From Chthonomonadia bacterium (GTDB taxonomy: Bacteria > Armatimonadota > HRBIN16): DNA of 64,000 bases. Location of the stretch: NCBI GenBank assembly GCA_013314755.1, contig JABUFA010000009.1:1-64000 (forward strand), in the 5' to 3' direction. Below, piece by piece: positions 1 through 64,000 of the stretch (position 1 is its first letter; each line of letters opens with the position of its first letter). The notes below the pieces were generated by a model. That model ran no database searches, was not told the DNA's origin, and worked only from the letters and a program-made list of their open reading frames with translations. A program made the translations under genes and the position numbers.

Positions 1-2
1 TT

Positions 3-44
3 TGGCGGTGTGTGGTGTTCAGTGGTGGTAGGGATTTGCGATGA
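3..44 (+). CDS. possible 3' end of a gene that starts before the window
   Basis: An open frame entering from the left edge ends with TGA at 42-44. This stop overlaps the ATG at 41 by four bases (ATGA), the spacing usual between co-transcribed genes. Only about 13 residues are visible, so no product can be named. The evidence is the overlap alone. Confidence 0.25.
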   Translation, partial: WRCVVFSGGRDLR

Positions 45-199
45 TGGGTGGAGGTTTGTGGTTGTTGTGTGTTTTGGCTGTTGCTTTCTTTTTGGTTGCA
101 TTCGCCAACCATCAAAGGAACGCACACGCGTGGGCGCGGGAATTGCCTCCAGTACCTCTATCTGATATAATCTCATCGTACCGACAGCCGAGGGGGTGA
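41..199 (+). CDS. small single-pass membrane protein, 52 aa, unknown function
   Basis: ATG at 41 follows a weak AGGGA ribosome site and opens a 52-codon frame ending with TGA at 197-199. Residues 4 to 23 are strongly hydrophobic and would form one membrane span, followed by a short polar tail. Its start overlaps an incoming frame as ATGA, and its stop overlaps the GTG at 196 of the next gene as GTGA. Such four-base overlaps at both ends suggest a small gene in a tight operon. Tiny one-span proteins like CcmD have this shape, but nothing ties it to that family. A promoter also lies within its 3' part. Confidence 0.35.
   Translation: MMGGGLWLLCVLAVAFFLVAFANHQRNAHAWARELPPVPLSDIISSYRQPRG
143..171 (+). 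promoter_or_regulatory. sigma-70 type promoter for the first TPR gene
   Basis: TTGCCT at 143-148 and a perfect TATAAT at 166-171 are separated by 17 bases. Transcription would start near 178, about 30 bases before the ATG at 208. Confidence 0.65.
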
Positions 200-207
200 C
201 AGAGTTG

Positions 208-1650
208 ATGCTTCGGTGGACAGGTATCCTGTTTTTCATAGCTCTTACTGCGCTCGCGGCGTTCGCAGACGAAGCGGATGACTTGCTCTCTGCAGGCGTC
301 AAACAGTATCAGGCGGGTAACCTCTCACAGGCTATCCAGACGCTGGAAAGCGCACAGCAGAAATCTCCCGACCACAAAGGGGTGTTGCAGTGGCTGGGCT
401 TTCTGTATCTGCGGGCAGGCAGGGCGGCAGATGCAGTGCCTGTGCTGGAACGACTGGTGCAGCTATCCCCGAACGACCCGCAGGCGCACAACAATCTCGG
501 CAATGCCTACCTGCATACCGGTCAGGCAGATAAGGCGGTGGCGGAGTATCGTGTGGTTATCAAGCTCAAGCCCGACTTTGCCGACGCCCATTACAACCTG
601 GCGAACATCCTGATGAAGCAGGGCAAGCTGAACGAGGCGATCACCGCGTTTCAGACCGCCGCCCGTTTGAACCCCCAGGATGCCTACACGTGGAACAATC
701 TTGGCGTTGCGCTGATGCAGGCGGGGCGCCCCCAGGAAGCGGTGGAAGCCTATCGCAAGGCAACCGCCATTGAACCCAAAAACGCGCAGATGTGGACTAA
801 TCTGGGGCTGGCGCTTCACGCGGCGGGCAACCTGCGCCACGCGGAGTCGGCATTTTTGAAGGCGCTGGCGATAGACGCTGGGCTGTTCCCGGCGGTGCTT
901 GGACTGGCGCAGACCTACGCCTCACAGGGACAGGACGCCAAAGCCGTTCAGCTGTTCCAGCGTGCCGTATCCATGCAGAGCGATTCGTTCGTGGCGCATT
1001 ATAACCTGGGGGTGCTGTATGCCCGCGCGAATAACCCGGCAGAGGCAGAAAAGGCGTTTCGTCGTGCGCTGGAGCTCCAGCCGAACCATCATGACGCCAT
1101 GATGGCGCTGGCGTCGCTGTACCAGAAAGAGGGGCGTCTGGCTCAGGCGGAGAGCGCGTATCGCACGTTGACGGAAGCCTACCCCAGGGACACCGAAGGC
1201 TGGTGGCAGCTGGGCGCAGTGCTGGTGCTGTTAAACAAGAACGAAGAGGCAGTGCAGGCATGGGAGAAACTTCTCGCGCTGTCGCCACAGCACCTGAAAG
1301 GGCGGATTGCTCTGGCGAACCTGCTCTATCGGCTGAACCGCGATACCGAAGCGGAAGAGCACTATAAACTTGCGCTCAAACAAGACGCACGCAACGTGGA
1401 GGCACTGAACGGGCTGGGACTGGTATGCGACCGCCAGGGGCGCCTGGAAGAAGCGGAAAACTACCTGAAGCAAGCCATCGCTGTCAACCCCAACTACGCC
1501 TTCGCGCACAATAACCTGGGCGTGGTGTACGAGAAGATGGGCAAAAAGAACGAAGCCATCGAGTGTTATCGGCGGGCACTGCGCATCAACCCGAACTATA
1601 CAGATGCCAAAAACAATCTCCAGCGTTTCACCCGGGGCGCGACCCCTTAA
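208..1650 (+). CDS. TPR-repeat protein with signal peptide
   Basis: A 480-residue protein made almost entirely of tetratricopeptide repeats (34-residue helical units with recurring W-LG-A and A-Y--A patterns). About a dozen units follow an N-terminal hydrophobic signal sequence. TPR proteins are protein-interaction scaffolds, and this one is probably exported or periplasmic. ATG at 208 is preferred because GGGGGTGA lies eight bases upstream. GTG at 196 is possible and would overlap the preceding small ORF as GTGA. The gene is followed six bases later by nadK. The partner and process are unknown. Confidence 0.85.
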   Translation: MLRWTGILFFIALTALAAFADEADDLLSAGVKQYQAGNLSQAIQTLESAQQKSPDHKGVLQWLGFLYLRAGRAADAVPVLERLVQLSPNDPQAHNNLGNAYLHTGQADKAVAEYRVVIKLKPDFADAHYNLANILMKQGKLNEAITAFQTAARLNPQDAYTWNNLGVALMQAGRPQEAVEAYRKATAIEPKNAQMWTNLGLALHAAGNLRHAESAFLKALAIDAGLFPAVLGLAQTYASQGQDAKAVQLFQRAVSMQSDSFVAHYNLGVLYARANNPAEAEKAFRRALELQPNHHDAMMALASLYQKEGRLAQAESAYRTLTEAYPRDTEGWWQLGAVLVLLNKNEEAVQAWEKLLALSPQHLKGRIALANLLYRLNRDTEAEEHYKLALKQDARNVEALNGLGLVCDRQGRLEEAENYLKQAIAVNPNYAFAHNNLGVVYEKMGKKNEAIECYRRALRINPNYTDAKNNLQRFTRGATP

Positions 1651-1656
1651 GGCGCA

Positions 1657-2523
1657 ATGATAGAACGTGTCGGACTGATAGTACACACAGACAAACCCGA
1701 CGCCCTGCGCTTCACCCGCGAGGCGGTAGAATGGCTTCAGGAGAACGGGCTTCAGGTATACCTCGAACCCGAAATCGCCAACGCCTTAGAGATGCCCCGT
1801 TACCTGTGCGATGAAGCCACCCTCTGCGAATCCGACCTGCTGATTGCCGTTGGTGGGGATGGAACCATCCTGCGGGCGAGCCACCTCGCGGCGCCGCGTG
1901 CAATACCTATCTTAGGAGTACACCTGGGACGGTTTGGCTTCATCGCGCAAATCAAGCCCAACGAACTACATACGGCTATCGCGCGCGTGCAGGCGGGAGA
2001 TTACACGGTAGAGCGGCGGCTGATGGTGCGTGCAGAGGTATTTCGCGAGGGAGAACAAATCTGCAGTGTGATTGCACTCAACGATGTGGTGGTTACCAAA
2101 GGCGCGGTAGCACGCATGATTACCCTGCAGACCTTCGTGAACGATACCTTTCTTGCCACTTACGCGGCGGATGGGGTGGTGGTGGCAACGCCGACGGGTT
2201 CCACCGCCTACTCCCTTTCCGCGGGGGGAGCGATTGTGGACCCTGCCTGCGACGTGCTCCTGCTGACACCAATCTGTGCCCACACGCTCAGCGCACGCCC
2301 GCTGGTACTGCCTGCGGACAAACGGGTGAAGGTGGTGGTGACCGCCGACGATGGCGACTTCCATCTGCAGGCGGATGGCGGTGAAACCGTGCGTCTGCGT
2401 TCCGGCGATGCGGTGCATGTCTCGCAGGCGGAAGAGCGCACGCACCTGATTGTGTTCGACCCCGATGAGTTCTACACCAAGCTGCGCGACCGCCTGCTGT
2501 GGGGTGAAAGGGTGAACGTGTAG
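1657..2523 (+). CDS. nadK: NAD kinase
   Basis: A 288-residue ATP/polyphosphate-dependent NAD kinase, which phosphorylates NAD to NADP in the cytoplasm. The family signature GGDGT is at residues 66-70, with D68 the expected catalytic aspartate. The NDVVV segment is near 142-146, and the substrate-binding TPTGSTAYSLSAGG stretch is near 178-191. The length is normal for the family. It lies six bases after the TPR gene and two bases before recN, so the three are probably co-transcribed. The nadK-recN pairing is common in bacteria. Confidence 0.95.
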   Translation: MIERVGLIVHTDKPDALRFTREAVEWLQENGLQVYLEPEIANALEMPRYLCDEATLCESDLLIAVGGDGTILRASHLAAPRAIPILGVHLGRFGFIAQIKPNELHTAIARVQAGDYTVERRLMVRAEVFREGEQICSVIALNDVVVTKGAVARMITLQTFVNDTFLATYAADGVVVATPTGSTAYSLSAGGAIVDPACDVLLLTPICAHTLSARPLVLPADKRVKVVVTADDGDFHLQADGGETVRLRSGDAVHVSQAEERTHLIVFDPDEFYTKLRDRLLWGERVNV

Positions 2524-2525
2524 CG

Positions 2526-4187
2526 ATGCTGGTAGAGCTGGATGTTGAGCAGATTGCGATTATTGATCGGCTGAGCTTGCGATTTGAGCCGGGGTTAAAC
2601 GTACTGACCGGCGAGACAGGCGCGGGCAAATCCATCCTGATTGACGCCCTCAGCCTTGCGCTGGGCGAGCGGGCAGAAGCGGAGATGCTTCGCGCTGGCG
2701 CGGAACACGCGCAGGTCACCGCGGTGTTTGATGTGTCTTCCTCTCCACATCTGCCGGTTCGCCTGCAGGAGCTGGGAGTTACTCCCGAAGACGGTCTGCT
2801 CTACCTCACGCGCGAGCTGTTTGCGGGAGGACGGTCGCAGGCGCGGATTAACGGACGCCCCGTGCCAGTCGCCACACTGAAGGCGGTGGGAGACCTGCTG
2901 GTTGACCTGCACGGACAGCATCAGCACCAGTCGCTGTTCAACCTGAGCGAGCAGATGCGCTTTCTGGACGAGTGGTGCGGCGAGAAGGCGCTGGAGTTGA
3001 AGGCGGAGCTGAGCGAGTGCGTGCGCGAGATACGTGCCCTGCAGAGGGAGCTGAGCAGTCTCCAGGCGGATGCGCGCGAGCGTGCACACCTGCTGGACCT
3101 TTACACCTTCCAGAAGCAGGAGATTGAACAGGCGCGCCTTTCACCGGGCGAGGAGGAGGAACTGGTGGCGGAAGAGCGTCGTCTGGCGCACGCCGAAAAG
3201 CTGTTCGCTACCGCTGAGGCCGCTTACGAACTGCTGGTGGCAGGCGAGCCTTCGGCGGTGGACCTGCTGGCGCAGGCGGTGCGCGCTCTGGAGGATGTTG
3301 TGCCCGTTGACGCCGACCTTCAGCCATTGGTGGAGAATCTGCAGAACGCCCTGTATGCCGTGCAGGATACCGCCAGCGACCTGCGCTCTTATCGCGACCG
3401 GGTGGAGTTCAACCCCGAACGCCTGAACGAGGTTCAGGAACGCCTGCATCTCATCCGCACGCTGAAGCGCAAATACGGCGACACGGTGGAGGCGGTGCTG
3501 GATTACCTGCGCGAGGTTACCGAAAAGATGGAGCGCCTGCAGGGTGGCGAGGAGCGTGCCGAAGAGATTGCACAAGAGCTGGCGCGAAAGGAAAGGCGAG
3601 CGCAGGAGATGGCTGGCGAACTGAGCAAACTGCGCCGCGAGGGAGCACGCCGTTTTGAGCAGGCGGTGGCGCAGGAGCTCAGTGAGCTGGCAATGCCGCG
3701 CGCCCGCTTCGAGGTGAGGATAACTCCCAAGCCGCTGGAGAGCGACGGCGCGGATATGGTGGAGTTCCTGATTGCGCCCAACCCGGGCGAGCCGCCCCGC
3801 CCCCTTTCAAAAATCGCCTCCGGTGGCGAGCTGTCGCGCGTGATGCTGGCGATTAAGAGCGTGCTGGCGGGCATTGAGGGCGTGCCCACGCTGGTGTTTG
3901 ATGAGATCGATATCGGCATCGGCGGGCGCACGGCAGGCGTGGTGGGCGAAAAGCTGCACGCCCTGAGCACTCAGCGTCAGATTCTGTGCATTACGCACCT
4001 GCCCCAGATTGCCAGCCGGGCGCGCCTGCACCTGCTGATTGAAAAACGCGAATCCGAAGGGCGCACGGTCACGGCGGTGACTCCCATAGAAGGCGACGCG
4101 CGGGTGCGGGAAATCGCCCGAATGCTGGGCGATACCGGCGAAAGCGCCCTGCGCCACGCCCGGGAAATGTTGGAGTCGGTGCGTTAG
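2526..4187 (+). CDS. recN: DNA repair protein RecN
   Basis: A 553-residue SMC-like ATPase of double-strand-break repair. The Walker A motif GETGAGKS is at residues 29-36. A long coiled-coil middle (about 155-370) follows. The C-terminal ATPase half carries the ABC signature ASGGELSRVM and the Walker B segment LVFDEIDIGIGG, followed by a switch-like ITHLPQIA. The full family length is present. It is directly coupled to nadK (two-base gap). A small hairpin with a T-run follows the stop. Confidence 0.96.
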   Translation: MLVELDVEQIAIIDRLSLRFEPGLNVLTGETGAGKSILIDALSLALGERAEAEMLRAGAEHAQVTAVFDVSSSPHLPVRLQELGVTPEDGLLYLTRELFAGGRSQARINGRPVPVATLKAVGDLLVDLHGQHQHQSLFNLSEQMRFLDEWCGEKALELKAELSECVREIRALQRELSSLQADARERAHLLDLYTFQKQEIEQARLSPGEEEELVAEERRLAHAEKLFATAEAAYELLVAGEPSAVDLLAQAVRALEDVVPVDADLQPLVENLQNALYAVQDTASDLRSYRDRVEFNPERLNEVQERLHLIRTLKRKYGDTVEAVLDYLREVTEKMERLQGGEERAEEIAQELARKERRAQEMAGELSKLRREGARRFEQAVAQELSELAMPRARFEVRITPKPLESDGADMVEFLIAPNPGEPPRPLSKIASGGELSRVMLAIKSVLAGIEGVPTLVFDEIDIGIGGRTAGVVGEKLHALSTQRQILCITHLPQIASRARLHLLIEKRESEGRTVTAVTPIEGDARVREIARMLGDTGESALRHAREMLESVR

Positions 4188-4202
4188 CCCCGCTTTGGGA
4201 CG

Positions 4203-4227
4203 CCGGGCAGGAAACCTGCGGCTTTTT
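4203..4227 (+). terminator. rho-independent terminator after recN
   Basis: GCAGG-AAA-CCTGC forms a short hairpin directly followed by GGCTTTTT. It closes the nadK-recN unit just before the promoter of the next gene. Confidence 0.6.
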
Positions 4228-4231
4228 CGTG

Positions 4232-4237
4232 TATACT
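4232..4237 (+). promoter_or_regulatory. -10 box immediately before the WecG-like gene
   Basis: TATACT ends only seven bases before GTG 4245, so the transcript would begin at or beside the start codon. No convincing -35 is seen. Confidence 0.4.
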
Positions 4238-4244
4238 TATAGCC

Positions 4245-5033
4245 GTGAGCATTATGGAAACGGCAACTTTGCCTGTGCAAGAGAAGATACCGGCGGTATC
4301 GGTTTTCGGGGTGCGCGTACACGCGGTCAGTATGGACGAAGCGGTACGCTACATCCTGCGTTTTGTGCAGGAAGGCGCGCCCCGACAGGTAGTTACCGCC
4401 GACTCGAGCATGGTGATGATGGCGCAGAGCGATGAGCACCTGCGCGAGATTATCAATCGGGCGGACCTGGTCACGCCGGACAGCATCGGCATCCTGTGGG
4501 CGTGTCGCCGGCATGGCATCGCCATGCCCGAACGGGTAAGCGGTGTGGACATTGTATCGAGGCTGGTGCAGGTCAGCGCACAAACGGGCTTGCGTCTCTA
4601 CTTCCTGGGGGCACAGCCGGGCGTTGCCGAGCAGGCGGTGAAACGACTACAGGCAATCTATCCGGGCGTTCAGATTGTGGGATGCCATCACGGCTACTTC
4701 CCACCGGAGGCAGAGGCGGGTATCGTGCAGCAAATCCGCGAGGCACGTCCCGATGTATTGTGTGTGGCGCTGGGTATCCCCAAGCAGGAAAAGTGGATTG
4801 ACCGTTATCGCCATGTGCTGGGCGTACCGGTGAGTATTGGCGTCGGCGGAACGTTTGATGTGCTGTCAGGCCGGGTGCGACGTGCGCCCCTGTGGATGCA
4901 GAGAATGGGTATTGAGTGGCTGTGGCGTGTGACGCATAACCCACGCAAGATTTCCAAAGTGATGCTGCTTCCGCGATTTGCCTGGAAAGTGCTTACCAAT
5001 CATCATGCAGTAGAGGTTGTACGCGATGAGTGA
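4245..5033 (+). CDS. WecG/TagA/CpsF family glycosyltransferase
   Basis: A 262-residue GT26-family enzyme. These transfer N-acetylmannosamine or N-acetylmannosaminuronic acid from UDP-sugars to lipid-linked acceptors during surface-polymer synthesis. Visible family features are TPDSIGILWACRR in the middle and the C-terminal VALGIPKQEKWI segment. The start may be GTG 4245 or ATG 4254. No clear ribosome site is present and a TATACT box lies just upstream, which fits leaderless translation. It overlaps the start of greA by eight bases. The polysaccharide locus lies 45 kb away, and whether this enzyme feeds it is unknown. Confidence 0.88.
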   Translation: MSIMETATLPVQEKIPAVSVFGVRVHAVSMDEAVRYILRFVQEGAPRQVVTADSSMVMMAQSDEHLREIINRADLVTPDSIGILWACRRHGIAMPERVSGVDIVSRLVQVSAQTGLRLYFLGAQPGVAEQAVKRLQAIYPGVQIVGCHHGYFPPEAEAGIVQQIREARPDVLCVALGIPKQEKWIDRYRHVLGVPVSIGVGGTFDVLSGRVRRAPLWMQRMGIEWLWRVTHNPRKISKVMLLPRFAWKVLTNHHAVEVVRDE

Positions 5034-5514
5034 CGAGATTATCCTCACGCGCGCAGGATATGAAAAACTCAAGCAGGAGCTGGAACACCTCAAAACCGTG
5101 GGGCGTGCGCAAAGTGCCGAGCGCATTCGCCGGGCACGTGCTCAGGGCGACCTGAGCGAGAACTTCGAGTATCACGAGGCGAAGCGTGCGCAGGCGATGC
5201 TGGAAGGGCGCATCCGTGAGCTTCAGCGCATTCTGGAAATCGCACAGGTAGTGGACCATCTGCCCGGCGAGGACGGCGTGATCACGGTGGGCAGTGTGGT
5301 CACCGTCAAGGACCTGGAGCACAACGAGGAGTGGACTTTCCGCGTGGTGGACACCGCATCGGCAGCGGTGCTGGTACCCGAAGAGGAGATTGACCACGTT
5401 TCGGCGGCGTCGCCCATCGGTCAAGCCGTTGTGGGCAAGCAGGTGGGAGACATCGTGCAGGTGGAGACCCCAGAAGGAACGGTAGACTACGAGATACTCT
5501 CCATCCACACCTGA
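5026..5514 (+). CDS. greA: transcription elongation factor GreA
   Basis: A 162-residue protein with the GreA layout: an N-terminal antiparallel coiled coil (about 10-75, including the IRRARAQGDLSENFEY loop with its acidic tip residues) and a C-terminal FKBP-like globular domain ending in DYEILSI. It rescues backtracked RNA polymerase by stimulating transcript cleavage. ATG 5026 is chosen over TTG 5017 because GAGG lies nine bases upstream and the protein then starts MSDEIILT, as usual for GreA. It overlaps the preceding gene's stop. Confidence 0.95.
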   Translation: MSDEIILTRAGYEKLKQELEHLKTVGRAQSAERIRRARAQGDLSENFEYHEAKRAQAMLEGRIRELQRILEIAQVVDHLPGEDGVITVGSVVTVKDLEHNEEWTFRVVDTASAAVLVPEEEIDHVSAASPIGQAVVGKQVGDIVQVETPEGTVDYEILSIHT

Positions 5515-5565
5515 ACAGAGCATCCATATCTGGCATAATCCATATTGAGTATCCATTGCGGTCCT

Positions 5566-5585
5566 GCCCTGCCGAAAGGCAGGGC
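5566..5585 (+). terminator. perfect GAAA-loop hairpin between greA and ugd
   Basis: GCCCTGCC and GGCAGGGC form an eight-base-pair stem closed by a GAAA tetraloop. No T-run follows, so it could be a terminator, an attenuator or an mRNA-stabilising element in the ugd leader. A possible -10 (CATAAT at 5534-5539) lies upstream of it. Confidence 0.5.
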
Positions 5586-5608
5586 TTGGCATCATCGGAG
5601 AGGGCGGT

Positions 5609-6940
5609 ATGCAGCTGAGCGTTATCGGTACGGGCTATGTGGGGCTTGTCACAGGCGCAGTGTTTGCGGACCTGGGCAACGAGGTCATCTGCGTGGATAA
5701 GGATGAGGCGAAAATCGCCGCCCTGCGCGAAGGTATCATGCCTATCTATGAGCCCGGGCTGGAGGAGATGGTGCGCCATAACGTGGGGGAAGGACGTCTC
5801 TCCTTCACCACAGACACGGAGGAGGCGGTGCGCCAGTCCGAGGTGGTCTTTATTGCGGTGGGCACGCCCAGCCTTCCCGACGGTCAGCCCGATCTGTCGC
5901 AGGTGGAGGACGTCTGCCGGCATATCGCCCGCGCGTTGAACGCTCCCAAAGTGATTGTCAACAAGAGCACCGTGCCGGTGGGTACGGGCGATATTGTGCG
6001 CCGGTGGATCGAGCAATATGCGCCTCCTGACCATCCCGATTTCGAGGTGGTCTCCAACCCGGAGTTTCTGCGGGAAGGCTCTGCCATCTACGACACTCTG
6101 CATCCCGACCGCATCGTCATCGGCGCGGCAAACCACAACGCCGCCATGAAGCTGATTGAGCTGTACGCTCCCTTAGAGCGACCGATGATTATTACCGACG
6201 TCAACTCCGCCGAGCTGATTAAGTACGCTTCCAACTGCTTCCTTGCCATGAAGATTTCGTATATTAACGCCATCGCCCGCATCTGCGACCTGAGCGGCGC
6301 GGATGTAACGCTGGTGGCAAAGGGCATGGGCTACGATAAACGCATTGGCGACCAGTTCCTGCAGGCGGGGCTTGGCTGGGGCGGAAGCTGCTTCCCGAAG
6401 GACGTCAGCGCGATGATTGCTACCGCCGAATCGCTGGGCTACGATTTTGAACTGCTCAAAGCGGTTCAGCGCATCAACGAGGAACAGCCATTGTACTTCC
6501 TTTCCAGAATGCGCGACGCGCTGGGCGGGCTGAGCGGGAAACGCATCGCCGTGCTGGGGCTGTCGTTCAAGCCCAACACCGACGACCTGCGCGAGGCAAA
6601 GTCCCTGCGCATTATCGCCGAACTGCTGGCTGAGGGCGCGGAAGTGCGCGCCTACGACCCGATTGCCATGCCCAAAGCGCGGGCGATTTTCCCGCAAATC
6701 ACCTATTGCGAAAACGCGTACGATGCCGCTACTGGATGCGACGCGGTGGCGGTGGTAACCGAGTGGAACGAGTTCCGTCAGCTCAACCTGGAGCGACTGA
6801 GGCAGGCGATGCGTCAGCCGTTCCTGTTCGATGGGCGCAACATCTATGACCCGAACAAGGTAAAACAGGCAGGCTTGCACTACTTTGGCATTGGGCGTTC
6901 GGCAAACGCCGTGCCGTTCGTCCGCTCTTCATCGCAGTGA
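5609..6940 (+). CDS. ugd: UDP-glucose 6-dehydrogenase
   Basis: A 443-residue enzyme that oxidises UDP-glucose to UDP-glucuronate with two NAD. The N-terminal Rossmann motif GTGYVGLVTG is at residues 7-16. The conserved NKSTVPVGTG is at 118-127. The catalytic cysteine is C261 in GWGGSCFPKD. The C-terminal UDP-binding domain contains GLSFKPNTDDLREA. The product is the substrate expected for the UDP-glucuronate 4-epimerase encoded at 50394-51437, so this gene probably supplies the polysaccharide pathway from a distance. The ribosome site is GAGAGGG. Confidence 0.95.
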   Translation: MQLSVIGTGYVGLVTGAVFADLGNEVICVDKDEAKIAALREGIMPIYEPGLEEMVRHNVGEGRLSFTTDTEEAVRQSEVVFIAVGTPSLPDGQPDLSQVEDVCRHIARALNAPKVIVNKSTVPVGTGDIVRRWIEQYAPPDHPDFEVVSNPEFLREGSAIYDTLHPDRIVIGAANHNAAMKLIELYAPLERPMIITDVNSAELIKYASNCFLAMKISYINAIARICDLSGADVTLVAKGMGYDKRIGDQFLQAGLGWGGSCFPKDVSAMIATAESLGYDFELLKAVQRINEEQPLYFLSRMRDALGGLSGKRIAVLGLSFKPNTDDLREAKSLRIIAELLAEGAEVRAYDPIAMPKARAIFPQITYCENAYDAATGCDAVAVVTEWNEFRQLNLERLRQAMRQPFLFDGRNIYDPNKVKQAGLHYFGIGRSANAVPFVRSSSQ

Positions 6941-6962
6941 ACGCCTGAGAGGAGTATCGGTT

Positions 6963-7865
6963 ATGACCTTCTTCAATCGTGAACTGGTTCTGGGACGCAA
7001 TCCGCACTACGATAAAGGCGTGCGCTTGCTGGACCAGGGGCTGTATCAGGAGGCTATCGCCGAGTTTGAGCAGGTCGGTCCTTCCGACCCGGCGGTATAC
7101 CGCCTGGCGCGGTTTCATCTTGGTCAGGCGTATGCCGAGCTAGGACAGCGCTACCTGCAAGGGGGATTGCTGGAGCGTGCGGAAGCGGCTCTGCGTCACG
7201 CTATTGAGATACATCCGCGCTTTGCAGACCTGCATTGCAACCTGGGCATCGCGCTTCGTCAGCAGGGGCGATACGAGGAGGCAGAGGAGGCTTTTGGGAA
7301 AGCACTGGAGATTAACCCTCGCTTTGCCCTCGCCAGATTGCAGATGGGCATCTGCTACCTCGAGCGCGGCGAGGTGGCAAAGGGCTGGCAATCGGTACAG
7401 GAAGCGGTCGCGCTGGAGCCTCGCCTGCAAAACACTGCCTATCAGACCGCGCTGAAGATGCGAGAGGAAGGCAACCTGCAGGGAGCGTTAATCGCGCTGA
7501 ACCAGATGCGAATTACCGAAGTGGAAGATATCCAGTTCCACACCCGCCTGGGCGACGACCTGTATCGCCGCGGCATGTACGCCAAGGCGGCGGAGGAGTA
7601 TCAGAAGGCGCTGAACATCAACGGCGCGTATCCCGACCTGTACAACCGCCTTGGTGTGGCACTGATGGCAAGTGGCGACTACGCGGGCGCGGAGCAGGCA
7701 TTCCGTCGCGCTCTGGAGGTGAACCCCCGCTATGCCGAGGCGCAGGCGAACCTGGTGCTGGCACTGCGTGGTGCAGGCAAAGCGGCTGAAGCCGAGCAAG
7801 CGCTGATGCGCCTCGCCGAAATCGCTCCCGATAACCCTCTGCTGAAACCGCCACCCGGGCAATGA
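6963..7865 (+). CDS. TPR-repeat protein (cytoplasmic)
   Basis: A 300-residue protein with about seven tetratricopeptide repeats, for example YEEAEEAFGKALEINPRFA and a final unit near 225-258. There is no signal sequence or membrane span. ATG 6963 is chosen because GAGGAG lies nine bases upstream. The longer frame beginning at 6885 would overlap ugd and lacks a ribosome site. The stop overlaps the tgt start as ATGA, so the two are translationally coupled. The role is unknown. Confidence 0.85.
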   Translation: MTFFNRELVLGRNPHYDKGVRLLDQGLYQEAIAEFEQVGPSDPAVYRLARFHLGQAYAELGQRYLQGGLLERAEAALRHAIEIHPRFADLHCNLGIALRQQGRYEEAEEAFGKALEINPRFALARLQMGICYLERGEVAKGWQSVQEAVALEPRLQNTAYQTALKMREEGNLQGALIALNQMRITEVEDIQFHTRLGDDLYRRGMYAKAAEEYQKALNINGAYPDLYNRLGVALMASGDYAGAEQAFRRALEVNPRYAEAQANLVLALRGAGKAAEAEQALMRLAEIAPDNPLLKPPPGQ

Positions 7866-9007
7866 GACCAGCACCTGACCTGCGGTTCGAAATAACGGCG
7901 CGTGACTCGCGTTCGCGTGCCCGGTGTGGCGTGCTGTACCTGCCTCATGGCGAGGTGGAAACCCCTGTCTTCATGCCTGTTGGCACGCAGGGAACCGTCA
8001 AAGCCATGACGCAGGAAGAACTGGAACGCCTGGACCTGCGTATTATCTTATGCAACACCTACCATCTGTACCTGCGCCCCGGACACGAGCGAGTGGCAAA
8101 GGCAGGTGGTTTGCACCGCTTTATCGCGTGGCACAGGAACATCCTGACCGATAGCGGTGGCTTTCAGGTGTTCAGCCTGCAGGGATTGCGGCGCGTTTAC
8201 GAGGACGGAGTGGAGTTTCAGTCGCACATCGACGGCTCCTACCACTACTTCACTCCCGAGCGCGCCATAGAGGTCCAGCACGCGCTGGGCGCGGATATTA
8301 TCATGGCGTTTGATGAGTGCCCGCCCTATCCCTGCTCATGGGAGCAGGCACAGCAGGCAATGGAGCGCACACATCGCTGGGCGGTGCGATGCCTGGAAGC
8401 GCATGACACCGCGCAGGCGTTATTCGGTATCGTACAGGGCAGTGTATACGAAGACCTGCGTGAACAGAGCGCGCGTTTTATCAGCGAGCTGGGCTTCCCG
8501 GGTATCGCCATCGGTGGCGTGGCGGTAGGCGAGGAAAAACCGGAGATACACCGCATTGTGGCGTTCACCACGCCCCTTCTGCCCGAAGAGAAACCGCGTT
8601 ACCTGATGGGCGTGGGCGAGCTGGACGACATCCTGCAGGCGGTGGCGAGCGGCGTGGATATGTTCGACTGCGTTGTGCCCACGCGGATGGCGCGCAACGC
8701 TGCGATGATAACGCGGCGCGGGCGGGTGAACCTGCGCAATGCACGCTTCGCCGACGATTTCGGTCCGGTGGACCCGGAGTGCGACTGTCCGGTGTGCCAG
8801 CGTTATTCGGCGGCATACATCCGCCATCTGTTCAATGCGCGCGAGATACTGGCGGCACGCCTGGCAACGTATCATAACCTGTACTTTTACCAGAAGTTCA
8901 TGCGCGACATCCGTCAGGCGATTCGCGAAGGAAATCTGGAACAATTCACACGAGAGTTTCTTCAGGAGTACATGCCGGAGGAAAGTCGTCCATCAAGAGA
9001 GGAGTGA
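7862..9007 (+). CDS. tgt: queuine tRNA-ribosyltransferase
   Basis: A 381-residue tRNA-guanine transglycosylase that exchanges G34 for the queuosine precursor in GUN-anticodon tRNAs. Residues seen are the base-binding aspartate D97 in LTDSGGFQVFS, the nucleophile region FDCVVPTRMARNA, and the zinc site with closely spaced Cys plus His in CDCPVCQRYSAAYIRHLF. The length is typical. It overlaps the preceding TPR gene by four bases and is followed six bases later by an HD-domain gene. Confidence 0.96.
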   Translation: MRPAPDLRFEITARDSRSRARCGVLYLPHGEVETPVFMPVGTQGTVKAMTQEELERLDLRIILCNTYHLYLRPGHERVAKAGGLHRFIAWHRNILTDSGGFQVFSLQGLRRVYEDGVEFQSHIDGSYHYFTPERAIEVQHALGADIIMAFDECPPYPCSWEQAQQAMERTHRWAVRCLEAHDTAQALFGIVQGSVYEDLREQSARFISELGFPGIAIGGVAVGEEKPEIHRIVAFTTPLLPEEKPRYLMGVGELDDILQAVASGVDMFDCVVPTRMARNAAMITRRGRVNLRNARFADDFGPVDPECDCPVCQRYSAAYIRHLFNAREILAARLATYHNLYFYQKFMRDIRQAIREGNLEQFTREFLQEYMPEESRPSREE

Positions 9008-9013
9008 AACAGA

Positions 9014-9688
9014 GTGATTACACTGCAACAGGTGACCCTGAAAGAGGTGCGCAGCTACCCCAAGGTGCGCGTTTACATAGACGCTGCGAACCAGCAGATG
9101 GCCGCGATTGGCTACACCGAACATGGACACCGCCATGCCGGGGTGGTCTCGTCGGTGACCCGCACGATATGCGAGTCGTTAGGCTACACACCCCGCCAGA
9201 CCGAACTCGCCGCCATCGCCGCCTACCTGCATGACATCGGCAATATGGTCAACCGCAACAATCACCCGGAAATCGGCGCGGTGATTGCCATGAACATTCT
9301 GGACGAGATGGGCATGGACCCGCGCGAGATTGCAGTCGTGGTTGCCGCCATCGGTAATCATGAAGAAGATGACGGCTTGCCTATAGACTACGCTTCCGCC
9401 GCAGTGATTATCGCCGACAAGTCGGATGTGCATTACAGCAGGGTGCAAAATCCGCGCCCGGAGACCTACGACATCCATGACCGGGTGAACCATGCAGTCC
9501 AGCGTTCCAACCTGTACGTGGAGCCAGATAAACGCATCATCCGGCTGGACCTGGAGATCGACACCACCTTCGCCAGCGTGATGGAGTATTTCGAGATTTT
9601 CCTGACGCGCATGGTGATGTGTCGCAAAGCGGCGGAGATACTGGACTGTCGTTTCTGCCTGCGCGTGAACGGGGTGGATCTGGGGTAG
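9014..9688 (+). CDS. HD-domain phosphohydrolase
   Basis: A 224-residue protein of the HD superfamily of metal-dependent phosphohydrolases. The first His lies in GHRHAG (about 39-42) and the HD pair is at 73-74 in YLHDIGN. Further metal ligands are likely in HP (84-85), in IGNHEED (about 115-121), and in the aspartate of IIADKSD. The start is GTG 9014 after AGAGAGGAG. It is six bases after tgt and likely in the same operon. The substrate is unknown. Confidence 0.8.
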   Translation: MITLQQVTLKEVRSYPKVRVYIDAANQQMAAIGYTEHGHRHAGVVSSVTRTICESLGYTPRQTELAAIAAYLHDIGNMVNRNNHPEIGAVIAMNILDEMGMDPREIAVVVAAIGNHEEDDGLPIDYASAAVIIADKSDVHYSRVQNPRPETYDIHDRVNHAVQRSNLYVEPDKRIIRLDLEIDTTFASVMEYFEIFLTRMVMCRKAAEILDCRFCLRVNGVDLG

Positions 9689-9694
9689 TATAAT
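9689..9694 (+). promoter_or_regulatory. TATAAT box overlapping the end of the HD-domain gene
   Basis: A perfect TATAAT starts directly after the TAG stop. A -35 is not convincing. It could start a recF transcript with a leader of about 75 bases that includes the following hairpin repeat. Confidence 0.4.
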
Positions 9695-9715
9695 AGGCTG
9701 AGCAAGTAATACAGA

Positions 9716-9760
9716 CCTCTCCCCGACCCTCTCCTCGCAGGAGAGGGGCAGGGGGAGAGG
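9716..9760. repeat. REP-like double hairpin (CTCTCC family)
   Basis: An inner perfect hairpin CCTCTCCT-CGC-AGGAGAGG (9728-9746) is nested in an outer CCTCTCCCC / GGGGGAGAGG pairing. Related CTCTCCCC/GGGGAGAG blocks recur at 16382-16530 and 23240-23285, so this is a member of an interspersed palindromic repeat family. It may also act as a stem-loop before recF. Confidence 0.6.
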
Positions 9761-9777
9761 TTAATCATATACTATCC

Positions 9778-10914
9778 ATGTATCTCACTCACCTGCAGTT
9801 AAAAAACTTTCGAAACTACGAGTGCCTGCATCTGGAGCCGGATGCGGGGCTGAACCTCATCACCGGTGAAAACGCCCAGGGCAAAACCAATCTGCTGGAA
9901 GCCATCTACCTGCTGGCAACGGGTAGACCCCTGCGGGCGGGCAGGGAGGAAGAGCTCATCCGCTGGGGGGCAGAGGATGCCACCGTCTATGCCCATATCC
10001 ACCGCGAACGGTCGCTGGAGGTGCAGGTACAGATTGACCTGTCGCGCACCCAGCCGAGGGTAGTTCGGGTGGACGGGCAGACCTACCGCGCCGCCCTCGC
10101 GCTGGGGCAGTTCAATGTGGTCGTTTTCAGCGCAATGGACATGGAGATTGTGCGGGGACAGCCCGCCGACCGGCGCAGGTATCTGGACCTCGAAATCAGT
10201 ATGCTCAGCCCCACCTATGTGCGTGCGCTGGCAGGCTATCGTCGTGCGCTGGAACAGCGAAACCGTCTGCTGAAGAGCATCCGCGAGAGCGGCGGCGCGA
10301 TAACCCCTTCCACCATAGAACTGCTGGAGGCATGGGACGAGCAGCTGGTGCGCTACGGCAGCGGGGTGATGGTGGCAAGGGAACGCTTTATCAGCGCTCT
10401 GCGTCCGCTGGCACGCCAGGCACACAGCGAACTATCGGAAGGGCGTGAGGAGCTGGATATCCGCTATGCGCCGTCTATTGAATGGGTATCTCCCGAGCGC
10501 GAACAGGTGGCAGAGTGCTTTCGCCAGCATATCCAGAGGGTGCGCGAGGAGGAACTGCGCCGGGGAAGCACGCTAATCGGTCCCCAGCGCGACGACCTTC
10601 TGCTGTTTGTGGACGGCAAGGAGGCGCGCACCTACGCCTCACAGGGACAACAGCGCACTGCAATGCTCAGCCTCAAGCGCGCCGAGTTCGAACTCACCCT
10701 GCAGGAACGTCAGGAGCCGCCGATTGTGCTGTTGGACGATGTGATGTCCGACCTGGATGACCTGCGGCGCACACAGTTGCTGCGTATGACCCTGCGCGGC
10801 GCGCAGGCGTTCATCACTGCTACCTCCGCCGAGACCTTTCCGCAGGAAATCCTCGCCGCTTCGCGAATGTACCGCGTGCAGGACGGTCAGATACAGCTGG
10901 TGAGTCGCCCATGA
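9778..10914 (+). CDS. recF: DNA replication and repair protein RecF
   Basis: A 378-residue SMC-like ATPase that helps load RecA at single-strand gaps. Walker A GENAQGKT is at residues 30-37. The middle carries PADRRRYLDLEIS. The C-terminus has the ABC-type signature region ASQGQQRTAMLSLKRAEFEL and the Walker B segment PPIVLLDDVMSDLD. The length is normal. The stop overlaps dciA by four bases. Adjacent recF and a DUF721/DciA gene are a well-known arrangement in Actinobacteria and others. Confidence 0.95.
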   Translation: MYLTHLQLKNFRNYECLHLEPDAGLNLITGENAQGKTNLLEAIYLLATGRPLRAGREEELIRWGAEDATVYAHIHRERSLEVQVQIDLSRTQPRVVRVDGQTYRAALALGQFNVVVFSAMDMEIVRGQPADRRRYLDLEISMLSPTYVRALAGYRRALEQRNRLLKSIRESGGAITPSTIELLEAWDEQLVRYGSGVMVARERFISALRPLARQAHSELSEGREELDIRYAPSIEWVSPEREQVAECFRQHIQRVREEELRRGSTLIGPQRDDLLLFVDGKEARTYASQGQQRTAMLSLKRAEFELTLQERQEPPIVLLDDVMSDLDDLRRTQLLRMTLRGAQAFITATSAETFPQEILAASRMYRVQDGQIQLVSRP

Positions 10915-11474
10915 GAAGCCCCGACCTGTTGCGGGATATTTTGGAAGAGGCGGTAGATGTGCTCGGTCTGCGCGAGCGGCTGAAGGCGTTTCGCGCCCTG
11001 CTGGACTGGGAACAGATAGTCGGCAAAACCGTTGCCGCCGCCGCGCAACCGGAAGCGCTGAAAGAGGGAAAGGTCTTTATCGCCGTCAAGAGCAACGCAT
11101 GGATACAGGAGCTGCGCTTCCAGCAGGAGACTATCCTTCAGCGGCTAAACGAACACGCGGGCGATCCCATCTTTACTGAGCTGGTCTTTCGGGTAAAGCC
11201 TCGCTCGCGGAAATCATCGCAGGGTAAAGCCGGCGCCGAGGAGCCTGTGATTGTTGAACCAGAGCTGGACACCAGCACCATCGCCCGCCTGCACGCGCTG
11301 ACCGAACCCATTGCCGATGCCGAGATGCGTGCCCGACTTACTGAGTATCTCGTGGCGCTTCAACGGCTGATGCTGATACGCAAACAGATGGGCTGGCGCG
11401 AATGTACGCGATGTGGTTGTCTGCACCCGGATGAGGAATCAGAGTGTCCCTTCTGCCGCGGGGAGTTTGTGTGA
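10911..11474 (+). CDS. dciA: DciA-like (DUF721) protein with C-terminal zinc ribbon
   Basis: The first 95 or so residues match the DUF721/DciA type (WEQIVGKTVAAAAQPEAL, then VFIAVKSNAWIQELRFQ). DciA loads or assists the replicative helicase. After a linker with a helical segment, the last 25 residues carry CTRCGCLHPDEESECPFC, a four-cysteine zinc ribbon not present in the short DciA proteins I know. It overlaps recF by four bases at its start. Its last 36 bases overlap the end of lpxK, which runs the other way. Confidence 0.82.
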   Translation: MRSPDLLRDILEEAVDVLGLRERLKAFRALLDWEQIVGKTVAAAAQPEALKEGKVFIAVKSNAWIQELRFQQETILQRLNEHAGDPIFTELVFRVKPRSRKSSQGKAGAEEPVIVEPELDTSTIARLHALTEPIADAEMRARLTEYLVALQRLMLIRKQMGWRECTRCGCLHPDEESECPFCRGEFV

Positions 11475-12509
11475 GGCGGCGCGCACGCGCGCATCCAGCC
11501 ACATCCAGAACCCCTCCGAAAAACACACCTCAATGTCCAGCACAGAGATGGGAATATCCAGCACCATGGCGGGCATCTCTTCCAGCTTCACCGCGTCCTT
11601 CTCGGTGGTCACTATTATCTCTGCACCGCACTGCCGGGCGCGTCGCTGCATCTCTTGGACGTCGGCGGGAATGTAGCGATGATGGTCTGCCAGCCTCCAT
11701 GTACCCACCACTTCGGCGCCGGCACGTTTCAGCGTCTCCTCAAAAGAGCCAAAACTGGCAATGCCCGCCACCGCAAACACTCGTCGTGCAAGTATCTGCT
11801 CCATACCGTGTCTGCTTTGCCGGTCGTGCAGTGGGCGCACGCTTGCAGGAGCCTTCTGCCAGGTGAAAATGGAGGTGCACGGAAAGCGAAGAGCAATCTG
11901 TTCGTGGCAGGCGTTTTCGCCGGTTAACAACAGAGCATGGGCACGTTGCAGATGGTCGGGAGGCTCGCGCAGTCTGCCCGCAGGCAATGTCCATCCGTTA
12001 TCAAAAGGGCGCGCGGCGTCCAGCAGAACGAGGTCCACATCCCGGTGCAGCTGCCAGTACTGAAAACCGTCATCCAGTACGAGCAGGTTACATCCGAGCT
12101 GCTCGGTTGCTCTGCGTGCGGTCTTGCGCCGGTCTTTGCCCACCAGCACCGCCACTCCGGGCAGTTTGTGTGCGATGAGTAGCGGCTCATCGCCTGCCTG
12201 TGCTGTGCTGGCAAGGATATGCTCTCCGTCCGACACCACGCCACCGGCATGGCTCATGGTGCCGCCGTAGCCCCGGCTCAGCACCGCCACTCGAAACCCT
12301 CTGCGCTGGAAGTGGCGGCAGATTGCTATCACCACGGGCGTCTTGCCCGTGCCTCCCATTGACAGGTTGCCCACCGAGACGACCACACTGTTCGCGCAAG
12401 CCTGCCGGGGCAGTCGCCACCACAGGTACAGCTTTAATCCTGCGCTGTACAGCAGGGAAAGAGGGACCAGCAGAGCCTGCCACCATTGAAGCCGCTCTCT
12501 ACCTGTCAT
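11439..12509 (-). CDS. lpxK: tetraacyldisaccharide 4'-kinase
   Basis: A 356-residue lipid A kinase that phosphorylates the 4' position of the tetraacyl disaccharide at the inner membrane. The N-terminal hydrophobic segment (about 8-30) precedes the Walker A motif GNLSMGGTGKTPVV. DRR and LDDGFQYWQLHRDVDLVLLDA are family hallmarks. The start ATG at 12509 gives MTGRERLQWW; the longer open frame to 12689 is not needed. The gene implies an LPS-type outer membrane. Its 3' end overlaps dciA by 36 bases in convergent orientation. Confidence 0.92.
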   Translation of the reverse strand: MTGRERLQWWQALLVPLSLLYSAGLKLYLWWRLPRQACANSVVVSVGNLSMGGTGKTPVVIAICRHFQRRGFRVAVLSRGYGGTMSHAGGVVSDGEHILASTAQAGDEPLLIAHKLPGVAVLVGKDRRKTARRATEQLGCNLLVLDDGFQYWQLHRDVDLVLLDAARPFDNGWTLPAGRLREPPDHLQRAHALLLTGENACHEQIALRFPCTSIFTWQKAPASVRPLHDRQSRHGMEQILARRVFAVAGIASFGSFEETLKRAGAEVVGTWRLADHHRYIPADVQEMQRRARQCGAEIIVTTEKDAVKLEEMPAMVLDIPISVLDIEVCFSEGFWMWLDARVRAASHKLPAAEGTL

Positions 12510-12602
12510 GTCAATCTCCGCTTCTCTCGTACGGCTCTGGTTACTCGCATGACAACATGATATACTCTTATAAGAAGATAACTCGTCGACGGAGGTTCCA
12601 CT

Positions 12603-12863
12603 ATGCCCGAAGAGCCTGCAGAAGTGATTGCCCGCAAGCTGGCACGCTGGCGTGAGACGCGCAGAGTTATCTCCGCTCGCTTCAATCACGACCTGCGCGC
12701 GCCGCTCACCGCCATCGTTGGCTTTGCCGAGCTATTAGGCGACGGCGACCTCACTCCTGAACAGCAGAACTACGTCCAGCGCATCCTCGAGGCTGCCGAT
12801 AAGATTGTACACATTCTGGACGACGTGCAAAGGACGCTGGATGAGGTCGAGCAGGAAGCGTAA
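12603..12863 (+). CDS. stand-alone histidine kinase dimerisation/phosphoacceptor (HisKA) domain
   Basis: An 86-residue protein that is essentially one HisKA four-helix-bundle half. The phosphoacceptor H29 lies in NHDLRAPLTAIVGFAELL, followed by a second helix (about 53-83). No HATPase domain, sensor or membrane span is present, and the stop is in frame with no continuation, so this is not a recognisable truncated kinase. The ribosome site GGAGG lies seven bases before ATG. It may be a phosphotransfer or dimerisation partner for another kinase. Its neighbours (lpxK, SRPBCC protein) give no clue. Confidence 0.75.
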   Translation: MPEEPAEVIARKLARWRETRRVISARFNHDLRAPLTAIVGFAELLGDGDLTPEQQNYVQRILEAADKIVHILDDVQRTLDEVEQEA

Positions 12864-12867
12864 CCGC

Positions 12868-13320
12868 TCAGGTTGCCTCTGCCCGCGAACGGATGCCCTC
12901 CAGCACCATCTGCACGTTCTGCTCCAGCTTCTTGTGGATGAGGTTCTTGACCAGCGTGCCCAACAGAGGAACGTTGTACTCGTACTCCAGCCGTGAATGG
13001 AAACGAGTACCTCCTTCCTCCGGGATAAACCGCCATTCCCCCTCCATCTTCTGCAGGTCGCCTTTCAGCAGGCGAAAATGGCACGTATGCGCCTCGTCGT
13101 TCCAGATGTCCTCTTCGGTCCACTTCACACGCATGTTGTTGAACTCACGCACCAGCCCGGTCCATTCGGTTACCGTGCGTGAACCGTCTTCGCTCCGCTC
13201 CAAAACCTTTACCGATTCCAGGTCCGGCATCACCTCCGGGAACCGTTCCACCTCTCTGGCGATAGCGTACACCTTTTCCACCGGCGCGTTAATCCAGATG
13301 CTCAGGTCAATCGTCGGCAT
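12868..13320 (-). CDS. SRPBCC-family (polyketide cyclase-like / START-like) protein
   Basis: A 150-residue protein of the Bet v 1-like fold. The opening IDLSIWINAPVEKVYAIAREVERFPEVMPDLESVKV and the later FHSRLEYEYNVPLLGTLVKNLI are typical of coenzyme Q-binding Coq10-like or cyclase/dehydrase-type lipid-binding proteins. The start is either ATG 13320 or ATG 13329; AGGAGG lies 12 or 3 bases upstream respectively. The ligand is unknown. A TACAAT box lies just upstream on this strand. Confidence 0.8.
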   Translation of the reverse strand: MPTIDLSIWINAPVEKVYAIAREVERFPEVMPDLESVKVLERSEDGSRTVTEWTGLVREFNNMRVKWTEEDIWNDEAHTCHFRLLKGDLQKMEGEWRFIPEEGGTRFHSRLEYEYNVPLLGTLVKNLIHKKLEQNVQMVLEGIRSRAEAT

Positions 13321-13350
13321 AGTGAACATCAACCTCCTGTTGCGCTTACG

Positions 13351-13380
13351 ATTGTAACACGCCTGGGCGTGGGCGTGCAA
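13351..13380 (-). promoter_or_regulatory. promoter for the SRPBCC gene
   Basis: Read on the minus strand: TTGCAC (13380-13375), an 18-base gap, then TACAAT (13356-13351). The leader would be about 15 to 25 bases. Confidence 0.45.
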
Positions 13381-13389
13381 CAGGCTGGC

Positions 13390-13419
13390 TTGCATCCAAT
13401 TGTTGACTAAGGGTATACT
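13390..13419 (+). promoter_or_regulatory. promoter region of the cysM operon
   Basis: TTGCAT (13390-13395) and TATACT (13414-13419) are 18 bases apart, giving a start site about 28 bases before the ATG. A TTGACT at 13403 and a TATAAG at 13423 are also present but only 14 bases apart. Confidence 0.45.
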
Positions 13420-13454
13420 GGCTATAAGGATTAGCCACGCTAAGGAAAAGAAAC

Positions 13455-14408
13455 ATGTGCGCGTGCTTGCATATACCTCAGCCGGTCACTAAATCGGTGC
13501 AGGGAGAGGAGCTGGAAAGCCTGATTGGCAACACGCCGCTGATCCGCCTGCGCCGGGTGATACGCAACCTGTCGCCCGGAGTGCAGGTGTATGTGAAGGC
13601 GGAGTGGTTCAATCCGGGCGGCTCGGTGAAAGACCGTCCGGCTTGGAACATGATCCGCGTCGCCGAGCAGGACGGACAGCTGACGCCGGACAAAATTATC
13701 ATTGATGCCACCTCGGGCAACACGGGTATCGCCTACGCCATGATTGGCGCCGCACGGGGATACCGGGTGCAGCTGTGTCTGCCCGCCAACGCCAACCCGG
13801 AGCGCAAGCGCATCCTGCGCGCCTTCGGCGCGGAGCTGATTCTTACCGACCCGCGCGAGCAGACCGACGGCGCTATCCGCCGGGTGCAGCAGATTGTGGA
13901 GGCAGACCCGGAACGCTACTTCTACCCGGACCAGTACAACAACCCCGCGAACTGGCAGGCGCACTACAACGGCACGGGCGTGGAAATCTGGCAGCAGACG
14001 CAGGGAGAAGTCACGCACTTTGTGGCGGGCATGGGCACGACCGGCACGCTGATGGGCACGGGCAGGCGACTGAAGGAGTACAATCCGCGTGTGCGCCTTG
14101 TCGCCGTGCAACCGGATGGACCCTTTCACGGGCTGGAGGGATTGAAGCATCTGGAGACGGCACTGGTGCCCGGCATCTATGACCCCACTGTACCCGACGA
14201 GCAGATGGAGGTAAGCACCGAATCCGCGCACGCGATGGCGCGTCTGCTGGCGCGCGAGGAAGGACTGTTTGTGGGCATCTCGGCGGCGGGGGCGATATGC
14301 TGTGCCCTGCGGGTGGCAGAAAGTCTGTCGCGCGGGGTGGTGGTGGCGCTGGCGCCCGATGGGGGCAGCCGCTACATCACCGACCCGCTGTGGGAGGAGG
14401 AAGGGTGA
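13455..14408 (+). CDS. cysM: PLP-dependent cysteine synthase, CysM-like
   Basis: A 317-residue fold-type II PLP enzyme. K59 in FNPGGSVKDRPA is the expected Schiff-base lysine. TSGNTGIAYA is the substrate loop, and GMGTTGTLMGTG binds the PLP phosphate. The C-terminal half resembles mycobacterial CysM (LVPGIYDP, FVGISAAGA), which uses O-phosphoserine and the CysO thiocarboxylate rather than free sulfide. The next two genes encode a JAMM peptidase and a CysO-containing fusion, which strongly supports that role. Its stop overlaps the next start (TGATG). True substrate preference cannot be read from sequence alone. Confidence 0.88.
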   Translation: MCACLHIPQPVTKSVQGEELESLIGNTPLIRLRRVIRNLSPGVQVYVKAEWFNPGGSVKDRPAWNMIRVAEQDGQLTPDKIIIDATSGNTGIAYAMIGAARGYRVQLCLPANANPERKRILRAFGAELILTDPREQTDGAIRRVQQIVEADPERYFYPDQYNNPANWQAHYNGTGVEIWQQTQGEVTHFVAGMGTTGTLMGTGRRLKEYNPRVRLVAVQPDGPFHGLEGLKHLETALVPGIYDPTVPDEQMEVSTESAHAMARLLAREEGLFVGISAAGAICCALRVAESLSRGVVVALAPDGGSRYITDPLWEEEG

Positions 14409-14836
14409 TGCTGTCGCTATCGCCGGAACAGGCACAGGCAATTCGCCTGCATGCCAAACAGGAATATCCGCATGAGTGTTGCGGGGCGTTGCTGGGGCAG
14501 GTGATGGGCAACGATGTGCGCTGGGTGGAAGAGGTGGTGCCCGTCACCAACGAGCAGGAGGAAAACCGCGAACGTCGCTTCCTGATCACACCTGAGCAGA
14601 TGATGGCGCTGGAGCGTCGAGCGCGTGAGAAGGGGCTGAAAGTGCTGGGGTTTTACCACTCACACCCCGACCACCCTGCCCGCCCCAGTGAGTACGACCG
14701 CGAGCAGGCTCTGCCATGGTACTCCTATCTGATCCTCTCGGTGCAGAAGGGCAAACCCGCGGAGATGCACTGCTGGCGCCTGCTGGATGACCGCAGCGAT
14801 TTCGAACGAGAACAGATGCAGATTCGAGGTATGTGA
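14408..14836 (+). CDS. JAMM/MPN+ metallopeptidase (Mec+-like)
   Basis: A 142-residue M67-family zinc peptidase with a complete JAMM motif: E23 in PHECCGALLG, then H84-S-H86, S94 and D97 in HSHPDHPARPSEYD. Mycobacterial Mec+ cleaves the cysteine formed on the CysO tail. This protein sits between cysM and a CysO-MoeB-rhodanese fusion, so the same step is likely, and it might also cut the fusion behind its internal diglycine. ATG 14408 overlaps the cysM stop and replaces the longer open frame from 14297. Confidence 0.9.
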   Translation: MLSLSPEQAQAIRLHAKQEYPHECCGALLGQVMGNDVRWVEEVVPVTNEQEENRERRFLITPEQMMALERRAREKGLKVLGFYHSHPDHPARPSEYDREQALPWYSYLILSVQKGKPAEMHCWRLLDDRSDFEREQMQIRGM

Positions 14837-14848
14837 GGTGAACACAAT

Positions 14849-16294
14849 ATGGCAATAACGGTTCTGATACCCAGCGCCCTGCAGAGCTATGCCGGCAACC
14901 AGGGTGAGGTGCAGGTTTCGGCGAGCACGGTAGGCGAAGCCCTGCAGGCTCTGGTGGAGGCTTATCCCGACCTGCGCAAGCACCTGTATAACGAACAGGG
15001 CAAACTGCGCAGCTTCGTGAACGTCTATCTGGGCGATGAGGACACGCGCTACCTGCAGGGGCTGGATACGCCGGTCAAAGACGGAGACACGCTGATGATT
15101 GTGCCCTCCATCGCGGGGGGTGCGCCCTCCGTGACGGAGCCGAGCACGGACGTCGCCCTGAGCAACGAGGAAATCCTGCGCTACAGTCGACATCTCATCC
15201 TGCCCGACGTGGCGATGGAGGGGCAGTTGAAGCTGAAGTCGGCGAAGGTGCTTTGCGTGGGCGCGGGAGGACTGGGAGCACCGCTGGCGCTGTATCTGGC
15301 GGCGGCAGGTGTGGGCACTATCGGGCTGGTGGACTTTGACGTGGTGGACTTTACCAACCTCCAGCGGCAGGTGCTGTATACCACCGAGGACGTCGGTCGC
15401 CCCAAATTGCAGGTCGCGAAAGAGCGTTTGCAGGCGATGAACCCCAATATTGAGGTGCGCACCTACGAAACGCGCCTCACCCGCGAGAACGCCTTAGAGA
15501 TTTTCGCCGATTACGACATCATTGTAGACGGCACCGATAACTTTGCCACGCGCTATCTGGTGAACGACGCCTGTGTGCTGCTGGGCAAGCCCAATGTATA
15601 CGGCTCCATCTTCCGCTTCGAGGGGCAGGCATCGGTGTTCTGGGCGAAGGAGGGACCCTGCTATCGCTGTCTGTATCCCGAGCCTCCGCCGCCCGGTCTG
15701 GTGCCGAGCTGTGCCGAGGGGGGCGTGCTGGGGGTTCTGCCCGGCGTCATCGGCACGATACAGGCGATGGAGACGATAAAGCTCATTCTGGGCAAAGGTG
15801 AGCCGCTGATTGGGCGATTGTTGCTGTTCAACGCGCTGAAGATGCAGTTTCGCGAGCTGAAACTGCGCAAGAACCCGAACTGCCCCATCTGCGGTGAGAA
15901 GCCCATCATCCGCGAGTTGATTGATTACGAGGAGTTCTGCGGCGTGCGCGGCGTGGAGGAGACTCCCGCGGAGGTGGTGGAGCAGATAACACCCACTGAG
16001 CTGAAGCGCAGGCTGGACGCAGGCGAGGACATCTTCCTGCTGGACGTGCGCGAGCCGGTGGAATGGCAGATATGCCGGCTGGAGGGCGCAATGCTGATAC
16101 CCATGAACAGCGTGCCCGCGCGGATGCACGAGCTGGACTCGGCGAAGGAGATGGTGGTGTACTGCCGGTCGGGCAAGCGCAGTGCGCAGATTGTGGCGTT
16201 CCTGAAGGCGGCAGGTTTTCGCAAGGTGAAGAACCTGCAGGGCGGCATCCTGCAGTGGTCGGACGAGGTAGACCCCACCGTGCCGAAGTATTGA
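14849..16294 (+). CDS. CysO/MoaD - MoeB (E1-like) - rhodanese fusion, MoeZ type
   Basis: A 481-residue three-domain protein. Residues 1-91 are a ubiquitin-like sulfur carrier of the CysO/MoaD kind ending in IVPSIAGG (G90-G91). Residues 105-350 are a ThiF/MoeB adenylating domain with GAGGLGAPLALYLAAAG (138-154), a conserved cysteine (C288) and a zinc site C271/C274 plus C345/C348. Residues 380-480 are a rhodanese domain with the active-site loop CRSGKRS (C439). MoeZ adenylates the carrier tail and the rhodanese supplies sulfur. Here the carrier is fused, so its diglycine is internal. The residue after it is alanine, so a cut would be needed to free the tail. Confidence 0.92.
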   Translation: MAITVLIPSALQSYAGNQGEVQVSASTVGEALQALVEAYPDLRKHLYNEQGKLRSFVNVYLGDEDTRYLQGLDTPVKDGDTLMIVPSIAGGAPSVTEPSTDVALSNEEILRYSRHLILPDVAMEGQLKLKSAKVLCVGAGGLGAPLALYLAAAGVGTIGLVDFDVVDFTNLQRQVLYTTEDVGRPKLQVAKERLQAMNPNIEVRTYETRLTRENALEIFADYDIIVDGTDNFATRYLVNDACVLLGKPNVYGSIFRFEGQASVFWAKEGPCYRCLYPEPPPPGLVPSCAEGGVLGVLPGVIGTIQAMETIKLILGKGEPLIGRLLLFNALKMQFRELKLRKNPNCPICGEKPIIRELIDYEEFCGVRGVEETPAEVVEQITPTELKRRLDAGEDIFLLDVREPVEWQICRLEGAMLIPMNSVPARMHELDSAKEMVVYCRSGKRSAQIVAFLKAAGFRKVKNLQGGILQWSDEVDPTVPKY

Positions 16295-16317
16295 GCCTTC
16301 TGGAGGGCGAACCTCTG

Positions 16318-16530
16318 TAGGGGCAACCCCCTGTGGTTGCCCCCTAGCGTGGAACAGCCCCCCTGACCTCCACGCAGGTAGAGAGGAACCCCTCTCCCAG
16401 CCTCTCCCCGACACGGGGAACGGGGTATCTCCCCTTCCCTCGCAGGGAAGGGGCAGGGGGTTAGGTTTTCTCCTCCCCGACGCTGGAAACCCCTCCTAAC
16501 CTCCCCGCAGGCGGGGAGGAGACCTGCTGC
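16318..16530. repeat. REP-like palindrome cluster after the MoeZ-type gene
   Basis: GGGGCAACC (16320-16328) and GGTTGCCCC (16335-16343) form a perfect nine-base-pair hairpin. It is followed by CTCTCC/GGGGAG palindromes to 16530. The same flanks, GAGGGCGAACCT before and CGTGGAACAGCCCC after, recur at 23361-23432. This marks a dispersed repeat rather than a simple terminator. No gene is seen in this gap. Confidence 0.65.
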
Positions 16531-16531
16531 G

Positions 16532-17563
16532 TTACCCCGCCCTGCTCACCTGCGCGAAGGCGTCAATTGCTCGGCTGATGTCTTCGTCGTCTATGTCCTT
16601 GTGCGTGACCAGGCGAATCGTATGCGGAAACACGTCCAGACACAACAAACCCAGTACTTCTAGCTGCTGAACCACCCGCCGCGCCGGCTGCTCGGTTTGC
16701 ACATATACCATGTTGGTCTGTACCGTCTCCATGTCCACCGAAAAGCCGGGCATGTCTGCAATCGCTTCCGCCAGGCGTCGCGCACGGGTGTGGTCCTGAG
16801 CCAGCCGGTCAATCATGGTGTCCAGCGCCACCAGCCCCGCCGCCGCCAGAATCCCTGCCTGACGCATCGCGCCGCCCAGTATTTTGCGCACCCGACGCGC
16901 CTCCTCGATAAAGGCTCGTGAACCGCAAAGCACCGACCCCACCGGGCACGCCAGCCCCTTTGAGAGACAGAACATCACCGAATCGGCACAAGCCGCCAGG
17001 TCTTTCGCGGGCACACCCAGCGCCACCGCAGCGTTGAAAATGCGCGCCCCGTCCAGATGAACCGACACGCCATGCCGTCCAGCCAGATTCCACACCTCGC
17101 GCATATACTCCAGGGGTAGCACCACGCCGCCTGCTGCGTTATGGGTGTTCTCCAGACAGATAAGGCGGGTAGGGGGAGTATGGTCATCGCCCGGGTGGAT
17201 GCGTTTGGCGTACTCTTCCACTGGCACGATACCGCGCACATTGGGCAGGGTGTGCATCTGCACGTTGCTGATAAACGCCGCCGCGCCCAGCTCCCACTTC
17301 ACAATATGGCAGTCCTCATCGATCAATACCTCATCGCCCGGGCGGGTGTGCACCTTGATGGCGATTTCGTTGCCCATCGTGCCGGAGGGAACAAACAGGG
17401 CAGATTCCTTGCCCAGCAGTTCCGCGCTCCTCTCCTGCAGGCGGTTGATGGTTGGGTCCTCTCCGTAGACGTCATCACCCACCTCGGCGTTCGCCATCGC
17501 ACGGCGCATTTCGGGGGTGGGCACGGTCACCGTATCACTGCGCAAATCCACCAGACGCTTCAT
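16532..17563 (-). CDS. ltaE: low-specificity L-threonine aldolase
   Basis: A 343-residue PLP fold-type I enzyme that splits L-threonine or L-allo-threonine into glycine and acetaldehyde. Seen are the N-terminal [32 protein letters not shown] and [12 protein letters not shown]. The PLP-aspartate region is [15 protein letters not shown] and the Schiff-base lysine lies in [19 protein letters not shown] 17563 has GGAGGAG about six bases upstream and gives [10 protein letters not shown]. It is monocistronic, flanked by repeats on both sides. Confidence 0.93.
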
Positions 17564-17656
17564 CGCTCTCCTCCAGAGGTCAGGTCTGCTCACCTAACAG
17601 GATACACTCTGTCCGTATCGAAATCAACGCTTTGCGAGGCAGTCTTCTTATTCTGC

Positions 17657-17847
17657 CCTTGCGACTGGAAGTCACAGGTTAGCCTCTGCCCAATATGGAG
17701 TGCTGAAGCCATGCTTCAGCATTGCCAAATAGCCCGCAACTTCTAGTTGCAGGGATGTTTTTTTACGACAACCTTGCGATTGGAAATCGCAGGCAACACA
17801 AAACGAAACCTGCTGGCGCAGGTTGCTGAAGCAAGCTTCAGCACTCC
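17657..17847 (+). repeat. composite palindromic repeat cluster A
   Basis: The 371-base gap before the serine hydrolase holds no gene. It is built of short palindromes in series: a (TTGCGACTGGAAGTCACAGG, 17659-17678), b (GCTGAAGCCATGCTTCAGC, 17702-17720), c (CCGCAACTTCTAGTTGCAGG, near 17734-17753), a again (17774-17793), d (AACCTGCTGGCGCAGGTT, near 17807-17824), then b (17825-17842). The same units in the same order occur in clusters at 31.3 and 46 kb. Confidence 0.8.
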
Positions 17848-17934
17848 AAAAAGGTCAGCCCCGGAAGGAGGCTTTGTGATGGGGAACCTGCAGCTTTGGA
17901 TTGCTGGGGTGCCTCACCAATCAGGAGACAAAAG

Positions 17935-18960
17935 ATGCGCAGTCTGAACAAACTTCTGGAGCCGATACGCGCTGAGTCTGGGGTACCTGCTCTGGCGGCT
18001 GGGGTGATAGAGCGCGGGAAGCTGGTGGCACTGGGGGCTGTGGGCAGGAGACGCGCCGACCACGAACAGCCCGTGCAGGCGGACGACCGTTTTCATATCG
18101 GCTCCTGTACCAAGTCCATGACCGCCACCCTGATCGCAAAGCTGGTGGAAAGCGGCAGAATGGACTGGGGAAGCATGGTGGCGGAGGTGTTCCCCGATAT
18201 TCGCAAGAGCATCAGGCGAGAGTACTGGAAGGTCACGTTAGAGCAGTTGCTGACGCACCGCTCCGGATTGCCAGAGGACCGCGCGCCCGACCCCCAGGTT
18301 TTCCCCAAACTGTGGGCGCTGTCAGCCAGCCAGCGCAAGCAGGCGGTGGAGCTGATACTGCAGCAGGAGCCTGTGGCGAAGCCGGGCGAGAAGATGGTGT
18401 ACTCCAATGGCGGTTATGTGGTGGCGGGGGCGATGGCGGAGGTGGTCATGGGCAAAAGCTGGGAAGAGCTGATGCAGGAGATGCTTTTCCGCCCGCTGGG
18501 CATTAGGAGTGCAGGGTTCGGTGCACCCGTCAACGCCCCGTGGGGACACCGTGCCACACCGCAGGGTTACCTGCCTGTTGCGCCTTCACCCTTTGCGGAT
18601 AACCCGCCGGTGTTTGGTCCAGCGGGAAGGGTGCATCTGTCTCTGCCGGACTGGGCGCGCTATGCCATTGCGCATGTCAAAGGGGCAACGGAGGAGAAAC
18701 CGCCCCTGCTTTCGCGTTCCGCCTTCCGCAAACTGCACACGCCCCCTGACGGGAACAGCTACGCGATGGGCTGGGGAGTGGCTCAGCCGTCGTGGGCGAA
18801 GGGTGCTGTGTTGCTTCACGCGGGAAGCAATACCCTGTGGTTCGCTCAGGTTGTGCTCGTGCCGGCGGCGCGAACCGGCTATCTGGTAGCCACCAACGCC
18901 GGGGACGAGAAGGCGGTCAACGCGGTGAGGCGAGCACTGGAGATTTTGCGCGGGACGTGA
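17935..18960 (+). CDS. serine hydrolase of the beta-lactamase / class C family
   Basis: A 341-residue protein with the serine beta-lactamase fold: S57-x-x-K60 in HIGSCTKSM, the YSN motif in KMVYSNGGYV, and a C-terminal HAGSN in place of KTG. There is no signal peptide, so a cytoplasmic esterase or peptidase role is likelier than antibiotic resistance. ATG 17935 has AGGAGA nine bases upstream. An upstream extension to 17896 is possible but lies in the leader. It is followed by a sugar-isomerase-like gene on the same strand. The substrate is unknown. Confidence 0.85.
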   Translation: MRSLNKLLEPIRAESGVPALAAGVIERGKLVALGAVGRRRADHEQPVQADDRFHIGSCTKSMTATLIAKLVESGRMDWGSMVAEVFPDIRKSIRREYWKVTLEQLLTHRSGLPEDRAPDPQVFPKLWALSASQRKQAVELILQQEPVAKPGEKMVYSNGGYVVAGAMAEVVMGKSWEELMQEMLFRPLGIRSAGFGAPVNAPWGHRATPQGYLPVAPSPFADNPPVFGPAGRVHLSLPDWARYAIAHVKGATEEKPPLLSRSAFRKLHTPPDGNSYAMGWGVAQPSWAKGAVLLHAGSNTLWFAQVVLVPAARTGYLVATNAGDEKAVNAVRRALEILRGT

Positions 18961-19035
18961 AGCAGGACGGTACAGGGAAAACCGCTGGCAATGGCGAAAT
19001 GGACAGTGCAGGCAATTTCGCAGGAGGTTACAGAG

Positions 19036-19788
19036 ATGGGGAAGTTCGGTATCGCCTTACAGACCTACACCGTGCGCGATGACATGGCGCGCGATTTCAA
19101 AGGCACTCTGCAGAAGGTGGCAGAGATGGGCTATCCGGCGGTGCAGCTCTCTGGTACCGGCGGGATGAGCATTCAAGAAGCAAGGCAGTTTCTGGACAGT
19201 CTCGGCTTGAAGGTGTTTGGCGGGCATTTCGGCATCGAGCAGCTCGAGAAAGACCTGGATAGCGTGCTGGAGCTGGCTCGCGGGCTGGGCATGGAGTATA
19301 TCGTGGTGCCCTGGATGCCAGAGGAGCTGCGCAAGGATGCGGAAGGCTGGAAGAACGTGGCAAAGCGCATGAACGCCATCGGCGAGAAGGTTGTGGCAGA
19401 GGGGTTCGTGTTCTGCTACCACAACCACTCGTTCGAGTTCCAGAAGTTCGACGGCAAACACGGGCTGGACATCTTCTACGAGAACACCGACCCGAAGCTG
19501 GTGCAGGCGGAGCTGGACACCTACTGGGTGAAGCACGGCGGCGAGGACCCCGCCGAGTATATCCGCAAGTATGCCGGGCGAGTGCCCCTGCTTCATCTGA
19601 AGGATATGGCGGAAGATGGCAGCTTCGCCGAAGTGGGGCACGGCATTCTGGACTGGGATGCCATCTTCAAAGCGGCGGAAGAGAGCGGCGTGAAGTGGAT
19701 GGCGGTCGAGCAGGACGTGTGCAAACACCCGCCGCTGGAGAGCGCACGGATGAGCCTGGAGTTCCTGAAGTCTAAGGGCTTGCTGTAA
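19036..19788 (+). CDS. sugar phosphate isomerase/epimerase, xylose isomerase-like TIM barrel
   Basis: A 250-residue AP-endonuclease-2/xylose-isomerase-like barrel. Typical segments are FGIALQTYTVRDDM at the start, a central YHNHSFEFQKFDG, LVQAELDTYWVKHGGEDP, and LLHLKDMAEDG with EVGHGILDWDAIF near the end; these supply the usual Glu/Asp/His metal ligands. AGGAGG lies eight bases before ATG 19036. It precedes the large membrane protein and Gfo/Idh/MocA oxidoreductase genes, a combination common in catabolism of unusual sugars and polyols. The exact substrate is not readable. Confidence 0.88.
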   Translation: MGKFGIALQTYTVRDDMARDFKGTLQKVAEMGYPAVQLSGTGGMSIQEARQFLDSLGLKVFGGHFGIEQLEKDLDSVLELARGLGMEYIVVPWMPEELRKDAEGWKNVAKRMNAIGEKVVAEGFVFCYHNHSFEFQKFDGKHGLDIFYENTDPKLVQAELDTYWVKHGGEDPAEYIRKYAGRVPLLHLKDMAEDGSFAEVGHGILDWDAIFKAAEESGVKWMAVEQDVCKHPPLESARMSLEFLKSKGLL

Positions 19789-19802
19789 GTTTGCAGTTTC
19801 GT

Positions 19803-19839
19803 CCCCACCTCTCTGTGGTCAAGCACGAGGGAGGTGGGG
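19803..19839. terminator. inverted repeat between the isomerase and membrane protein genes
   Basis: CCCCACCTC and GAGGTGGGG can pair around a loop of about 18 bases. It follows the isomerase stop and precedes the TATAAT at 19846. There is no T-run, so it may terminate or act as an operator. Confidence 0.4.
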
Positions 19840-19845
19840 GCAATC

Positions 19846-19851
19846 TATAAT
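19846..19851 (+). promoter_or_regulatory. TATAAT box before the large membrane protein gene
   Basis: A perfect -10 hexamer lies 20 bases before ATG 19872. The expected -35 position overlaps the inverted repeat and shows no TTGACA-like match. Confidence 0.4.
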
Positions 19852-19871
19852 AACGCACCGGGTAGAGATGC

Positions 19872-21857
19872 ATGGCAACCACGATATGGCAGAGAATACG
19901 TGCAGAGGCAGAGACGCGCGAAGAGGCTATCCCGGCACAACGTGGGGTTACTCTGCGTGCTGTACTTGTCGGTATTATCCTTGCACCTCTGATTGCCTGG
20001 TTTAATATTTCCATTGAGGCGATTCGCTACGCCGGCCAACCCACCACGATATCGCTCTTTCCGCATGTGCTGTTCGTTCTGCTCTGTTTGATCGCGGTGA
20101 ACGCGGTGGTGGGGCGCGTTTTGCCACGGTGGCGGTTCTCTCCGGCGGAGCTGATGACGGTCTACTTCTTCACGCTGATGACCGCGGTGATGGCGTCGCA
20201 CGACCTGATCGAGGTGATTACCCCCATCCTCACCTATCCCTTCAAATACGCCAACCCCGCCAACCGCTGGGAGAGCGAGGTTATCCCCTACCTGCCGAAG
20301 TGGCTGTTCGTGAGCGATACCGACGCGGTGGACAAATACTACATCGGCAATGCAAACTTCTGGAACGCCCGCGACCTGCGCATCTGGACGCCGCCCCTGC
20401 TCATCTGGACAGGCTTCTTTACCGTGCTGGCGTTCGGTATGTTCTGTCTGAACGTGCTCCTGCGCAAACAGTGGACAGACCGCGAACGGCTCTCCTATCC
20501 GCTCGTGCAGCTCCCCTTAGAGCTGGTGCAGCCGCGCGTGCCGGTGTTCCAGAATCGCCTGTTCTGGATTGCCTTTGCCATTGCCGCGGTCAACGACATC
20601 TGGTTTGGCCTGAACCGTCTGTTCCCCAGCATCCCCCAGCCTTACGTGCGCTGGCAGACGCTGGAACAGTACATCACCACGCCCCCGTGGAACGCTATTG
20701 GCTGGCTACCGCTGGCGTTTTTCCCCTGGATTGTGGGTATCGGGGTGATGCTGCCCACCGACCTGCTCTTCTCATGCTGGTTCTTCTTCTGGATGTGGAA
20801 GCTTCAGCCCATCATCGCCGCCTATTACGGCTGGAACCAGATACCCGGCTTCCCCTACGTGAACGAGCAATCGTTTGGGGCATATATGGGTATCGCCCTG
20901 TTCACGATATACACGGCGCGGAAGGCACTGGCGCACGGGTTCTCGTCGATATGGCGCGGCTCGGACGGCACCGACAAGGGCGAGGCGATGTCCTATCGCT
21001 GGGCGGCTCTTGGGTTCCTGGCGAGCCTGGGGGCAATCTATCTGTTCTTCCTGTCCACCGGCATGACGGGCTGGGTGATTGCCCTCTCTCTGCTCATCTA
21101 TCTGGCGATTTCGCTGGCGGTGACCCGAATGCGTGCCGAGCTCGGTCCGCCCGCGCATGACCTGCACGACTCGGGACCTCAGCGGCTGATTCCCCTGCTA
21201 TTTGGGGTGGAGAACCTGAAACGCCAGGACCTGGTGATGTTCGCGCCGATACAGGGTTTCAACCGCGCCTACCGCGCCCACCCGATGCCAACGCATATTG
21301 AAGGGCTTCGCGCCGCCGAACGCACCCGTTCCTCCATGCGCGCCATGTTCTGGGTGCTGGTGTTCGCGGTGTTCTGGGGTACACTGACCGGGTTCTTCGT
21401 GAACGTACACCTGCATTACCAGTGGGGCGCGGCGTCCAAGGCGGATACCCCGTACGTCAGCACCATCTTCGGCAGGGAGCCTTACGACCGTATTACGTCT
21501 CTGCTGTCGGGCTCGGTCTCGTCGTTGCAAAAGCGTAACGTCATCTGGGCAATGATGGTGGGCTTTGGCGTCACGGCGGTGCTCAGCCTTTTCCGCATGA
21601 ACATCCCGAACTTTCCGTTCCACCCGGTGGGTTATGCTATCTCCAGCAGCTGGAGCCTGAGCGTGCTGTGGTTCTCCTTGCTGGTGGCGTGGGTGTGTAA
21701 AGTAGTGATTATGAAAGTAGGCGGGCTGCGCAGCTACCAGCGTGCCCTGCCCTTCTTCCTGGGATTGGTGCTGGGAGAATGCACCATGGGTAGCCTGTGG
21801 ATGCTGGTCAGCATCTTTACCGGCACAAAGACCTTTATTGTGTGGCCATACGGATAA
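19872..21857 (+). CDS. large polytopic membrane protein, DUF6785-like, possible transporter
   Basis: A 661-residue protein with about 14 hydrophobic spans, the first near 30-52 and the last two near 600-655. It has large polar loops between spans 3 and 4 (ending SDTDAVDKYYIGNANFW) and in the second half. The layout resembles DUF6785/DUF6784 membrane proteins frequent in Armatimonadota and related phyla; I recall this from family knowledge and cannot test it here. It lies 15 bases before a Gfo/Idh/MocA oxidoreductase and after a sugar isomerase, which suggests uptake of a sugar-like compound. Function unproven. Confidence 0.75.
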   Translation: MATTIWQRIRAEAETREEAIPAQRGVTLRAVLVGIILAPLIAWFNISIEAIRYAGQPTTISLFPHVLFVLLCLIAVNAVVGRVLPRWRFSPAELMTVYFFTLMTAVMASHDLIEVITPILTYPFKYANPANRWESEVIPYLPKWLFVSDTDAVDKYYIGNANFWNARDLRIWTPPLLIWTGFFTVLAFGMFCLNVLLRKQWTDRERLSYPLVQLPLELVQPRVPVFQNRLFWIAFAIAAVNDIWFGLNRLFPSIPQPYVRWQTLEQYITTPPWNAIGWLPLAFFPWIVGIGVMLPTDLLFSCWFFFWMWKLQPIIAAYYGWNQIPGFPYVNEQSFGAYMGIALFTIYTARKALAHGFSSIWRGSDGTDKGEAMSYRWAALGFLASLGAIYLFFLSTGMTGWVIALSLLIYLAISLAVTRMRAELGPPAHDLHDSGPQRLIPLLFGVENLKRQDLVMFAPIQGFNRAYRAHPMPTHIEGLRAAERTRSSMRAMFWVLVFAVFWGTLTGFFVNVHLHYQWGAASKADTPYVSTIFGREPYDRITSLLSGSVSSLQKRNVIWAMMVGFGVTAVLSLFRMNIPNFPFHPVGYAISSSWSLSVLWFSLLVAWVCKVVIMKVGGLRSYQRALPFFLGLVLGECTMGSLWMLVSIFTGTKTFIVWPYG

Positions 21858-21872
21858 AGGAGGCGATGCGCA

Positions 21873-23117
21873 ATGTCCCGTGTGAGTGCAAACGACAGGG
21901 TGGTTCTGGGCTTCATCGGCACCGGCGGGCGCGGACAGCACCTGATGCGGGTGGCACTGAGCAACCCCGATGTGCAGATTGCCGCGGTGTGCGACGTGAT
22001 GGAGTCCAGACTGTCGCAGGCGGTGCAAATCGCTGGAGGCAATGCAACCCCTTATAAAGACTTTCGCCGCCTGCTGGAGCGCAGGGACCTGGATGCCGTG
22101 TTCGTCACCACGCCGGACCACTGGCACTGTATCATGACCATCGCCGCGTGCGAGGCGGGAAAAGATGTGTACGTGGAGAAGCCTCTGGGACATAACATTG
22201 CCGAAGGGCGCGCGGCGGTGAACGCGGCAAAGCGGTTCAACCGTATCGTCCAGCATGGAACCCAGCAGTTAAGCGGCCAGCACTATGCGGAGGCGCGCGA
22301 TCTGATTCGCTCCGGGGCGCTGGGCAAAATTACCCACGTACGCATCTGGAACGTGTGGAACGAGTCGCCCAACGGTATCGGCAATCCGCCCGACTCCGAG
22401 CCGCCGCCCGATATCGATTACGACATGTGGCTGGGTCCTGCCCCCAAACGCCCATTCAATCCCAACCGCTGCTACGCGCCAGGCTACTGGTTCCAGTGGG
22501 ATTACTCCGGCGGGCACATGCTGGCATGGGCAATCCACCATATCGACACGGTGCACTGGGTGCTGGGGGTTACCGCTCCGCGCATGGTGGTGTCCACCGG
22601 CGGCAAGTACGCCCTGAAGGACAACCGTACTACCCCGGACACGCAGGACGCCCTGCTGGACTACGGCGACTTCATCGTGCAGGCTTCTATCTACCACGCC
22701 AACGCCCGCCCCATTGAGGGCAGCTGGTACGGTATCGCCCTCTACGGAACAAACGGCACCATGCGCCTCCTGCGCGAGGGCTTTGAGGTCTATCCCGAGG
22801 GCGACCGGACCCGACCGATAGGGCGAGGCGGCTCCCCGCAGGACGAACCGCATGTCCGTAACTTCCTGGACTGTGTGAAGAGCAGAAAACAGCCCAACGC
22901 ACCGGTGGAATGGGGACACCTCTCCACCAACGCCATGCACCTGGCGAACATCGCCCTTCGCACAGGGCGAGCGGTGCACTGGGACGCAAAGGGAGAGAAA
23001 GTCATCGGCGATGAAGGGGCGAACCGCTATCTGTGTCGCACCTACCGCAAGCCGTGGGGGCAGTATGTGTTGCGCTACCTTGCGCCGGCGCACCGAAAGT
23101 ACTACCGGGAGAGTTGA
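21873..23117 (+). CDS. Gfo/Idh/MocA family oxidoreductase
   Basis: A 414-residue NAD(P)-dependent dehydrogenase. The Rossmann motif GFIGTGGRGQHLM is near residues 10-22. The EKPLGHNIAEG motif (near 97-107) carries the catalytic lysine. A C-terminal alpha/beta domain contains HHIDTVHWVLG. No Tat signal is seen, unlike many homologues. AAAGGAGG lies eight bases before ATG. It is probably co-transcribed with the upstream membrane protein. The substrate is likely a sugar or cyclitol, as inferred from its neighbours. Confidence 0.92.
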   Translation: MSRVSANDRVVLGFIGTGGRGQHLMRVALSNPDVQIAAVCDVMESRLSQAVQIAGGNATPYKDFRRLLERRDLDAVFVTTPDHWHCIMTIAACEAGKDVYVEKPLGHNIAEGRAAVNAAKRFNRIVQHGTQQLSGQHYAEARDLIRSGALGKITHVRIWNVWNESPNGIGNPPDSEPPPDIDYDMWLGPAPKRPFNPNRCYAPGYWFQWDYSGGHMLAWAIHHIDTVHWVLGVTAPRMVVSTGGKYALKDNRTTPDTQDALLDYGDFIVQASIYHANARPIEGSWYGIALYGTNGTMRLLREGFEVYPEGDRTRPIGRGGSPQDEPHVRNFLDCVKSRKQPNAPVEWGHLSTNAMHLANIALRTGRAVHWDAKGEKVIGDEGANRYLCRTYRKPWGQYVLRYLAPAHRKYYRES

Positions 23118-23522
23118 GAAGGATTTTCTTGACATACTGACAGATGTTCCTAACATCAAGCCAATTGAAGCGAATCTTCCGGTGAGCCGTCCGTATGGGC
23201 AACCCCCTGTGGTTGCCCTCTTGACCTCCCCGCCGGCGAGGAGGAAAACCCCTCTCCCGACCTCTCCCCGACGCGGGGAGAGGAGAATCTCCTGATGAAC
23301 CGTTCGTAGGGGCAGCCCTTGTGGTTGCCCTCTCCAGAGATGACGCAGGCGCCAAAATTGGAGGGCGAACCTTCTGGTGAGCCGACCGTAGGGGCAACCC
23401 CTTGTGGTTGCCCTCTGACGTGGAACAGCCCCACCCGACCTCTCTGCAAAGCCCTCACCCTGACCCTCTCCCACGAGGAGAGGGAAACACGGCTCAGCAG
23501 GAGCCTCGTTCTCCACCAAATG
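23118..23522. repeat. repeat-rich gap with three REP-like hairpins
   Basis: No gene is seen in the 466 bases after the oxidoreductase. Copies of the GGGGCAACC...GGTTGCCC palindrome lie at about 23195-23218, 23309-23330 and 23389-23413, with CTCTCC/GGAGAGG palindromes between them. The stretch 23361-23432 repeats the flanks seen at 16303-16361. An isolated TTGACA-16-TAACAT promoter-like pair is at 23129-23156. Confidence 0.6.
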
Positions 23523-23552
23523 TTGACAGTTACAACCCTTTCTTGCGATAAT
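23523..23552 (+). promoter_or_regulatory. strong sigma-70 promoter for the ECF sigma/PepSY gene
   Basis: A perfect TTGACA (23523-23528) and GATAAT (23547-23552) are 18 bases apart. The leader is about 25 bases. Confidence 0.7.
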
Positions 23553-23583
23553 AAGACATCCTGATAGTATCGGAAAACCTGCC

Positions 23584-25056
23584 ATGTCGCGCCGGGAGCG
23601 GATATATCGCTTCTTCCTTCACCATGGGTGCACACCGCAGGATGCCGAAGACCTCACCCAGCAGGTATGCCTGCGCCTGTGTCAGGCAGGTTCCCGTCCA
23701 GAAGACGCTCCCGAGGACCACTGGAGGCATCTCTGCCGTCTGGTACTTCGCGACCACCTGCGCCAGCGATACCGCGAACGCGACCTTTTTGTGCCTCTGG
23801 ACACCCTGCGCGATTGCCCTGCGCCGGCACAGGGACTTTGCGACGAGGAAGAGGCGTTTCTGCAGGAGTGTTTGCGGGTTCTTTCAGGCAAACAGCGTCA
23901 GGTTATCCAGATGCACTTTGAGGAGGAGATGCGCTTCGCCGAGATTGCCGAAGCGATGGGGTGTACCAAGAGTGCGATTTGCAAACTGTATCATCGCGCC
24001 ATTGCGAGGTTAAGGAAACACTTTAATGTGCCAGACAAGCGGGGGGGGGTACTGCAGAGTGAATGGTCTCCGATGATTTTCCCCAAACTTCGCGAAAAAA
24101 TGTCCACTTTTGCGGGGTGTGCATCGAATATATATCTGGAAGAGGAGGTCAGCAAGATGTCCAAAACACTGCACAGAGTACTCCTTTTCGCAGGTCTGCT
24201 GGCTGTCAGTACGGGTCTATGGCTGGTGGCTCAGCAGGGAGGGCGGTCCAACCTGATTACTCAGGAGCAGGCAAGGGAGCAAGCTTTGCGCTTTCTTGCT
24301 GTGTGTGAACTGCCCGCACCTCGGAATAAGCCTATGGTGCGATTGAAGGAACCCGCTGGCTTGCCAGTCTGGCAATTGAAATGGCCCGACCTGTATACTG
24401 TAGAAGTGAATGGACGCACTGGCGCTGTTGTCTGGTTCAAGAACTATGCTCGGGAATATGAACGGGTCAAGGGCATCAACAGGAACCGTCCGAGTCGCTT
24501 CACCAGTCGTCAGGAGATGGAACAGTATATATGGCAGATAGCCCGTCGCCTGGGGCTTCCCAAGGATGCCTATCTAAAGCACTTTAAGGTTCACGAGGAA
24601 GGAGACCCGCGAATTGCGGACGCGAACCGAGCTGGCGCCATCGTGGCAACCTTCGACACACGTCCTTTTGGCTATTCGTTCCTGCGAGAAGCACCAGAAG
24701 GAGGTGCGTTTGGATTAACAGTCGACATCGTGGATGGGGTTGTAGTTGGGTTCTCGCGAGCGCTGGACGTTATGGTGGAGTCACACGTGGTGCGTTTCCC
24801 GAAAGAGCAGGCAATCGCTCGTGCCAAGGACACGTACGAGAAATGGTACCGCACCCATAGCGGTCCGCATCGTGGGAAGTATTCGGACAAAGTAGAACTG
24901 GGGTATGTCATCCCCAACGGCATGTTTGGGGGAAAGCGGTATCCGCGACAGGTTCCATTACGTGCCAGGCTGGCATGGGCAGTATACTTTGGCAATGAAT
25001 CGGTATGGATTGACGCTGCGGACGGTTCCATCCTGGGAGGAGTCATCCTGAAATAG
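23584..25056 (+). CDS. ECF-type sigma factor joined in frame to a membrane-anchored PepSY protein
   Basis: As sequenced, one 490-codon frame. Residues 1-150 are a short sigma-70-like factor: region 2 from about 10 to 60 (AEDLTQQVCLRLCQ) and region 4 from about 98 to 146 (FAEIAEAMGCTKSAICKLYHRAIARL). Residues 192-490 begin with their own AGGAGGT ribosome site and ATG at 24157. They carry a signal or anchor (198-216) and a PepSY-type extracytoplasmic region with two YxVE/VDxxDGxxV-like units. A run of nine Gs at 24041-24049 lies exactly between the two. With eight or ten Gs the sigma part ends within about 15 codons, which would separate the two proteins. So this may be two genes, a switchable fusion, or a homopolymer sequencing error. 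Confidence 0.65.
   Translation: MSRRERIYRFFLHHGCTPQDAEDLTQQVCLRLCQAGSRPEDAPEDHWRHLCRLVLRDHLRQRYRERDLFVPLDTLRDCPAPAQGLCDEEEAFLQECLRVLSGKQRQVIQMHFEEEMRFAEIAEAMGCTKSAICKLYHRAIARLRKHFNVPDKRGGVLQSEWSPMIFPKLREKMSTFAGCASNIYLEEEVSKMSKTLHRVLLFAGLLAVSTGLWLVAQQGGRSNLITQEQAREQALRFLAVCELPAPRNKPMVRLKEPAGLPVWQLKWPDLYTVEVNGRTGAVVWFKNYAREYERVKGINRNRPSRFTSRQEMEQYIWQIARRLGLPKDAYLKHFKVHEEGDPRIADANRAGAIVATFDTRPFGYSFLREAPEGGAFGLTVDIVDGVVVGFSRALDVMVESHVVRFPKEQAIARAKDTYEKWYRTHSGPHRGKYSDKVELGYVIPNGMFGGKRYPRQVPLRARLAWAVYFGNESVWIDAADGSILGGVILK
24041..24049 (+). repeat. G9 homopolymer at the sigma/PepSY junction
   Basis: Nine consecutive Gs lie in the coding sequence right after sigma region 4. One G fewer leads to TGA at 24074-24076; one G more leads to TGA at 24060-24062. 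It is a candidate slippage or phase-variation site. Confidence 0.7.
24157..25056 (+). CDS. PepSY-domain membrane-anchored protein, alternative internal start
   Basis: ATG 24157 is preceded by AGGAGGT at seven bases, the best ribosome site in this locus. It would give a 299-residue protein with an N-terminal hydrophobic segment (about 7-25) and an outward-facing PepSY-like domain (TVEVNGRTGAVVWF, VSIDG-like WIDAADGSILGG at the end). PepSY domains often inhibit proteases. With the sigma factor upstream, it could be a membrane-bound regulator of that factor. It is in frame with the upstream sigma coding sequence. Confidence 0.6.
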   Translation: MSKTLHRVLLFAGLLAVSTGLWLVAQQGGRSNLITQEQAREQALRFLAVCELPAPRNKPMVRLKEPAGLPVWQLKWPDLYTVEVNGRTGAVVWFKNYAREYERVKGINRNRPSRFTSRQEMEQYIWQIARRLGLPKDAYLKHFKVHEEGDPRIADANRAGAIVATFDTRPFGYSFLREAPEGGAFGLTVDIVDGVVVGFSRALDVMVESHVVRFPKEQAIARAKDTYEKWYRTHSGPHRGKYSDKVELGYVIPNGMFGGKRYPRQVPLRARLAWAVYFGNESVWIDAADGSILGGVILK

Positions 25057-25065
25057 ACGTCACGC

Positions 25066-26103
25066 TCACATCCGAATACTCGCCTTCACCACCCCATTCC
25101 GGTAGTGGCGGGCGGTCTCGAACGCCTGCTGGCACTGGCTGGCGGGGAAAGTGTGAGTCGCCAAACGGGCAATCGGGGTTCTGCCCTGCACGGTCAGCGT
25201 GATGGCGCGTTTCAGCGTCAGGCGCGAACGGCGCACCATGAAGAAGGTCAGCCCTTTGCGACGCGCAGCGGAGCCTTCCAGCCGCACATGCCCCGATGGG
25301 TTCGTTCCCACAATTATGCACTTCGCGCCGGGCGCGGCAATCTGCGCCGTCTGCCACTGTGTGTCGTCCACCCCAGCGCATTCAAACACGTAGTCAAATC
25401 CCCGCCCGTCTGTAAACTTTCGCGCCTCCGCCACCACATCGCTCCTGCCCGCGTCCACCACCGCATCTGCGCCCAGCTCCTGCGCGACCTGAAGGCGATG
25501 CGGAAGCAGGTCGGTACAGAACAGCGGATACGCCCCCATCTGTTTGAGTACCATCAGCACGCTCAGCCCCATCGTGCCACATCCCAGTATCGCCACCGAC
25601 CTGCCCGTCAGCACCTTGCCCAGGTCCACCGCGTGTATTGCAATTGCCAGCGGCTCCAGCAAAACCGCCTCGACATCGCTGAGGGTATCGGGCACAGGTT
25701 CCAGCAGGTGCGCCGGATGGGCAATCCATTCCTGCATCGCGCCTGGACGTGGAGGCAGTCCCAGAAAGGTATGGTGTGGGCAGAGATTCAGGTCGCCGCG
25801 CAGGCAGAACTCACACCGCAGGCACGGAACCGCCGGTTCAATCGCCACCCGTTTGCCGACCAGCCACTCGTCTTCGCGCGAGGCGACCGCCTCCACCACA
25901 CCCATCGCCTCGTGCCCCAGCACGAAGGGCAGGGATGCCCGCGCCTCGCCAATCGCCCCATCGCGAAACAGATGGATGTCCGAGCCGCAGATGCCTACCT
26001 GCAGGACCCGAACCAGCGCGTCACCCGCCCGCAGGGAGGGTTCGGGCACAGGAAGACACTCCACCCGCTCCTTTCCTGTTAAACACACGGACTGCATGTT
26101 CAT
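25066..26103 (-). CDS. zinc-dependent alcohol dehydrogenase (MDR superfamily)
   Basis: A 345-residue medium-chain dehydrogenase resembling sorbitol/threonine dehydrogenases. Catalytic zinc ligands are expected in VGICGSDIHLF and GHEAMGVVEAV. The structural zinc cysteines are in CLRCEFCLRGDLNLC. The Rossmann motif is ILGCGTMGLSVLM. ATG 26103 overlaps the stop of the upstream M20 peptidase gene (ATGA). Substrate unknown. A 3' neighbour on the other strand ends nine bases away. Confidence 0.92.
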   Translation of the reverse strand: MNMQSVCLTGKERVECLPVPEPSLRAGDALVRVLQVGICGSDIHLFRDGAIGEARASLPFVLGHEAMGVVEAVASREDEWLVGKRVAIEPAVPCLRCEFCLRGDLNLCPHHTFLGLPPRPGAMQEWIAHPAHLLEPVPDTLSDVEAVLLEPLAIAIHAVDLGKVLTGRSVAILGCGTMGLSVLMVLKQMGAYPLFCTDLLPHRLQVAQELGADAVVDAGRSDVVAEARKFTDGRGFDYVFECAGVDDTQWQTAQIAAPGAKCIIVGTNPSGHVRLEGSAARRKGLTFFMVRRSRLTLKRAITLTVQGRTPIARLATHTFPASQCQQAFETARHYRNGVVKASIRM

Positions 26104-27491
26104 ATCCCTTCCTGTTGCGCCAGCTCGTGCAGTATCCGCGCGTAGATGAGCGTAATCCTCTGCAGGGTGCTGATGGCGATGCGTTCGTCGGGCTCGTGCG
26201 CTGCGCCGTCGCCCTCAAAACCGGTGCCAATCGCCACGATGTTGGGAGTAGCGCGGGCGTATGTGCCGCCGCCCATCGTTTTGGGAGGGCTCTCGTCGCC
26301 TGTCTCTTCGCGATACACGCGCAGGATGGTCTGCAAAAACGGCGTCTCTAACGGCACATACAACGGCGCGATGCCGAAGTGGTCAGCCAGCGTGAACCCG
26401 TGCGCTCCAATCGCAGGCTTCAGACGCTCCAGCAGGGCGTCCAGCGTCCATGTCACCGGATAGCGCACGTTGACGGTGCACCGCACGCGCGAGCCGTCGT
26501 ATTCCAACACCCCCAGATTACTGGTGAGCGCACCCGACACTTCATCTGTATGCGCAATACCCAGCGCGGAGCCGTCCAGACTCTGCGCCCACGCTCGCAC
26601 TGCGCTCAGCCACTCGACGTTGTCGGGCAGTCCTAACCGCTCCAGCGCGTCCAGCAACCGAGCGACGGCATTGACGCCTTCGCTGGGCGAACTACCATGC
26701 GCCGACTTGCCCCGCGCGGACACGTGCACTCCCGCATCCTCTGAGATGGTCACGATGTCCTCCAGCCCCGCCAGCGCGTTCAGGATGGAGTCGATATCCG
26801 CCTCCCCCGCGCGGATGAACGCCTCGGCGTGGTCGGGAACCATGTTCGGTCGCTCGCCGCCGCGCGCCCACTCTATATAAGGTAGGCTCTTCGGCACAGC
26901 GGTCTGCTTCTCCAGACGCAGGTTCACGATGCCCTTCTCCGCGTAAATCAGGGGCCAGCCGCCGTCGGGACTGAATCCGCAGGTGGGTCGCTCGGTTTCG
27001 TGCTGGAAGTAGTATTTCATGCATTCCCAGCCGCTCTCTTCATCCCCGCCCACAATCAGGCGGATGCGCCGGCGGATGGGCAGTCCCAGCTCCTGTATCG
27101 CCCGCACCGCGTAGATCACCGCAACCGTGGGTCCCTTATCGTCCTGCGAGCCGCGGGCGTAGATGTAGCCATCGCGGATGACGCCCTCAAACGGGGGCAC
27201 ACTCCAGCCGTTGCCGGGCGGCACTACGTCCACATGGCTCAGCGTCGCCACTATCTGCTCGCCCTCGCCGACCTCCAGATGCAGGGCATAGCCGTCATAG
27301 TCTTTCGTGCGAAAGCCGAACCGCTCGCCCAGCTCCAGCACTCTGTCGAACGCTGTGCGGATGCCCAGCCCGAAAGGCGCCATCGGAATCGATTCGCCCT
27401 TGATGCTCTCACACTGCAGGAGCACGCGCAGGTCGGCAACCATTTCATCGGTGTGCTCTTCTATCCAGCGTTGCAGGGCTTCACGTGCCAT
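26100..27491 (-). CDS. M20-family metallopeptidase (dipeptidase-like)
   Basis: A 463-residue zinc aminopeptidase/dipeptidase of the PepV/CNDP type. Metal ligands are expected in LSHVDVVPPGNGW, SQDDKGPTVAVIYA and GGDEESGWECMKYY, with the catalytic Glu-Glu pair in the last. A dimerisation domain occupies about 200-320. It is translationally coupled with the downstream dehydrogenase. It follows the GH99-like gene on the same strand by about 60 bases, so the three minus-strand genes may form one operon. Confidence 0.92.
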   Translation of the reverse strand: MAREALQRWIEEHTDEMVADLRVLLQCESIKGESIPMAPFGLGIRTAFDRVLELGERFGFRTKDYDGYALHLEVGEGEQIVATLSHVDVVPPGNGWSVPPFEGVIRDGYIYARGSQDDKGPTVAVIYAVRAIQELGLPIRRRIRLIVGGDEESGWECMKYYFQHETERPTCGFSPDGGWPLIYAEKGIVNLRLEKQTAVPKSLPYIEWARGGERPNMVPDHAEAFIRAGEADIDSILNALAGLEDIVTISEDAGVHVSARGKSAHGSSPSEGVNAVARLLDALERLGLPDNVEWLSAVRAWAQSLDGSALGIAHTDEVSGALTSNLGVLEYDGSRVRCTVNVRYPVTWTLDALLERLKPAIGAHGFTLADHFGIAPLYVPLETPFLQTILRVYREETGDESPPKTMGGGTYARATPNIVAIGTGFEGDGAAHEPDERIAISTLQRITLIYARILHELAQQEGI

Positions 27492-27554
27492 ATCTTCTAC
27501 TCCTCCTGTGCTCCCAATTTGGGCAAGGGGGCGCGATTTCCCTTCCCATGGGGC

Positions 27555-28595
27555 TTAGCGGTATCCGCTCAGCATCCTGCCAACAGCCTGCACGCGCCGG
27601 GTATCCGGCTTGCCGTCCGCTCCCAGCGTCGGACACAGCCAGCCTCCCTCATCGTGCTCGTTCCAAGCGTAGGCAATCACCGTGTTCGCCTCGCACCGCT
27701 CGCGATGTGCGCGCACGAAGTCCAGCGCCTCTTTCAACGCCATGGCGCACTGTTCCTGCGTGAAGGTCTCGTAATGCTCCGGTCCGGGCTGGTGCCAGGG
27801 CACCGGGTTGTCCACGCGCGGACGCGGGTCCCATCCCCACGAGACAAGCGGTATCGCCCTGCCGACCTGCACCATCTCGCGCCACAGGTTTCGCATCGCC
27901 TCCATCGCCTGCGAGAACGGTGCGCCCTCCCTCGTGCCGCCGGGCAGGGCATAGGCTGAAATCGCATCCGCACCGATTGTCCCGCGTATCCGCTCGGCGG
28001 TGTGCGGTGAGAAGTGCATGACGGCGATATACGGATTGCCTGCCCCCGCCCGGGTCGCAACCGACCGAAGCGAGTCCACTGCCTGCTTGAACGCCTCTAT
28101 CCTGCCCCACTGCTGTAACACCCACCGGTCCTCGTGCGCCAGCAGATACAGAAGCGGGCGACCTCCCAACACGCGCATATAGTGCGGCAGGCGAAAGTAG
28201 CCCACCAGGCGGCGCACCATGCGGTGGTAGCCATCCGGTCCTCCAAACCTTTCCCACTCCACGATGTTGCACAGGCGCAGACCATGCGTGGACGGCAACT
28301 CGGCAAAACGGCGTAGAGGCAGGGACAGCGGATGCTCTTCGGGATAGGTGACGAACGCCCAGTAATCCAGCCCCGCCTGACGCGCATACGCGATTTCCGC
28401 CTCCAGCACGCCCGGGCGGTCCCCCCGAATACTAACCGTGCCGTCCCCTTCTATTCGGGCGAACCAGGGCAGGCGGAAGCGATATTGCGGCGGCGAGAGG
28501 GTCTTTTCTACCGTTTTGCCCACGTCGCTCAGTTCGCCGTGCCACGCATCCCAGCGAATAGCACCTATGGACGGATAATCGCTACCGAAGAACAT
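27555..28595 (-). CDS. WbsX/GH99-like glycan-active protein
   Basis: A 346-residue protein without signal peptide. The N-terminal YPSIGAIRWDAWHG, the central AGLDYWAFVTY and the C-terminal VIAYAWNEHDEGGWLCPT resemble the TIM-barrel glycoside hydrolase family 99 and its WbsX-like relatives, where an acidic pair near the last motif is catalytic. The family assignment rests on these segments only. ATG 28595 has AGGAGG upstream and gives MFFGSDYPSIG; the longer frame to 28670 is unnecessary. It is upstream of the M20 peptidase gene on the same strand. Confidence 0.6.
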   Translation of the reverse strand: MFFGSDYPSIGAIRWDAWHGELSDVGKTVEKTLSPPQYRFRLPWFARIEGDGTVSIRGDRPGVLEAEIAYARQAGLDYWAFVTYPEEHPLSLPLRRFAELPSTHGLRLCNIVEWERFGGPDGYHRMVRRLVGYFRLPHYMRVLGGRPLLYLLAHEDRWVLQQWGRIEAFKQAVDSLRSVATRAGAGNPYIAVMHFSPHTAERIRGTIGADAISAYALPGGTREGAPFSQAMEAMRNLWREMVQVGRAIPLVSWGWDPRPRVDNPVPWHQPGPEHYETFTQEQCAMALKEALDFVRAHRERCEANTVIAYAWNEHDEGGWLCPTLGADGKPDTRRVQAVGRMLSGYR

Positions 28596-28787
28596 GGCTC
28601 CCTCCTCTTGCGTGACAGAGTGATTCCCGGAGAGTTCGGGGGAATCCTCGTTCGCAGAGGACATCTGCAACAGAAAGCCTTCTTGCTGTGTCTAAGAGGA
28701 AAGGGTGTGCTGGGCGCGAAGGGTATTGACGTGTGGACCTGCGCCCCCTGTTTGCCGAACACATCAACATCAAAAGGTAGGCTTTAG

Positions 28788-30656
28788 ATGCGAAACTTCT
28801 GTCTGGCGGCACTGTGTGTCGTCCTGTTATGGCTGGCGACGACGGGGCAGGCGAAGGAGTACGACCATCCGCTTATCGTACAGACCTACCGCCTGACAGC
28901 CAGCGGCGACGCCGAAGTGGAAGAGGTGCGAACCTTCCGCTTCTCGGGTTCGTTCAGCTGGGCGAATCTGAAGCGCAGTACACAGGGGCAGTATGGGCGT
29001 TACGGCATAGAGTATCTGGGAGTGTGGGATGCGGATACGAGAGAGCCTCTGCGCTATTCGCAGACGACCGAGGGAGAGTATGCCGTCCTTCGCTGGGAGT
29101 ATCAGGCTAAGGATACCACACGCCGGTTCCGCCTGCGCTATCGCATCCGCAACGCGGTACAACGCTACTCCGACGTGGCGCAGTTCTACTGGAAGGCGAT
29201 AGAGGACGAGCACGCGCCGTTGGAGCAGATGCAAATTACCATCCTTCCCCCATCGCCCAGCCCGAAGCTGTTCAAGGTGTTCGTGCACAGCAAAGCCGCG
29301 CCGGGCAGATTGCAGATTGAACCCGACTTCTCGCGTGCCCGGATAGAGCAGAGGGACATTCCGACTGACAGCTACGTGGAAGTGCGGGCGATGCTTGATC
29401 CTGCCATCTTCCCCCAGGCATCCATGCAAGCCGAAAACCGTTACGAAGCCTTTCTGGAGGAGGAGCGGCGTTTTGCGGAACGGGAACTGCGCGAGGCTCA
29501 AAGGCGTGCACGAATCGCGCGGGTAGTGAACTGGTGGATCAATATTGAAATACCAATCGCCCTGGCGCTTTCTGTGGGGCTGGTCGGCTATCTGGTGGTG
29601 ACCTACAGGCGCTATGGGCGGGAGCCAGAGATTCCAGAGATAGAGTACGAGCGCGAACCGCCTCGTGACCTGCCGCCGGCAGTGGTTCCTGCTATCCTGA
29701 CGCAAAGCAAGGCAGAGCCAGCCCAGGTCATAAAAGGCTTCTCGGCGACAGTGCTGGAAGCAGCGCGACTGGGCTATCTGAGCATCGAAGAGACACAAAC
29801 AGAAGGACTGCTCGGTACAGGGCTCTTCCGACGTACAGAACGGCGCTATGTGCTTACGCCTGAAGGAAAATCCGCCCTGATGGGTGTGGCAATTCAGTCC
29901 CCAGTGCGCAAGGGAAGACCATTGGAGGAGTTTGAGCGGAAGGCGCTGCGAATCTTGCTCATTGAAGCAGGTGATGGTAACGCCGTCACGGAGAGCGAAC
30001 TGCGCAAATGGGCGGAGAAAACGGTCGGCAGCAAAACGCAGATGCTTCGCTTCATCGAAGGGTGGGGCAAAGAGCTTCGGCGATGGTTCGAGAAGCAGTA
30101 TTTTCGTCTGGACGACCCCCAGAGCGAAAGCGCAAAAAAGCGATACCTCATCCACCTGGCGATACTCGGTGGCGCAGGCTCGGTGCTGACGTTTCCGGTC
30201 AGCCTGTTTACGCTGTTACCGGTGAGCGTGGTGGTAGCGATTATCGCCGCCGTATCCCTTTCCCGACGCAGTCCTGAAGCGGCGCGTGAATACCAGCGGT
30301 GGGACGCCTTCAAACGCTTCATGACCGACTTCTCCGCCATGCGCGAGGCAGGACCAGAGCTCCTTCCCCTGTGGGAACGATATCTGGTGTATGCGGTGTC
30401 GCTGGGCGTGGCGCAGAAGCTTATCCATAACCTGGCACTGCTGGCGCAGGAATATGACTACTCGCTGTCGCATCCTGCGTGGTACCACACGGCGTCGGGA
30501 GCGACATTCTCGACGGACTCGCTGTCGGGCATGACGAATTTCGTGGAGAACCTGCAGAACCTGACCAGCGCGCTGTCGTCCAGCACCAGCAGCGGTGGCG
30601 GCTTCAGCGGCGGCGGTGGAGGCGGAGGGGGCGGCGGAAGCAGTGGCGCCGGTTAA
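28788..30656 (+). CDS. DUF2207 membrane protein with glycine-rich tail
   Basis: A 622-residue protein. It has an N-terminal signal (1-22), then an extracytoplasmic DUF2207 beta domain (about 25-210, including YDHPLIVQTYRLTASGDAEVEE), and a membrane span near 250-270. A long cytoplasmic region follows, with a pair of hydrophobic segments around 450-490. The C-terminus is almost pure glycine and serine. The same tail is typical of DUF2207 proteins. It is followed 18 bases later by a lemA gene, the usual partner. The biological role of this pair is not established. Confidence 0.85.
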   Translation: MRNFCLAALCVVLLWLATTGQAKEYDHPLIVQTYRLTASGDAEVEEVRTFRFSGSFSWANLKRSTQGQYGRYGIEYLGVWDADTREPLRYSQTTEGEYAVLRWEYQAKDTTRRFRLRYRIRNAVQRYSDVAQFYWKAIEDEHAPLEQMQITILPPSPSPKLFKVFVHSKAAPGRLQIEPDFSRARIEQRDIPTDSYVEVRAMLDPAIFPQASMQAENRYEAFLEEERRFAERELREAQRRARIARVVNWWINIEIPIALALSVGLVGYLVVTYRRYGREPEIPEIEYEREPPRDLPPAVVPAILTQSKAEPAQVIKGFSATVLEAARLGYLSIEETQTEGLLGTGLFRRTERRYVLTPEGKSALMGVAIQSPVRKGRPLEEFERKALRILLIEAGDGNAVTESELRKWAEKTVGSKTQMLRFIEGWGKELRRWFEKQYFRLDDPQSESAKKRYLIHLAILGGAGSVLTFPVSLFTLLPVSVVVAIIAAVSLSRRSPEAAREYQRWDAFKRFMTDFSAMREAGPELLPLWERYLVYAVSLGVAQKLIHNLALLAQEYDYSLSHPAWYHTASGATFSTDSLSGMTNFVENLQNLTSALSSSTSSGGGFSGGGGGGGGGGSSGAG

Positions 30657-30674
30657 CGGGAAGGAGGCATCGCG

Positions 30675-31211
30675 ATGTGGATTGCAATTGTCGTTCTGAT
30701 ACTCGCCATCTGGGCGGTGGTCACCTACAACAGGCTGGTGGTTCTTCGCAATCGGGTGGATAATGCTCGGGCGCAGGTGGACGTGCAGCTGAAACGGCGG
30801 TACGACCTGATTCCCCGACTGGTGGAGACGGTGCGCGGTTACGCCCAGCACGAGGAGCGCATTTTCCAGCGCATCGCCGAGTTGCGGGCACAGGCGTTGC
30901 AGTCGCTGTCCGTGTCACAGCAAGAGGCGCTGGAAGGAGAGGTTAAGAGCAGTTTGAGCGGTTTGATTGCGCTGGCGGAGGCGTACCCCGAGATGAAGGC
31001 GAACACGAACTTTCTGGAACTGCAGGAAGAGCTGAGCGACACAGAGGACAAAATCCGCTACGCCCGCCAGTTTTACAACGACACGGTGATGCGTTACAAC
31101 GTGGCAATCGGGCAGTTCCCGGCGGTGTTGCTGGCGCCCGTGCTGGGGTTCCAGCCGCAGCCGTTGTTCACGCTGGAACACGCACAACACGAGCGCGAAG
31201 TGCCAAAATAG
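30675..31211 (+). CDS. lemA: LemA family protein
   Basis: A 178-residue LemA protein. It has an N-terminal membrane anchor (3-20) with the conserved YNRLVVLRNRVDNARAQVDVQLKRRYDLIPRLVETVRGYAQHE block. A helical bundle follows, ending in the conserved FYNDTVMRYNVAIGQFPA and a short proline-rich tail. LemA proteins are anchored with the helical domain on one membrane face; function is poorly known. GGAGG lies eight bases before ATG. It is co-transcribed with the DUF2207 gene. Confidence 0.95.
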   Translation: MWIAIVVLILAIWAVVTYNRLVVLRNRVDNARAQVDVQLKRRYDLIPRLVETVRGYAQHEERIFQRIAELRAQALQSLSVSQQEALEGEVKSSLSGLIALAEAYPEMKANTNFLELQEELSDTEDKIRYARQFYNDTVMRYNVAIGQFPAVLLAPVLGFQPQPLFTLEHAQHEREVPK

Positions 31212-31242
31212 AAAAACCTCACCATCCCATATTAACCTGGAG

Positions 31243-31517
31243 GTTGCGGGCTACTTTGGAATGCTGAAGCATGGCTTCAGCAGATTTCGCCAAGTGTTAC
31301 CTGCGATTTTCTGTCGCAAGGTTGTCGTAAAAAAACACCCCTGCAACTGGAAGTTGCGGGCTACCCAAAACGAAGCCTCCTGCGGAGGCTGAGCTTGAAC
31401 TGCTGAAGCATGGCTTCAGCAATCCATACCTGCTTCAGCAGGTTTCGTCTTGTGTTGCCTGCGACTTCCAGTCGCAAGGTTGCAATTCTTGTACCGCTGA
31501 AGCATGGCTTTAGCAAT
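31243..31517 (-). repeat. composite palindromic repeat cluster B
   Basis: The 433-base gap between lemA and citrate synthase carries the same palindromes as cluster A in the opposite orientation: b (GCTGAAGCATGGCTTCAGC) near 31264-31282, 31402-31420 and 31496-31514; a reverse near 31301-31322 and 31459-31482; c reverse near 31339-31362; d near 31428-31445. No gene is seen except the start region of the citrate synthase leader. Confidence 0.8.
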
Positions 31518-31549
31518 CCATATCTGAGTCCTGACCTTCATGAAAAAAG

Positions 31550-31578
31550 TTGACTTCTTTAAGTATTCCGAGTAAAAT
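31550..31578 (+). promoter_or_regulatory. citrate synthase promoter
   Basis: TTGACT (31550-31555), exactly 17 bases, then TAAAAT (31573-31578). The leader to ATG 31645 is about 60 bases. A 21-codon frame starting at ATG 31583 ends at TGA 31646-31648, overlapping the citrate synthase start. Confidence 0.75.
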
Positions 31579-31644
31579 CGCTATGGAAAACTCAGCACCT
31601 CCAAACACCGCAGGGCGGGGGCTGAATATGAGAGGAGATGAACA

Positions 31645-32766
31645 ATGATTGCTGCAAAAGGACTGGAAGACGTTATCGCTGGCACTTCCTCTATCAGTGA
31701 TGTGAATGGGCAAACCGGGCAATTGATTTATCGTGGCTATGACATTGATGACCTTGCACGGTATGCCACCTTCGAGGAAGTCATCTACCTGCTATGGTTT
31801 GGCAAGTTGCCCAACAAGAACGAGTATCAGCAACTGCGGGAACAGTTGATAGCCAACCGGGAGCTACCCGTTCAGGTCATGAAGCTGCTGTTTGACCTGC
31901 CTCAACGCGCCAACCCGATGCATCTGTTGCGCACCGTCGTATCCGCTCTGGCGTTGTATGACCCCGATGCCAGCGACAACTCTCCTGATGCGAATCTGCG
32001 CAAAGCGATACGTCTGACAGCGCGCATCCCGACCATTATCACCTCTATCGAGCGCATCCGAAGCGGGGAGCTTCCGCTGAAAAACAACCCAGAGCTCAGC
32101 CATGCTGCGAACTACCTCTACACCCTGACGGGAACGATGCCAGATGAGCTGAGCGTGCGCGCGATGGACGTTGCGCTTATCCTGCAGGCAGACCATGAGT
32201 TTAACGCCTCTACCTTCACCGCACGTGTGATTACCTCCACCCTTTCCGATATGTATTCGGCGGTAGTGGGGGCAATCGGTGCGCTGGCAGGACCCCTGCA
32301 CGGCGGCGCCAACGAGCGAGTGATGCGCATGTTGATTGATATCGGCCAGCCAGAGCGTGCCGAGGAGTACGTGAAGGGATTGCTCGCGCAGAAACAGCGC
32401 GTCATGGGCTTCGGGCATCGCGTGTATAAGACCGAAGACCCGCGAGCCAAGCATCTGAAGCAATTGTCGCGCGAACTTGGCGAGCGCCAGGGCAACCTGC
32501 GATGGTACCTCATCTCCGAGAAGGTAGAAGAGGTGATGCTTCGCGAAAAGGGACTGTACTGCAACGTGGACTTCTACTCCGCGTCGGTACAGTACATGCT
32601 GGGCATCCCAATTGACATGTTCACGCCCCTGTTCGCCAGCAGTCGCATCGTAGGGTGGACGGCACACGTCATGGAACAGATGGCAGACAACCGCCTGATT
32701 CGCCCGCGCGCGGAGTATGTGGGCCCACGCAATCTGCCGTGGGTGCCAATGGACCAGCGCGAGTAG
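31645..32766 (+). CDS. gltA: citrate synthase
   Basis: A 373-residue citrate synthase of the short dimeric type, condensing acetyl-CoA with oxaloacetate. The catalytic triad can be placed: H219 in GPLHGGANERVM, H258 in GFGHRVYKTEDPRA and D309 in NVDFYSASVQ. AGAGGAG lies eight bases before ATG. It has its own strong promoter. It is followed 24 bases later by an ornithine cyclodeaminase-like gene that may be read through. Isocitrate dehydrogenase lies 8 kb away on the other strand. Confidence 0.95.
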   Translation: MIAAKGLEDVIAGTSSISDVNGQTGQLIYRGYDIDDLARYATFEEVIYLLWFGKLPNKNEYQQLREQLIANRELPVQVMKLLFDLPQRANPMHLLRTVVSALALYDPDASDNSPDANLRKAIRLTARIPTIITSIERIRSGELPLKNNPELSHAANYLYTLTGTMPDELSVRAMDVALILQADHEFNASTFTARVITSTLSDMYSAVVGAIGALAGPLHGGANERVMRMLIDIGQPERAEEYVKGLLAQKQRVMGFGHRVYKTEDPRAKHLKQLSRELGERQGNLRWYLISEKVEEVMLREKGLYCNVDFYSASVQYMLGIPIDMFTPLFASSRIVGWTAHVMEQMADNRLIRPRAEYVGPRNLPWVPMDQRE

Positions 32767-32790
32767 GCTCGTGCCGACGGAGAGACCACC

Positions 32791-33744
32791 ATGGCGTTCT
32801 TTCTGACCGAAGCACAGGTCAACAGCTTGCTGACGATGCCGGAGGCGGTGGACGCGGTGGAACGCGCTTTCGCCGCGCAGGGACAGGCGGAGGTGCTGAA
32901 CAACCCGCGCCAGCGCCTCTATCTGCCGGATGGGGTGTTCCACATCATGGCGGCAGCTGTGCTCAGCGAGGGGGTGTTCGGCTTCAAGGCATACGCTTCA
33001 TTCGCCCCGAAGACTCGCTTCCTTTTCTTCCTTTACGATGCCGATAACGGCAACCTGCTGTGTGTGATAGAAGCGGACCGATTAGGGCAGATTCGCACCG
33101 GAGCCGCCTCGGGGGTTGCCACCCGCTATATGGCGCGGCACGACGCGCGAACACTGGGCATCCTCGGTGCCGGCTGGCAGGCGGAGACACAGGTGGAGGC
33201 AGTGTGTACGGTACGCCCGATAGCCCGCGTGAAGGTCTACTCGCGCCATCCAGAGCGCAGGGAACAGTTTGCCGAGCGCATGAGCGCACGACTGGGCATC
33301 TCGGTAGTGCCTGCGGATACCGCCGAAGAAGCCGTACGGGGAAGCGCGGTGGTGGTGTGTGCGACAACCGCTCGCGAGCCGATACTTTTTGGAGAGTGGC
33401 TGGACGATGGCACGCATATCAACGCCATCGGGGCAAACGCAGTGTCGCGCCGCGAGATGGACGTGAGCGTGTTCGCGCGATGCCGCACCGTGGCGGTTGA
33501 TGACCGCGAGCAGGCAAAGATAGAATCAGGAGAAATCCTGACCGCCATCGAATCACGTAAGCTGAACTGGCGACAGGTGTATGAGCTGGCAGACATCGTG
33601 GTCGGCAGGGTGCCTGGGCGCATCGACCCCGCGGAGGTGACGCTGTTCAAGAGCCTTGGCGTGGCGCTGGAGGATGTGGCGGTGGCGCATGTGGTGTACC
33701 GCAAAGCGCTGGCTCAGGGCATCGGGCAATCCCTGCCGTTTTAA
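32791..33744 (+). CDS. ornithine cyclodeaminase / mu-crystallin family protein
   Basis: A 317-residue NAD(P)-binding protein. The Rossmann motif [16 protein letters not shown] is near residues 126-141. [18 protein letters not shown] precedes it. A C-terminal dimerisation strand region includes [27 protein letters not shown]. The family includes ornithine cyclodeaminase, alanine dehydrogenase and ketimine reductases, and the exact reaction cannot be told from sequence. It probably shares the citrate synthase transcript. Confidence 0.88.
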
Positions 33745-33762
33745 GGCATCATTCAAACAGGG

Positions 33763-33768
33763 TACAAT
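33763..33768 (+). promoter_or_regulatory. -10 box for nuoB-nuoI
   Basis: TACAAT lies 35 bases before ATG 33804. The -35 (TTTAAG, overlapping the stop of the previous gene) is weak. Confidence 0.4.
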
Positions 33769-33803
33769 CTAGCAAGGCAAACAAAACGGAGAGGAGCTTC
33801 GTG

Positions 33804-34370
33804 ATGGCAAAGCGCATCGTGGAAATATCCGCGCACGATACGACCACGCCCCAGATACCCGGCGTGCAACAGCAGGGCAACATCCTGCTGGCGAAGCTGG
33901 AGGACCTGGTGCGCTGGGGACGGGTCAACAGCCTGTGGCCGCTCACCTTTGGGCTGGCGTGTTGCGCTATTGAGATGATGTCCACCGTGTCGGCACGGTT
34001 TGATATTTCACGCTTTGGCTCGGAGGTGTTCCGCCCCAGCCCGCGGCAGGCGGACGTGATGATTGTGGCGGGGCGAGTCTCCAAGAAGATGGGACCTGTC
34101 CTGCGCCAGCTGTACGACCAGATGCCCAACCCCAAATGGGTCATTTCAATGGGCGCGTGTGCCTCGTGCGGAGGCGTATTCAACAACTATGCCATCCTGC
34201 AGGGGGTTGACCAGATTGTGCCGGTAGATGTGTATGTGCCCGGCTGCCCGCCCTCGCCGGATGCCCTGCTGTACGGTCTTCTGCAGTTACAGCGCAAGAT
34301 ACGTCAGCAGCACCGGGGGATGCTGATAGAGCTGCCCATGCTGAAGCGCGAGGAGGTCGCCAGCCGATGA
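33804..34370 (+). CDS. nuoB: NADH-quinone oxidoreductase subunit B
   Basis: A 188-residue peripheral-arm subunit of Complex I that holds the N2 [4Fe-4S] cluster. The four ligands are visible: adjacent cysteines in LACCAIEMM, one in [10 protein letters not shown] and one in [11 protein letters not shown] 33804 is preferred over GTG 33801 because GAGGAG is then seven bases away. It overlaps nuoI by four bases. No other nuo gene is within the window, so the remaining subunits must be elsewhere. Confidence 0.94.
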
Positions 34371-34843
34371 TTACTCAGGTTGCCAAACGCTTTGTGAAAA
34401 CGGTTCTGCCTCTGGCGCAGGGGCTGAGCATTACTTTCCGCCACCAGCCGCCGTTCCATGAGCCAATCACGGTGGAATATCCCGAACAGAAGCGCCCGAT
34501 GTATCCTCGTACACGCTGGCGGCATGTGCTGCGTCGCTACGACAACGGGCTGGAGCGATGCATCGGCTGTTCGCTGTGTGCGGGGGCGTGCCCGGCACGC
34601 TGTATCTACGTGGAAGCCGCGGAAAACACCGATGAGCATCGTTTTTCGCCGGGCGAGCGCTACGCACGACGCTACGAAATCAATATGCTCCGCTGTATCT
34701 TCTGCGGCTACTGCCAGGAAGCCTGCCCGACAGGCGCCATCGTCCTGCGCGACGATTACGAGCTTGCAGATTATCACCGCAGCGACTTCATCTATACCAA
34801 AGAGATGCTCCTTGAACCGATACCAGAACCACAGGAGGAGTAG
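34367..34843 (+). CDS. nuoI: NADH-quinone oxidoreductase subunit I (8Fe ferredoxin)
   Basis: A 158-residue ferredoxin-like subunit with two [4Fe-4S] motifs: [15 protein letters not shown] (about 65-79) and [15 protein letters not shown] (about 111-125). They relay electrons to N2. The N-terminal segment [21 protein letters not shown] is typical of NuoI. It overlaps nuoB as ATGA. A strong hairpin lies eight bases after the stop, so the transcript ends here and this is a two-gene Complex I unit. Confidence 0.94.
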
Positions 34844-34850
34844 AAAAAAT

Positions 34851-34878
34851 ACCGCCGCGCAACGAAAAGCGCGGCGGT
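34851..34878. terminator. strong hairpin after nuoI
   Basis: ACCGCCGCGC and GCGCGGCGGT pair perfectly over ten bases around an eight-base loop. An A-tract precedes it, so it could also terminate minus-strand transcripts. Confidence 0.7.
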
Positions 34879-34892
34879 GAGTCTAATGATAG

Positions 34893-34921
34893 GGAACCGA
34901 CGCCAGCACCACAGGCGTAAT
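34893..34921 (+). promoter_or_regulatory. ECF-type promoter upstream of the sigma gene
   Basis: GGAACC (34893-34898), 17 bases, then CGTAAT (34916-34921). This matches the GAAC / CGTA pattern of ECF-dependent promoters and suggests that the sigma factor activates its own operon. Confidence 0.55.
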
Positions 34922-34938
34922 AATGCACAGGAGGACAA

Positions 34939-35544
34939 ATGGTAATGGAATGGACAACGGAGGCAACTGCCAGCTGGCAGGATACACGCGAAGAGTTTGA
35001 AAAGCTGATGCGCCGGCATCACCGCACGGTATACAATATTGCCTACCGTTTGACCGGCAATCGGGACGATGCGGAAGACCTGACGCAGGAGGCGTTTATT
35101 CGCGCCTTCCGGTTCTTTGACCGCTACAACCGAGAGATGCCTTTCGAGAACTGGATGTACCGCATCGTCAATAACGCCTTCATCGACATGCTGCGTCGGC
35201 GACCGAAGGCACAGATGATTTCGCTGGATCAGCCGCTCAATTTGCAGGATTCGGACAAAGATGTGCAGTTCGAAATACCCGACACAGCATCAAACCCTGA
35301 GACGATTGTGATGTCTGAGGAACTGGAGGACTATATCCAGCGCGCCCTGGATGCCCTGCCGCCTGACTTTCGCACCACGGTGGTGCTGGCAGACATTCAG
35401 GGACTATCCTACGAAGAGATAGCGGAAGCCATGCACTGTTCGTTGGGCACAGTGCGCTCGCGTCTGCATCGAGGCAGACGTTTCCTTCGGCAACGCATCG
35501 AAGCGTATCAACAAGCCAGAGCGCGTGGAGAGGTGGACCCATGA
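34939..35544 (+). CDS. ECF RNA polymerase sigma factor
   Basis: A 201-residue group 4 sigma-70 factor of the RpoE/SigW kind. Region 2 occupies about 20-90 (YNIAYRLTGNRDDAEDLTQE, then FENWMYRIVNNAFIDMLRRR). After a linker, region 4 occupies about 130-185 (LSYEEIAEAMHCSLGTVRSRLHRGRRFL). Two ATGs are possible: 34939 has AGGAGG four bases away, and 34945 has it ten bases away. The stop overlaps the anti-sigma start by four bases, and a protease gene follows, as in envelope-stress modules. Confidence 0.93.
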   Translation: MVMEWTTEATASWQDTREEFEKLMRRHHRTVYNIAYRLTGNRDDAEDLTQEAFIRAFRFFDRYNREMPFENWMYRIVNNAFIDMLRRRPKAQMISLDQPLNLQDSDKDVQFEIPDTASNPETIVMSEELEDYIQRALDALPPDFRTTVVLADIQGLSYEEIAEAMHCSLGTVRSRLHRGRRFLRQRIEAYQQARARGEVDP

Positions 35545-36065
35545 TGAACTGCAGTAAAGTTCAGAACCTGCTGTCCTGTTACATAGACAGGGAGCTGCCA
35601 GGCGAAGATATGCTCGCCATCCAGAGGCATCTGGACTCGTGTAACGAGTGCCAGCGCGATTACCAGCAACTCCTTCAGGTCAAGCGGTTGCTGGGAGCCA
35701 TGCCGGTACGGGCGCCTGAACCGTTCTTAGAAGAGCGTCTGGTGCAGGTGGTGTTCTCGAACAGTAAGCCCGCCAGCACATGGAGATTAACGATACCCAG
35801 ACCGTTACTGCGCCCCCTGGCGATAGCCGCAACGGTCGCGGGTATTGCGCTGGGCACGTGGTACTTCGCGACGCAAGCGCGTTCGCCCATTCAGCAGGAC
35901 CTCACTGCTGTAGCGGGAATAGCTAACGAGATAGACCATGCCACTATCGACGCCTATCTGTCGGGCAAATTGCGCTTGCAGAATCCGCCCGTTATCCCGG
36001 CGGAGATTCCACTGCATCCGTATGATAACCGTCCTTCGCTGGTCTCCGTCCGATATTATCGGTGA
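35541..36065 (+). CDS. zinc-finger anti-sigma factor, membrane-anchored
   Basis: A 174-residue protein. Its N-terminal zf-HC2 (ZAS) motif has H30, C34 and C37 in QRHLDSCNECQ, with C13 in the first helix as a possible fourth ligand. One membrane span is near residues 90-110 (AIAATVAGIALGTWYFA). The cytoplasmic ZAS domain would hold the sigma factor encoded just upstream, while the roughly 60-residue external tail may sense stress. It is translationally coupled to that gene (ATGA). An ECF sigma, ZAS anti-sigma and HtrA in a row is a familiar regulatory set. Confidence 0.9.
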   Translation: MMNCSKVQNLLSCYIDRELPGEDMLAIQRHLDSCNECQRDYQQLLQVKRLLGAMPVRAPEPFLEERLVQVVFSNSKPASTWRLTIPRPLLRPLAIAATVAGIALGTWYFATQARSPIQQDLTAVAGIANEIDHATIDAYLSGKLRLQNPPVIPAEIPLHPYDNRPSLVSVRYYR

Positions 36066-36073
36066 GAAAGAAC

Positions 36074-36097
36074 GGGCGAGAGCGACTGCTTTCGCCC
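36074..36097 (+). terminator. hairpin between anti-sigma and htrA genes
   Basis: GGGCGAGAGC and GCTTTCGCCC pair over ten bases with one G-U and a GACT loop. It lies nine bases after the anti-sigma stop. It could partly terminate the sigma operon before htrA. Confidence 0.55.
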
Positions 36098-36146
36098 TTC
36101 CCCATAACACACGTGAGATTATCGAAACGAGGAGGGATGAACAACG

Positions 36147-37658
36147 ATGGTACAGCCTCGCGCGTGGGTTTTTACGGTGATGATTCTGTTCAGCGTGGCA
36201 CTGGGTGCGTTCCTCGGAACGGCTTTCCAGAAGCCAGTGGTCACACTGGCGCAGGGTACAACTCGTACGGTTTCCACCACTGCCGTCTCGAAGGCAGAAG
36301 CGCTGAGCGCGGCAGAGGCGATGGAAAGCGCGTTCGTGCGGGTGGCAGAAGAGGTTTCACCGGCGGTGGTGACTATCTATGCCCGCAGGAACATCAGTCG
36401 CCCCAGCCTGCGCCTTGAGATACCTGACGATTTGCCCTTCCGGTTCGAGCTTCCACGACGGAGCCAGCCGGACAACGTTCCCATCCCGACGCGCGGCGTG
36501 GGGTCGGGCGTGATTGTGCGCAGTGACGGCTACATCCTCACCAACGACCACGTGGTGGCAGGAGCCGAGCGCGTGGAAGTGGTGCTGAGTGATGGGCGAC
36601 GCCTGGAAGGCAAAGTGATGCGCGACTACCGCAGTGACATCGCGGTCATCAAGGTGAACGCGACCGGCTTGCCCACCGCCCGGCTTGGCGACTCGGATAC
36701 GGTGCGCGTGGGACAGTGGGCGATTGCGCTGGGCAGCCCGTTCGACAAGCAGAACTCGATGACCGTGGGTGTGGTCAGTGCATTGGGGCGGCGTGAAGCC
36801 ATTGGCGGCGCGATGAACCAGCGCTACTATCCGAACCTGATACAGACCGATGCGTCCATCAACCCGGGCAACTCGGGTGGACCGCTGCTGAACATCCGCG
36901 GTGAGGTGATTGGCATCAACACCGCCATCGAGTCGCCCACAGGCAGCTTCGCGGGTATCGGTTTCGCCGTGCCGATTAACACCGCCCGCTTCGTGATGGA
37001 GCAGTTAATTGCCCGCGGCAAGGTGGTACGCGGTTTCTTCGGCGTGATCCCTGCGGACGTTACGCCCGAGGATGCCCAGAGGCTGAAGGTAAAGCAGGGT
37101 GCGCTGATTACCTCCGTCACGGAAGGCTCGCCGGCAGCGCAGGCTGGTATGCAGGTAGAAGACGTGGTGGTGGAGTACAACGGCAAGCCGGTGCGGGGTG
37201 AGCTGGACTTCCGCGACATGGTGGCACGCACCGAACCGGGCACGGTGGTGCCGGTCAAGGTGGTGCGCAACGGGCGCGAGATTACCCTGCGCGTAAAGGT
37301 TGCTGAGGCTCCAGACCCCGAAGAGCAGATGCGCCAGCGCCAGGAGGGCGGACAGAGCGGACGCAAGCTGGGCATCAGCATCGAACAAGCCACCCCTGAA
37401 GTGGTGGAGCGGCTGCAATTGCCGCGCAATACGCGGGGCGTGGTGATTACGGAAGTGGTGCCCGGCAGCGCAGCAGATGATGCTGGGCTGTCCGTCGGTG
37501 ACGTTATCGTGCAGGTGGACGGACAGCGCGTGACCAGCGTTGACGAAGTGCACCGGCTGGTGGAACAGCGCAAATCCGGCGATACGGTGGTGTTCATCGT
37601 AAGGCGGAACACGCCGGAAGGCGTCGTCACCAGTCGGGTGCGGGTAGAAGTACCGTAA
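36147..37658 (+). CDS. htrA: periplasmic serine protease HtrA/DegP type
   Basis: A 503-residue trypsin-like protease with two PDZ domains. The N-terminal signal/anchor spans residues 8-28. The catalytic triad is H135 (LTNDHVV), D164 (YRSDIAVIKV) and S243 (NPGNSGGPLLN). PDZ1 lies at about 280-380 and PDZ2 at about 400-500. A linker with RQRQEGGQSG separates the PDZ domains. It degrades or refolds damaged envelope proteins. It is downstream of an ECF sigma/anti-sigma pair with a hairpin between, so it is probably a target of that sigma factor. GAGGAGG lies 12 bases before ATG. Confidence 0.95.
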   Translation: MVQPRAWVFTVMILFSVALGAFLGTAFQKPVVTLAQGTTRTVSTTAVSKAEALSAAEAMESAFVRVAEEVSPAVVTIYARRNISRPSLRLEIPDDLPFRFELPRRSQPDNVPIPTRGVGSGVIVRSDGYILTNDHVVAGAERVEVVLSDGRRLEGKVMRDYRSDIAVIKVNATGLPTARLGDSDTVRVGQWAIALGSPFDKQNSMTVGVVSALGRREAIGGAMNQRYYPNLIQTDASINPGNSGGPLLNIRGEVIGINTAIESPTGSFAGIGFAVPINTARFVMEQLIARGKVVRGFFGVIPADVTPEDAQRLKVKQGALITSVTEGSPAAQAGMQVEDVVVEYNGKPVRGELDFRDMVARTEPGTVVPVKVVRNGREITLRVKVAEAPDPEEQMRQRQEGGQSGRKLGISIEQATPEVVERLQLPRNTRGVVITEVVPGSAADDAGLSVGDVIVQVDGQRVTSVDEVHRLVEQRKSGDTVVFIVRRNTPEGVVTSRVRVEVP

Positions 37659-37689
37659 GCTTCATTGTCACAAAGGGCGCGGCGGAGGG

Positions 37690-37760
37690 TCTTGTCAGAT
37701 TCTTCGCTGCGCTCCAAATAACACGAAATGTCCAGCTGAACGCAGTGAAGCATCCCCTCT
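37690..37760. repeat. REP-like imperfect palindrome after htrA
   Basis: CTTCGCTGCGCTC and GAACGCAGTGAAG are near-complementary arms about 25 bases apart. Sequences of this form are common intergenic repeats in many bacterial genomes. The 219-base gap holds nothing else until a -10 box at 37847. Confidence 0.5.
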
Positions 37761-37846
37761 TTGAAATCCCCGTGGTAGCGTCTGCCTGCATGTAGTCCTC
37801 CTTCCGTGTTGAACAGCTCCTTTCGCTCTTCCCTGCCGGGATGTTG

Positions 37847-37852
37847 TATACT
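37847..37852 (+). promoter_or_regulatory. -10 box before the octopine dehydrogenase-like gene
   Basis: TATACT lies 26 bases before ATG 37878. No good -35 is seen at the standard distance. Confidence 0.4.
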
Positions 37853-37877
37853 CTAACTGTAGAGAGGAGGCTTCGCG

Positions 37878-39011
37878 ATGGCACAGCAGTTGCAACCCGA
37901 CTGTTTTGCAGTGCTGGGTGCTGGCAACGGTGGGCTGGCAATGGCAGCCCACCTCACCCTTAAAGGGATTCACGTACGCCTCTGGAACCGCAGCCCCGAA
38001 CGTTTGCTCCCCATTCAACGCTCAGGCTACATTCAGCTTGTCGCCAGCACGGAACGGGACGACCTGCCCCATGGTCAGGCACATGTGGAGGTGGTCACTT
38101 CAGATATCGCGGAGGCGGTTGCGGACGCGCGCGTGCTGATGGTTGTGGTTCCAGCCACAGGTCATGCCGAGGTTGCCCAACGAGTAGCGCCGCACCTGCG
38201 CGATGGTCATATCATCGTATTGAACCCCGGGCGCACAGGGGGCGCACTGGAGGTACTGCACGTTCTGCAGCAGCAGGGCGTCAAAGCCGACGTGATTGTG
38301 GCGGAAGCACAAACCCTTCTGTATGCCAGCCGGGCATTGAACCCCGGACAGGTGCAGATTTTCGGCATCAAAAACAGCGTGCCGGTCGCCGCCATCCCCG
38401 CGTATCGCACGCCGGAGGTGGTGAAGGCGCTCTCGGTGGCGTACACCGAGTTCGTTCCGGGCGACAACGTGATGAAGACCAGCATGGAGAACATCGGTGC
38501 CATCTTCCACCCGGCGGTAACAGTGCTCAACGCTGCGCGCATCGAAAGCACACACGGCGATTTCGAATACTACATTGATGGCATCACTCCGTCGGTAGCG
38601 CAGATACTGGAGCAGATTGACTCAGAACGGGTGGCGGTTGCGGCGGCAATGGGTTTCAACTGCATGACCGCTCGCGAATGGCTGTATATCGCCTACGGCG
38701 CATCGGGCAAGACGCTGTTTGAAGCCATCCGCGCCAATCAGGGCTATTACGGCATCAAGGCTCCGCCGATTGTGCACCATCGTTATATCACCGAGGACGT
38801 GCCGATGAGCCTGGTGCCTATTGCGTCGCTGGGCGATATGCTGGGTGTGTCCTGCCCGACGATTAAAGCCATCATCCATCTGGCAAACCTTCTGCATGGG
38901 TGCGACTACTGGCAGACGGGACGCACGGTTGAGAGCATGGGGCTGGCGGGATTGAGCTTGCGCGACCTTCGTCTGCGTATCCTGGAAGGCATGCCTGCAG
39001 AACGGAGGTGA
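37878..39011 (+). CDS. NAD/NADP octopine/nopaline dehydrogenase family protein
   Basis: A 377-residue two-domain dehydrogenase. The N-terminal Rossmann domain contains VLGAGNGGLAMAAHLTLKG. The all-helical C-terminal octopine_DH domain begins around 190 and holds MENIGAIFHPAVTVLNAARIE, whose His is the likely catalytic residue. Opine dehydrogenases couple an amino acid to a keto acid. AGAGGAGG lies nine bases before ATG. The next gene starts five bases after the stop and encodes a B12-binding protein, so the two probably act on the same amino-acid-like compound. Confidence 0.9.
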   Translation: MAQQLQPDCFAVLGAGNGGLAMAAHLTLKGIHVRLWNRSPERLLPIQRSGYIQLVASTERDDLPHGQAHVEVVTSDIAEAVADARVLMVVVPATGHAEVAQRVAPHLRDGHIIVLNPGRTGGALEVLHVLQQQGVKADVIVAEAQTLLYASRALNPGQVQIFGIKNSVPVAAIPAYRTPEVVKALSVAYTEFVPGDNVMKTSMENIGAIFHPAVTVLNAARIESTHGDFEYYIDGITPSVAQILEQIDSERVAVAAAMGFNCMTAREWLYIAYGASGKTLFEAIRANQGYYGIKAPPIVHHRYITEDVPMSLVPIASLGDMLGVSCPTIKAIIHLANLLHGCDYWQTGRTVESMGLAGLSLRDLRLRILEGMPAERR

Positions 39012-39016
39012 ACCCC

Positions 39017-40924
39017 ATGCGCAAGACTCTACAGGGCGATGAGGTCTTTGGTTTCATCCATCCCGCGGTTGACGCCCACACGCTGGGCATCAGCTCGGTC
39101 GGGCAATTGCTGGAAGATTGTGGTTACCGCGTGGTGATTGCCGATGCGCGAATATGCAACGCCGCCAATGAGCCATCACATCTGGACAACGTGGAGATAC
39201 TGTTGAACTGGATCCGTCAGCATGGGATTACCCGATTAGGTTTCAGTTATCGCCTTGATCCTGACGAGGGCGCGATGCGCTTCGGTAAACTCCTTCATCA
39301 GCTGCGGGAACGGCGCCAGTTTGCGGAACTGGGCGGCCCCCTGCGGGGCATCTACTTCGCGGGATTACCAGCCGCCTGCGAGAGAGTGGTCCGGGAACAT
39401 GGCAGTCTGGTAGAGGTGTTCGACGGCGACGAGACGCCCACTCAGACCCTGCGCAAACTGGGTGTCCCCCCGGAGCGAATCCCTCCAGCAATGAGCGCAG
39501 AGGTAGATTACGACGAGTTCCGTCTGCGCTTTGGGCAGGAGCTGGTGGCGAGCGGAAAGCACCTGAAGATACAGCCTCCCGACCGCAGCGGCTACCCCCA
39601 GTTCGGTACGGCACAGGATACAGTGGTAGCGCGCGTCCGTTACGCCCAGGAGAACGGTCAACCACCTCTGATGCGCGCTCATGTGGGACCCTATCTGCCC
39701 GACCGCGAGGCGGCGGTGCGTCTCTTTCTGGACTGGACACGCCAGCTGGCACAGGCAGGCTTTCTGGATGTGCTCTCTATCGGTACCTCGCAGCTGAGCC
39801 AGTCACACTTCGGGCAGGACTGGACAGGTTTGCCCAACGGCGGCGGCGTGCCCATCAACTCGCCTGAGGAGTTCCGTATGGTGTGGCAGGCAGCGCGTCC
39901 GATGCTGGTGCGCACCTACGCCGGCACCAGAAATATCCCCCAGCTTGCACGGATGTATGAAGAGACCATCCACATCGCCTGGCACGCGCTGTCCTTCTGG
40001 TGGTTCTGCCAGATCGACGGGCGGGGTCCCCATTCGGTGCGCGAAAACCTGCAACAGCACATCGAGACCCTTCGCTTCATCGCCGAGTCGGGTAAGCCGT
40101 TCGAGCCGAACATCCCGCACCATTTCGCCTTTCGCGGCTCGGACGACATCAGCTATGTGGTGTCATCGGTGCTGGCGGCGCGCACGGCGAAGCGGCTTGG
40201 GGTACGCACGCTTATCCTTCAGAACATGCTGAACACCCCCAAATCCACCTGGGGCATCCAGGACCTGGCGAAATCACGGGCACTGCTGAGCCTGGTGCGC
40301 GAGCTGGAGGACGAAAACTTTCGGGTTATCCTGCAACCGCGTGCGGGACTGGACTACTTCTCGCCCAATCTGGAACGGGCAAAGGCACAGCTGGCTGCGG
40401 TGACCGCCCTGATGGACGACATTGAACCGCACGACCCGCACAGTCCGCCAGTGATCCACGTGGTTAGCTACTCCGAAGCCTCGCATCTGGCAGACTCACC
40501 GGTGGTGAACGAAAGCATCCAGATTACCATCGCCGCGCTTCAGGAGTATCGCCAGCTGCGTGCCAGAGGCGAAGTGGAGGATATGTCCCGTCATCCCGAA
40601 GTGAAGGCTCGCACTGAGGAACTGCTACACGGGGCACGAACGGTGCTGCGTGCGATTGAGGAGAGCATCCCCAATCCTTACAGCGCAGAGGGACTTTACA
40701 CCATCTTCTGGGCGGGGTTCCTGCCCGTGCCCTATCTGTGGGAAGGACGCGACGAGTTTGCTCATGCGGTTCGCTGGCAGACGCGCACGATACGCGGTAG
40801 CGTGAAGGTAGTGGACGAACACGGAGTGCCCATTGACCCCGCTCTGCGGGTGCAGGTTGCTCAAGAAGCGGTGCGAACGCGCACAGGATGCTCCATCCTC
40901 ACTCGGCGAGACAAATGCTCCTGA
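39017..40924 (+). CDS. cobalamin-binding protein with mutase-like catalytic region
   Basis: A 635-residue protein. Residues 1-120 carry a B12-binding signature: D19-x-H21-x-x-G24, then SYRL (77-80) and G106-G107, at roughly the spacing of methionine synthase and mutase B12 domains. The remainder (about 150-610) looks like a large alpha/beta barrel similar in feel to glutamate mutase E or amino-mutase subunits (TYAGTRNIPQLARMYEETIH, NPYSAEGLYTIFWAGFLPVPYLWEG), but I cannot assign a family firmly. The start at ATG 39017 has GGAGGTGA seven bases upstream. It is in an operon with an octopine dehydrogenase-like gene. The reaction is unknown. Confidence 0.65.
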   Translation: MRKTLQGDEVFGFIHPAVDAHTLGISSVGQLLEDCGYRVVIADARICNAANEPSHLDNVEILLNWIRQHGITRLGFSYRLDPDEGAMRFGKLLHQLRERRQFAELGGPLRGIYFAGLPAACERVVREHGSLVEVFDGDETPTQTLRKLGVPPERIPPAMSAEVDYDEFRLRFGQELVASGKHLKIQPPDRSGYPQFGTAQDTVVARVRYAQENGQPPLMRAHVGPYLPDREAAVRLFLDWTRQLAQAGFLDVLSIGTSQLSQSHFGQDWTGLPNGGGVPINSPEEFRMVWQAARPMLVRTYAGTRNIPQLARMYEETIHIAWHALSFWWFCQIDGRGPHSVRENLQQHIETLRFIAESGKPFEPNIPHHFAFRGSDDISYVVSSVLAARTAKRLGVRTLILQNMLNTPKSTWGIQDLAKSRALLSLVRELEDENFRVILQPRAGLDYFSPNLERAKAQLAAVTALMDDIEPHDPHSPPVIHVVSYSEASHLADSPVVNESIQITIAALQEYRQLRARGEVEDMSRHPEVKARTEELLHGARTVLRAIEESIPNPYSAEGLYTIFWAGFLPVPYLWEGRDEFAHAVRWQTRTIRGSVKVVDEHGVPIDPALRVQVAQEAVRTRTGCSILTRRDKCS

Positions 40925-40929
40925 GATAC

Positions 40930-40957
40930 AAGGGAGCAGGATGAACTCTGCTCCCTT
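40930..40957. terminator. bidirectional terminator between convergent genes
   Basis: AAGGGAGCAG and CTGCTCCCTT form a perfect ten-base-pair stem with an eight-base loop. It lies between the B12 protein gene and icd, which end towards each other. Confidence 0.75.
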
Positions 40958-40968
40958 CACGGTCTCGC

Positions 40969-42435
40969 CTAGTTCTCGCCCTGCGGTTTGGTGAAACCGG
41001 GTTGTCCGTCAAACTCGTGCAGTTTCTCCACGTGTGTCCATTGGTAGCGTGCCCCGACACGCTGAAGCAGTTCCAGCGCCTGCGATTCGCTCAGGTCTGC
41101 GCTCTCGTCGCGCAGCACAAACCGGCATCGCCAGTGGTCCACGTTGTCCGTCATCGCGCCGAAGGCAGGGTACACCATCGTGCCCCGGTTGGAGATGAGC
41201 CGAAGGCGAAGCGGTGTGCCTTCCACCACCTGCTCCAGACCTTTGCCCAGCTCTTCGGGCGTGCCACCGAACTCGACGAACACATCCATCCCGACCACGC
41301 GCCGCTTCTGTGGCACCACGGTAACCGGGTTGCGGCTAATCTGTGGCAGGCGGATGGGTTTGTACTCGCGCACGCTGGCGGTGCTTGGCTTCCTGCCGAG
41401 GTTGCGGATAATCTCGTCGGTGTACTCGGTGGTGGTGTTGCACCGGTCATAACCGACCACATCGCCGGTGCGCACTTTGCCCTCTTCCAGGGTGACCAGC
41501 ACGGCGTTTTCAATCAGTGTGGCAGATTCGAACTCGCCCAGATAGCGCAGCATCATCACCGCCGAGAGGATGACCGCCGTGGGGTTAATCACGTTCTTGC
41601 CCGCATACTTCGGCGCGGAGCCATGTACCGCTTCGAAAATCGCCACTTCATTACCGATATTTGCCGAAGGAGCGAAGCCCAGCCCACCCACCAGCGCAGA
41701 GCTCAGGTCACTGAGAATATCGCCGTTCATATTGGTGGTGACGATAATGTCGAACTGCTCCGGGCGTTTCACCATCTGGTGCGCACAGTTGTCGACGATG
41801 ATATGGTTGGCTTCGATATCGGGATACTCGGGCGCAATCTCCTCGAAGGTGCGCTTCAACATGCCTTCGGTGAGCTTCATGATGTTGGACTTGGTGGCGC
41901 AGTGCACCTTCTTGCGCCCTTCCGCTCGTGCCAGCTCGAAGGCGAAGCGCACAATCTTCTCGCACCCTTTGCGCGAAATCAGCTTGAGACACTGAGCCAC
42001 ACCGGGCGTTTGCATGTGCTCGATGCCGGCGTACAGGTCCTCTACGTTCTCGCGCACCACCACCAGGTCAATACCTCGCCCACTGTAGGGAGTGGGCACG
42101 TTGGGCAGCTCGCGCACCGGGCGGACGTTGGCGTAGGTCTCAAACAGTTTGCGCAGGGTCACGTTGGCGCTCTTCTCGCCATAACCGACGGGGGTCTCCA
42201 GCGGGCCTTTTAACACAACGCGCGTCTTGCGGATGGACTCGATGGTCTCCGCGGGCACACCCGACTCCAGTCCTTTCTTGAACACGCTGGCGCCCGCCTC
42301 GCGCACCTCCCATTCCAGCGGTGCACCGGCGGCTTCGATGATGCGCAGAGCGGACTGGATACACTCGGGGCCAATGCCGTCTCCCGGAATAACGGTGACA
42401 AGCTTTTTCCCGGACGGTGTGATATGGACGTTCAT
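40969..42435 (-). CDS. icd: isocitrate dehydrogenase, Thermus-like long form
   Basis: A 488-residue isocitrate dehydrogenase. The N-terminal 335 residues are the usual isopropylmalate/isocitrate dehydrogenase fold: VIPGDGIGPECIQ, DLVVVRENVEDLYAGIEH, VDNCAHQMVKRPEQFDIIVTTNMNGDILSDLSSALVGG and AVHGSAPKYAGKNVINPTA. A C-terminal extension of about 140 residues (VVPQKRRVVGMDVFVEFGGTPEELG onward) recalls the long Thermus thermophilus enzyme. It catalyses oxidative decarboxylation to 2-oxoglutarate; NADP is the usual cofactor in this group. GGAGGAG lies six bases before ATG. Confidence 0.92.
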   Translation of the reverse strand: MNVHITPSGKKLVTVIPGDGIGPECIQSALRIIEAAGAPLEWEVREAGASVFKKGLESGVPAETIESIRKTRVVLKGPLETPVGYGEKSANVTLRKLFETYANVRPVRELPNVPTPYSGRGIDLVVVRENVEDLYAGIEHMQTPGVAQCLKLISRKGCEKIVRFAFELARAEGRKKVHCATKSNIMKLTEGMLKRTFEEIAPEYPDIEANHIIVDNCAHQMVKRPEQFDIIVTTNMNGDILSDLSSALVGGLGFAPSANIGNEVAIFEAVHGSAPKYAGKNVINPTAVILSAVMMLRYLGEFESATLIENAVLVTLEEGKVRTGDVVGYDRCNTTTEYTDEIIRNLGRKPSTASVREYKPIRLPQISRNPVTVVPQKRRVVGMDVFVEFGGTPEELGKGLEQVVEGTPLRLRLISNRGTMVYPAFGAMTDNVDHWRCRFVLRDESADLSESQALELLQRVGARYQWTHVEKLHEFDGQPGFTKPQGEN

Positions 42436-42507
42436 CTTGCTCCTCCATTAGCAGGAATGCAGATATACATTTAGAGGCAGTAAAGGCAATTTCCTTGCAA
42501 ACATCGG

Positions 42508-42537
42508 TTGATTTTGCCTGCCTTGCACACGTATAAT
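42508..42537 (+). promoter_or_regulatory. aroC promoter
   Basis: TTGATT (42508-42513), 18 bases, then a perfect TATAAT (42532-42537). Only about ten leader bases precede ATG 42555, and no ribosome site is visible. Confidence 0.7.
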
Positions 42538-42554
42538 GGAAGCGGTAACGCGAT

Positions 42555-43643
42555 ATGGGAAACACGTTCGGACATCTTTTTCGCATTACCACCTTCGGCG
42601 AGTCGCACGGTGGAGCAGTGGGAGTTGTGATTGATGGCTGTCCGCCGCGCGTGCCTATCACGGTGGAGGAGATACAGTTTGAGCTGGACCGACGGCGCCC
42701 TGGGCAGAGCAAGCTGGTTACCCAGCGGCGGGAAAGCGACAGGGTGCACATCCTGTCGGGCGTCTTCGAGGGGCAGACGCTTGGCACGCCTATCTGCGTG
42801 CTGGTGTGGAACGAGGATGCTCGCCCCGAGGCGTACACCGATTTTAAAGACCTCTACCGTCCCTCTCACGCCGACTACACATACGATGCGCGTTATGGCA
42901 TTCGCGACTGGCGCGGGGGAGGACGTTCCAGCGCAAGGGAAACGGTCGGACGGGTGGCGGCAGGAGCCATCGCCAAAAAGATTCTGCGACAGCTGGGTGT
43001 GGAGATTGTGGGCTGGGTGGAGAAGATACACACCCTGCGTGCCCAGATAGACCCCAATACGGTGACGCTGGAACAGGTGGAGGCGAACCCGGTACGCTGT
43101 CCCGACCCGCAGGTTGCTGAGGCGATGGCGCGGGCGATAGAACAGGCGCGTAAAGAGGGCGACTCGCTGGGCGGGGTTGTGGGCTGTGTGGCACGCGGAG
43201 TACCTGCCGGCTGGGGCGACCCGGTGTTCGACAAACTGGATGCCGACCTTGCAAAGGCGATGCTTTCCATCCCCGCGGCGAAGGGGTTCGAAGTGGGTTC
43301 TGGATTCGCAGGTACTGACCTCACCGGCTCACAGCACAACGACCCCTTCTACGTAGACGCCGATGGCAGAGTGCGCACCCGCACGAACCACTCTGGCGGC
43401 ATTCAGGGAGGTATCTCCAACGGCGAGAACATCCTTATCCGTGTAGCGTTCAAGCCTACCGCCACCATCATGATGCCGCAGGAGACGGTAGATATTCACC
43501 ACCAGCCTGCGGTACTGAAAGCGAAGGGCAGACATGACCCCTGTGTTCTGCCTCGCGCCGTGCCCATTGTGGAGGCGATGATGGCACTGGTGCTGGTGGA
43601 CCATTACCTGCGCACCCGTGCGCAATGTGGAGGTGAACCATGA
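42555..43643 (+). CDS. aroC: chorismate synthase
   Basis: A 362-residue FMN-dependent enzyme converting EPSP to chorismate, the last common step of aromatic synthesis. Seen are the N-terminal [18 protein letters not shown], the middle [26 protein letters not shown], and [23 protein letters not shown]. The length is typical. Its stop overlaps the next start as ATGA. The short leader without a ribosome site suggests near-leaderless translation. Confidence 0.97.
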
Positions 43644-44044
43644 ACCGACGCCAACGCGAGGTGCTGGAGACGCTGGAACGGCTGCTACACGCCATCTACT
43701 GTCAGGATACCGATACCTATCGCGAGCTGGTGGCTGAGGATGTGTCATCGTTCGAGTCGGAGACGCCCGCTCGCCTGGACACGCTGGACTTCCACCTGCA
43801 CTACATGCGTCAGCAGAAGGCGCTGCGCCCGCCCACATCGCAGTATCGGCTGGACATTGTGAACCCGCGCGTGCAACTGTATGGGAACGTGGCTATCGCT
43901 ACCTACACGCTGGTCGTCACCCGCTCGGATGAGAACGGCATTCGTTTCACCACCACCAACGAGACGCGCGTGTTCGTGCGCGAGGACGATCGCTGGCTGA
44001 TGGTTCACTTCCACAAAACGCCGATAGGAAGCTTCGCGGTTTAG
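43640..44044 (+). CDS. NTF2-like (SnoaL/DUF4440-type) protein
   Basis: A 134-residue protein with the cone-shaped NTF2 fold typical of SnoaL-like and CaMKII-association-domain proteins. An N-terminal helix pair ([32 protein letters not shown]) is followed by strands ending in [17 protein letters not shown]. The gene overlaps aroC by four bases, so expression is coupled. Whether it binds a ligand or is a dimerisation module cannot be told. Confidence 0.8.
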
Positions 44045-44182
44045 GAAGAACGCATTTCGCCCATCAGAGGGGCGTATCGCGGGCGCAATCTTCGCAAGTG
44101 GATTTTTCAGCTGGCAAGCCTCCCGCCTACCGTCAGGAACATTCCTGCAACGGCTTGAACAGGAGGCTCGCCATCTTCCTGG

Positions 44183-45685
44183 CTATCGCACTGCCTGCGT
44201 TGCCAGCATCTGCGCCTGGCGGGCGTAATCCAGCGCCTCGTTCAGCTCCTTCATCACCTCTTCGGGGTTGTGGAAGCCCATGCTGTTCTCCGAGACCACC
44301 AGATTCTCCCAGCGCACGTGCGCCTGCTGGTGCAGACGAACCGCTTTCTGCAGGTTCTCTTCATTGACCGTTTTGCCTTCCGCTTTCGCCTGCTTGGCGG
44401 CGGCGATGGCATCAATGCTGTCGCTCAGTGCCTGCTGGACGCGCTTTTGCGCCTCGTTGACGTGACGCTGTACCCTCAGCACCTGCTCGCGCAGAGTTTC
44501 AGGGGCAACGTTATGGCACTGCGCACAGGGATAAGCCCCTAATTTCTCCCCTTTGATGTATTTGTCCATGTAGCGCAGGGGAGAGACCAGCCAGTGCGAG
44601 GTAAGCCAGCGCCCACCGACCGCTACCTTCGGCATGTGACAGGTCACGCACGACGCCCCGGCGCGTTCGTACTTGCTCTCCCAGAAGGTTTCCACCTCGG
44701 GATGCTGGCTTTTAACCAGCGGCTCCTTGATGATGTCGTGTATCCAGTCCTGCTGGTAGGCGTGTCGCTGTTTGTAGTACTCCTCCAGGTCGCGCACCTT
44801 GCGCCAGCTGAACTCGAAGCGCGCTTTCTTATCGGCGCCCGGTCCGCACACGTATTCCACGTGGCACTGCGCGCAGACCAGAATCTCCTTCTGCTGTTTA
44901 TCCGCTCTGGCGAAGCTCTTCACGTTGCGCTCTTTCCAGTAGGGGTTGACGCCGTAGCGCTCGATAGCGTTCTGCAAGCCTTTGTTGATAATCTGCAGTT
45001 GCGCGGTATGCGGGTTATGGCAGTGCGCACAGGACGCGCCGTAGTCCTGCATCTCTTTGGGAATGCGGTTGATTGCCTCCTGCCACTTCGCCACCACGTC
45101 GCCGTCGTTGGTCAGCTCCAGCCCCTTCCACTCTTTGCCCCAGTAGTAGGCAACCTGAGTGGACTTGCAGTTCAGACAGGCAAGGTTCTTCCCGCGCTTG
45201 ATGTCAATGTGGTCGCGCAGGATGTAGCGGTGCGACCGCTCTTCGTTATACTCTCTGGTGAAGCCGTGCCCTGCGACGATTTTGTTATACAGGGGGAAGT
45301 CTTTGGTCTTGGGGTGCTCTTTGGGGTCTGCGGGTGTGCCCCCGAACTCTCCCGCTGTGCCCGGCTCGCTGGTCATGTAGGTCTCATACTGGAACTTGTG
45401 ACAGGAACCGCAGGTCTCCGAGCGGAAGTCCACCACAGGCAGTACCTGCGTGGGGTCTTCGGCGTTCTGGTGCGCCAGCGCGTTGGGGTGGCATTGCGAG
45501 CAGTTCAGTCCCGCGTGCGCGTTCTGCTTGAACGGCTCTGCCACCTCGGAGTGGCAATCGGCGCACTGTTCCTGCGCCTGTGTGGATGCGGGTTGAGCCG
45601 GTTCGGGCTGGACGTTCGCCGTCACCGCCCATGCTATCGCCATCAGCATCAATGAGGAAAGCAACATCCATCTCCTGCTGCGCAT
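44183..45685 (-). CDS. octaheme nitrite reductase (ONR-type multiheme cytochrome c)
   Basis: A 500-residue exported cytochrome with signal peptide (1-24). It has eight heme motifs, starting at C41, C62, C92, C170, C219, C271, C346 and C387. The fourth is CLNCK; its lysine (K174) replaces the distal-side-free His motif and marks the catalytic heme, as in NrfA and octaheme reductases. Three hemes precede it and four follow, matching the Thioalkalivibrio octaheme enzyme rather than five-heme NrfA. Y278-V-C280 in CHVEYVCGP fits the Tyr-Cys cross-link of that group. It reduces nitrite, and possibly sulfite, to ammonia in the periplasm. No NrfH-like quinol partner is adjacent. ATG 45685 has AGGAGG eight bases upstream. 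Confidence 0.9.
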   Translation of the reverse strand: MRSRRWMLLSSLMLMAIAWAVTANVQPEPAQPASTQAQEQCADCHSEVAEPFKQNAHAGLNCSQCHPNALAHQNAEDPTQVLPVVDFRSETCGSCHKFQYETYMTSEPGTAGEFGGTPADPKEHPKTKDFPLYNKIVAGHGFTREYNEERSHRYILRDHIDIKRGKNLACLNCKSTQVAYYWGKEWKGLELTNDGDVVAKWQEAINRIPKEMQDYGASCAHCHNPHTAQLQIINKGLQNAIERYGVNPYWKERNVKSFARADKQQKEILVCAQCHVEYVCGPGADKKARFEFSWRKVRDLEEYYKQRHAYQQDWIHDIIKEPLVKSQHPEVETFWESKYERAGASCVTCHMPKVAVGGRWLTSHWLVSPLRYMDKYIKGEKLGAYPCAQCHNVAPETLREQVLRVQRHVNEAQKRVQQALSDSIDAIAAAKQAKAEGKTVNEENLQKAVRLHQQAHVRWENLVVSENSMGFHNPEEVMKELNEALDYARQAQMLATQAVR

Positions 45686-45819
45686 CACCACAGCCTCCTT
45701 ATGTGTTCGGATTTCACGCTTTGTTCCACGGTAATATTTGGCAAATTGACCTGTAACTCCTCTTTTGGAGCATGAACACAGGTCAGAGCACATCACACAT
45801 GCCTCCTCCTCTTACTCCG

Positions 45820-46255
45820 ACCTTGCGACTGAAGCAGGTTATGGACTGCTGAAGCCATGCTCCAGCACAGTTGCTGGAATGCCTCCTTTCTCTTATCCCA
45901 ACCTTGCGACCGGAAGTCGCAGGCTACACAAGACGAAACCTGCCCAGGCAGGTTAATATGGAGTGCTGAAGCCATGCTTCAGCACTCCAAAATAGCCCGC
46001 AACTTTCAGCTGCAGGGTTGCCTTTCTCCCCTTCTATTGTGTCCTTGCGATTGGAAATCGCAGGCTACGCTTGGCAAAACCCGCTCAAGCAGGTTATAGG
46101 TTGCTGAAGCAAGCTTCAGCACTCCAAAGCCCGCAACTTCCAGTTGCAGGGATGATTTTTTCAGGCAACCTTGCGATTGGAAGTCGCAGGCAACGCATGG
46201 ACAAAACCAGCTGACGCTGGTTATGGATTGCTAAAGCCATGCTTCAGCAATTCAA
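45820..46255 (+). repeat. composite palindromic repeat cluster C
   Basis: The 637-base divergent gap before lgt holds no gene. It contains about three tandem copies of an a-d-b-c palindrome unit. Units a (TTGCGACCGGAAGTCGCAGG) lie near 45903-45922, 46044-46063 and 46170-46190. Units d lie near 45938-45954, 46078-46095 and 46205-46222. Units b lie near 45964-45982, 46103-46121 and 46230-46248. Units c lie near 45997-46018 and 46129-46151. Confidence 0.82.
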
Positions 46256-46271
46256 AGAGCTCGGGCGGTGG

Positions 46272-46277
46272 TATAAT
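46272..46277 (+). promoter_or_regulatory. TATAAT box before lgt
   Basis: A perfect -10 hexamer lies 45 bases before ATG 46323, just after repeat cluster C. No convincing -35 is seen at 16-18 bases. Confidence 0.45.
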
Positions 46278-46322
46278 GCAAGCGAGTGAGCACAGAGGAA
46301 GCGAGGTTACTGGATCAGGCGG

Positions 46323-47102
46323 ATGTATCCCATTCTTTTTCATTTGGGCACGCTGGAAGTGCGCTCGTATGGCGTGATGATTGTGCTGGGCTTCGTGCTG
46401 GCAGTATGGTGGGCGATGCGCGTGGCTCCACGCTATGGAATAGATGCCGAGCAGATTCTGGACTTTGTGCTGTTGACCGCGCTGGGCGGGATAGTGGGCG
46501 CACGATTAGTATATGTTGCGCTGGACTGGCGAGATTTCCTCAGCCAGCCGGTGCATATTCTGTACTTCTGGGAAGGGGGATTGTCCTTTCACGGGGCGGT
46601 AATCGGCGGCGGGCTGGCGGTGGCGTTTCTCGCGCGACGCAAGGGCATCCCGTTCCTCCGTCTGGCAGACGTTCTGGCACCATCTGTAGCGCTGGCTTAT
46701 GCGGTGGGGCGTATCGGCTGTTTTCTGGGCGGATGCTGTTACGGCGTGCCGACCGACCTGCCCTGGGCGTGTTCGTTTCATGACCCGTTCAATCCACACA
46801 TCCACACTCCGCCAAGTCATCCAACGCAAATCTACGCTTCGCTGTCCAATCTGCTGATATTTGCCCTGCTAACGCGGATGCAGAGACCCCCGCATCCCAC
46901 CGGCAAAGTGTTCTGGGCATACCTGGTGCTCTATGGCGTCTATCGCTTCGTAGTGGAGTTCTGGCGTATTGGTGCGACTTCCACCGTGCTGGCGCTGGGG
47001 TTGTCGGATGCGCAGTGGGTGAGCATCGGCATGGTACTGGTGGGAGCGGTACAGTGGCACAGAGCGGTACGGCTCTGGCGCGAGAGGACACCGGTCACCT
47101 GA
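46323..47102 (+). CDS. lgt: prolipoprotein diacylglyceryl transferase
   Basis: A 259-residue polytopic inner-membrane enzyme that attaches diacylglycerol to the lipobox cysteine of lipoproteins. Seven or so spans are visible. The WEGGLSFHGAVIGGGLA motif carries the conserved His. The signature region is GRIGCFLGGCCYG, the cysteine-rich variant instead of the classical GRxGNFxNxE. The C-terminal segment GVYRFVVEFWRIG holds the conserved Arg. Its stop overlaps the -35 of the following gene. Confidence 0.93.
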   Translation: MYPILFHLGTLEVRSYGVMIVLGFVLAVWWAMRVAPRYGIDAEQILDFVLLTALGGIVGARLVYVALDWRDFLSQPVHILYFWEGGLSFHGAVIGGGLAVAFLARRKGIPFLRLADVLAPSVALAYAVGRIGCFLGGCCYGVPTDLPWACSFHDPFNPHIHTPPSHPTQIYASLSNLLIFALLTRMQRPPHPTGKVFWAYLVLYGVYRFVVEFWRIGATSTVLALGLSDAQWVSIGMVLVGAVQWHRAVRLWRERTPVT

Positions 47103-47127
47103 CAGACCTGCCGTGTCGTGATATAAT
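47099..47127 (+). promoter_or_regulatory. near-consensus promoter of the RluD-like gene
   Basis: CTGACA (47099-47104, overlapping the lgt stop), exactly 17 bases, then TATAAT (47122-47127). The expected start site is within about three bases of ATG 47137, so the mRNA is probably leaderless. Confidence 0.8.
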
Positions 47128-47136
47128 GCAGATGAG

Positions 47137-48144
47137 ATGGAGCAACCGGCAAACGCACTACTGTATCACGCCTCCCCTGCGGACGAGGGTGTTCGGCTGG
47201 ACGTGTTTCTGGCGCAACACCTGCCCGATGTGTCGCGGGCGCAGATTCAGCGGTGGATCGAAGCGGGCTACGTGGAGCTGAACGGAAAGCTGGCAAAACC
47301 CAACACGCGCCTGAAGGCAGGTGATGAAATCTACCTCGAGCCGCCAGCGCCGCCCCCGCTGGAACCTCAACCCGAACACATCCCCCTGCAGGTGTTATAT
47401 GAAGACGAACATCTGGCGGTGGTAAACAAACCGCGGGGGATGGTCACTCACCCTGCGCCCGGCGCGGAGAGCGGCACGTTGGTGAACGCAGCGCTGGCGC
47501 AGTTCGGCAGGCTGTCCACTGTCGGCGCACCGGAGCGACCGGGCATCGTGCACCGTCTAGATAAAGACACCACCGGCTTGATACTGATTGCCCTTACCGA
47601 CACTGCGCACCATGCGCTGGCGGAGCAGATTCAGCAGAGGCTGGTGGAACGCCGCTATCTGGCGCTGGTGTGGGGGGTGCCGCGTTTTCAGCGGGCGCTG
47701 GTGGACGCGCCGATCGGACGCAGTGAGAGCGACCGTACCCGCATGAGCGTCAAAGCCCCTCTGCACGATCCCAACGCCCGTCCTGCCGTCACCGAGTTTG
47801 AACTGCGCGAGAACCTGAAGGTATGTTCTCTGCTGGAGGCGCGATTGCACACGGGAAGAACCCATCAGGTGCGGGTACACGCCGCCTATGCCGGACACCC
47901 CGTGGTAGGCGACCCCGTCTATGGTGCAGGACGCTCGGCGACGCAGTACGGCTGGAGAAAGGCGGATGCCCGTGACCTGCAGGAGCTGATAGATCGCATG
48001 GGCGGGCAGGCGCTACATGCCTATCGCCTGTCTTTCAATCACCCGATTACTCAGCAGGAGATGGAGTTCACCTGCGAACCACCGGACGATATGATGACCA
48101 TTATCCGCTGGTTGCGAGCGAAAAAGGAGGAGAGTGGTGAGTAA
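47137..48144 (+). CDS. rluD: RluA/RluD-family 23S rRNA pseudouridine synthase
   Basis: A 335-residue pseudouridine synthase. An N-terminal S4 RNA-binding domain (about 17-80, VRLDVFLAQHLPDVSRAQIQRWI) is followed by the catalytic domain. The catalytic aspartate lies in IVHRLDKDTTGLILIA, and KPRGMVTHPAPG and GRTHQVRVHAAYAGHPVVGDPVYG are family motifs. Whether it is RluD or another RluA-group member is not certain. It overlaps upp by eight bases. Confidence 0.92.
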   Translation: MEQPANALLYHASPADEGVRLDVFLAQHLPDVSRAQIQRWIEAGYVELNGKLAKPNTRLKAGDEIYLEPPAPPPLEPQPEHIPLQVLYEDEHLAVVNKPRGMVTHPAPGAESGTLVNAALAQFGRLSTVGAPERPGIVHRLDKDTTGLILIALTDTAHHALAEQIQQRLVERRYLALVWGVPRFQRALVDAPIGRSESDRTRMSVKAPLHDPNARPAVTEFELRENLKVCSLLEARLHTGRTHQVRVHAAYAGHPVVGDPVYGAGRSATQYGWRKADARDLQELIDRMGGQALHAYRLSFNHPITQQEMEFTCEPPDDMMTIIRWLRAKKEESGE

Positions 48145-48757
48145 TCTGCACGTGGTGAACCATCCGCTGGCGCAACATCTTCTGACACAGTTGCGCAACA
48201 GGAACACACCGCCCGAAATCTTTCGCTCCCTTACTCGCAAGCTGACCACCATCCTGGTCATCGAAGCCACCCGCGACCTGCCCGTTGAAACCGTATCGGT
48301 GGAGACGCCGTTAGAGGAGACGCAGGGCACGGTGCTTTCGGCGAGGTTGGTGGTCGTGCCCATCCTGCGGGCGGGGCTGGGCATGTTAGAGGCGGTGGTA
48401 GACCTGTTCCCTGATGTGTCGGTAGGGTATATCGGCATGGAGCGCGACCATGCTACCGCCGTTGCCAATTCATACTATCTGAAATTGCCGCCCGTAGAAG
48501 GGCGCACGGTGTTGCTGATAGACCCCATGCTGGCAACGGGCGGCTCGGTGGACCAGGCTCTGGCGGCGATACGCAGTCGTGGGGCGGAGAGGATGATTCT
48601 GGTATGTATTGTGGCTGCGCCGGAGGGTGTGGAGCGCATCGAACGTCACCATCCCGACGTGCCCATCGTTACCGCCGCCCTGGATAGGGAGCTGAACCCT
48701 GCCAAATATATCCTGCCCGGCATCGGTGATTTTGGGGACAGGCTCTACGGGACGTAG
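48137..48757 (+). CDS. upp: uracil phosphoribosyltransferase
   Basis: A 206-residue salvage enzyme making UMP from uracil and PRPP. The N-terminal NHPLAQHLLTQLRNRNTPPEIFR, the middle VPILRAGLGMLEAVVDLFP, the PRPP loop LLIDPMLATGGSVDQAL and the C-terminal uracil-binding YILPGIGDFGDRLYGT are all present. GTG 48137 is six bases after AAGGAGG; GTG 48134 is possible. It overlaps the end of the pseudouridine synthase gene. A bidirectional hairpin follows the stop. Confidence 0.96.
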   Translation: MSNLHVVNHPLAQHLLTQLRNRNTPPEIFRSLTRKLTTILVIEATRDLPVETVSVETPLEETQGTVLSARLVVVPILRAGLGMLEAVVDLFPDVSVGYIGMERDHATAVANSYYLKLPPVEGRTVLLIDPMLATGGSVDQALAAIRSRGAERMILVCIVAAPEGVERIERHHPDVPIVTAALDRELNPAKYILPGIGDFGDRLYGT

Positions 48758-48762
48758 CACCA

Positions 48763-48804
48763 AACAGGCAGGAGGCGATGCTGAACATCACCTCCTGCCA
48801 TGTT
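48763..48804. terminator. bidirectional hairpin terminator after upp
   Basis: GGCAGGAGGCGATG (48767-48780) pairs with CATCACCTCCTGCC (48786-48799) with one mismatch around a CTGAA loop. It separates upp from the minus-strand PEP-CTERM remnant and polysaccharide locus. Confidence 0.7.
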
Positions 48805-48818
48805 ACAAAGAAAGCCGA

Positions 48819-48972
48819 CTACTTTCGCCGTCTGCGCAAACGGACCAGCCCGGCAATACCCACACCGAGGGTCAGCAAGCTGGCAGGCTCTGGCACGGGT
48901 GCAACGCCGATAGTCAGCATGTACAGACCCTCCTCGGAGTGGGTGACCCCTTCATAGTAGGGGAAACGATGC
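48819..48972 (-). pseudogene. 3' remnant of a PEP-CTERM protein gene
   Basis: On the minus strand a 50-codon stretch without a usable start ends in a PEP-CTERM sorting signal: VPEPASLL, a hydrophobic stretch TLGVGIAGLV, then RLRRRRK and the stop (48821-48819). An in-frame TAG at 48975-48973 cuts it off upstream. The C-terminal signal is recognised by exosortase in diderm bacteria. Only the tail survives, so the gene has been truncated. It sits next to the polysaccharide locus, the setting where exosortase substrates are often found. Confidence 0.7.
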
Positions 48973-48990
48973 TAGGAGACAGTTGCGGTA

Positions 48991-50397
48991 TCAGAAAACC
49001 ATCCCAATCCCCAGAAGCCAGCGGCTCTCCTGTTCTTCGCGGATGATGTTCTTTTGCCAGCAGACACCCAGGGTGTAGTCCTCGCCTATCAGCCAGTACA
49101 GGTGAGCCTCCCACGCTTTGCCCACCGGAACCTCAGGGGTCGCATTGGCAAGACGTGAATTGGTGTACTCCAGCGCAAGGTATCCGCTCTGGGCAAGGGG
49201 AAGGTCCAGACGAAGCCACAGCATGTCGCGATTGGTGCCGGCTGGATGCCCCAGCACCGCGTCCCGGTATCGCCAGCGGTTCTGGGGGATTTTGTAGGTA
49301 TAGGTTCCCCCGCCGGGGTTACCATCCGTATGCGCTATCTCCGCAATGAATTGCCCACCGTTTGCTATCGGGGTGTGATAGCCTATCAGAACGCCCGATT
49401 TGCGCGGGGTTTTATGCCGGAAGCGCGTCAACCAGCGAGGTGCCTGCACATCGTCCAGTAGCAGGTCCAGATAGATGCGCTGATTCCTCCATCGGTATTG
49501 AACCTGCACATCGGCAAGGTAGTTGAACCATTCGTCTTCACCGTGATAGTAGCGCCACATGGTGATGTACTGATACAGATAGAAGGGCATGACCAGCGCA
49601 GCGGCGCCATCGGGCAATTTACTAGCCTTGAAGGCTTCCGACAGGGACAGGTGCCATCTCGGGGAGAGGTCGCGCGACAGACGCCTCGCCATCACGTAGC
49701 GGCGCGAACCATCTTCATCAAACAGGGTGGCTACCTGCTCGTAGCGCCACGTACCCAGCCGCTTGCCCAGATACCACTCCTTGCGGTAACCCAGATGAAA
49801 GAGGGGCGGTGCGGTATCAGAGATTAACATTGCACCGGAGTAGCTTCCCCCCCAGCGTAGCGGAGCCTGTCCGATACGCCACTCACCCAGCGAGGTGTAG
49901 ATGCGCAGTTGTGCGGTATACACCCAGGGCAAGATGGGGCGCTCTTCCAGGAAAGAGCGGGTGGTGTCCAGTACGAGAACCGCGTCCACGTTTGGACTCA
50001 GGCTGTGAACTCCCGACAGCCGGTACACGAGACGGGGGTCGTCTTCAGAAGTGAGCAGAACCAGTCCCGCGAGGGCGGAAGCTTCGGGTTGCTCTCCACC
50101 ACCCAGCAGTCTGCGAATAGCCTCTGCATGGGGAGTATTCGTGTGGGCGGAAAGGCGCAGCAGTTCCTCTGCGCACCACACGCGCTGGGTGAGGGGAGCC
50201 AGTCGCAGGGAACTGTTTGTTGTCTGCGCTAACACAGGGGCTATCAGGTCGCTTTCGGGGGTGTTGAGAGGTAGAACGTCAGATCCGACCACTGGCTGGA
50301 GAATACTCTGACAGATGCATAGTGTGAGCGCCCATCTGATGCAGAACCTGCGGAGCCATCGTGACCACGGACGAACTGCTTCTCGATATCGCCTCAT
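48991..50397 (-). CDS. Wzi-like outer-membrane capsule assembly protein
   Basis: A 468-residue protein with an N-terminal signal sequence (about 12-40). A long region rich in alternating aromatic and polar residues follows, ending in phenylalanine (LLGIGMVF), typical of outer-membrane beta barrels. IGQAPLRWGGSYSGAMLISDTAPP and FHLGYRKEWYLG resemble the Wzi capsule-anchoring lectin. ATG 50397 overlaps the stop of the epimerase gene (ATGA). It is last in the minus-strand polysaccharide operon. The assignment is by motif resemblance only. Confidence 0.7.
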   Translation of the reverse strand: MRRYREAVRPWSRWLRRFCIRWALTLCICQSILQPVVGSDVLPLNTPESDLIAPVLAQTTNSSLRLAPLTQRVWCAEELLRLSAHTNTPHAEAIRRLLGGGEQPEASALAGLVLLTSEDDPRLVYRLSGVHSLSPNVDAVLVLDTTRSFLEERPILPWVYTAQLRIYTSLGEWRIGQAPLRWGGSYSGAMLISDTAPPLFHLGYRKEWYLGKRLGTWRYEQVATLFDEDGSRRYVMARRLSRDLSPRWHLSLSEAFKASKLPDGAAALVMPFYLYQYITMWRYYHGEDEWFNYLADVQVQYRWRNQRIYLDLLLDDVQAPRWLTRFRHKTPRKSGVLIGYHTPIANGGQFIAEIAHTDGNPGGGTYTYKIPQNRWRYRDAVLGHPAGTNRDMLWLRLDLPLAQSGYLALEYTNSRLANATPEVPVGKAWEAHLYWLIGEDYTLGVCWQKNIIREEQESRWLLGIGMVF

Positions 50398-51437
50398 CTT
50401 ATGCCCGACTTGCACTTCTGGAGAAGCGCTTCGCGCTCTCCACGAATAACACGCTGGTGATACCAGTCCAGAAACCGACGTATTCCATCAGCTACCGAAA
50501 TAGTGGGCTGGTAGTCTAATAGCGAGCGTGCCTTAGAAATATCGGCATAGGTATAGGGCATTTCCGTATCCGGCATGGGAGTTGGTACCAGATGCGCCTT
50601 CCCGCCTGCCTCCTGTTCCAGTAACCTGATAAACTCCGCCAGCAGGACCGGCTCACCTCTTCCCAGGTTGATAATCTCGTAGCCTAACGGGCGGTCGATG
50701 GCGGCAAGTACTCCTTGAACGATATCGTCGATGTACGTCCAGTCCCGATACATCTTGCCGTTATTGAAAAGGGGTACCTCGCGACGCTTGTAGATGCTTT
50801 CAGCTATCTTGTACGCGAGCATGTCGGGACGGCTTCTGGGACCGTACACCGTGAAGAAGCGCAGCGCCGTGAAGTTCAGCCCGTACAGGTGATGATAGGT
50901 ATAACCCATGATCTCGGCTGCCCGCTTGCTGGCGGCGTAGGGTGCCAGGGGTTGGGTGCAGGGGTCTGTTTCCACAAATGGTATCTGTTTCGTGGGACCG
51001 TATACGGAAGACGTGCTGGCAAAAACGAAGTTTCTCACCATCGGTCGGGTGGCGTGGACGGGCGAAGCCTTGCCCACAGCGGCTTCGAGCAGATTCAGAG
51101 TCCCGTTTACATTTACCTTGAAATATAGTGCTGGATTGGTGATTGAGGAGCGTATCCCAGCCATGGCGGCGAGATGCACCACAGCATCAAATTGGTATTC
51201 TGCGAATATCCTCTCCACGAACAAAGGGTCACAGATATCTCCTTCAAGGAAGATAAAGGAGTCCGCATCGTGGAGATTTTCTTCTATTTCAAGGATGTTT
51301 GCCAGCTTCTGGGCGGGGTCGTAGTAGGGATAGAGGTTATCGAGACCGACAACCATATCCCCACGCGCCAGCAGCGCCTGAGCCACGTGGCTTCCGATGA
51401 AACCCGCTACCCCCGTGATCAGTATCTGTTTGCTCAA
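50394..51437 (-). CDS. NAD-dependent epimerase, UDP-glucuronate 4-epimerase type
   Basis: A 347-residue extended short-chain dehydrogenase. GVAGFIGSHVAQAL is the NAD-binding glycine motif. YPYYDPAQKLANI is characteristic of UDP-glucuronate 4-epimerases such as CapI. FASTSSVYG and YAASKRAAE supply the catalytic Ser and Tyr-x-x-x-Lys. It would make UDP-galacturonate from the product of Ugd (5609-6940). It overlaps both neighbours by four bases, so it is embedded in the polysaccharide operon. Confidence 0.92.
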   Translation of the reverse strand: MSKQILITGVAGFIGSHVAQALLARGDMVVGLDNLYPYYDPAQKLANILEIEENLHDADSFIFLEGDICDPLFVERIFAEYQFDAVVHLAAMAGIRSSITNPALYFKVNVNGTLNLLEAAVGKASPVHATRPMVRNFVFASTSSVYGPTKQIPFVETDPCTQPLAPYAASKRAAEIMGYTYHHLYGLNFTALRFFTVYGPRSRPDMLAYKIAESIYKRREVPLFNNGKMYRDWTYIDDIVQGVLAAIDRPLGYEIINLGRGEPVLLAEFIRLLEQEAGGKAHLVPTPMPDTEMPYTYADISKARSLLDYQPTISVADGIRRFLDWYHQRVIRGEREALLQKCKSGIR

Positions 51438-52627
51438 GAGGCAACCTCCATAGTAACCTGGGGTAACAACCCCTTTTCAGCAAGCAAGCGTTCGTATTCC
51501 TCGCGGATTTTGCTGAACACTATCTGCTCATCAAAGCGTTCCAGAGCTATTCGACGCCCTTCTTCGCCCATCCGTTTTGCTTTTCCTGCATTAGTGATCA
51601 CTGAGATAATCGCTTGTGATAGCTGGTCAACATCGCCTAGGGGCACCAGTATACCATTGTATCCATCCTGAACGGCTTCCCGATTCCCTTTCACATCAGT
51701 GGCTACTACTGGAACTTTCATCGCGGAGGCTTCCATGACCACCCTGGGAATGCCTTCAAACAGGGAGGGGAGTACCAGAACGTCCATGAGTGCGTAGAGG
51801 AGGGGTAGCTCGCTATTCGGACGTTTGCCCAGGTAGATACATCGCCCTGCCAAACCGTATTCCTGTGCGATCGATGGGTGCACTGCATCCGGTTTGCCCC
51901 AATCAGGCTCGCCGACAACCAGTAAGTAGGCATCCGGAACACGAGCGACGACTTTTTGCCCGGCGCGTAAGAAGTCCACAAATCCTTTGCGACGAGCTGC
52001 TAATCGCCCGACAAAACCAATCACCTTTGCCTGCGGAGGTATGCCAATCTCCGCCCGCTTGCGCATCACCTCACTGATAGAGAAAAGTTCTGGGTTGAAT
52101 TGAGAGAGGTCGATACCGTTTCCAAGGTGCTTGATCTTGTGAGGCGGGCAGATACCCTCATGAATAGCAATATCCATATCTTCGCGGTTCTGCGACAGAA
52201 TGAGGTCTGAGCATCTGGCTGCTATTTTTTCCAGAAAGATGTAGAATCGCCGGGTTGGGGCAGACATCCGGTCATGCAAATAGAAGCCGTGCAGGGTATT
52301 CACGATAATAGGCACCCCTGCTATTTTGGCTGCGATTTGTCCCAGAATGCCTGGTTTGGGGTTATGGGTATGAACAATGGTAAAGCTCTCCTGTCGAAAA
52401 ATGCGCACCAGCTGTATCAGAGCTTGCAGGTCACGATGGGGTGTATGCATACTGCGAGTGAAAGATACAGCGATATGGCGAATACCTATTTCATGGAGCG
52501 GCTGGATGTCTGTGCCACGCGCCGAGATGGCTACCACTTCATAACCTGCTTGGCGCAAGATTCTCAGCTGGTGATGCAACAAATAGCACAAAGCTACATC
52601 ATCATTCGCAACGTGGGCGACTTTCAT
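51434..52627 (-). CDS. glycosyltransferase family 4
   Basis: A 397-residue GT-B fold transferase. The N-terminal domain has IVHTHNPKPGILGQIAAKIAGVP and NTLHGFYLHD. The C-terminal nucleotide-sugar site has VIGFVGRLAARRKG and the SLFEGIPRVVMEASAMKVPVVAT motif with the conserved Glu. ATG 52627 has AAGGGG about five bases upstream. It overlaps the epimerase gene by four bases. The preceding 129-base gap holds a TATAAT on this strand, so a second promoter may begin here. The sugar transferred is unknown. Confidence 0.92.
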   Translation of the reverse strand: MKVAHVANDDVALCYLLHHQLRILRQAGYEVVAISARGTDIQPLHEIGIRHIAVSFTRSMHTPHRDLQALIQLVRIFRQESFTIVHTHNPKPGILGQIAAKIAGVPIIVNTLHGFYLHDRMSAPTRRFYIFLEKIAARCSDLILSQNREDMDIAIHEGICPPHKIKHLGNGIDLSQFNPELFSISEVMRKRAEIGIPPQAKVIGFVGRLAARRKGFVDFLRAGQKVVARVPDAYLLVVGEPDWGKPDAVHPSIAQEYGLAGRCIYLGKRPNSELPLLYALMDVLVLPSLFEGIPRVVMEASAMKVPVVATDVKGNREAVQDGYNGILVPLGDVDQLSQAIISVITNAGKAKRMGEEGRRIALERFDEQIVFSKIREEYERLLAEKGLLPQVTMEVAS

Positions 52628-52677
52628 CGTTGTCCCCTTATTCCTGCTTGTTTCGTCCATATCTAGCGAATACCAGA

Positions 52678-52683
52678 ATTATA
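52678..52683 (-). promoter_or_regulatory. TATAAT box inside the polysaccharide locus
   Basis: A perfect -10 hexamer on the minus strand lies in the only sizeable gap of the operon (52628-52756), about 50 bases before ATG 52627. No clear -35 is seen. Confidence 0.4.
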
Positions 52684-52756
52684 CTGCTGCTAGGGAAGTT
52701 CCTGCTTTAGCCTCCCCGCGCGTTCTCTTTGGCACTGGGCAGGCTTTGGGGCAAGG

Positions 52757-53869
52757 TCACGTTCTTCTGCGCAGGCAATCCTGGTAGAGTTGTTCCCACA
52801 GGTTCACAACATGTTCTATGCTGTAGTTTGGGACGATGTGTTGTCTTGCGGCATCTCCCATTTGTTGGCGTGCTGTTTCGGACAGACCAGTCATACCACG
52901 CATTGCCTCAGCTAGCGCGTCCGGGTTCTGAGGTGGCACGATGAACCCTGTTACACCGTCCTGGACTACCTCGCTGTTACCACCGACGTTGGTAGCGACG
53001 ACGGGCAAACCGGTAGCGTGCGCTTCCAGCAGGACGTTGGGTAGTCCCTCTCGCGAGGAGGACATGACGTATGCGTCGGCAGCGTTCATTAACTGAGCGA
53101 TATCTCGTCGTATGCCAAGGAACTTTACGTGAGGGTGTACTCCGAGCAAGCGCGCCATGTCTTCTATTTCTTCGCGTAGAGGTCCGTCTCCCACGAGAAG
53201 TAGCAAACTATCGGGCATGTCACTGACCGCAATTGAGAAGGCACGAAGCATTGTCGAATAGTCTTTGGGCGGCTCGAAACGCCCTACCGCCAGCCACACG
53301 AAAGCATGTTCTGCGTTCAGTTCAGAACGCAACCTCTCTCGCGCCTCACTGTCTGGGCGAAAGGTGCTGGTATCTATGCCGTTAGGGATGTACCGCATTT
53401 TGTGTTCCGGCACCGCTCCTATTTTCACATATCGCTCCGCGCCTGTTTGACACACGTGCGTGGTCACGTCACAAAGCGGGTCGGTGACGCGGTACAACAC
53501 CTCGCGCAAGCGGCTGCTCTCGGTAATGCTTCGCAGGCTGGAGATAAGCACGGGCACGGGAGCTATCGGTCGGGTTATTCGTGCGAGCAGATTCGCATGG
53601 AACAGGTGGCTGTGCACGATATCCGGCTTCCAAAGGCGGATGTAACGAGCCAAACGCAATATGGCACGGGGGTCGGGTACCCTCCGGCGCATCCCCAGCG
53701 TAGCGACGGTAATGCCTGCGCTACGCAACTCTTCCTCGTAGGCTTTCGGTGGTAGCAAGGTAACCACACTGACTTGCCAGCCGCGTTGCTTCAATTGCGT
53801 AGCAACACGCACCAGTTGCGTTTCTGCCCCACCAAAGGTCAGACTGGTGATGACGAACAGTATCTTCAT
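52757..53869 (-). CDS. glycosyltransferase family 4
   Basis: A 370-residue GT-B transferase. The start ILFVITSLTFGGAETQLVRVATQL is typical of GT4 enzymes. VWLAVGRFEPPKDYSTMLRAF and SSREGLPNVLLEAHATGLPVVATNVGG form the donor site. It overlaps the upstream polymerase gene by four bases at its start (ATGA). It is one of three GT4 genes in this locus and follows the polymerase. Confidence 0.93.
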   Translation of the reverse strand: MKILFVITSLTFGGAETQLVRVATQLKQRGWQVSVVTLLPPKAYEEELRSAGITVATLGMRRRVPDPRAILRLARYIRLWKPDIVHSHLFHANLLARITRPIAPVPVLISSLRSITESSRLREVLYRVTDPLCDVTTHVCQTGAERYVKIGAVPEHKMRYIPNGIDTSTFRPDSEARERLRSELNAEHAFVWLAVGRFEPPKDYSTMLRAFSIAVSDMPDSLLLLVGDGPLREEIEDMARLLGVHPHVKFLGIRRDIAQLMNAADAYVMSSSREGLPNVLLEAHATGLPVVATNVGGNSEVVQDGVTGFIVPPQNPDALAEAMRGMTGLSETARQQMGDAARQHIVPNYSIEHVVNLWEQLYQDCLRRRT

Positions 53870-55233
53870 GGACTGGAGCCGCCTCTGGTCTCACTCTTGC
53901 CCAGTATGGAAAGAAGCGACAGCACAGCGAAGCCAAGGAAGAAATGAAGATTCCGTCGCACAATGTGTGCCGGATCCGTATACGCCACACTGAGGGCAGC
54001 AACCATGACAGAGCAATATGCGTACAGAGCGCTTCTGACGCCAGAAAGGGACAGGCTGTTTACCAGACAACTGAGCAAGGACAACAGATAACCAGCAAGG
54101 AGACCATTGATTACTATCCCCGCAACGCCAGCCTGCATGTAGCCGAACGTCAGGAAATCGACCGGTATACCGTACCCCACATCTCCCTCGCCCTTACGCT
54201 CGCCCAGGAACCAGCGTGTATTCACGTCGGATGCCGTTTCAAGCCCGAGGACGCCGTACAGAATACGCTGGGGCAAGAAATGAAGGGGGGTGGCAATCAG
54301 GTCAGAAAAGTAGCGGTAGTCCTCTCTCTCGATGGCTCCGAAAAAGGACATGGTGGGGAAGCTGGCTTCCTTAGCATAAAAGGTGAGGAAGTTTTGCTCC
54401 AGCTTAAAGGGGTCGAGTACAACGGTCACCCCCCAAACCGTTACCGTGCCGATACAAAACAGTGCGAGTATTGCCGTGACGAACCAGTGGAGGGATATCC
54501 TGCGCCAGTAGAGGTAGGCTATAATGAAGAGAAAAAAGAATGAGGCTACGAATACTCTTGCCGTCCATGTGGATAGTATAAAGAGTGCTACGGGTAAGGC
54601 GATGATCAAGCCAATGGAGTCCGTGATGTGCCGTTTCGGGCTCGAGCGTTGTGAGAGCACCAGCCCAAAGAAGAGGAGTGCCGCAAACCATGTCAGTGCG
54701 CCGAACCGGTTCAGAAAAGTGAAGGGGTTTTCCATTTGCCAAAAGTTTACCGCAGCGCGCTGAGAGGGTATCATTACGTACAGCCACAAAGTGATAAAAC
54801 CACCGTACGCCCGCGCGTAAAGCCAGTAGCTGAGAATACCTGCTACCAGAGCAAACCATGCTGTCAAGCGATAAGGCGACTGGCGATTTAGTAGTGGGGA
54901 ATCGCATGCTCTCCTCACCTGCCGGATATGAGCGCTCGCCAACGCACTTCCCGCCCATACAGCAACGACGACCATCGTCCCCAGCACTGGTGGAAGCCAG
55001 TAGAACGACCTGTAAGGGCGTATTGTATGCTGCCACAGGGGGTTGTCCCCTCTTTCAGTTGCGAAGAGCACAAAGATGTATGCCGCGCCGTAAAGTAGTC
55101 CGGCGGTAGCAACAAACCAGTCGACGAGGTCCAGATATCCTCGTCTACGGGCGCGGGTGTATGTTCCCAGCCAGGCTATCCCCGTAGTGATAACACAGAG
55201 GGCGGCAACCAGTTCCATCATCCAGTAGTCCAC
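53866..55233 (-). CDS. oligosaccharide repeat-unit polymerase (Wzy-like)
   Basis: A 455-residue integral membrane protein with about 11-12 hydrophobic segments and a sizeable outward loop between about 270 and 350 (YAKEASFPTMSFFGAIERED). Wzy polymerases show this topology and little sequence conservation. It lies among glycosyltransferases, a Wzx-type flippase and a Wzz-type chain-length protein, which is the main reason for the call. Its stop overlaps the next gene as ATGA. The upstream glycosyltransferase ends 49 bases before. Confidence 0.75.
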   Translation of the reverse strand: MDYWMMELVAALCVITTGIAWLGTYTRARRRGYLDLVDWFVATAGLLYGAAYIFVLFATERGDNPLWQHTIRPYRSFYWLPPVLGTMVVVAVWAGSALASAHIRQVRRACDSPLLNRQSPYRLTAWFALVAGILSYWLYARAYGGFITLWLYVMIPSQRAAVNFWQMENPFTFLNRFGALTWFAALLFFGLVLSQRSSPKRHITDSIGLIIALPVALFILSTWTARVFVASFFFLFIIAYLYWRRISLHWFVTAILALFCIGTVTVWGVTVVLDPFKLEQNFLTFYAKEASFPTMSFFGAIEREDYRYFSDLIATPLHFLPQRILYGVLGLETASDVNTRWFLGERKGEGDVGYGIPVDFLTFGYMQAGVAGIVINGLLAGYLLSLLSCLVNSLSLSGVRSALYAYCSVMVAALSVAYTDPAHIVRRNLHFFLGFAVLSLLSILGKSETRGGSSP

Positions 55234-55282
55234 TTGATATGAAACTTCACGCAGACCATGCTGAAGTACTTACCCACCGACA

Positions 55283-56389
55283 CTACCCCGTGCCGACCAG
55301 TGAATGATATTCCTCCAGAACCGCTTCCAGCAAAAATCGTTCCAGTATTGTTTCCGGTACCCGACGAGGATAGTTCAGAGTGTATAAAATACATTCTGCA
55401 AGCGAGGCGCTGTCCCCTACAGGTGCCAGGCAGCCCCATTGTCTGTCCTGCAAAATTTCACGGGGTCCGCTTGGGCAGTCTGTAGCAACAACGGGGGTTC
55501 CTATTGCCATGGCTTCCACCAGTACCGTCGGCAATCCTTCCCAGCGCGAGGAGAGCACGAATACGGCTGCTCGTTTCATATAGGGATAGGGATTCTGCAC
55601 AAATCCGGGCAGTGCTACATCTTCTTCCAGCCCGAGTTCTCTAATAAGCCGCTCCAATTCAGGGCGTTCCTCTCCTTCTCCCAGAATCATCAGCCGTACC
55701 GGTCTTTGCTGACGTACCAGCGCGAATGCGCGAATAAGAGTCGGAAAATCCTTCGGTTTCGTTAACCTGCCTACGCCCAGTATTACTGGCGGCTCACTAT
55801 CCCGAAACCAGGGGTGGTCCAGAGGTTCTTCTGCTTTCTCGAACAGCTCAGGAGTGACGATAGGGTTGTATATCACCTTTACCTTCTCTGGGGAAACACC
55901 CACATAATGTACCAGTTCATGCGCGACGCCCTGTGATACCGCGACCACCCTGTCTGCCCAACGATAGAAAAACCGCGTCCAGAGGGGCATCAGTCGCATG
56001 CGCAAGGTGCGTGCGTTGGCTACTACCTGGCTGGGGGTGCTATGTACTGTCACAATAACGCGGGTGGGTACCCGCGCGACCTTTCGAGCACACGCAGCGA
56101 CTGCGTTTGCATGATCTAACGCCGATAGTAATGCGTATGGTTGTTCGTCCCGCAGGTAACGAACGAGACCGGGTAGGCTGGCGAGCACACGTGAAGCGCC
56201 GAGGTCTATCATGCGTACACAGGGGGGAACCTGTGGCAGATATGGTCCCTGCGCCCTGGCAAGCACCAGATGCACCTCGTAACCTCGTTCCGCAAAACCC
56301 CGGGCGAGGTGCAGGAACACTCGTTGCGCGCCTCCCCCTGCCAGTGAAGGCATGTAGAACGCGATGCGTTTCTGAGGTTGCGTACTCAC
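55283..56389 (-). CDS. glycosyltransferase family 4
   Basis: A 368-residue GT4 enzyme. MPSLAGGGAQRVFLHLARGF near the N-terminus and VILGVGRLTKPKDFPTLIRAF with SSRWEGLPTVLVEAMAIGTPVVATD in the second half are typical. GTG 56389 is chosen because GGAGG lies five bases upstream and it overlaps the upstream stop as GTGA. The longer frame to 56452 would overlap that gene by 66 bases. The acceptor and sugar are unknown. Confidence 0.9.
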   Translation of the reverse strand: MSTQPQKRIAFYMPSLAGGGAQRVFLHLARGFAERGYEVHLVLARAQGPYLPQVPPCVRMIDLGASRVLASLPGLVRYLRDEQPYALLSALDHANAVAACARKVARVPTRVIVTVHSTPSQVVANARTLRMRLMPLWTRFFYRWADRVVAVSQGVAHELVHYVGVSPEKVKVIYNPIVTPELFEKAEEPLDHPWFRDSEPPVILGVGRLTKPKDFPTLIRAFALVRQQRPVRLMILGEGEERPELERLIRELGLEEDVALPGFVQNPYPYMKRAAVFVLSSRWEGLPTVLVEAMAIGTPVVATDCPSGPREILQDRQWGCLAPVGDSASLAECILYTLNYPRRVPETILERFLLEAVLEEYHSLVGTG

Positions 56390-57147
56390 CGCCTCCTCCA
56401 GAAGCGAGCCGTGTTTTTCATACTCCGCTTCAACAGCAAAGTCTGTCGCCACAACCAGTAGAAGGTGATGTCAAGAATATCTCTGTCTTTATCCATTGAT
56501 TGGGTGGCGTTGTCTAACGAAATAATCTTCGATGCGAAGCGAGTAACATCGCAGGCAAATCGGCGCAGGTCATTTTCAGCAAAGCGATTATGATGGTAGC
56601 ATATCGTCCATATCCCGAACGGCATGGCGCGGAACTGCCACATTTGCTGTGGCACCCATGTTATTCCTAACCAGCGCACCGGTTTCCAGAAGAAGCCATC
56701 GCTGATTACGTCGATGCCGTTAGCCTGTAACGCAACGAGGGTGTTTCTGTCGAAACTATGCGCCGGCGCGACAAACACCTTCGGATGAATATCCTGCTGG
56801 TGAAAAATCGCCAGTGCTCTCGCTATCTTTTCGCACTGCCGCTCCAGCGGCAATCCCGCGAACTCACTACGAGCGTTTACACCCAGCAATCCAGCGTCTT
56901 TTGTCTCGTACAGATGCTGATAGCCGTGAATGCCTATCGTCCAGCCCTGCTGTTGCTTCGCGCGCAACCATTCCCAGAAATCCTGACGTGGAAGAGACAC
57001 CTGCAGCTTTGGGTCCCTGTTGTCTGGTACGACTGCCAGAATTGGCATCACATGATGATCGCACAGCACTCGTTCCACCTGCTCCCAGATAGCCCAGTTC
57101 ATCGTAGGGCAGATGTCGTCAAACCGTATCAGATAACGCGCCTTCAT
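56386..57147 (-). CDS. DUF2334 / polysaccharide deacetylase-like protein
   Basis: A 253-residue protein with a NodB-like barrel pattern. RYLIRFDDICPTMNW carries a tandem aspartate like the first deacetylase motif, GIHGYQHLYE is like the metal-binding H-x-x-x-H motif, and VFVAPAHSFDRNTL follows. Such proteins deacetylate sugars on cell-surface polymers. It overlaps the methyltransferase gene upstream and the glycosyltransferase gene downstream by four bases each. No signal peptide is present, so it probably acts on a cytoplasmic or lipid-linked intermediate. Confidence 0.8.
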   Translation of the reverse strand: MKARYLIRFDDICPTMNWAIWEQVERVLCDHHVMPILAVVPDNRDPKLQVSLPRQDFWEWLRAKQQQGWTIGIHGYQHLYETKDAGLLGVNARSEFAGLPLERQCEKIARALAIFHQQDIHPKVFVAPAHSFDRNTLVALQANGIDVISDGFFWKPVRWLGITWVPQQMWQFRAMPFGIWTICYHHNRFAENDLRRFACDVTRFASKIISLDNATQSMDKDRDILDITFYWLWRQTLLLKRSMKNTARFWRRR

Positions 57148-57821
57148 GATGCTTGGTCCGCTTTCTGCACAAAGATACGGTCCAGGTGTGGTTCAGGGTA
57201 CTCTACCAGCATCTGCTTAATAGGGTACCTCAGGAAGGCTGCCGGAATGCGCCCTCTCGGGGGATGGGGGTGTCCAATCTTGATGCCCAGCGTAGCGTTC
57301 AGCCATGTCCGAAAGCGTGCAGTAAGGGAGAGCCTGTCCCATCCGAAGGTGGAGTTATTTGCTTCGATGCAAGCGTATCCCCCCGGGCGTATCAGCTGAT
57401 AAATCACTTTTGCGAACAAGAAATCGTTCCAGCCATAGTAGAAGCAAACGCGGTTGAAAACGAGGTCAAACTGTTTGTGCAGTAGGCGAGGTGCCTCGTC
57501 CATGTAGCCCAGTACAAAGGTTATATCTACTCCTGCCTCTTTCGCTTTTTGCTGGGCGATGCAAAGATAATTCCGACTGACGTCATACCATGTCACCAGA
57601 GCACCTCTTTGGGCGAAAGCAACGGCGAATTGTCCCGGTCCCGCACCAAGGTCCAGGATCTCTTTGCCGGCGAAGCCGTCTGTCCACCTTTCGACAGCGT
57701 CCAGCAGCTGATAATCAAACTGCTGCCAGACTCTCTCGGCGTACTCCCGCGCATATTCACACGGCACCGGGTCCCACCCGCGCTCGGGGCGGTGAAACAG
57801 AGCATGTAGTCTGTTCATCAT
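57144..57821 (-). CDS. class I SAM-dependent methyltransferase
   Basis: A 225-residue methyltransferase with the SAM-binding motif EILDLGAGPGQFAVAFA (around 58-74) and a following acidic YDVS. The rest fits a Methyltransf_11/25 domain, with an aromatic-rich FYYGWNDFLF. The start ATG 57821 overlaps the flippase stop (ATGA), and the next ATG at 57818 is equally close. In this locus it probably methylates a sugar of the repeat unit, but the substrate is not visible. Confidence 0.88.
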   Translation of the reverse strand: MMNRLHALFHRPERGWDPVPCEYAREYAERVWQQFDYQLLDAVERWTDGFAGKEILDLGAGPGQFAVAFAQRGALVTWYDVSRNYLCIAQQKAKEAGVDITFVLGYMDEAPRLLHKQFDLVFNRVCFYYGWNDFLFAKVIYQLIRPGGYACIEANNSTFGWDRLSLTARFRTWLNATLGIKIGHPHPPRGRIPAAFLRYPIKQMLVEYPEPHLDRIFVQKADQAS

Positions 57822-59257
57822 GTTTCCACCCCTGTCGAGCGACTTCGTTGCCCCCATCGAATCTGTCGCTGCCGAAAGAACCTGAACAGAATGAGCGTGC
57901 AGCAGCAATAGACCAGGAGCATAACACCTGCTTGCAATAAAATTGCCCACGTGCCTGATGTACGGGGGCTGACACACCAAACACCGAGCATAGCGAGGGT
58001 AGCTATGGCAACCTGAGTGATAGCTTTCCAGCTGATTGGGATGGGAAAGACCTTTTTACCCAGTATAGCGCTTGTTACCAATGCCACAGCGTAAGCGGCA
58101 AATGTTGCCCATGCGGCTCCTACCAGCCCCCAGCTCGGAATCCACTCGATGTTGAGTGCGATGTTGGTGACAGCTGCAGCGCCAACAACCCATAGCTGTC
58201 CCAATGTATGCTTGCCCAGCTGGAACGCCAGATCAAAATAATAGGCACGCACACCGGAAAGCAGAACGGCTACAGAAACCCAGGGAACGATAGCACCAGC
58301 GGCTTCGTGAAATTGTCTGCCCAGAATCAGGGAGGATATCTCCGAAGAAAAGACTACCATCACAACCGCTAAAGGTGTTGCCGTTGTGAGCAACAGCCAC
58401 ATATTGTGCAATAGTTGTGTTTGCGCTGCTTCCAACCCCTGTTGTTCCAATGCCGAAATGGCGAGCGGGTATGCTGCCATATTGACCACCATCATTGCCA
58501 CGATGAGAGTTTGGGAGACCATATCGTATCCTGCGGCATAGAGCCCAGCCGCTTGCTCACCGAGATAATGCGCCAGTAAAAAACGGTCTGAGTAGCTGAC
58601 CACAAAGCTCAGCGCAAAGGTACCGGTAAGGGGTAGACCATATCGCAGTATCTGCTGAATTACCTTCTTTTCCAGATTCGCCCAGAATCCCCACCACTGC
58701 TTACGGGCAAGCAACATGCCTCCAGCTACCGCACCGATTATTAGTCCTGTTAAAGGTGCGTACGCGACCGGGTACCAGTGGGCAAGCAACGTGCCGGTTG
58801 CTACCATAGTCAGAGCACGTGTGCCTGCTCCCAAACCGTACCTTACAGGATGTAGCCTGGTACGAGTTATCTCTAAGTTCAAGTCAAACCACGCCTGGAA
58901 CCACAGCAGGGGAAGAGCAACGAGCACCAAGCGTTTCCACTCTGCAGGGACGCCAAGGACAGCCGCCCCGGCGGCAATTAGTCCGGTAGCGCCAACGATG
59001 GCGTAGTAAACTCCCTTTACGGAGGACAGTAGCTGGGCTGGTGTTTGGTATGTCGGCAAGAAGCGCAGTACAGAAAGGCACAGCCATTGGAAAAGGACGG
59101 TATTTGCCAGTCCCACACCTGCAACCACCAGTGCGTACCGCCCATACTCATCAGGCGAAAGAAGACGGGTGTATATGGCAATCGCCAGGAAGTTAACAAT
59201 CCCGGGCAAACCGCGTGCCAGCAAGTAGATGGCGCTATGGCGTAGCAGTGATGTCAT
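57818..59257 (-). CDS. polysaccharide flippase (Wzx-like, MOP superfamily)
   Basis: A 479-residue membrane protein with about 12-14 spans. The N-terminal SAIYLLARGLPGIVNFLAIAIYTRLLSPDEYGRYALV is the hallmark start of Wzx/RfbX-type flippases. It would move lipid-linked repeat units across the inner membrane. ATG 59257 is chosen to give MTSLLRHSAIYLL; the longer frame to 59362 would overlap the wzz-like gene. No strong ribosome site is seen. The stop overlaps the methyltransferase start. Confidence 0.92.
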   Translation of the reverse strand: MTSLLRHSAIYLLARGLPGIVNFLAIAIYTRLLSPDEYGRYALVVAGVGLANTVLFQWLCLSVLRFLPTYQTPAQLLSSVKGVYYAIVGATGLIAAGAAVLGVPAEWKRLVLVALPLLWFQAWFDLNLEITRTRLHPVRYGLGAGTRALTMVATGTLLAHWYPVAYAPLTGLIIGAVAGGMLLARKQWWGFWANLEKKVIQQILRYGLPLTGTFALSFVVSYSDRFLLAHYLGEQAAGLYAAGYDMVSQTLIVAMMVVNMAAYPLAISALEQQGLEAAQTQLLHNMWLLLTTATPLAVVMVVFSSEISSLILGRQFHEAAGAIVPWVSVAVLLSGVRAYYFDLAFQLGKHTLGQLWVVGAAAVTNIALNIEWIPSWGLVGAAWATFAAYAVALVTSAILGKKVFPIPISWKAITQVAIATLAMLGVWCVSPRTSGTWAILLQAGVMLLVYCCCTLILFRFFRQRQIRWGQRSRSTGVET

Positions 59258-59277
59258 GTGGTTATCGCTTTCATGCC

Positions 59278-60597
59278 CTACTGCTTCGGCTTCGTCGTGA
59301 GGGCGACTAACATCCCCAGCATCAAGCCTCCCGCCAGAGCCAGTGCAATGTTCAGTTTCCACCGCTTGTTCACTGGCTCCTCTTTCAACATCCCGTCTTC
59401 CAGCACTTCCCAGCGGTTTGGGTCGCGGGACATCTCCATCCGTGCCTGCTCCAGACTGACGCGCAATTGCTGAACGATGTCGTTGAGCGTAGCTACTTCA
59501 CGTGCCAGCCGTTGTAACTTCAGTGTATCCTCGGGTGCTCTCGTCGCCAGTCGCTGTAAAGCAGCGATTTGCGCTTCCAACCCCACTCTCTGCAGTTCCA
59601 GTGGAGCGAGGCTTGGTTCCAGGTTCATATTCACTGCCCGCAGGTAGTTTTCTATCTCTCTGCGCAACTGCTGGCGGGTCAGCTCAATCTGTTTCTTTAG
59701 CCTCACCACGTTTGGCGCATCGGGACCGTAAGTGAGCTCGGCGACGCGCAGTTCGTACTCCAGTTCGGTCAGCTTCTGGCGCCACTGAGCGGCAAGGGGC
59801 AGGTCGGCAGGCAGGTTTGCTGCTGACTTTGCCGCCTGCTGCGCTGCCTCACGGGCGGTAGCGATTTGTTGCTGTACCTGCTTTAGTTGCAACTGCGCAG
59901 CGTTCAACTGCTGCAAATATGTGCTGTCCAGCCCGGAGGCGGAACTCCCTAGCGCGCGCAACGGAGAAACAGAAGAGATGCTGGTAACCGCTCCTCCGCT
60001 CGATGACGGCGCACCGCCTTCCTGCACCATCTGCTGATGAAACCGTAGCAGTCGATTTTCTGCCTCGCGTAATTGACGGGTGCGCAGAGCCAGCTCATTT
60101 TCCAGAAACTCCACCTGGTTACGCACCAGCGGCAAGTTGAGGTCACGGTTCAGCATCGCCAGCGTGCTCACATACAGCTTCGCAATCCGCTGTGCCGTAC
60201 GGGGGTTTTGATGTTTCACCGATATAGTAATCAAGCTTGCCTGCACGTCATCCTTGATGGATGTTATCTGCATCAGCTTTTGGGGAGGAATGTTTGTCTG
60301 GCGAGCAATTATCTCGCGAGTGCGTTTGCTCTCCAGCACAGCGCGATACATCTTCAGCGGGGCAGCTCCGCCAGACGGTACGGAAATACCCAGTGACTGT
60401 GCCAGTCCTGCCAGGGACGAAACCCCTCCCGCAGGGAAAAGTAAAGTGGAAGATGCTTCGTAAACAGGAGCGGGTAGCCATGTTGCCAGTACGGCGATGA
60501 GCACACAAATCATGGTGACTACTGCTATCGTCCGCTTTCTCTGCCATGCGATAGCGAACAGGTCGGCTAGGGTAATCTCCTCTTCCTCCGCAGCCAT
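59278..60597 (-). CDS. Wzz/GumC-type polysaccharide chain-length determinant
   Basis: A 439-residue polysaccharide co-polymerase. The N-terminal Wzz domain begins with ITLADLFAIAWQRKRTIAVVTMICVLIAVLA (first span about 20-40). Long periplasmic coiled coils cover about 170-390, and a second span near 412-432 ends the protein. No cytoplasmic Walker kinase domain follows, so a separate tyrosine kinase or none is used. It is the first gene of the minus-strand locus, so it likely carries the promoter, though none is obvious. Confidence 0.92.
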   Translation of the reverse strand: MAAEEEEITLADLFAIAWQRKRTIAVVTMICVLIAVLATWLPAPVYEASSTLLFPAGGVSSLAGLAQSLGISVPSGGAAPLKMYRAVLESKRTREIIARQTNIPPQKLMQITSIKDDVQASLITISVKHQNPRTAQRIAKLYVSTLAMLNRDLNLPLVRNQVEFLENELALRTRQLREAENRLLRFHQQMVQEGGAPSSSGGAVTSISSVSPLRALGSSASGLDSTYLQQLNAAQLQLKQVQQQIATAREAAQQAAKSAANLPADLPLAAQWRQKLTELEYELRVAELTYGPDAPNVVRLKKQIELTRQQLRREIENYLRAVNMNLEPSLAPLELQRVGLEAQIAALQRLATRAPEDTLKLQRLAREVATLNDIVQQLRVSLEQARMEMSRDPNRWEVLEDGMLKEEPVNKRWKLNIALALAGGLMLGMLVALTTKPKQ

Positions 60598-60799
60598 GAA
60601 ATCCGTTGTGTCTCCCCCCGAAAAGTAATAACCAGCAAGTTATTCTAACAGCTGAGGACGGCAATGGTCAAGCGGTCTGAGCGAGGACGAGCTTCCGCTA
60701 TGCCGCAGACACCAGCGTAGGGCGACCTGTTTCAAGTGGAGCAGGTATACGCTCTCTCCTTGCGGAAAACAGATAGTAACTTCACTTCGGAGGGGGCAG

Positions 60800-62194
60800 A
60801 TGTTGCGGATAGAACATGGAGCCTGCGATTATCAGGTTTTCCAACGTGATGAGCGAAACGAAGCGGTTGTTAACGTGAGTGGCGTGTACCATGCGGATAC
60901 CGCAGGTGTTGTAGAAGCGCAGATTGTGAAAGCAGGGGACCTGCCCCGGAACTGGGCAGAGGCAGGCAAAGCGGAAGGGGGAAGATGGCAGGCTTCCGTC
61001 CGGTTGCAAACCGGTGGACCTTACACACTACGATTTCGTCTACAACACCAACCGGATGAGGTTGTTGAAATCAAAGAGGTGCTGGTGGGCGACCTGTGGG
61101 TGCTTGCCGGACAATCTAATATGGAAGGAGTCGGTGACCTTGTCGATGTGGAGCAACCGCATCCGCTGGTGCACAGCTACACCATGGCGGAAAGCTGGGA
61201 AATGGCAAGGGAACCGCTACACTGGCTGTGTTGCTCCATGGACTCTGTTCACAACCCGAACGGCATCGCCCCCGGCGACGAGCAGCACGCCGAGTGGCAT
61301 CGCACCCGGAACAAAGGGGCTGGGCTGGGCTTGCCGTTTGCGAAAGCGATGGTGGAGGCAACCGGCGTGCCGGTAGGGCTTGTTCCCTGTGCGCATGGGG
61401 GCACTTCGATGTCGCAGTGGAGCCCGGATTTAGTCCATCTGGGAGGTGGCTCGTTATATGGCTCTATGCTGAGGCGCGTCAAGGCGGTTGGCGGCAAAGT
61501 GAAAGGCTTACTCTGGTATCAGGGAGAGAGCGACGCCAATCCCAATGACGCACCTTTGTTTGCCGAGCGATTCACCCGCCTGGTAGAAAGCGTTCGCGCC
61601 GATTTTGGCGACCCGAACCTGCCGTTCTATACAGTACAAATCGGTCGTTTCGTGGTAGCGATGCCGGAGGAAGGCGAACTCGCGTGGAATCAGGTCCAGG
61701 ACATGCAACGCCGCCTTGCCGAAGAGATACCGAACACGGCGGTGGTTGCCTCCATTGACCTGGAGCTGGACGACCTGATCCACATAGGCACACAGGGGCT
61801 GAAGAGGCTGGGCAGACGGCTGGCAAACATCGCGCTGAGGGAGCTGTTCGGGCGAAGCGATATTCAACGAGGTCCGCGCCTGCTGGAGGCGCGTCTGGAT
61901 AACGCCGAAGGCACACGTATCCGGGTGCGCTTCGCGGACGTAAACGGTAGTCTGACTGCGCCGGGCAGGGTTTCGGGATTTTCCATCCGTACCGCACAGC
62001 ACCACCCCTATCGCATCATCTACAAGATGGAGGTGGACAAAGTCAGCCCAACCGATGTGCTCTTGCACCTCACGGAACCGTGCCCACAAAACGCTTTCCT
62101 GTGGTATGGCTTTGGCACCGATCCGTACTGCAATCTCACGGACGAGGCAGATATGGCTGTGCCCGTGTTTGCGGCAGTGCCCATCGAGCGGTAG
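60800..62194 (+). CDS. sialate O-acetylesterase-like SGNH hydrolase
   Basis: A 464-residue esterase. An N-terminal beta domain (about 1-95) is followed by the SGNH core: LAGQSNMEGVGDL holds the nucleophile serine, PCAHGGTSMSQW an oxyanion-hole glycine, and LLWYQGESDANP the conserved block with N. The catalytic His is expected near DLIHIGTQGLKRLG. The family removes acetyl groups from sialic acids or plant glycans. There is no signal peptide. GGAGGGGG lies about three bases before ATG. Its neighbours do not reveal the substrate. Confidence 0.88.
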   Translation: MLRIEHGACDYQVFQRDERNEAVVNVSGVYHADTAGVVEAQIVKAGDLPRNWAEAGKAEGGRWQASVRLQTGGPYTLRFRLQHQPDEVVEIKEVLVGDLWVLAGQSNMEGVGDLVDVEQPHPLVHSYTMAESWEMAREPLHWLCCSMDSVHNPNGIAPGDEQHAEWHRTRNKGAGLGLPFAKAMVEATGVPVGLVPCAHGGTSMSQWSPDLVHLGGGSLYGSMLRRVKAVGGKVKGLLWYQGESDANPNDAPLFAERFTRLVESVRADFGDPNLPFYTVQIGRFVVAMPEEGELAWNQVQDMQRRLAEEIPNTAVVASIDLELDDLIHIGTQGLKRLGRRLANIALRELFGRSDIQRGPRLLEARLDNAEGTRIRVRFADVNGSLTAPGRVSGFSIRTAQHHPYRIIYKMEVDKVSPTDVLLHLTEPCPQNAFLWYGFGTDPYCNLTDEADMAVPVFAAVPIER

Positions 62195-62204
62195 CGGGTT
62201 GAGG

Positions 62205-62210
62205 TATACT
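62205..62210 (+). promoter_or_regulatory. -10 box directly before pdxT
   Basis: TATACT ends nine bases before ATG 62220, so the pdxT transcript is likely leaderless or nearly so. No ribosome site and no clear -35 are visible. Confidence 0.45.
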
Positions 62211-62219
62211 GTAATCGCT

Positions 62220-62822
62220 ATGGAGAAGGAAGCGATAACGGTTGGGGTGCTGGCACTGCAGGGCGACTTCGAGGCACACCTGCGCATGTTACAGCAATGC
62301 GGGGTGCAGGGGCGCGAAGTGCGCACCGTTCAGCAACTGCGGGAGGTAGATGGCTTAATCATCCCTGGAGGCGAGAGCACCACCATCATCAAGCTGATGC
62401 AGCGCTATGGGTTAGACGAAGCCGTTCGCCAGCGTGCGGCGGAAGGGATGCCGATTTACGGAACCTGCGCGGGGCTTATCGTGATGGCGAGGGAGATTGA
62501 GGGATACCCCCAGCAACCGCGTCTGGGACTGCTGGACGTGGCGGTGGCACGAAACGCCTTTGGAAGACAGGTGGACAGCTTTGAAGTGGACCTGCCTGTG
62601 CCCCGGCTGGGCGAGCACCCCCTGCGTGCGGTGTTTATCCGCGCACCGTACGTTACCCGCACTGGCGAGCAGGTGGAGATACTGGCGAAACTGGACGGCA
62701 AGGTGGTGCTGGTTCAGCAGGCGAACCTGCTGGGCGGGGCGTTTCACCCGGAGCTAACCGATGACCTGCGGTTGCATCGGTACTTTGTGGAGATGGTGCG
62801 TGCCCATCGAAAGCAACAGTGA
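62220..62822 (+). CDS. pdxT: pyridoxal 5'-phosphate synthase glutaminase subunit
   Basis: A 200-residue class I glutamine amidotransferase that supplies ammonia to PdxS in vitamin B6 synthesis. VGVLALQGDFEAHLRML is the family start. IPGGESTTIIKLM is the PdxT signature, with the nucleophile Cys in YGTCAGLIVMA and the His-Glu pair in GAFHPELTDD. PdxS is not in the window. ATG 62220 is preferred over the upstream open frame because it gives the canonical N-terminus. A hairpin overlaps the stop. Confidence 0.96.
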   Translation: MEKEAITVGVLALQGDFEAHLRMLQQCGVQGREVRTVQQLREVDGLIIPGGESTTIIKLMQRYGLDEAVRQRAAEGMPIYGTCAGLIVMAREIEGYPQQPRLGLLDVAVARNAFGRQVDSFEVDLPVPRLGEHPLRAVFIRAPYVTRTGEQVEILAKLDGKVVLVQQANLLGGAFHPELTDDLRLHRYFVEMVRAHRKQQ

Positions 62823-62844
62823 CCGGTGCTCAGACCGGCCACTG
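62817..62844. terminator. bidirectional terminator between pdxT and the LuxR-type gene
   Basis: CAGTGACCGGT (62817-62827, including the pdxT stop) pairs with ACCGGCCACTG (62834-62844) with one mismatch and a six-base loop. The two flanking genes converge here. Confidence 0.65.
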
Positions 62845-62872
62845 CGTGTTAAAGGCTACCGAAAGGGAGCTC

Positions 62873-63148
62873 TCAGGACTCGGCGTAAGGGGGCTTTTGG
62901 GTATCAAAAGGTATCAAACCGAGGCTGGCAGCACGCCGGAACGCCTGAACGCGGTTCGATACCTGCAGCTTGTCGTAGATGTTCGCGAGATGGAAGTCGA
63001 CGGTGCGCTTGCTGACAAAAAGCAGGTCGGCGACCTCCTTGCTGGAGCGTCCCTCGATAATCAGCGAGAGCACCTCAATCTCGCGCTTCGTCAGCTTAAC
63101 CGAGCGCTCATCAGAACCTTTATGCTTCGGTGTAGCCATGGTACTCAT
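62873..63148 (-). CDS. small LuxR/GerE-type helix-turn-helix protein
   Basis: A 91-residue protein that is essentially one LuxR-type DNA-binding domain: LTKREIEVLSLIIEGRSSKEVADLLFVSKRTVDFHLANIYDKLQVSNR (about 19-66). There is no receiver, PAS or autoinducer domain, so it is an orphan effector like GerE. AAAAGGAG lies just before ATG 63148; ATG 63139 is possible. An eight-base inverted repeat lies about 110 bases upstream in the divergent region shared with the ligase-like gene, a plausible operator. Confidence 0.88.
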   Translation of the reverse strand: MSTMATPKHKGSDERSVKLTKREIEVLSLIIEGRSSKEVADLLFVSKRTVDFHLANIYDKLQVSNRVQAFRRAASLGLIPFDTQKPPYAES

Positions 63149-63259
63149 CTGCTCCTTTTAGCTCCTTTCCGTTTTTCGCGCCGCCTCCAGTGGAAATATT
63201 CCATAATCAATGCCCGTTTCACAGCATATTTTCGGGCGCGAAGCGCACGCTCAAGCAAA

Positions 63260-63286
63260 CTGGTAGTGTCACGAGGTAACTACCAG
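63260..63286. promoter_or_regulatory. perfect inverted repeat in the divergent regulatory region
   Basis: CTGGTAGT (63260-63267) and ACTACCAG (63279-63286) are exact complements separated by 11 bases. They lie between the LuxR-type gene and the ligase gene. It could be a binding site for the LuxR-type protein or an RNA hairpin. Confidence 0.45.
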
Positions 63287-63390
63287 GCGTAGATGACTCC
63301 GGTGACATTTACATAGATGCCAGGACGGCGTCACAAGTTCCATTTGTGTGGTTGAATACTGAGCAACATCTGTCAAAGGGAGGAGTTATC

Positions 63391-64000
63391 ATGGATTGGA
63401 CACCGAATCCCGGCAAGGAGTTCACTCGCTCTTACCAGGGACAGGTGTGGGCGCGTTATCCGATACGCACGCACGTGGTTCAGCCCGGTGAGGATATCGG
63501 CGCCATCGTGAAGCAGTACGCACAGCCGCATCTTCAGCAGGGCGATATCCTGGCAATCAGTGAGAAGGTGGTGGCGATATGCCAGAGGCGAGCGTTCCCT
63601 GTGGACGAGATTCATCCTCGTCCGCTGGCGCGATGGCTGAGCCGATATGTTACCAAAACGCCACACGGCATCGGCATCGGCAGTCCGGTCACGATGGAGC
63701 TGGCTCTGCGCGAGGCTGGCGTGTGGCGTATTCTGCTGGCGGCGGCGGTGGCAGCGCTGACCAAACCGCTGGGCATCCGCGGCGTGTTCTACCGTATTGC
63801 GGGGCGCAGTGTGGCGGCGATCGATGGGCCCACCCCCTACACGCTTCCGCCATATAACCGTTATGCCTCTCTGGCTCCAAAGAACCCGGGCAGAGTGGCT
63901 CAAAGCCTCGCCGATGAGCTGGGCGCACCGGTAGCCATCGTCGATGCTAACGATCTGGGTGTGGAGGTGCTTGGCGCCAGTCGCGGGGTAGACCCTCTGC
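63391..64000 (+). CDS. coenzyme F420:L-glutamate ligase-like protein (CofE family), partial
   Basis: An open frame from ATG 63391 runs past the end of the window with no stop; 203 residues are seen. GGGAGGAG lies seven bases before ATG. VVQPGEDIGAIVKQYAQPHLQQGDILAISEKVVAICQ matches the N-terminal block of the F420-0:gamma-glutamyl ligase family, and IVDANDLGVEVLGAS resembles its later nucleotide-binding region. Between them is an unusual insert (about 75-165). Canonical CofE adds glutamates to F420-0; bacteria without F420 carry relatives of unknown role, so the substrate is open. Confidence 0.8.
   Translation, partial: MDWTPNPGKEFTRSYQGQVWARYPIRTHVVQPGEDIGAIVKQYAQPHLQQGDILAISEKVVAICQRRAFPVDEIHPRPLARWLSRYVTKTPHGIGIGSPVTMELALREAGVWRILLAAAVAALTKPLGIRGVFYRIAGRSVAAIDGPTPYTLPPYNRYASLAPKNPGRVAQSLADELGAPVAIVDANDLGVEVLGASRGVDPL

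Follow-up and report, generated by a model that had tools for sequence, protein, structure and literature searches.

The octaheme cytochrome gene and its surroundings

Positions 44183..45685 of the window (the whole 64,000-nucleotide stretch analysed here) hold, on the minus strand, a gene for a putative octaheme cytochrome c nitrite reductase (ONR) of 500 aa plus stop. Translation of this strand gives an uninterrupted open reading frame, and the plus-strand frame is broken. The ATG lies at 45683-45685 and the stop codon at 44183-44185; as the ATG is preceded by a good ribosome-binding site (AAGGAGG), an alternative, longer start at a GTG at 45796 is less likely. The protein begins with a hydrophobic segment (45614..45685; about residues 1-24, with a helix at residues 2-23 in the structural model) that could serve as an export signal or anchor. 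This and all other features of the protein given below lie on the minus strand.

The translation bears out the original prediction of eight heme motifs in the order CH,CH,CH,CK,CH,CH,CH,CH. Hemes 1-3, with the motifs CADCH (residues 41-45), CSQCH (62-66) and CGSCH (92-96), make up an N-terminal triheme part that runs from C41 to H96 (45398..45565) and is without counterpart in pentaheme NrfA. The fourth motif, CLNCK (170-174; 45164..45178), would bind the active-site heme, with Lys174 as the proximal ligand by homology. Hemes 5 to 8 are represented by CAHCH (219-223; 45017..45031), followed by H226, then CAQCH (271-275; 44861..44875), CVTCH (346-350; 44636..44650) and CAQCH (387-391; 44513..44527). 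The expected Y278-V-C280 is indeed found directly after the sixth motif, where the translation reads CAQCH-VE-YVC. Seven CXXCH motifs and one CXXCK in fourth place is the arrangement of ONRs; pentaheme NrfA is defined by five hemes with the lysine motif first.

This motif pattern is not a product of chance, since the protein matches Pfam Cytochrom_C552 with E=6e-75 (residues 91-498, with triheme-type matches N-terminal to it), its best sequence match among solved structures, the ONR 8rv0, has E=4e-48, and its orthologs in eight more genomes from the genus are 83-90% identical. The next solved structures are TvNiR, the ONR of Thioalkalivibrio nitratireducens (1e-45), and then pentaheme NrfAs. 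Among NCBIfam models NrfA alone was matched, in every case sub-threshold.

Within the genus, 9 of 10 genomes carry the gene, the exception being 80% complete; across the phylum only 12 of 291 do. Elsewhere in the phylum, genomes have pentaheme NrfA instead, mostly adjoining a tetraheme NrfH-like gene. Throughout the genus the ONR gene is a solitary gene next to lgt, and ilvD often flanks it on the opposite side (both named by eye). The divergent lgt (46323..47102, plus strand) has no functional link to it as far as can be seen, and the adjacency is kept in five relatives. Aligned upstream regions of the genus contain no shared motif that might mark a regulator site. REP-like tandem copies some 120-140 nt in length occupy intergenic DNA at 45809-46254 and also at 17702-17720 and 31263-31514; they carry palindromes of the form GCTGAAGC-NNN-GCTTCAGC, with 7 matches in the window vs 0.09 expected. 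Elsewhere in the window (33801-34843) is a pair of NuoB- and NuoI-like ORFs, named by eye, apart from the nuo cluster on contig C40.

Active site and comparison with known enzymes

R164 (45194..45196) aligns with the catalytic Arg131 of TvNiR, and Y278-V279-C280 (44846..44854) with Tyr303/Cys305, a pair that is covalently linked in that enzyme. K325 and Q327, which are NrfA/ONR calcium-site residues by homology, lie with the catalytic H328 at 44702..44713. In the alignment R164, K174, Y278, C280, K325, Q327 and H328 are all matched by TvNiR counterparts, respectively Arg131, the CXXCK lysine, Tyr303, Cys305, the calcium-site Lys/Gln and His361. All the catalytic residues also align with TaNiR, and CAQCHVEYVCGPG of the window protein aligns to CAQCHVEYNCNPG of TvNiR. 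R164, Y278, K325 and H328 are invariant across 66 relatives. The H226 column contains His in all ONRs and Lys in most NrfAs. Tyr, Arg and Cys have been described as the ONR active-site residues (PMC5433712); these three and the His are all aligned in the window protein. The predicted position of Y278 and C280 toward heme 4 is taken from alignment with TvNiR Y303/C305.

Tyr-x-Cys also occurs outside the ONRs. NrfA had earlier been described as being without it, which does not apply universally: the corresponding column reads VEY-Y-C in 4 of 51 pentaheme NrfAs. These four (L079, L094, L097 and L099), all of the CXXCH type and with Tyr-x-Cys at the TvNiR crosslink position, form one supported clade, and their hosts belong to the Planctomycetota, Desulfobacteraceae, Verrucomicrobiota and Acidobacteriota.

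How similar is the protein to characterized enzymes? It shares with TvNiR (PDB 2OT4, 3F29) the heme order, the CXXCK at heme 4, the triheme N-terminus, the Arg/Tyr/His catalytic residues, Tyr-x-Cys, the Ca-site Lys/Gln and the fold (TM 0.70-0.75). However, identity is only ~32%, the host lineage is another, the loops around heme 6 are shorter and the ~47-residue insert of TvNiR is missing. The Trichlorobacter ammonificans ONR (PDB 8RV0) is the top PDB match by both sequence and fold and has all the catalytic residues, but is 33% identical and contains a crown-ONR insert of ~40 aa absent from the window protein. Its partner in T. ammonificans is Nap (PMC11972089), whereas none lies near the window gene. 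Pentaheme NrfA (e.g., Geobacter 6V0A, 8BCX) has the same five-heme core at ~34% identity, with the CXXCK, Arg/Tyr/His and Ca-site residues. It differs in being without the triheme N-terminus, in usually lacking the Cys after VEY-x, in having Lys for His226 and in being usually accompanied by NrfH or NrfBCD.

Predicted fold and oligomeric state

An AlphaFold2 model built from 66 aligned sequences (pLDDT 87.1, pTM 0.85) has the ONR fold over its full length. In a fold search against the PDB, the top eight matches were ONRs, aligned along the whole length (526-561 columns) at TM 0.73-0.75, followed by pentaheme NrfAs at TM 0.61-0.68. Eight hemes are the sole point in favor of placing the protein in the group of hydroxylamine oxidoreductase (HAO), octaheme tetrathionate reductase (OTR) and the sulfite reductase MccA. 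The CXXCK active-site motif speaks against such a placement, no HAO or OTR was found by sequence or among the fold matches listed (for HAO, the 50 best), and MccA is a weak fold match (E=0.02, TM 0.2). The sequence and fold searches thus rule out this identity, to which we attach a vanishingly small probability.

The triheme part aligns with those of TvNiR and TaNiR, and the spacing between hemes 1 and 2 is 21 in all three. The spacing between hemes 3 and 4 is 78 in the window protein vs ~117 in crown ONRs; the insert of ~40-47 residues absent here is equivalent to TvNiR 133-179, before the CXXCK. TvNiR F140, W143, T147, S175 and Q176 are among the trimer contacts of that enzyme (PMC5433712). 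Because the insert that holds these contacts is missing, the window protein may not form a TvNiR-type hexamer (dimer of trimers).

A deep lineage beside the crown ONRs

A tree of 96 sequences separates octahemes from pentahemes with support of 100; one of the 45 sequences on the octaheme side shows seven canonical motifs. Separately, an Actinomycetes ONR-like protein (L051:7962-9803) has CDGADCH (CX4CH) as its first heme site, with two more multiheme cytochrome genes nearby. When every sequence was cut to the five-heme core, excluding the shared triheme part as the driver of the split, the eight-heme set and 45 pentaheme NrfAs still separated with support of 100/100, in a tree that is unrooted, without a usable outgroup, and in which two long branches meet. 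The window protein forms a clade of its own with its genus (9 of 10 genomes), members of two further families in the phylum (G032, G045, G059) and a Verrucomicrobiia MAG (L034). This clade branches outside the crown ONRs, which include those of Thioalkalivibrio, Geobacterales, Nitrospirota and others. Its stem is short (~0.3-0.55 changes per site) relative to those of crown ONRs (1.33) and NrfA (~1.1).

Could the protein instead be a pentaheme NrfA that has independently gained a triheme extension and Tyr-x-Cys, its likeness to ONRs being convergent? Mean core identity of the clade is as high to NrfA (34%) as to crown ONRs (33%), that between crown ONRs and NrfA being 29%. Some motif spacings are nearer NrfA, seven core positions are common to the clade and NrfA against crown ONRs, and four NrfAs have Tyr-x-Cys. 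However, twelve core positions, including C280 and H226, are common to the clade and crown ONRs against NrfA, the triheme part aligns with those of TvNiR and TaNiR with the identical heme 1-2 spacing, and the core-only tree places the protein with the ONRs (100/100). Nesting within NrfA with a convergent triheme part is disfavored by this tree, and we consider convergence very improbable.

The protein is best described, with good confidence, as a periplasmic ONR from a deep-branching, insert-free lineage of that family. Membership in the octaheme group, as originally proposed, is upheld by family, fold and tree, but the protein is not a crown ONR: it belongs to a deep sister lineage, about as distant from TvNiR as from NrfA. 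A practical cut for ONRs is >40% identity to TvNiR (PMC5433712). At 32-33% the window protein lies below this value, which is a search cut-off and not a mechanistic criterion, and it is filed for this reason as an ONR-family variant and not an ordinary member. With ~32% identity to characterized ONRs, its substrate preference could differ. One survey reports onr in 14 bacterial phyla (PMC10716430). Our literature search found no paper tying an octaheme nitrite reductase to this lineage, which is not proof of novelty.

Candidate electron donors

As first noted, no NrfH, NrfBCD or nitrate reductase gene lies near the ONR gene in the window. At the genome level, NrfH-type PF03264 has no match, no other PF02335 protein scores above the cut-off, and the single NrfD is inside an alternative complex III locus; searches for PF03264 and NrfD thus returned neither of the partners, NrfH or NrfBCD, that go with NrfA. 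The donor had been left open, and this holds for the neighborhood of the gene, but candidate nitrate-reductase and quinol-oxidising partners exist elsewhere in the genome, which contains two cytochrome b loci, C53 and C50. The genome also encodes a second octaheme cytochrome (L121:5519-6994) with eight CXXCH motifs, which matches Pfam PF13447 Multi-haem_cyto.

A NarK-like transporter is encoded at the C53 locus, which lies on another contig than the ONR gene, together with a type II DMSO-reductase-family subunit of 814 aa, a Rieske protein, cytochrome b and an FeS/cytochrome protein. The closest solved structure to the 814-aa subunit is a perchlorate-reductase-type enzyme, followed by ethylbenzene dehydrogenase and NarG. 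Since this nitrate-reductase-like gene was found in only 3 of the 14 genomes checked, C53 is not a constant partner and a role in nitrate respiration is not general. The cluster at L129:247-7519 has, in a row, genes for a NarK-like transporter, a type II DMSO-reductase-family subunit, an FeS/cytochrome c/b fusion, a Rieske protein and cytochrome b; it may encode a nitrate (or chlorine oxyanion) reductase that works with a Rieske/cytochrome b module.

At the C50 locus a Rieske gene is accompanied by one for a cytochrome b to which ~15 heme motifs are fused and one for an 11-heme protein containing a b561-type domain. The ortholog of this locus in G032 directly adjoins the ONR gene, divergently, with oxidase genes in the same cluster; in G059 an NrfD-family gene lies upstream of the ONR gene on the same strand. 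The full-length C50 form occurs in 11 of the 12 ONR genomes of the phylum vs 12 of 279 others, a comparison in which, the genomes being related, the raw p-value overstates the association; at the family level it is 3 of 3 (p~0.008), with few independent events. Quinol oxidation by this Rieske/cytochrome b-multiheme complex is, tentatively, our leading candidate for the donor, a link that draws on one syntenic relative and co-occurrence in related genomes. With oxidase genes beside it, the same complex may mainly serve oxygen respiration. Unusual complex-III-like clusters are found at L136:5100-9935 and L118:1-8069, with a Rieske protein, a cytochrome b fused to 15-17 c-type heme motifs and an 11-heme protein that has a b561-type domain.

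Proposed mechanism and physiological role

The gene very probably encodes an octaheme enzyme for the reduction of nitrite to ammonium. The protein would be exported, and a Ccm system would attach its eight c-type hemes; one CcmF/NrfE-family and one CcmC-like maturation gene are present in the genome. Nitrite is expected to bind on the distal side of the lysine-ligated heme 4, where R164, Y278 and H328 would support its six-electron reduction to ammonium, and Y278 and C280 are probably linked as in TvNiR. Side activity toward hydroxylamine and sulfite is likely. Electrons may enter via the other hemes, with a periplasmic pool, not NrfH, as their probable source; the pool itself would be reduced by the quinol-oxidising Rieske/cytochrome b-multiheme complex or alternative complex III. 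We infer both the calcium and the physiological role.

An ONR-fold enzyme need not conserve energy by nitrite respiration, and its main task might be detoxification (of nitrite, hydroxylamine, NO or peroxide) or sulfite reduction. A locus that in the genus consists of this gene alone, with no dedicated partners, would suit such a task, as would the presence of the gene in 9 of 10 genus members though the nitrate-reductase-like gene was found in only 3 of 14 genomes. Beyond nitrite, the substrates of TvNiR include hydroxylamine, sulfite and peroxide (PMC5433712). However, the active site has the makeup seen in nitrite reductases, and the sulfite reductase MccA is a weak fold match. These roles are not separable by sequence alone, and we regard detoxification or sulfite reduction as a credible reading, though not the one we would expect. 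A siroheme nitrite/sulfite reductase family protein is also encoded in the genome, and assimilation may therefore be a separate capability.

Implications for the NrfA/ONR family

The enzyme is of a known kind, and its lineage is deep and insert-free. More speculatively, and on balance doubtfully, the clade would be a third octaheme lineage that evolves slowly and sits at the point where NrfA and crown ONRs diverge, one that has kept the triheme domain without the trimer insert, is non-hexameric and is fed by the Rieske/cytochrome b-multiheme complex. If this were true, its rooted position would decide between loss of the triheme domain in NrfA and gain in ONRs. With eight hemes, no crown-ONR insert and short branches at this fork, the clade is useful for testing fusion vs loss. 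An insert-free ONR also provides a means to test whether the hexamer is required for activity, and the Rieske/cytochrome b-multiheme complex offers a concrete donor candidate for a nitrite reductase without NrfH.
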